From the NCBI GenBank assembly GCA_017963165.1, contig JAGCTZ010000029.1, forward strand, positions 1 to 7,118: DNA of 7,118 nucleotides, given 5' to 3'. A model generated the notes under the pieces. That model was not told the DNA's origin and did not search any database. It worked only from the letters and a program-made list of their open reading frames with translations. This DNA comes from Treponema sp. (GTDB lineage: Bacteria; Spirochaetota; Spirochaetia; Treponematales; Treponemataceae). Made by a program: the position numbers and the translations under genes. Of this stretch, positions 1 to 7,118 are shown one piece after another (position 1 is the first letter of the stretch; every line of letters begins with the position of its first letter).

Positions 1-879
1 ACCCCTGTACCGGTTGGAACAATTGAAGATGGCGACAGCGTTATCTACTTCAACTTCCGCGGTGACCGTGCTTTGGAAATGACACGCGCATTTGAAACAC
101 CAAAGGGTGGAGATCTTCCATTTGACCGTGTACGTGTTCCAGCTGTTGAATATGCCGGAATGATGGAATACGACGGAGACGCTCATGTTCCTGCACAGTA
201 TCTTGTAAACCCACCAAGCATTGACCGCACAATGGGTGAATATCTTACAAAGACTGGTGTAAAACTTCTTGCAATTTCTGAAACACAGAAGTACGGACAC
301 GTAACATACTTCTTCAACGGAAACAAGCAGGGTAAGTTTGACGAAAAACTCGAAGATTATATTGAAGTTCCTTCTGACGTAGTTCCATTCGAACAGCGTC
401 CATGGATGAAGTGTGCAGAAATTACAGACAAAGTAATCGAAGCAATCAAGAGCGGAAAGTATGACCACATCCGCTTGAACTTCCCTAACGGTGATATGGT
501 TGGACATACTGGAGTATTCAATGCAGTTGTTTGTTCTATGGAAGGTATGGACCTTCAGCTTGGACGTCTTAAGGCTGCTATTGAAGAAGCCGGCGGTATT
601 CTTTGTCTTACTGCTGACCACGGAAACAGTGACGATATGTATGAGCATGCAAAAGACGGCAGCGTAAAGAAGGATGCTGATGGTGAGCCAAAAGCAAAAA
701 CTTCTCACTCACTCAACCCTGTTCCAGGAATTATTTACGACCCGGAATACAAGGGTGAATACGACAATACAAAATTGAACGATGGACTTGGAATCAGTTC
801 TTGGCCAAGCACACTCATGACTCTTATGGGTTACGTGCCTCCAACTGATTATGACAAGTCAATGATTAATTTGAAATAA
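1..879 (+). CDS. gpmI: 2,3-bisphosphoglycerate-independent phosphoglycerate mutase, C-terminal part (5' end outside window)
   Basis: This cytosolic glycolytic and gluconeogenic enzyme interconverts 3- and 2-phosphoglycerate, using two Mn ions and a phosphoserine intermediate. The frame is open from base 1, so about 292 C-terminal residues of a protein usually over 500 residues long are visible; the catalytic serine lies upstream of the window. The fragment begins with the family's VGTIEDGD and FNFRGDRA motifs. The metal-binding phosphatase-domain residues follow: NGDMVGH (Asp codon at 493, His codon at 505), TADHGN (Asp 616, His 619) and the final His of HSLNPVP (706). An internal TTG at 73 is not the start, because conserved sequence continues upstream of it. 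The stop TAA is at 877-879 and the methyltransferase start follows 5 nt later, so co-transcription is likely. The family assignment is firm; only the N-terminus is unknown. Confidence 0.95.
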   Translation, partial: TPVPVGTIEDGDSVIYFNFRGDRALEMTRAFETPKGGDLPFDRVRVPAVEYAGMMEYDGDAHVPAQYLVNPPSIDRTMGEYLTKTGVKLLAISETQKYGHVTYFFNGNKQGKFDEKLEDYIEVPSDVVPFEQRPWMKCAEITDKVIEAIKSGKYDHIRLNFPNGDMVGHTGVFNAVVCSMEGMDLQLGRLKAAIEEAGGILCLTADHGNSDDMYEHAKDGSVKKDADGEPKAKTSHSLNPVPGIIYDPEYKGEYDNTKLNDGLGISSWPSTLMTLMGYVPPTDYDKSMINLK

Positions 880-883
880 TCAT
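862..883 (+). other. AT-rich 7-bp inverted repeat at the gpmI stop / methyltransferase start
   Basis: ATGATTA (862-868) pairs with TAATCAT (877-883) around an 8-nt loop. The right arm contains the gpmI stop and ends one base before the ATG of the next gene. Only one G-C pair is present, so the hairpin would be weak. A role in coupling translation of the two genes is possible but unproven. Confidence 0.3.
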
Positions 884-884
884 A

Positions 885-1844
885 ATGGAAAAAAATCGTG
901 CACAACGAAACAGAACAATCACTCTTACGGAAGAAGAAAGAATTCAACTTCGTAAGAGTGTTGTTGTTTTAAATACCTCGGGATCCCTGAGCCTGTCGAA
1001 GGGCACACCACTTGATTGCACTATAAATGCCGATCTCCTGCAAGCCCTCCCATTATTACCGGACGCCTTTGCAGACCTTATCATAATAGACCCGCCATAC
1101 AATCTTACAAAAGATTTCAACGGAAATAAATTTAATGCACGCACCGAACAGGCTTACGATGAATACCTTGCAACCTGGTTTCCATTGGTTTGCAAAAAGC
1201 TCAAACCAAATGGCTCGCTTTATTTATGCGGCGACTGGAAATGTACATCGGCCTTGCAGCGTGCAATGGAAAAAGAACTTACAGTTTTAAACAGAATAAC
1301 CTGGCAGCGCGAAAAGGGAAGGGGTGCAAAATCAAACTGGAAAAACTCTATGGAAGATATCTGGTTTGGTGTAAAAAATCCTGACGATTATTATTTTGAT
1401 GTAGAAGCAGTAAAGCAGAAGCGTCGTGTAATTGCTCCTTACAAAGTAGACGGAAAACCAAAGGATTGGGAAGAAAGCGATGACGGAAACTATCGCCTGA
1501 CTTATCCTTCGAACTTCTGGGATGATATAAGCGTGCCGTTCTGGTCTATGCCCGAAAATACAGATCATCCGACACAAAAGCCAGAAAAACTTTATGCAAA
1601 ATTGATACTTGCTTCAAGCCAACCTGGAGACATTGTTTTTGATCCTTTCTTAGGAAGCGGAACAGCAAGTGTAGTTGCTAAAAAACTTGGACGCCATTAT
1701 TGCGGAATTGAAATGAACGAAGAATACTGTCTGCTTGCACAAAAACGTTTGCAGCTTGCCGAAACAGATAAATCAATTCAGGGTTACAGCGACGGAGTTT
1801 TCTGGGAACGCAATACAGCTCAGCAACAGAAGAAAAAGGATTAA
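885..1844 (+). CDS. beta-class site-specific DNA methyltransferase, apparently solitary
   Basis: The 319-residue protein transfers a methyl group from S-adenosylmethionine to a base in DNA. Catalytic motif IV, DPPY (residues 69-72), comes before the SAM-binding motif I, FDPFLGSGT (252-260), which is the circular order of beta-class enzymes. DPPYN favours N6-adenine as product, but N4-cytosine cannot be excluded. Between them lie a block ending NSMEDIWFG and the HPTQKPEKL motif that leads into motif I. The target sequence cannot be read from this; my recollection is that the central block resembles RsrI/EcoRI-type GAATTC methylases, which is only a hint. No restriction endonuclease gene is adjacent, so it looks like an orphan regulatory or housekeeping methylase. 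ATG 885 has no evident Shine-Dalgarno sequence. Residues 34-40 (SLSLSKG) come from a short repeat inserted between the N-terminal helix and the CTINADLL strand that precedes DPPY. Confidence 0.9.
   Translation: MEKNRAQRNRTITLTEEERIQLRKSVVVLNTSGSLSLSKGTPLDCTINADLLQALPLLPDAFADLIIIDPPYNLTKDFNGNKFNARTEQAYDEYLATWFPLVCKKLKPNGSLYLCGDWKCTSALQRAMEKELTVLNRITWQREKGRGAKSNWKNSMEDIWFGVKNPDDYYFDVEAVKQKRRVIAPYKVDGKPKDWEESDDGNYRLTYPSNFWDDISVPFWSMPENTDHPTQKPEKLYAKLILASSQPGDIVFDPFLGSGTASVVAKKLGRHYCGIEMNEEYCLLAQKRLQLAETDKSIQGYSDGVFWERNTAQQQKKKD
920..960 (+). repeat. perfect 10-bp inverted repeat in the 5' coding part of the methyltransferase gene
   Basis: CACTCTTACG (920-929) is exactly complementary to CGTAAGAGTG (951-960) across a 21-nt spacer that contains GAATTC (940-945). 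It covers codons 12-26 of the methyltransferase. The arms are directly visible; any role as an mRNA hairpin or protein-binding site is inference. Confidence 0.55.
985..1003 (+). repeat. short palindromic repeat, copy 1, inserted in the methyltransferase gene
   Basis: The core CCCTGAGCCTGTCGAAGGG matches copy 2 at 2080-2097 except for one internal C/T change and one extra 5' C; similarity extends to flanking GG-T on the left and C on the right. It can fold on itself: CCCT pairs with AGGG, followed by tandem G-A/A-G mismatches and a G-C pair. Read in the methyltransferase frame it gives LSLSKG with no stop. The peptide sits in a region expected to be a loop and looks like an insertion. Confidence 0.75.
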
Positions 1845-1845
1845 A

Positions 1846-2448
1846 ATGCCAGAGATTTATCTTATGATGAATAAACCAGCCGGTTATGTCTGTTCGGCCG
1901 CCTCTGATTCGCATAAAACTGTTTATGAACTTTTACCACCAGAATTGCAGGACCTTGTAAAAAACGCAAAACGTGGTCACCGCCTGCATACAATAGGTCG
2001 TCTTGATGCTGAGACAACAGGACTTCTGCTCCTTACAACAGACGGAATGTTTTCGCATAGAATTGCAGCGCCTGTGGTTCCTGAGCTTGTCGAAGGGCCC
2101 AGTAAAAATCACACTATCTCTAAAATATATCTGGTAACACTAAAATTCGAAGTCTCTCCAGCCCAGCAGACCCAATACATAACCCGTGCGGCTCAAGGGC
2201 TTACACTTCCTCCAGAAAAAAAAGCACCTGAACAGCAGGCTGCTCCTGCCCAGCTAAAATTTATTTCGCAAAATCAGGCACGGATTACAGTAACAGAAGG
2301 AAAGTTCCATGAAGTACGCCGCATATTTCTCGCACTTGAAAATGAAGTAACAGAGCTTAAACGTATTGCTATAGGTTCGCTTTTTCTTCCCGATTCCTTA
2401 AAACCAGGTGAATATAAAAGTTTTTCTCCAGAACAAATACTTTTTTGA
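1846..2448 (+). CDS. RsuA/RluE-family rRNA pseudouridine synthase without S4 domain
   Basis: The 200-residue protein should isomerise a specific uridine in ribosomal RNA to pseudouridine. It opens with the MMNKPAGYVCS motif and carries GRLDAETTGLLLLTTDG, with catalytic Asp54, followed by SKIYLVTL and the family's C-terminal EGKFHEVRRIF. The open frame extends upstream to 1735, but ATG 1846 is preferred: it starts right at the conserved domain, lies 1 nt after the methyltransferase stop and follows AAGGA (1836-1840) at 5-nt spacing. No N-terminal S4 RNA-binding domain is present, unlike RsuA or RluB, so the architecture matches RluE. Which rRNA position it modifies cannot be told. Residues 77-85 (VVPELVEGP) interrupt the usual link between HRI..P and the SK.YLV strand; PELVEG (79-84) is encoded by the short repeat. 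The catalytic core is otherwise complete, so the gene should be functional. Confidence 0.88.
   Translation: MPEIYLMMNKPAGYVCSAASDSHKTVYELLPPELQDLVKNAKRGHRLHTIGRLDAETTGLLLLTTDGMFSHRIAAPVVPELVEGPSKNHTISKIYLVTLKFEVSPAQQTQYITRAAQGLTLPPEKKAPEQQAAPAQLKFISQNQARITVTEGKFHEVRRIFLALENEVTELKRIAIGSLFLPDSLKPGEYKSFSPEQILF
2080..2097 (+). repeat. short palindromic repeat, copy 2, inserted in the pseudouridine synthase gene
   Basis: CCTGAGCTTGTCGAAGGG is read in frame as PELVEG, a different reading frame from copy 1. The probable full unit is about 24-25 bp, from GG at 2076 to CCC at 2100. The host gene stays open through it. I recall this core recurring in many bacterial genomes, but no search was possible here. 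Confidence 0.75.
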
Positions 2449-2473
2449 CATATAATTTTGTATGCGTTATAAT
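2445..2473 (+). promoter_or_regulatory. consensus sigma-70 promoter for the lipoprotein gene
   Basis: TTGACA (2445-2450) and TATAAT (2468-2473) are both perfect consensus hexamers separated by exactly 17 bp. The -35 overlaps the TGA stop of the preceding gene (2446-2448). The predicted start is near 2480, giving a leader of about 88 nt before the ATG at 2568. That leader contains the small inverted repeat ATGC-gctc-GCAT (2517-2528) and an SD-like GGAG (2557-2560). I recognise no riboswitch in it. Confidence 0.85.
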
Positions 2474-2567
2474 ATAAGAAATATATTTAAGTCTAACCTA
2501 AAAAAGTTCTACAGGCATGCGCTCGCATTGCTGGTGATTCTAAATAAATATTTGATGGAGTTTTCTT

Positions 2568-3065
2568 ATGAAAAAAATTACTAGAGCGTTTATGATTTTG
2601 TCTATCATTGTCGGAATTTTAGCTGTTACAAGTTGTAATCTCATAGATTCTGTAAAAGAAGCGATAGAAGAGACTTATGATACCTGGTATGTCTACAACA
2701 GAGAGTTAAGTGTTCCTGTTGCTGGAGAGAATAGCAGCAGTTCAGACGGTATGCTTAATAATGCACAATTATATGTTAGATTTGATGCTGATGATGGGCT
2801 GGAGGTTTTGGTTTGTACAACAAAGGCTCAGAGTATCTCGTATTTAGGTGGAGCATATGAAGTTGAAGCAAATTTAACTACAGGTGGAAAAAAAGAATAT
2901 AGTATTCAAGAATTTGGTCCTGTGAAATGGTCTGCTTTGATGGCTACTGGAAGATTTGAAGAAGACGATCCTCCAAAAATTGATATTCAACTTGATAATG
3001 TATTGAACGGTCAATTCAACTTAAAACGTCTTCTTGCACAATTGCTGCTTGCACAACTTGAATAG
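2568..3065 (+). CDS. small lipoprotein of unknown function
   Basis: The 165-residue product starts with a lipoprotein signal: KK at positions 2-3, a hydrophobic stretch at about 7-20, and AVTSC with Cys23 as the probable lipidated residue, a relaxed lipobox typical of spirochaetes. It should be exported and anchored to a membrane. The mature part has a short acidic helix (DSVKEAIEETYD), then alternating hydrophobic strands with a Gly/Ser linker (AGENSSSSDG), suggesting a small beta-rich domain. It ends in a leucine-rich amphipathic helix with a tandem LAQLL/LAQLE repeat. I recognise no family. ATG 2568 is supported by GGAG at 2557-2560 with 7-nt spacing and by the signal peptide. The gene is monocistronic, with its own consensus promoter and a terminator at 3150-3176. 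Confidence 0.82.
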   Translation: MKKITRAFMILSIIVGILAVTSCNLIDSVKEAIEETYDTWYVYNRELSVPVAGENSSSSDGMLNNAQLYVRFDADDGLEVLVCTTKAQSISYLGGAYEVEANLTTGGKKEYSIQEFGPVKWSALMATGRFEEDDPPKIDIQLDNVLNGQFNLKRLLAQLLLAQLE

Positions 3066-3081
3066 AAAAATAATATGAGCA

Positions 3082-3147
3082 GGGCGTTGCGGGGCGGCGC
3101 TTGAGCCCCGCTGGAAGGGGTAGCAGAAGACCGCAACGCGGGCTGGA
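3082..3147 (+). repeat. GC-rich foldable element in the lipoprotein 3' region
   Basis: This GC-rich island lies in otherwise AT-rich intergenic DNA just after the lipoprotein stop. GCGTTGCGG (3084-3092) pairs perfectly with CCGCAACGC (3131-3139). Inside, either GCGGGGC/GCCCCGC (3089-3095 with 3105-3111) or GCCCC/GGGGT (3105-3109 with 3117-3121) can form. The first shares bases 3089-3092 with the outer stem, so those two exclude each other. GCTGGA occurs twice (3110-3115, 3142-3147). It could be a dispersed intergenic repeat, a structured 3' UTR or a small RNA ending at the adjacent terminator. Confidence 0.55.
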
Positions 3148-3149
3148 GC

Positions 3150-3176
3150 GAGGGGAAGGCTTTCCCCTCTTTTTTT
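3150..3176 (+). terminator. intrinsic terminator after the lipoprotein gene
   Basis: The 8-bp perfect stem GAGGGGAA (3150-3157) / TTCCCCTC (3162-3169) has a GGCT loop and is followed directly by seven T residues (3170-3176). It closes the lipoprotein unit and separates it from cheR. Confidence 0.93.
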
Positions 3177-3178
3177 AT

Positions 3179-3206
3179 TTGTTTTTTCTTATAATGGGTG
3201 TATAAT
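3179..3206 (+). promoter_or_regulatory. predicted cheR promoter giving a leaderless transcript
   Basis: TATAAT at 3201-3206 has an imperfect -35, TTGTTT (3179-3184), at 16 bp. Transcription should begin 7-9 nt downstream, at or beside the A of the cheR ATG (3215). No Shine-Dalgarno sequence precedes the ATG. A second TATAAT at 3190-3195 has no good -35 and would leave a leader of only about 12 nt. Confidence 0.6.
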
Positions 3207-3214
3207 AGAATATC

Positions 3215-4030
3215 ATGCTAGAAATACTTAATGATCAGGACTATGAAAAATTCCGCAAGGTTATTTATGACGAATGCGGTATAACTTTCTCGGCTACGAA
3301 CAGATCTATTTTGGATAGTCGTATTAAAGATTTGCTACGAAAAAAGAATATTGCTACACCAGGCGAATATCTTGATCTTGTTTTGAAGAATTCCGAAGAA
3401 ATGAAGATCATGCTTGATTCTGTTACGACAAATCTTACACGTTTTTTCAGAAATCAGCCACACTTTGATGCTTTTATTAATTTTGTAATTCCGGCTGTAA
3501 TTGAGCAGAAGAAAAAAAGCGGCGATAGAATGATACGTATCTGGAGCGCCGGTTGTTCTACAGGAGAAGAGCCTTATACTATTGCAATGATTATGAAGGA
3601 GATTACTCCACTTGGCTTTGATTTTAAGATTACGGCTTCGGATATTTCCTTGAAATCGCTTATGGTTGGTCAGCAGGGCTTTTATGGTGATAATAAGATA
3701 GATGGTATTCCTCCTGCATATCTTGATAAGTATTTTACTAAGGTCGAAGGCGGCTATCAGGTAAAGAAGGAGTTGCAGGATAAGATTCATTTTGACTACC
3801 ATAACCTTATGAACGATTCTGGTGCGCGAAACCTTGATGTTGTTTTCTGCCGTAATGTTCTGATTTATTTTGACGAAACTGCACAGCTTACTGTAATCAA
3901 CAGATTCTGGGAATCTATGGCGCCTCAATCATATCTGTTTATTGGTCATTCTGAATCTCTTTTTGGTATGAAGACTCAGTTTGAGTTCCTTAAAACAGAA
4001 TGGGCTTGTCTTTATAAGAAAAATCGATAA
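3215..4030 (+). CDS. cheR: chemotaxis protein methyltransferase CheR
   Basis: CheR uses S-adenosylmethionine to methylate glutamates on methyl-accepting chemotaxis receptors, raising kinase activity as part of adaptation. The 271 residues match a full-length CheR. The N-terminal all-alpha domain (about 5-80) ends in the conserved TTNLTRFFRN (71-80). The Rossmann methyltransferase domain carries the SAM loop IWSAGCSTGEEPY (109-121) and FCRNVLIYFD (211-220), and ends near FIGHSESLFG. ATG 3215 fits because the usual CheR N-terminus (DYEKFRKVIYDECGI) begins within ten residues and a TATAAT box lies just upstream. It is followed after 24 nt by cheB, its enzymatic opponent, so the two are probably one operon. 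The protein is cytosolic and acts at receptor arrays. Confidence 0.96.
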   Translation: MLEILNDQDYEKFRKVIYDECGITFSATNRSILDSRIKDLLRKKNIATPGEYLDLVLKNSEEMKIMLDSVTTNLTRFFRNQPHFDAFINFVIPAVIEQKKKSGDRMIRIWSAGCSTGEEPYTIAMIMKEITPLGFDFKITASDISLKSLMVGQQGFYGDNKIDGIPPAYLDKYFTKVEGGYQVKKELQDKIHFDYHNLMNDSGARNLDVVFCRNVLIYFDETAQLTVINRFWESMAPQSYLFIGHSESLFGMKTQFEFLKTEWACLYKKNR

Positions 4031-4054
4031 TGCAAATTTTGTGTGGGGATATAG

Positions 4055-5257
4055 ATGGATAAAATTTCGGTTCTTATTTGTGATGACTCTGCTTTAATGC
4101 GAAATCTTATCGGCCGCATTATTTCTGATTATGATGGTCTTGAAGTTGTTGCAAAGGCTGTAAACGGTCAGGACTTGCTTGAAAAGATTCCTGTTTATAA
4201 ACCCGATGTAATTCTGCTTGATATTGAAATGCCTGTCATGACAGGTATTCAGTTTCTTGAACGTCGTAAGGCTCTTTGTATTAATATCCCTGTAATTATT
4301 CTTTCCAGCATTGCTACCGAAGGCGCAAGCGTTACCATGCGCTGTCTTGAGCTTGGTGCGGCAGATTTTATTACTAAGCCTGGCGGTTCTTCGGTTTCTC
4401 TTAAGATTGGCGATGTTTCAAGTGAAATTATTGAATATGTTTCCAGCTACGGCGGCTCTTATGCTGCTTTGCATGGTAAATCTGTTCCGGATCCTGATTT
4501 CTTTAATCATCAGATAAAGCTTAAGGCCGCAGCAAAGTTTGTTGCCGAAAAGAAGGGTGAAGATTCTTCCAAGCTTGCTTCTATTTCTAAAACCGATTTT
4601 ATTCCTGTTTCTACATGGACTCCTCCAAAGAACAAAGAGCCTGCTGTTATTAAACCGGAACGCGAAGGTGGCCGTATAGAAATTATTGCTATTGGTATTT
4701 CTACTGGTGGTCCTAATGCTTTACGAGAAATGCTTGCAAAGATTGATTCGCAGCTTAAACAGCCTGTACTGATTGTTCAGCATATGCCGGCTGGCTTTAC
4801 TACTGAATTTGCCGAAAGCCTTGACCATATCTGTCCACTTCCTGTTTCGGAGGCAAAGGATGGCGAGCCTGTTATGGCTGGTCATGTTTATATTGCTCCT
4901 GGTAATTATCATATGACTGTAGAGAGAAGGGCAATTGGTGCAATTATCCGTTTGAACCAGAATGATTTACGTAATGGACACAGACCTTCTGCTGATGTGC
5001 TTTTTGAATCTGTTGCTGCCCAGTATCAGAATAAAGCTCTTGGTGTTATCATGACTGGTATGGGACGCGATGGTGCTGCCCAGCTTGCCGAAATGCGTAA
5101 GAAGGGTGCATGGACTCTTGGTCAGGATTCTTCTTCGTGCATTGTATATGGAATGCCTAAGGTTGCCTGGGAGATGGGCGCCGTTCAAAAGCAGGTGACA
5201 CTTGGTCTTCTTGCAGATGAAATTAACAAACTTGCAAAAGACCATCAGTTAAGTTAA
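4055..5257 (+). CDS. cheB: chemotaxis response regulator protein-glutamate methylesterase CheB
   Basis: CheB removes methyl groups from receptor glutamates (and deamidates glutamines in many species) once phosphorylated by CheA. The 400-residue protein has an N-terminal receiver domain with acidic pocket Asp10-Asp11, phospho-acceptor Asp56 (LLDIEMP), Ser84-Ser85 and Lys108. The C-terminal methylesterase domain starts near residue 207, with catalytic Ser216 (GISTGGP), His243 (VQHMP) and Asp339 (GMGRDG) all present. The linker (about 112-206) is longer than in enteric CheB, which is about 350 residues in total, and is rich in Lys, Ser and Pro. ATG 4055 is preceded by GGGGA (4045-4049), a modest Shine-Dalgarno. 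It shares transcription with cheR; no clear terminator follows, only a weak hairpin at 5258-5270 in the 31-nt convergent gap. Confidence 0.96.
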   Translation: MDKISVLICDDSALMRNLIGRIISDYDGLEVVAKAVNGQDLLEKIPVYKPDVILLDIEMPVMTGIQFLERRKALCINIPVIILSSIATEGASVTMRCLELGAADFITKPGGSSVSLKIGDVSSEIIEYVSSYGGSYAALHGKSVPDPDFFNHQIKLKAAAKFVAEKKGEDSSKLASISKTDFIPVSTWTPPKNKEPAVIKPEREGGRIEIIAIGISTGGPNALREMLAKIDSQLKQPVLIVQHMPAGFTTEFAESLDHICPLPVSEAKDGEPVMAGHVYIAPGNYHMTVERRAIGAIIRLNQNDLRNGHRPSADVLFESVAAQYQNKALGVIMTGMGRDGAAQLAEMRKKGAWTLGQDSSSCIVYGMPKVAWEMGAVQKQVTLGLLADEINKLAKDHQLS

Positions 5258-5288
5258 GCGGGCTGCCTGCTGTTATAAACTTTGTAGT

Positions 5289-5804
5289 CTATTCTAATTC
5301 CTTTAATCTTTTGTCACATTCGTTTGCACCTGTGTGGTTGTGCAATTCTGTATAAGTGTCTCTAAGATTGTACAGGGCGTCGGCATAATACGGATTTATA
5401 CACAAGGCCTGCTCAAAATTTTCGCTTGCAAGTGTGTATTGTTCCATATTAAAAAAGGCAACACCCATAAGATTCCAGAAAGGTGCATATTCGTGTGCCA
5501 GATTTGCTCCTTCCTGTGCGTAATGGAGTGCTGCTTCAAAATCTCCCTGATTTACACAAAGGGTTGCCAGGGCTTCTGTTACATCATTTCGTTCCGGGGC
5601 AATTTGATGTGCTTTTTCAAGTGAGTCGCGGGCACTTTTTATATCACCACAGTCACGATAGGTTATTCCAAGGTTATACCACAAAAGATAATTGTTGCGT
5701 TCGATAATGAGTGCGCGCTTAAAGCATGCAATTGCTTCTGTGTATTCACCGCCGCTTGCGAGTATTATTGCCTGATTATTAAGCTTGTCTGGTCGTTCTG
5801 TCAT
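5289..5804 (-). CDS. tetratricopeptide repeat (TPR) protein
   Basis: The 171-residue protein is built almost wholly of 34-residue TPR helix-turn-helix units: about 5-38, 39-72, 73-106, 107-140 and the start of a fifth at 141. The clearest signatures are YTEAIACFKRAL, WYNLGITYRDCGDIKSARDSLEKA and FWNLMGVAFFNMEQYTLASENFEQALCINP. Such arrays form concave scaffolds for protein-protein contacts; the partner is unknown. There is no signal peptide or membrane segment, so it is probably cytosolic. Its ATG (5802-5804) overlaps the stop of the prenyl synthase gene in an ATGA, and a strong CGGAGGA (complement of 5811-5817) lies 6 nt upstream, so it is translated from the same mRNA and is probably coupled. 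Stop TAG is at 5289-5291, convergent with cheB. Confidence 0.85.
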   Translation of the reverse strand: MTERPDKLNNQAIILASGGEYTEAIACFKRALIIERNNYLLWYNLGITYRDCGDIKSARDSLEKAHQIAPERNDVTEALATLCVNQGDFEAALHYAQEGANLAHEYAPFWNLMGVAFFNMEQYTLASENFEQALCINPYYADALYNLRDTYTELHNHTGANECDKRLKELE

Positions 5805-6874
5805 CTGAAATCCTCCGGAATAAGCAGGTTAAACAATTCTGATATAAGCGGATTTTTTTCGAACTTAACACAGTTTTGCTTTATAAGCTCTTTTCCTTCC
5901 TGTGCAGCCTGTTTTATGCAGTCGCTTGTATTTAAAAGCTTTATGCATTCTTCTACGGCAGGGGAGTCTATTCCCTTTTCTGCTGCCTGGTTCATAAGCT
6001 CACAGATTTTTTCTTTGTCCTTCGGTTTCTTATTTATATGAATAAGGACTGGAAGGGATTTTTTTCCTTCTACTATATCGTCGCCACGTTTTTTACCTGG
6101 ATTTCCTTTTGTAAGGTTTATTACATCATCAATTATCTGAAAGCCTTCTCCAATTTCTGATGCAATTTTTCCATATTCTGCAGCCTGTTCTGGAGTAGCG
6201 CCGCCTGCAATAAGGCCTGTTTGAGCCGCAAGAGAAGCAAGAGTTCCTGTTTTACTGCGTACCATTGCTCTGTATTCTTCTATTGTCGGGAAAACTTGTT
6301 TTTCGCGGTGCCAGTAAATATCCATTGCCTGCCCAAGGTGAAGTCTTCTTAATTCGTTTGTATATAGTCTGTAAAAAGTAAGCCTTTGTTCTGGTATAAG
6401 TTCTTTTGTAAGGGCTGTTTCAAGGCAAACTGGTGCTTCAAAATATAACCAGCTGGCAGAGTTAAGTGCTGTATCAAGTCCGTAAGTTATGTGGGCAGCA
6501 GGTTTCCCACGTCGAAGATCGGCGGAATCTTCTATGTCATCGTGAATAAGGCTTGCTGTATGTACAAATTCTACAAGAGGGGTGAGGGCATAAGCTGTTT
6601 CTTCTGAAAGGGCGTTTTCTTTGTTTTGGGGATAAAGCTCCTTTGCCATTTCGTAACAAAGAATAAGGAATAAGGGGCGCCATCTTTTACCACCCAAAGA
6701 TAGCAGTGTAGAATTAGGTTCTATAAGCTTTTTTATAAAAACAGGGTTTTCGTTTATTGCAGGAAAAAGGTCTCCGAAAGAATCCTTTTGCCACTGTTTT
6801 GAAAAATCTATATTTAATGCTTTTACAAGTGCGTGTTCTATCTTTTCTTGTCGTAAACTAAATTGATTAGCCAT
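5801..6874 (-). CDS. polyprenyl (trans-isoprenyl) diphosphate synthase
   Basis: This cytosolic enzyme condenses isopentenyl diphosphate with an allylic diphosphate to make a linear all-trans polyprenyl diphosphate. In the 357-residue protein, GGKRWRP (61-67) binds diphosphate, DDIED (112-116) is the first Asp-rich motif, LRRGKPAAH follows it, and DDVIN (249-253) is the second motif with Asn replacing the last Asp. GKKRGDDIVEGKKSLP follows. Five residues before the first motif is Ala (HTASLIHDD) rather than an aromatic, as in medium- or long-chain synthases; product length is inferred and uncertain. The open frame runs up to 6979, but ATG 6874 is preferred: the upstream extension is Phe/Ile/Tyr-rich and non-conserved, and it spans a TATAAT box. 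The downstream TPR gene overlaps by 4 nt. Confidence 0.9.
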   Translation of the reverse strand: MANQFSLRQEKIEHALVKALNIDFSKQWQKDSFGDLFPAINENPVFIKKLIEPNSTLLSLGGKRWRPLFLILCYEMAKELYPQNKENALSEETAYALTPLVEFVHTASLIHDDIEDSADLRRGKPAAHITYGLDTALNSASWLYFEAPVCLETALTKELIPEQRLTFYRLYTNELRRLHLGQAMDIYWHREKQVFPTIEEYRAMVRSKTGTLASLAAQTGLIAGGATPEQAAEYGKIASEIGEGFQIIDDVINLTKGNPGKKRGDDIVEGKKSLPVLIHINKKPKDKEKICELMNQAAEKGIDSPAVEECIKLLNTSDCIKQAAQEGKELIKQNCVKFEKNPLISELFNLLIPEDFR

Positions 6875-6881
6875 AAAATAT

Positions 6882-6910
6882 ATTATATACCAAAAAGCAC
6901 CATTTTTAAA
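6882..6910 (-). promoter_or_regulatory. predicted promoter of the prenyl synthase-TPR operon, probably leaderless
   Basis: On the minus strand TATAAT is the complement of 6882-6887, and TTTAAA (complement of 6905-6910, 4 of 6 matches to the -35 consensus) lies 17 bp upstream. Only 7 nt separate the -10 from the chosen ATG (6874), so the transcript should begin at or next to the start codon. No Shine-Dalgarno is present. Confidence 0.6.
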
Positions 6911-6987
6911 GACACCACAAAAGTTGATGAATGAAATCTTAAGGGGTTTCGTATTATAAAAAACTAATGATAAAATCATGAAAAAAT

Positions 6988-7112
6988 GCGGAGCGGAGGT
7001 TCTGGTTTTGCGGAGCGTTGAACGCGGGAAGTGCAGGGCTGCCGCAGGCAGGTCTGCACTTCGGAATAATTTCCTATCCGCGTTCTCGGCGGAGCAAAAT
7101 CAGGTTCTCCGC
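6988..7112. repeat. GC-rich multi-stem inverted-repeat element
   Basis: Nested complementary arms run through the last 130 bases: GCGGAG 6988-6993 with CTCCGC 7107-7112; CTGGTTTTGC 7002-7011 with GCAAAATCAG 7094-7103 (one G-T); GAACGCGG 7020-7027 with CCGCGTTC 7078-7085; GAAGTGCAG 7028-7036 with CTGCACTTC 7054-7062; CTGCC 7039-7043 with GGCAG 7047-7051; and GGAA 7063-7066 with TTCC 7071-7074. The last hairpin branches from the main axis beside the fourth stem. GCGGAG recurs at 6988, 6993, 7010 and 7089. The element may continue past the window. It could be a dispersed repeat, a structured RNA or a DNA cruciform; strand is unknown. Together with 6875-6987, which is AT-rich and holds the synthase promoter, it fills the gene-free right edge. 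Confidence 0.6.
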
Positions 7113-7118
7113 GGGAGC

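Follow-up and report, generated by a model that had tools for sequence, protein, structure and literature searches.

A REP-like palindromic hairpin dispersed among Treponema genomes and read in frame within genes

Two copies of one imperfect palindrome of ~27 bp lie in neighbouring genes of a stretch of Treponema DNA, where they are read in different frames, and the same element is dispersed and unevenly amplified among gut Treponema. We consider it probable that the element is a non-autonomous mobile hairpin of the REP type, which survives in genes as a tolerated in-frame peptide. This reading draws on the dispersal of the element, its presence and absence as a block, the covariation of its arms, its opposite-orientation pairs, its in-frame residence, and the bias in the frames that it uses.

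Two copies in neighbouring genes and their relatives in other genomes

The window (the whole stretch of 7,118 nucleotides that was analysed) contains two exact + strand matches to the 18-nt core CCTGAGCYTGTCGAAGGG, at 986-1003 and 2080-2097. No third copy was found in the window even with up to 3 mismatches, and 200 dinucleotide shuffles gave 0 matches. The features are as follows.

885..1844, + strand: host gene 1, DNA methyltransferase, with PF01555 at residues 64-287 (Pfam match, homologues)
979..1005, + strand: element copy 1, head CGGGAT, arms CCC/GGG (core match and conservation profile from -9 to +17)
988-999, + strand: inner core of copy 1, TGAGCCTGTCGA
1846..2448, + strand: host gene 2, RsuA-type pseudouridine synthase, with PF00849 at residues 5-161 (Pfam match, homologues, structure model)
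2073..2099, + strand: element copy 2, head TGTGGT, arms TCC/GGG (core match and conservation profile)
2082-2093, + strand: inner core of copy 2, TGAGCTTGTCGA

Copy 1 makes up residues 32-40 of the methyltransferase, upstream of the PF01555 domain, and is translated in frame as SGSLSLSKGT; copy 2 makes up residues 77-84 of the synthase and is translated in frame as VVPELVEGP. The sequence-only reading had proposed that one core sits in both genes in different frames and breaks neither. Both statements hold, as the matches are exact, the peptides differ (SLSLSKG and VPELVEG), and the two ORFs stay open and match their Pfam families. It was also correct, on inspection, that two of the three frames are stop-free in this orientation, where the core has a TGA in one frame, and that all three are stop-free in the opposite orientation. 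An Rfam scan of the window gave no match, and in thermodynamic folding its two copies did no better than shuffles. Elsewhere in the window, two intergenic stretches (3084-3180, which ends in a terminator-like T-run, and 6983-7118) are GC-rich and contain inverted repeats, the rest of the window being AT-richer; they look like another dispersed repeat.

The core is far more frequent in some Treponema genomes than chance would allow. The CC-type pattern CCTGAGCYTGTCGAAGG has 173 copies in G001, 41 in G002, 155 in G003, 206 in G004, 69 in G005, 75 in G007, 53 in G027 and 59 in G032, with 1-10 copies in 12 and 0 in 18 of the 38 genomes searched; its reversed-pattern control gave 0 in all 38. A centre-only pattern, TGAGCNTGTCGA, finds 156 copies in T. 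bryantii XBD1002 (G008; 153-156 across the searches), 10 of them of CC type, against 0-3 for the reversed control. Across 196 genomes of the genus Treponema, taken from a larger group and mostly draft MAGs of unstated completeness, the core TGAGCYTGTCGAA has at least 40 copies (40-234) in 25 and 0 copies in 51. A chance-level frequency of the core therefore fails, as does the other ground named for refutation, the same residues in orthologues of distant genera. The proposal that a very short repeat is dispersed and tolerated in frame as a peptide is upheld both by these counts and by its presence or absence at orthologous sites.

Homologues of the two host genes show such differences. They were assigned with loose regular-expression classes to the best 120 of 1631 synthases (119 parsed) and the best 120 of 8000 methyltransferases. 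The synthase loop holds an element-like peptide in 72 of the 119, is short (8-9 residues) in 28, and is longer and motif-free in 19; the methyltransferases carry the motif in 38 of the 120 and lack it in 82. At one and the same loop, homologues read PEPVEG, PSTSSGT, VVEPVETT, VVSTGST or LDKLNHR, a variety that corresponds to differing frames, orientations and arm types and that the DNA bears out in several cases. The insert is kept in P0001-P0005, the closest synthase homologues among the matches listed (87-95% identity). Among 52 related loci, all from Treponema or Spirochaetes, the closest named relative of the window is L002 (83.5% identity across 4.7 kb), in which the synthase loop is empty (AAAGISKIY against AAPVVPELVEGPSKNHTISKIY) and the methyltransferase hairpin is present but shortened. 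This empty loop contradicts a reading of the insert as conserved residues. The element is an in-frame insert that homologues lack, with gene function judged from open frames and Pfam matches.

In the AlphaFold2 model of the synthase (mean pLDDT 89.4), residues 78-88 (VPELVEGPSKN) form the only run below 50. The methyltransferase model has a mean pLDDT of 75.1, with 72 residues below 50, and places the copy (residues 32-40, block mean 75) between strands at 26-29 and 45-48, so that this copy is predicted to be a linker and not disordered. Separately, the loop of L001 and of the synthases P0002-P0005 and P0022 has grown into repeats like SDSASAVPEPAPAVPEPVEG, which suggests expansion from a decayed element copy.

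Anatomy and turnover of the hairpin

We profiled 252 exact-core copies from stretches of four genomes (G001, G003, G004 and G008) that were partly picked for hit density. Counted from TGAGC, the conserved positions extend from -9 to about +17, and the unit consists, in order, of Y-G-B-GGT, a first arm of three bases, TGAGCYTGTCGA, A, a second arm of three bases and CC. The 5' head is YGBGGT across the 193 copies of G001, G003 and G004, and C-GGT in G008. Around the constant centre of the element, GAGCYTGTCGA, the arms of 3-4 bp covary. At the three arm positions, 247, 248 and 212 of the 252 copies form Watson-Crick pairs, where shuffles average 155.5, 139.2 and 114.6. At the third position, 35 of the 40 non-Watson-Crick combinations are G.T pairs. 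Perfect arm triplets, of 10 types, are present in 209 of the 252 copies, compared with a mean of 100 and a maximum of 116 in shuffles. Since TGAGCYTGTCGA stays constant while the arms change together, it is the hairpin that is conserved. The copies are mutually related, so that arm covariation is evidence of pairing but does not tell how many independent events there were. The palindromic unit first described thus stands as a palindrome, but an imperfect one, with 3-4 bp arms round a constant centre and a length greater than the 18-nt core. Its centre may hold a tandem G.A mismatch. Among ten typed hairpins, those with long, perfect arms (GGT, CAT) give stable folds, and the CCC and TAC types fold weakly.

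Variants and combinations of the hairpin also occur. Some hairpins form a longer class that has a second inner stem (GGTTGAG-stem-TATCGAAAC). A regular expression for this class matched 16 times in 400 kb of G008 and nowhere in the G001, G003 and G004 stretches; the class is also found in locus L022 and, by eye, in L046 and L009. All 4 CC-type copies in the G008 stretches are nested within GGT-type copies. Neighbouring copies no more than 110 nt apart form 43 pairs, 36 of which are in opposite orientation, with spacings of 28-64 nt and one of 96. Strand counts set against GC skew (56/33, 30/29, 35/15 and 57/44) show no consistent bias.

Comparison of G003 with G004 over 229.6 kb of common stretches (93.4% identity) revealed turnover of about a third of the copies. 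G004 shares 27 of the 42 G003 copies unchanged, has a mismatch in 1 and lacks 14; conversely, G003 shares 25 of the 44 G004 copies unchanged, has a mismatch in 3 and lacks 16. These presence/absence differences are blocks of about 18-66 nt, and no clear target-site duplication was seen at inserted copies. For absent copies, the net indel was taken over 270 surrounding alignment columns. Its length is divisible by 3 in 19 of 21 copies flagged as coding vs 3 of 9 flagged as non-coding (one-sided p=0.003), or in 15 of 17 vs 3 of 9 when coding events are counted once (p=0.008). The coding exceptions (+28 after a T-run and -40 near the end of a gene) and the mis-flagged synthase copy L004:3235 were kept as computed. 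Gains include +33 (L294), +30 (L319), +42 (L273) and +35 right after a TAA (L292), the ancestral state of each site being inferred from the two genomes alone.

Several sites indicate exchange between hairpins. The term CGTC type is used here for hairpins that fit the tag description in the available part of PMC3733652 and two regular expressions. At L281:11421 and L272:8045, on different contigs, the apex of a CGTC-type hairpin in one genome is replaced by the element in the other, and the two chimeras are nearly identical. At L331, L316 and L100:8847, where one genome has a CGTC-type hairpin pair, the other has one or two element copies; at both L293:4270 and L273:2244 a simple copy stands opposite a composite (+21 nt) of one and the same kind; and the copy missing in one genome adjoins a shared copy in opposite orientation at L340:5060, L293:13534 and L004:3235. 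The CTTGA-loop form of the CGTC type numbers 30 in G003, 49 in G004, 24 in G001 and 0 in G008, and the GTCATTGCGAG form 24, 35, 0 and 13, respectively. CGTC-type REP hairpins coexist with the element as a separate family, exchange sites with it, and form chimeras.

Copies inside genes

With ORFs from a greedy caller, copies lie within ORFs in 38 of 56 cases in G003, 55 of 88 in G004 and 28 of 49 in G001, that is, in 121 of the 193 sampled copies (63%) of these three CC-type genomes. In T. bryantii XBD1002 the copies are mostly extragenic, with 37 of 59 intergenic and 16 in ORFs. The four genomes together have 137 of 252 copies in ORFs vs an ORF coverage of 91-94% (G003, G008 and G001 stretches). 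Genic copies are thus rarer than expected by chance, as would be the case if many insertions were lethal.

Frame use is strongly biased. The 121 genic copies of the three CC-type genomes give 122 readings (one copy lies in two ORFs): VPEPVEG 61, PSTGSGT 28, ALRQAQG 18, SLSLSKG 12, FDRLRD 3 and the TGA frame 0; tested against a model in which five frames are used equally, this gives p=6e-17. In G003, 28 of the 29 carrier ORFs were Pfam-scanned and 19 matched; the unscanned ORF has its copy across its stop codon. The carriers include dihydrofolate reductase (copy at residue 64 of 167), QueA (residue 267), a class II tRNA synthetase with a GAD domain, which we take to be AspRS (residue 379), LacZ (residues 237 and 622) and an FtsH-like ATPase (residue 62). 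In itself, the encoded peptide is probably functionless. At L283:13299-13376 in G004, an element copy in an ORF is tandemly duplicated by 33 nt (11 residues); it is single in G003.

Mobilisation, alternatives and known systems

A RAYT/TnpA_REP Y1 transposase had been named at first as the partner that might mobilise the repeat, and this proposal was not supported. PF01797 (Y1, RAYT-type) is present in 61 of the 196 genomes, in 58 above cut-off, and shows no association with copy number: it occurs in 6 of the 25 genomes with at least 40 copies (2 of them by partial matches) vs 55 of the 171 others (Fisher p=0.49), and was not found in the remaining 19 high-copy genomes. Only 1 of the 8 genomes with at least 100 copies has it (G161, a fragment at a contig end), none was found in the isolate T. 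bryantii XBD1002, and the Y1-rich G023 (4 Y1 genes) and G029 (7) have 0 and 2 copies. As most genomes are MAGs whose completeness is not given, single absences weigh little, and the lack of association weighs more. Other candidates were rejected as well. Reverse transcriptase PF00078 occurs in 9 of 25 high-copy genomes vs 46 of 171 others (p=0.35); PDDEXK_2 (PF12784) does not discriminate, being present in 11 of 12 selected high-copy genomes and in 8 of 12 selected for few or no copies; and the 5 short ORFs with copies at both flanks, judged by eye on their first 70 residues, are not transposase-like. PDDEXK_2 (Rpn-like) genes are numerous in G014 (15 matches) and G041 (19), unrelated to the element.

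The closest alternative is that the element is a classical REP whose RAYT/TnpA_REP either escaped detection in these genomes or disappeared from them once a burst was over. The 5' head, the imperfect palindrome and the opposite-orientation pairs resemble RAYT-moved REPs/REPINs as these are described in the available parts of the sources, and PF01797 genes do exist in this group of mostly draft genomes; however, the distribution of PF01797 and the flanked ORFs make this alternative rather unlikely. It is very improbable that the element is a non-mobile DNA or RNA motif under selection (a binding site, uptake signal, mRNA hairpin or terminator): its constant centre, the intergenic majority in T. 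bryantii, and a core common to Sphingobium, Arthrobacter and Microbacterium replicons would suit a functional motif, but blocks come and go at 93% identity, 51 of 196 genomes are copy-free, and one site is translated in differing frames and orientations. Ordinary conserved residues or a chance likeness between two genes, compatible with the variable length of the methyltransferase linker and with its 82 motif-free homologues, can be dismissed given identical DNA in two frames, the genome-wide counts and the empty L002 loop.

As a non-autonomous mobile hairpin, the element would move as a folded single strand, in lagging-strand, displaced or cruciform DNA. One possibility is a trans-acting enzyme distinct from any resident Y1 transposase; another is that hairpins are themselves the sites of template switching and conversion. 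Existing hairpins may be preferred acceptors, which would explain the opposite-orientation pairs, the nesting and the exchange with CGTC-type REPs. Within genes, survivors would be mainly insertions of 3n length in tolerable frames and surface loops. Against this reading weigh the absence of a mobiliser among the enzyme families examined, the shortage of copies in ORFs, the extragenic majority in T. bryantii XBD1002, the unremarkable folding of the window copies, the lack of a clear target-site duplication, the inference of ancestral states from two genomes, and the ordered methyltransferase copy. A bolder version, which we hold only tentatively and would not bet on, is that transposase-free mobile hairpins form a class spreading by exchange or template switching, in which the YGBGGT and CGTC families convert, nest and alternate at sites and TGAGCYTGTCGA is the recognised part. 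If this were true, mobile hairpins, entering genes freely, would keep supplying housekeeping proteins with disordered loops selected for their frame.

The core extends beyond Treponema. A Microbacterium plasmid has a 25-nt exact match, and one Microbacterium plasmid holds 3 cores; Sphingobium replicons match at up to 14 places each, among the matches listed. Sphingobium AP027312.1 has 27 cores, 20 of which form ten opposite-orientation pairs, with head CCGTTCG and, among the copies listed, mainly CCC/GGG or GGC/GCC arms. The Arthrobacter plasmid NZ_CP012477.1 has 9 cores, mainly with GGT or GAT arms, and a T. saccharophilum plasmid has 0. Viral contigs contain at least 120 stretches of CCC type and 11 of GGT type. 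The TGAGCYTGTCGA centre with other heads in Spirochaetota, Alphaproteobacteria and Actinomycetota may reflect common descent or convergence. In the PMC literature, 17-nt cores had no match, 12-nt cores had none about repeats by title among the matches listed, and peptide strings had only an unrelated match; no description of such a repeat in Treponema was found there among the matches listed.

These genomes form a lineage with hundreds of copies, many differing between sister genomes, in most high-copy members of which Y1 was not found. Gain, loss and hairpin swapping could be observed in a named strain, T. bryantii XBD1002. Bacteria beyond Rickettsia would also load important proteins with mobile-element peptides, and the frame bias of these peptides is measurable.

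Among known systems, REPs in the broad sense are palindromic units of 20-40 bp in high copy number, which the element fits (~27 bp, 40-234 copies in 25 of 196 genomes); they are predominantly extragenic, which it is not in G001, G003 and G004, only G008 conforming. GTAG-tagged REPs/REPINs are RAYT-moved and carry a 5' tag, according to the available parts of PMC3116915 and PMC8266576. The element shares the plan of a 5' tag, an imperfect palindrome with an unpaired centre, high copy number and pairs, but has no GTAG, no Y1 found in 19 of 25 high-copy genomes, and 63% of its copies in ORFs (three genomes). CGTC-tagged REPs, including Rickettsia conorii RPE-4 and RPE-6, are small palindromes with many opposite-orientation dimers, lie in frame in ORFs, and are described without a dedicated transposase, with Spirochaetes among the phyla named (PMC3733652, available part); how they spread without RAYT is an open question in the same text. 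They are like the element in palindrome, opposite-orientation pairing and in-ORF residence, but as described there their tag is CGTC, TGTC or CCTC and their first two stem pairs are A-T, and the element differs in both, with YGBGGT as its head and GAGCYTGTCGA as its centre. PARCEL repeats are palindromic coding DNA dispersed among genes as 25-residue tandem domains (PMC2996958, available part). Such arrayed domains differ from the element's single inserts of about 9 residues. Selfish palindromes in Rickettsia coding genes (RPE-1; Ogata et al. 2000) are said to lie in frame and to be tolerated as a surface peptide. RPE-1 is likewise in frame in working genes and is described as longer than the element. 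The likeness to Rickettsia proposed by the sequence-only reading therefore stands for the way of working and not for family membership, the CGTC tag of RPE-4 and RPE-6 being absent. The element behaves like the protein-embedded elements of Rickettsia and like intragenic REPs, and it is of a known kind, but carries neither the GTAG nor the CGTC tag.
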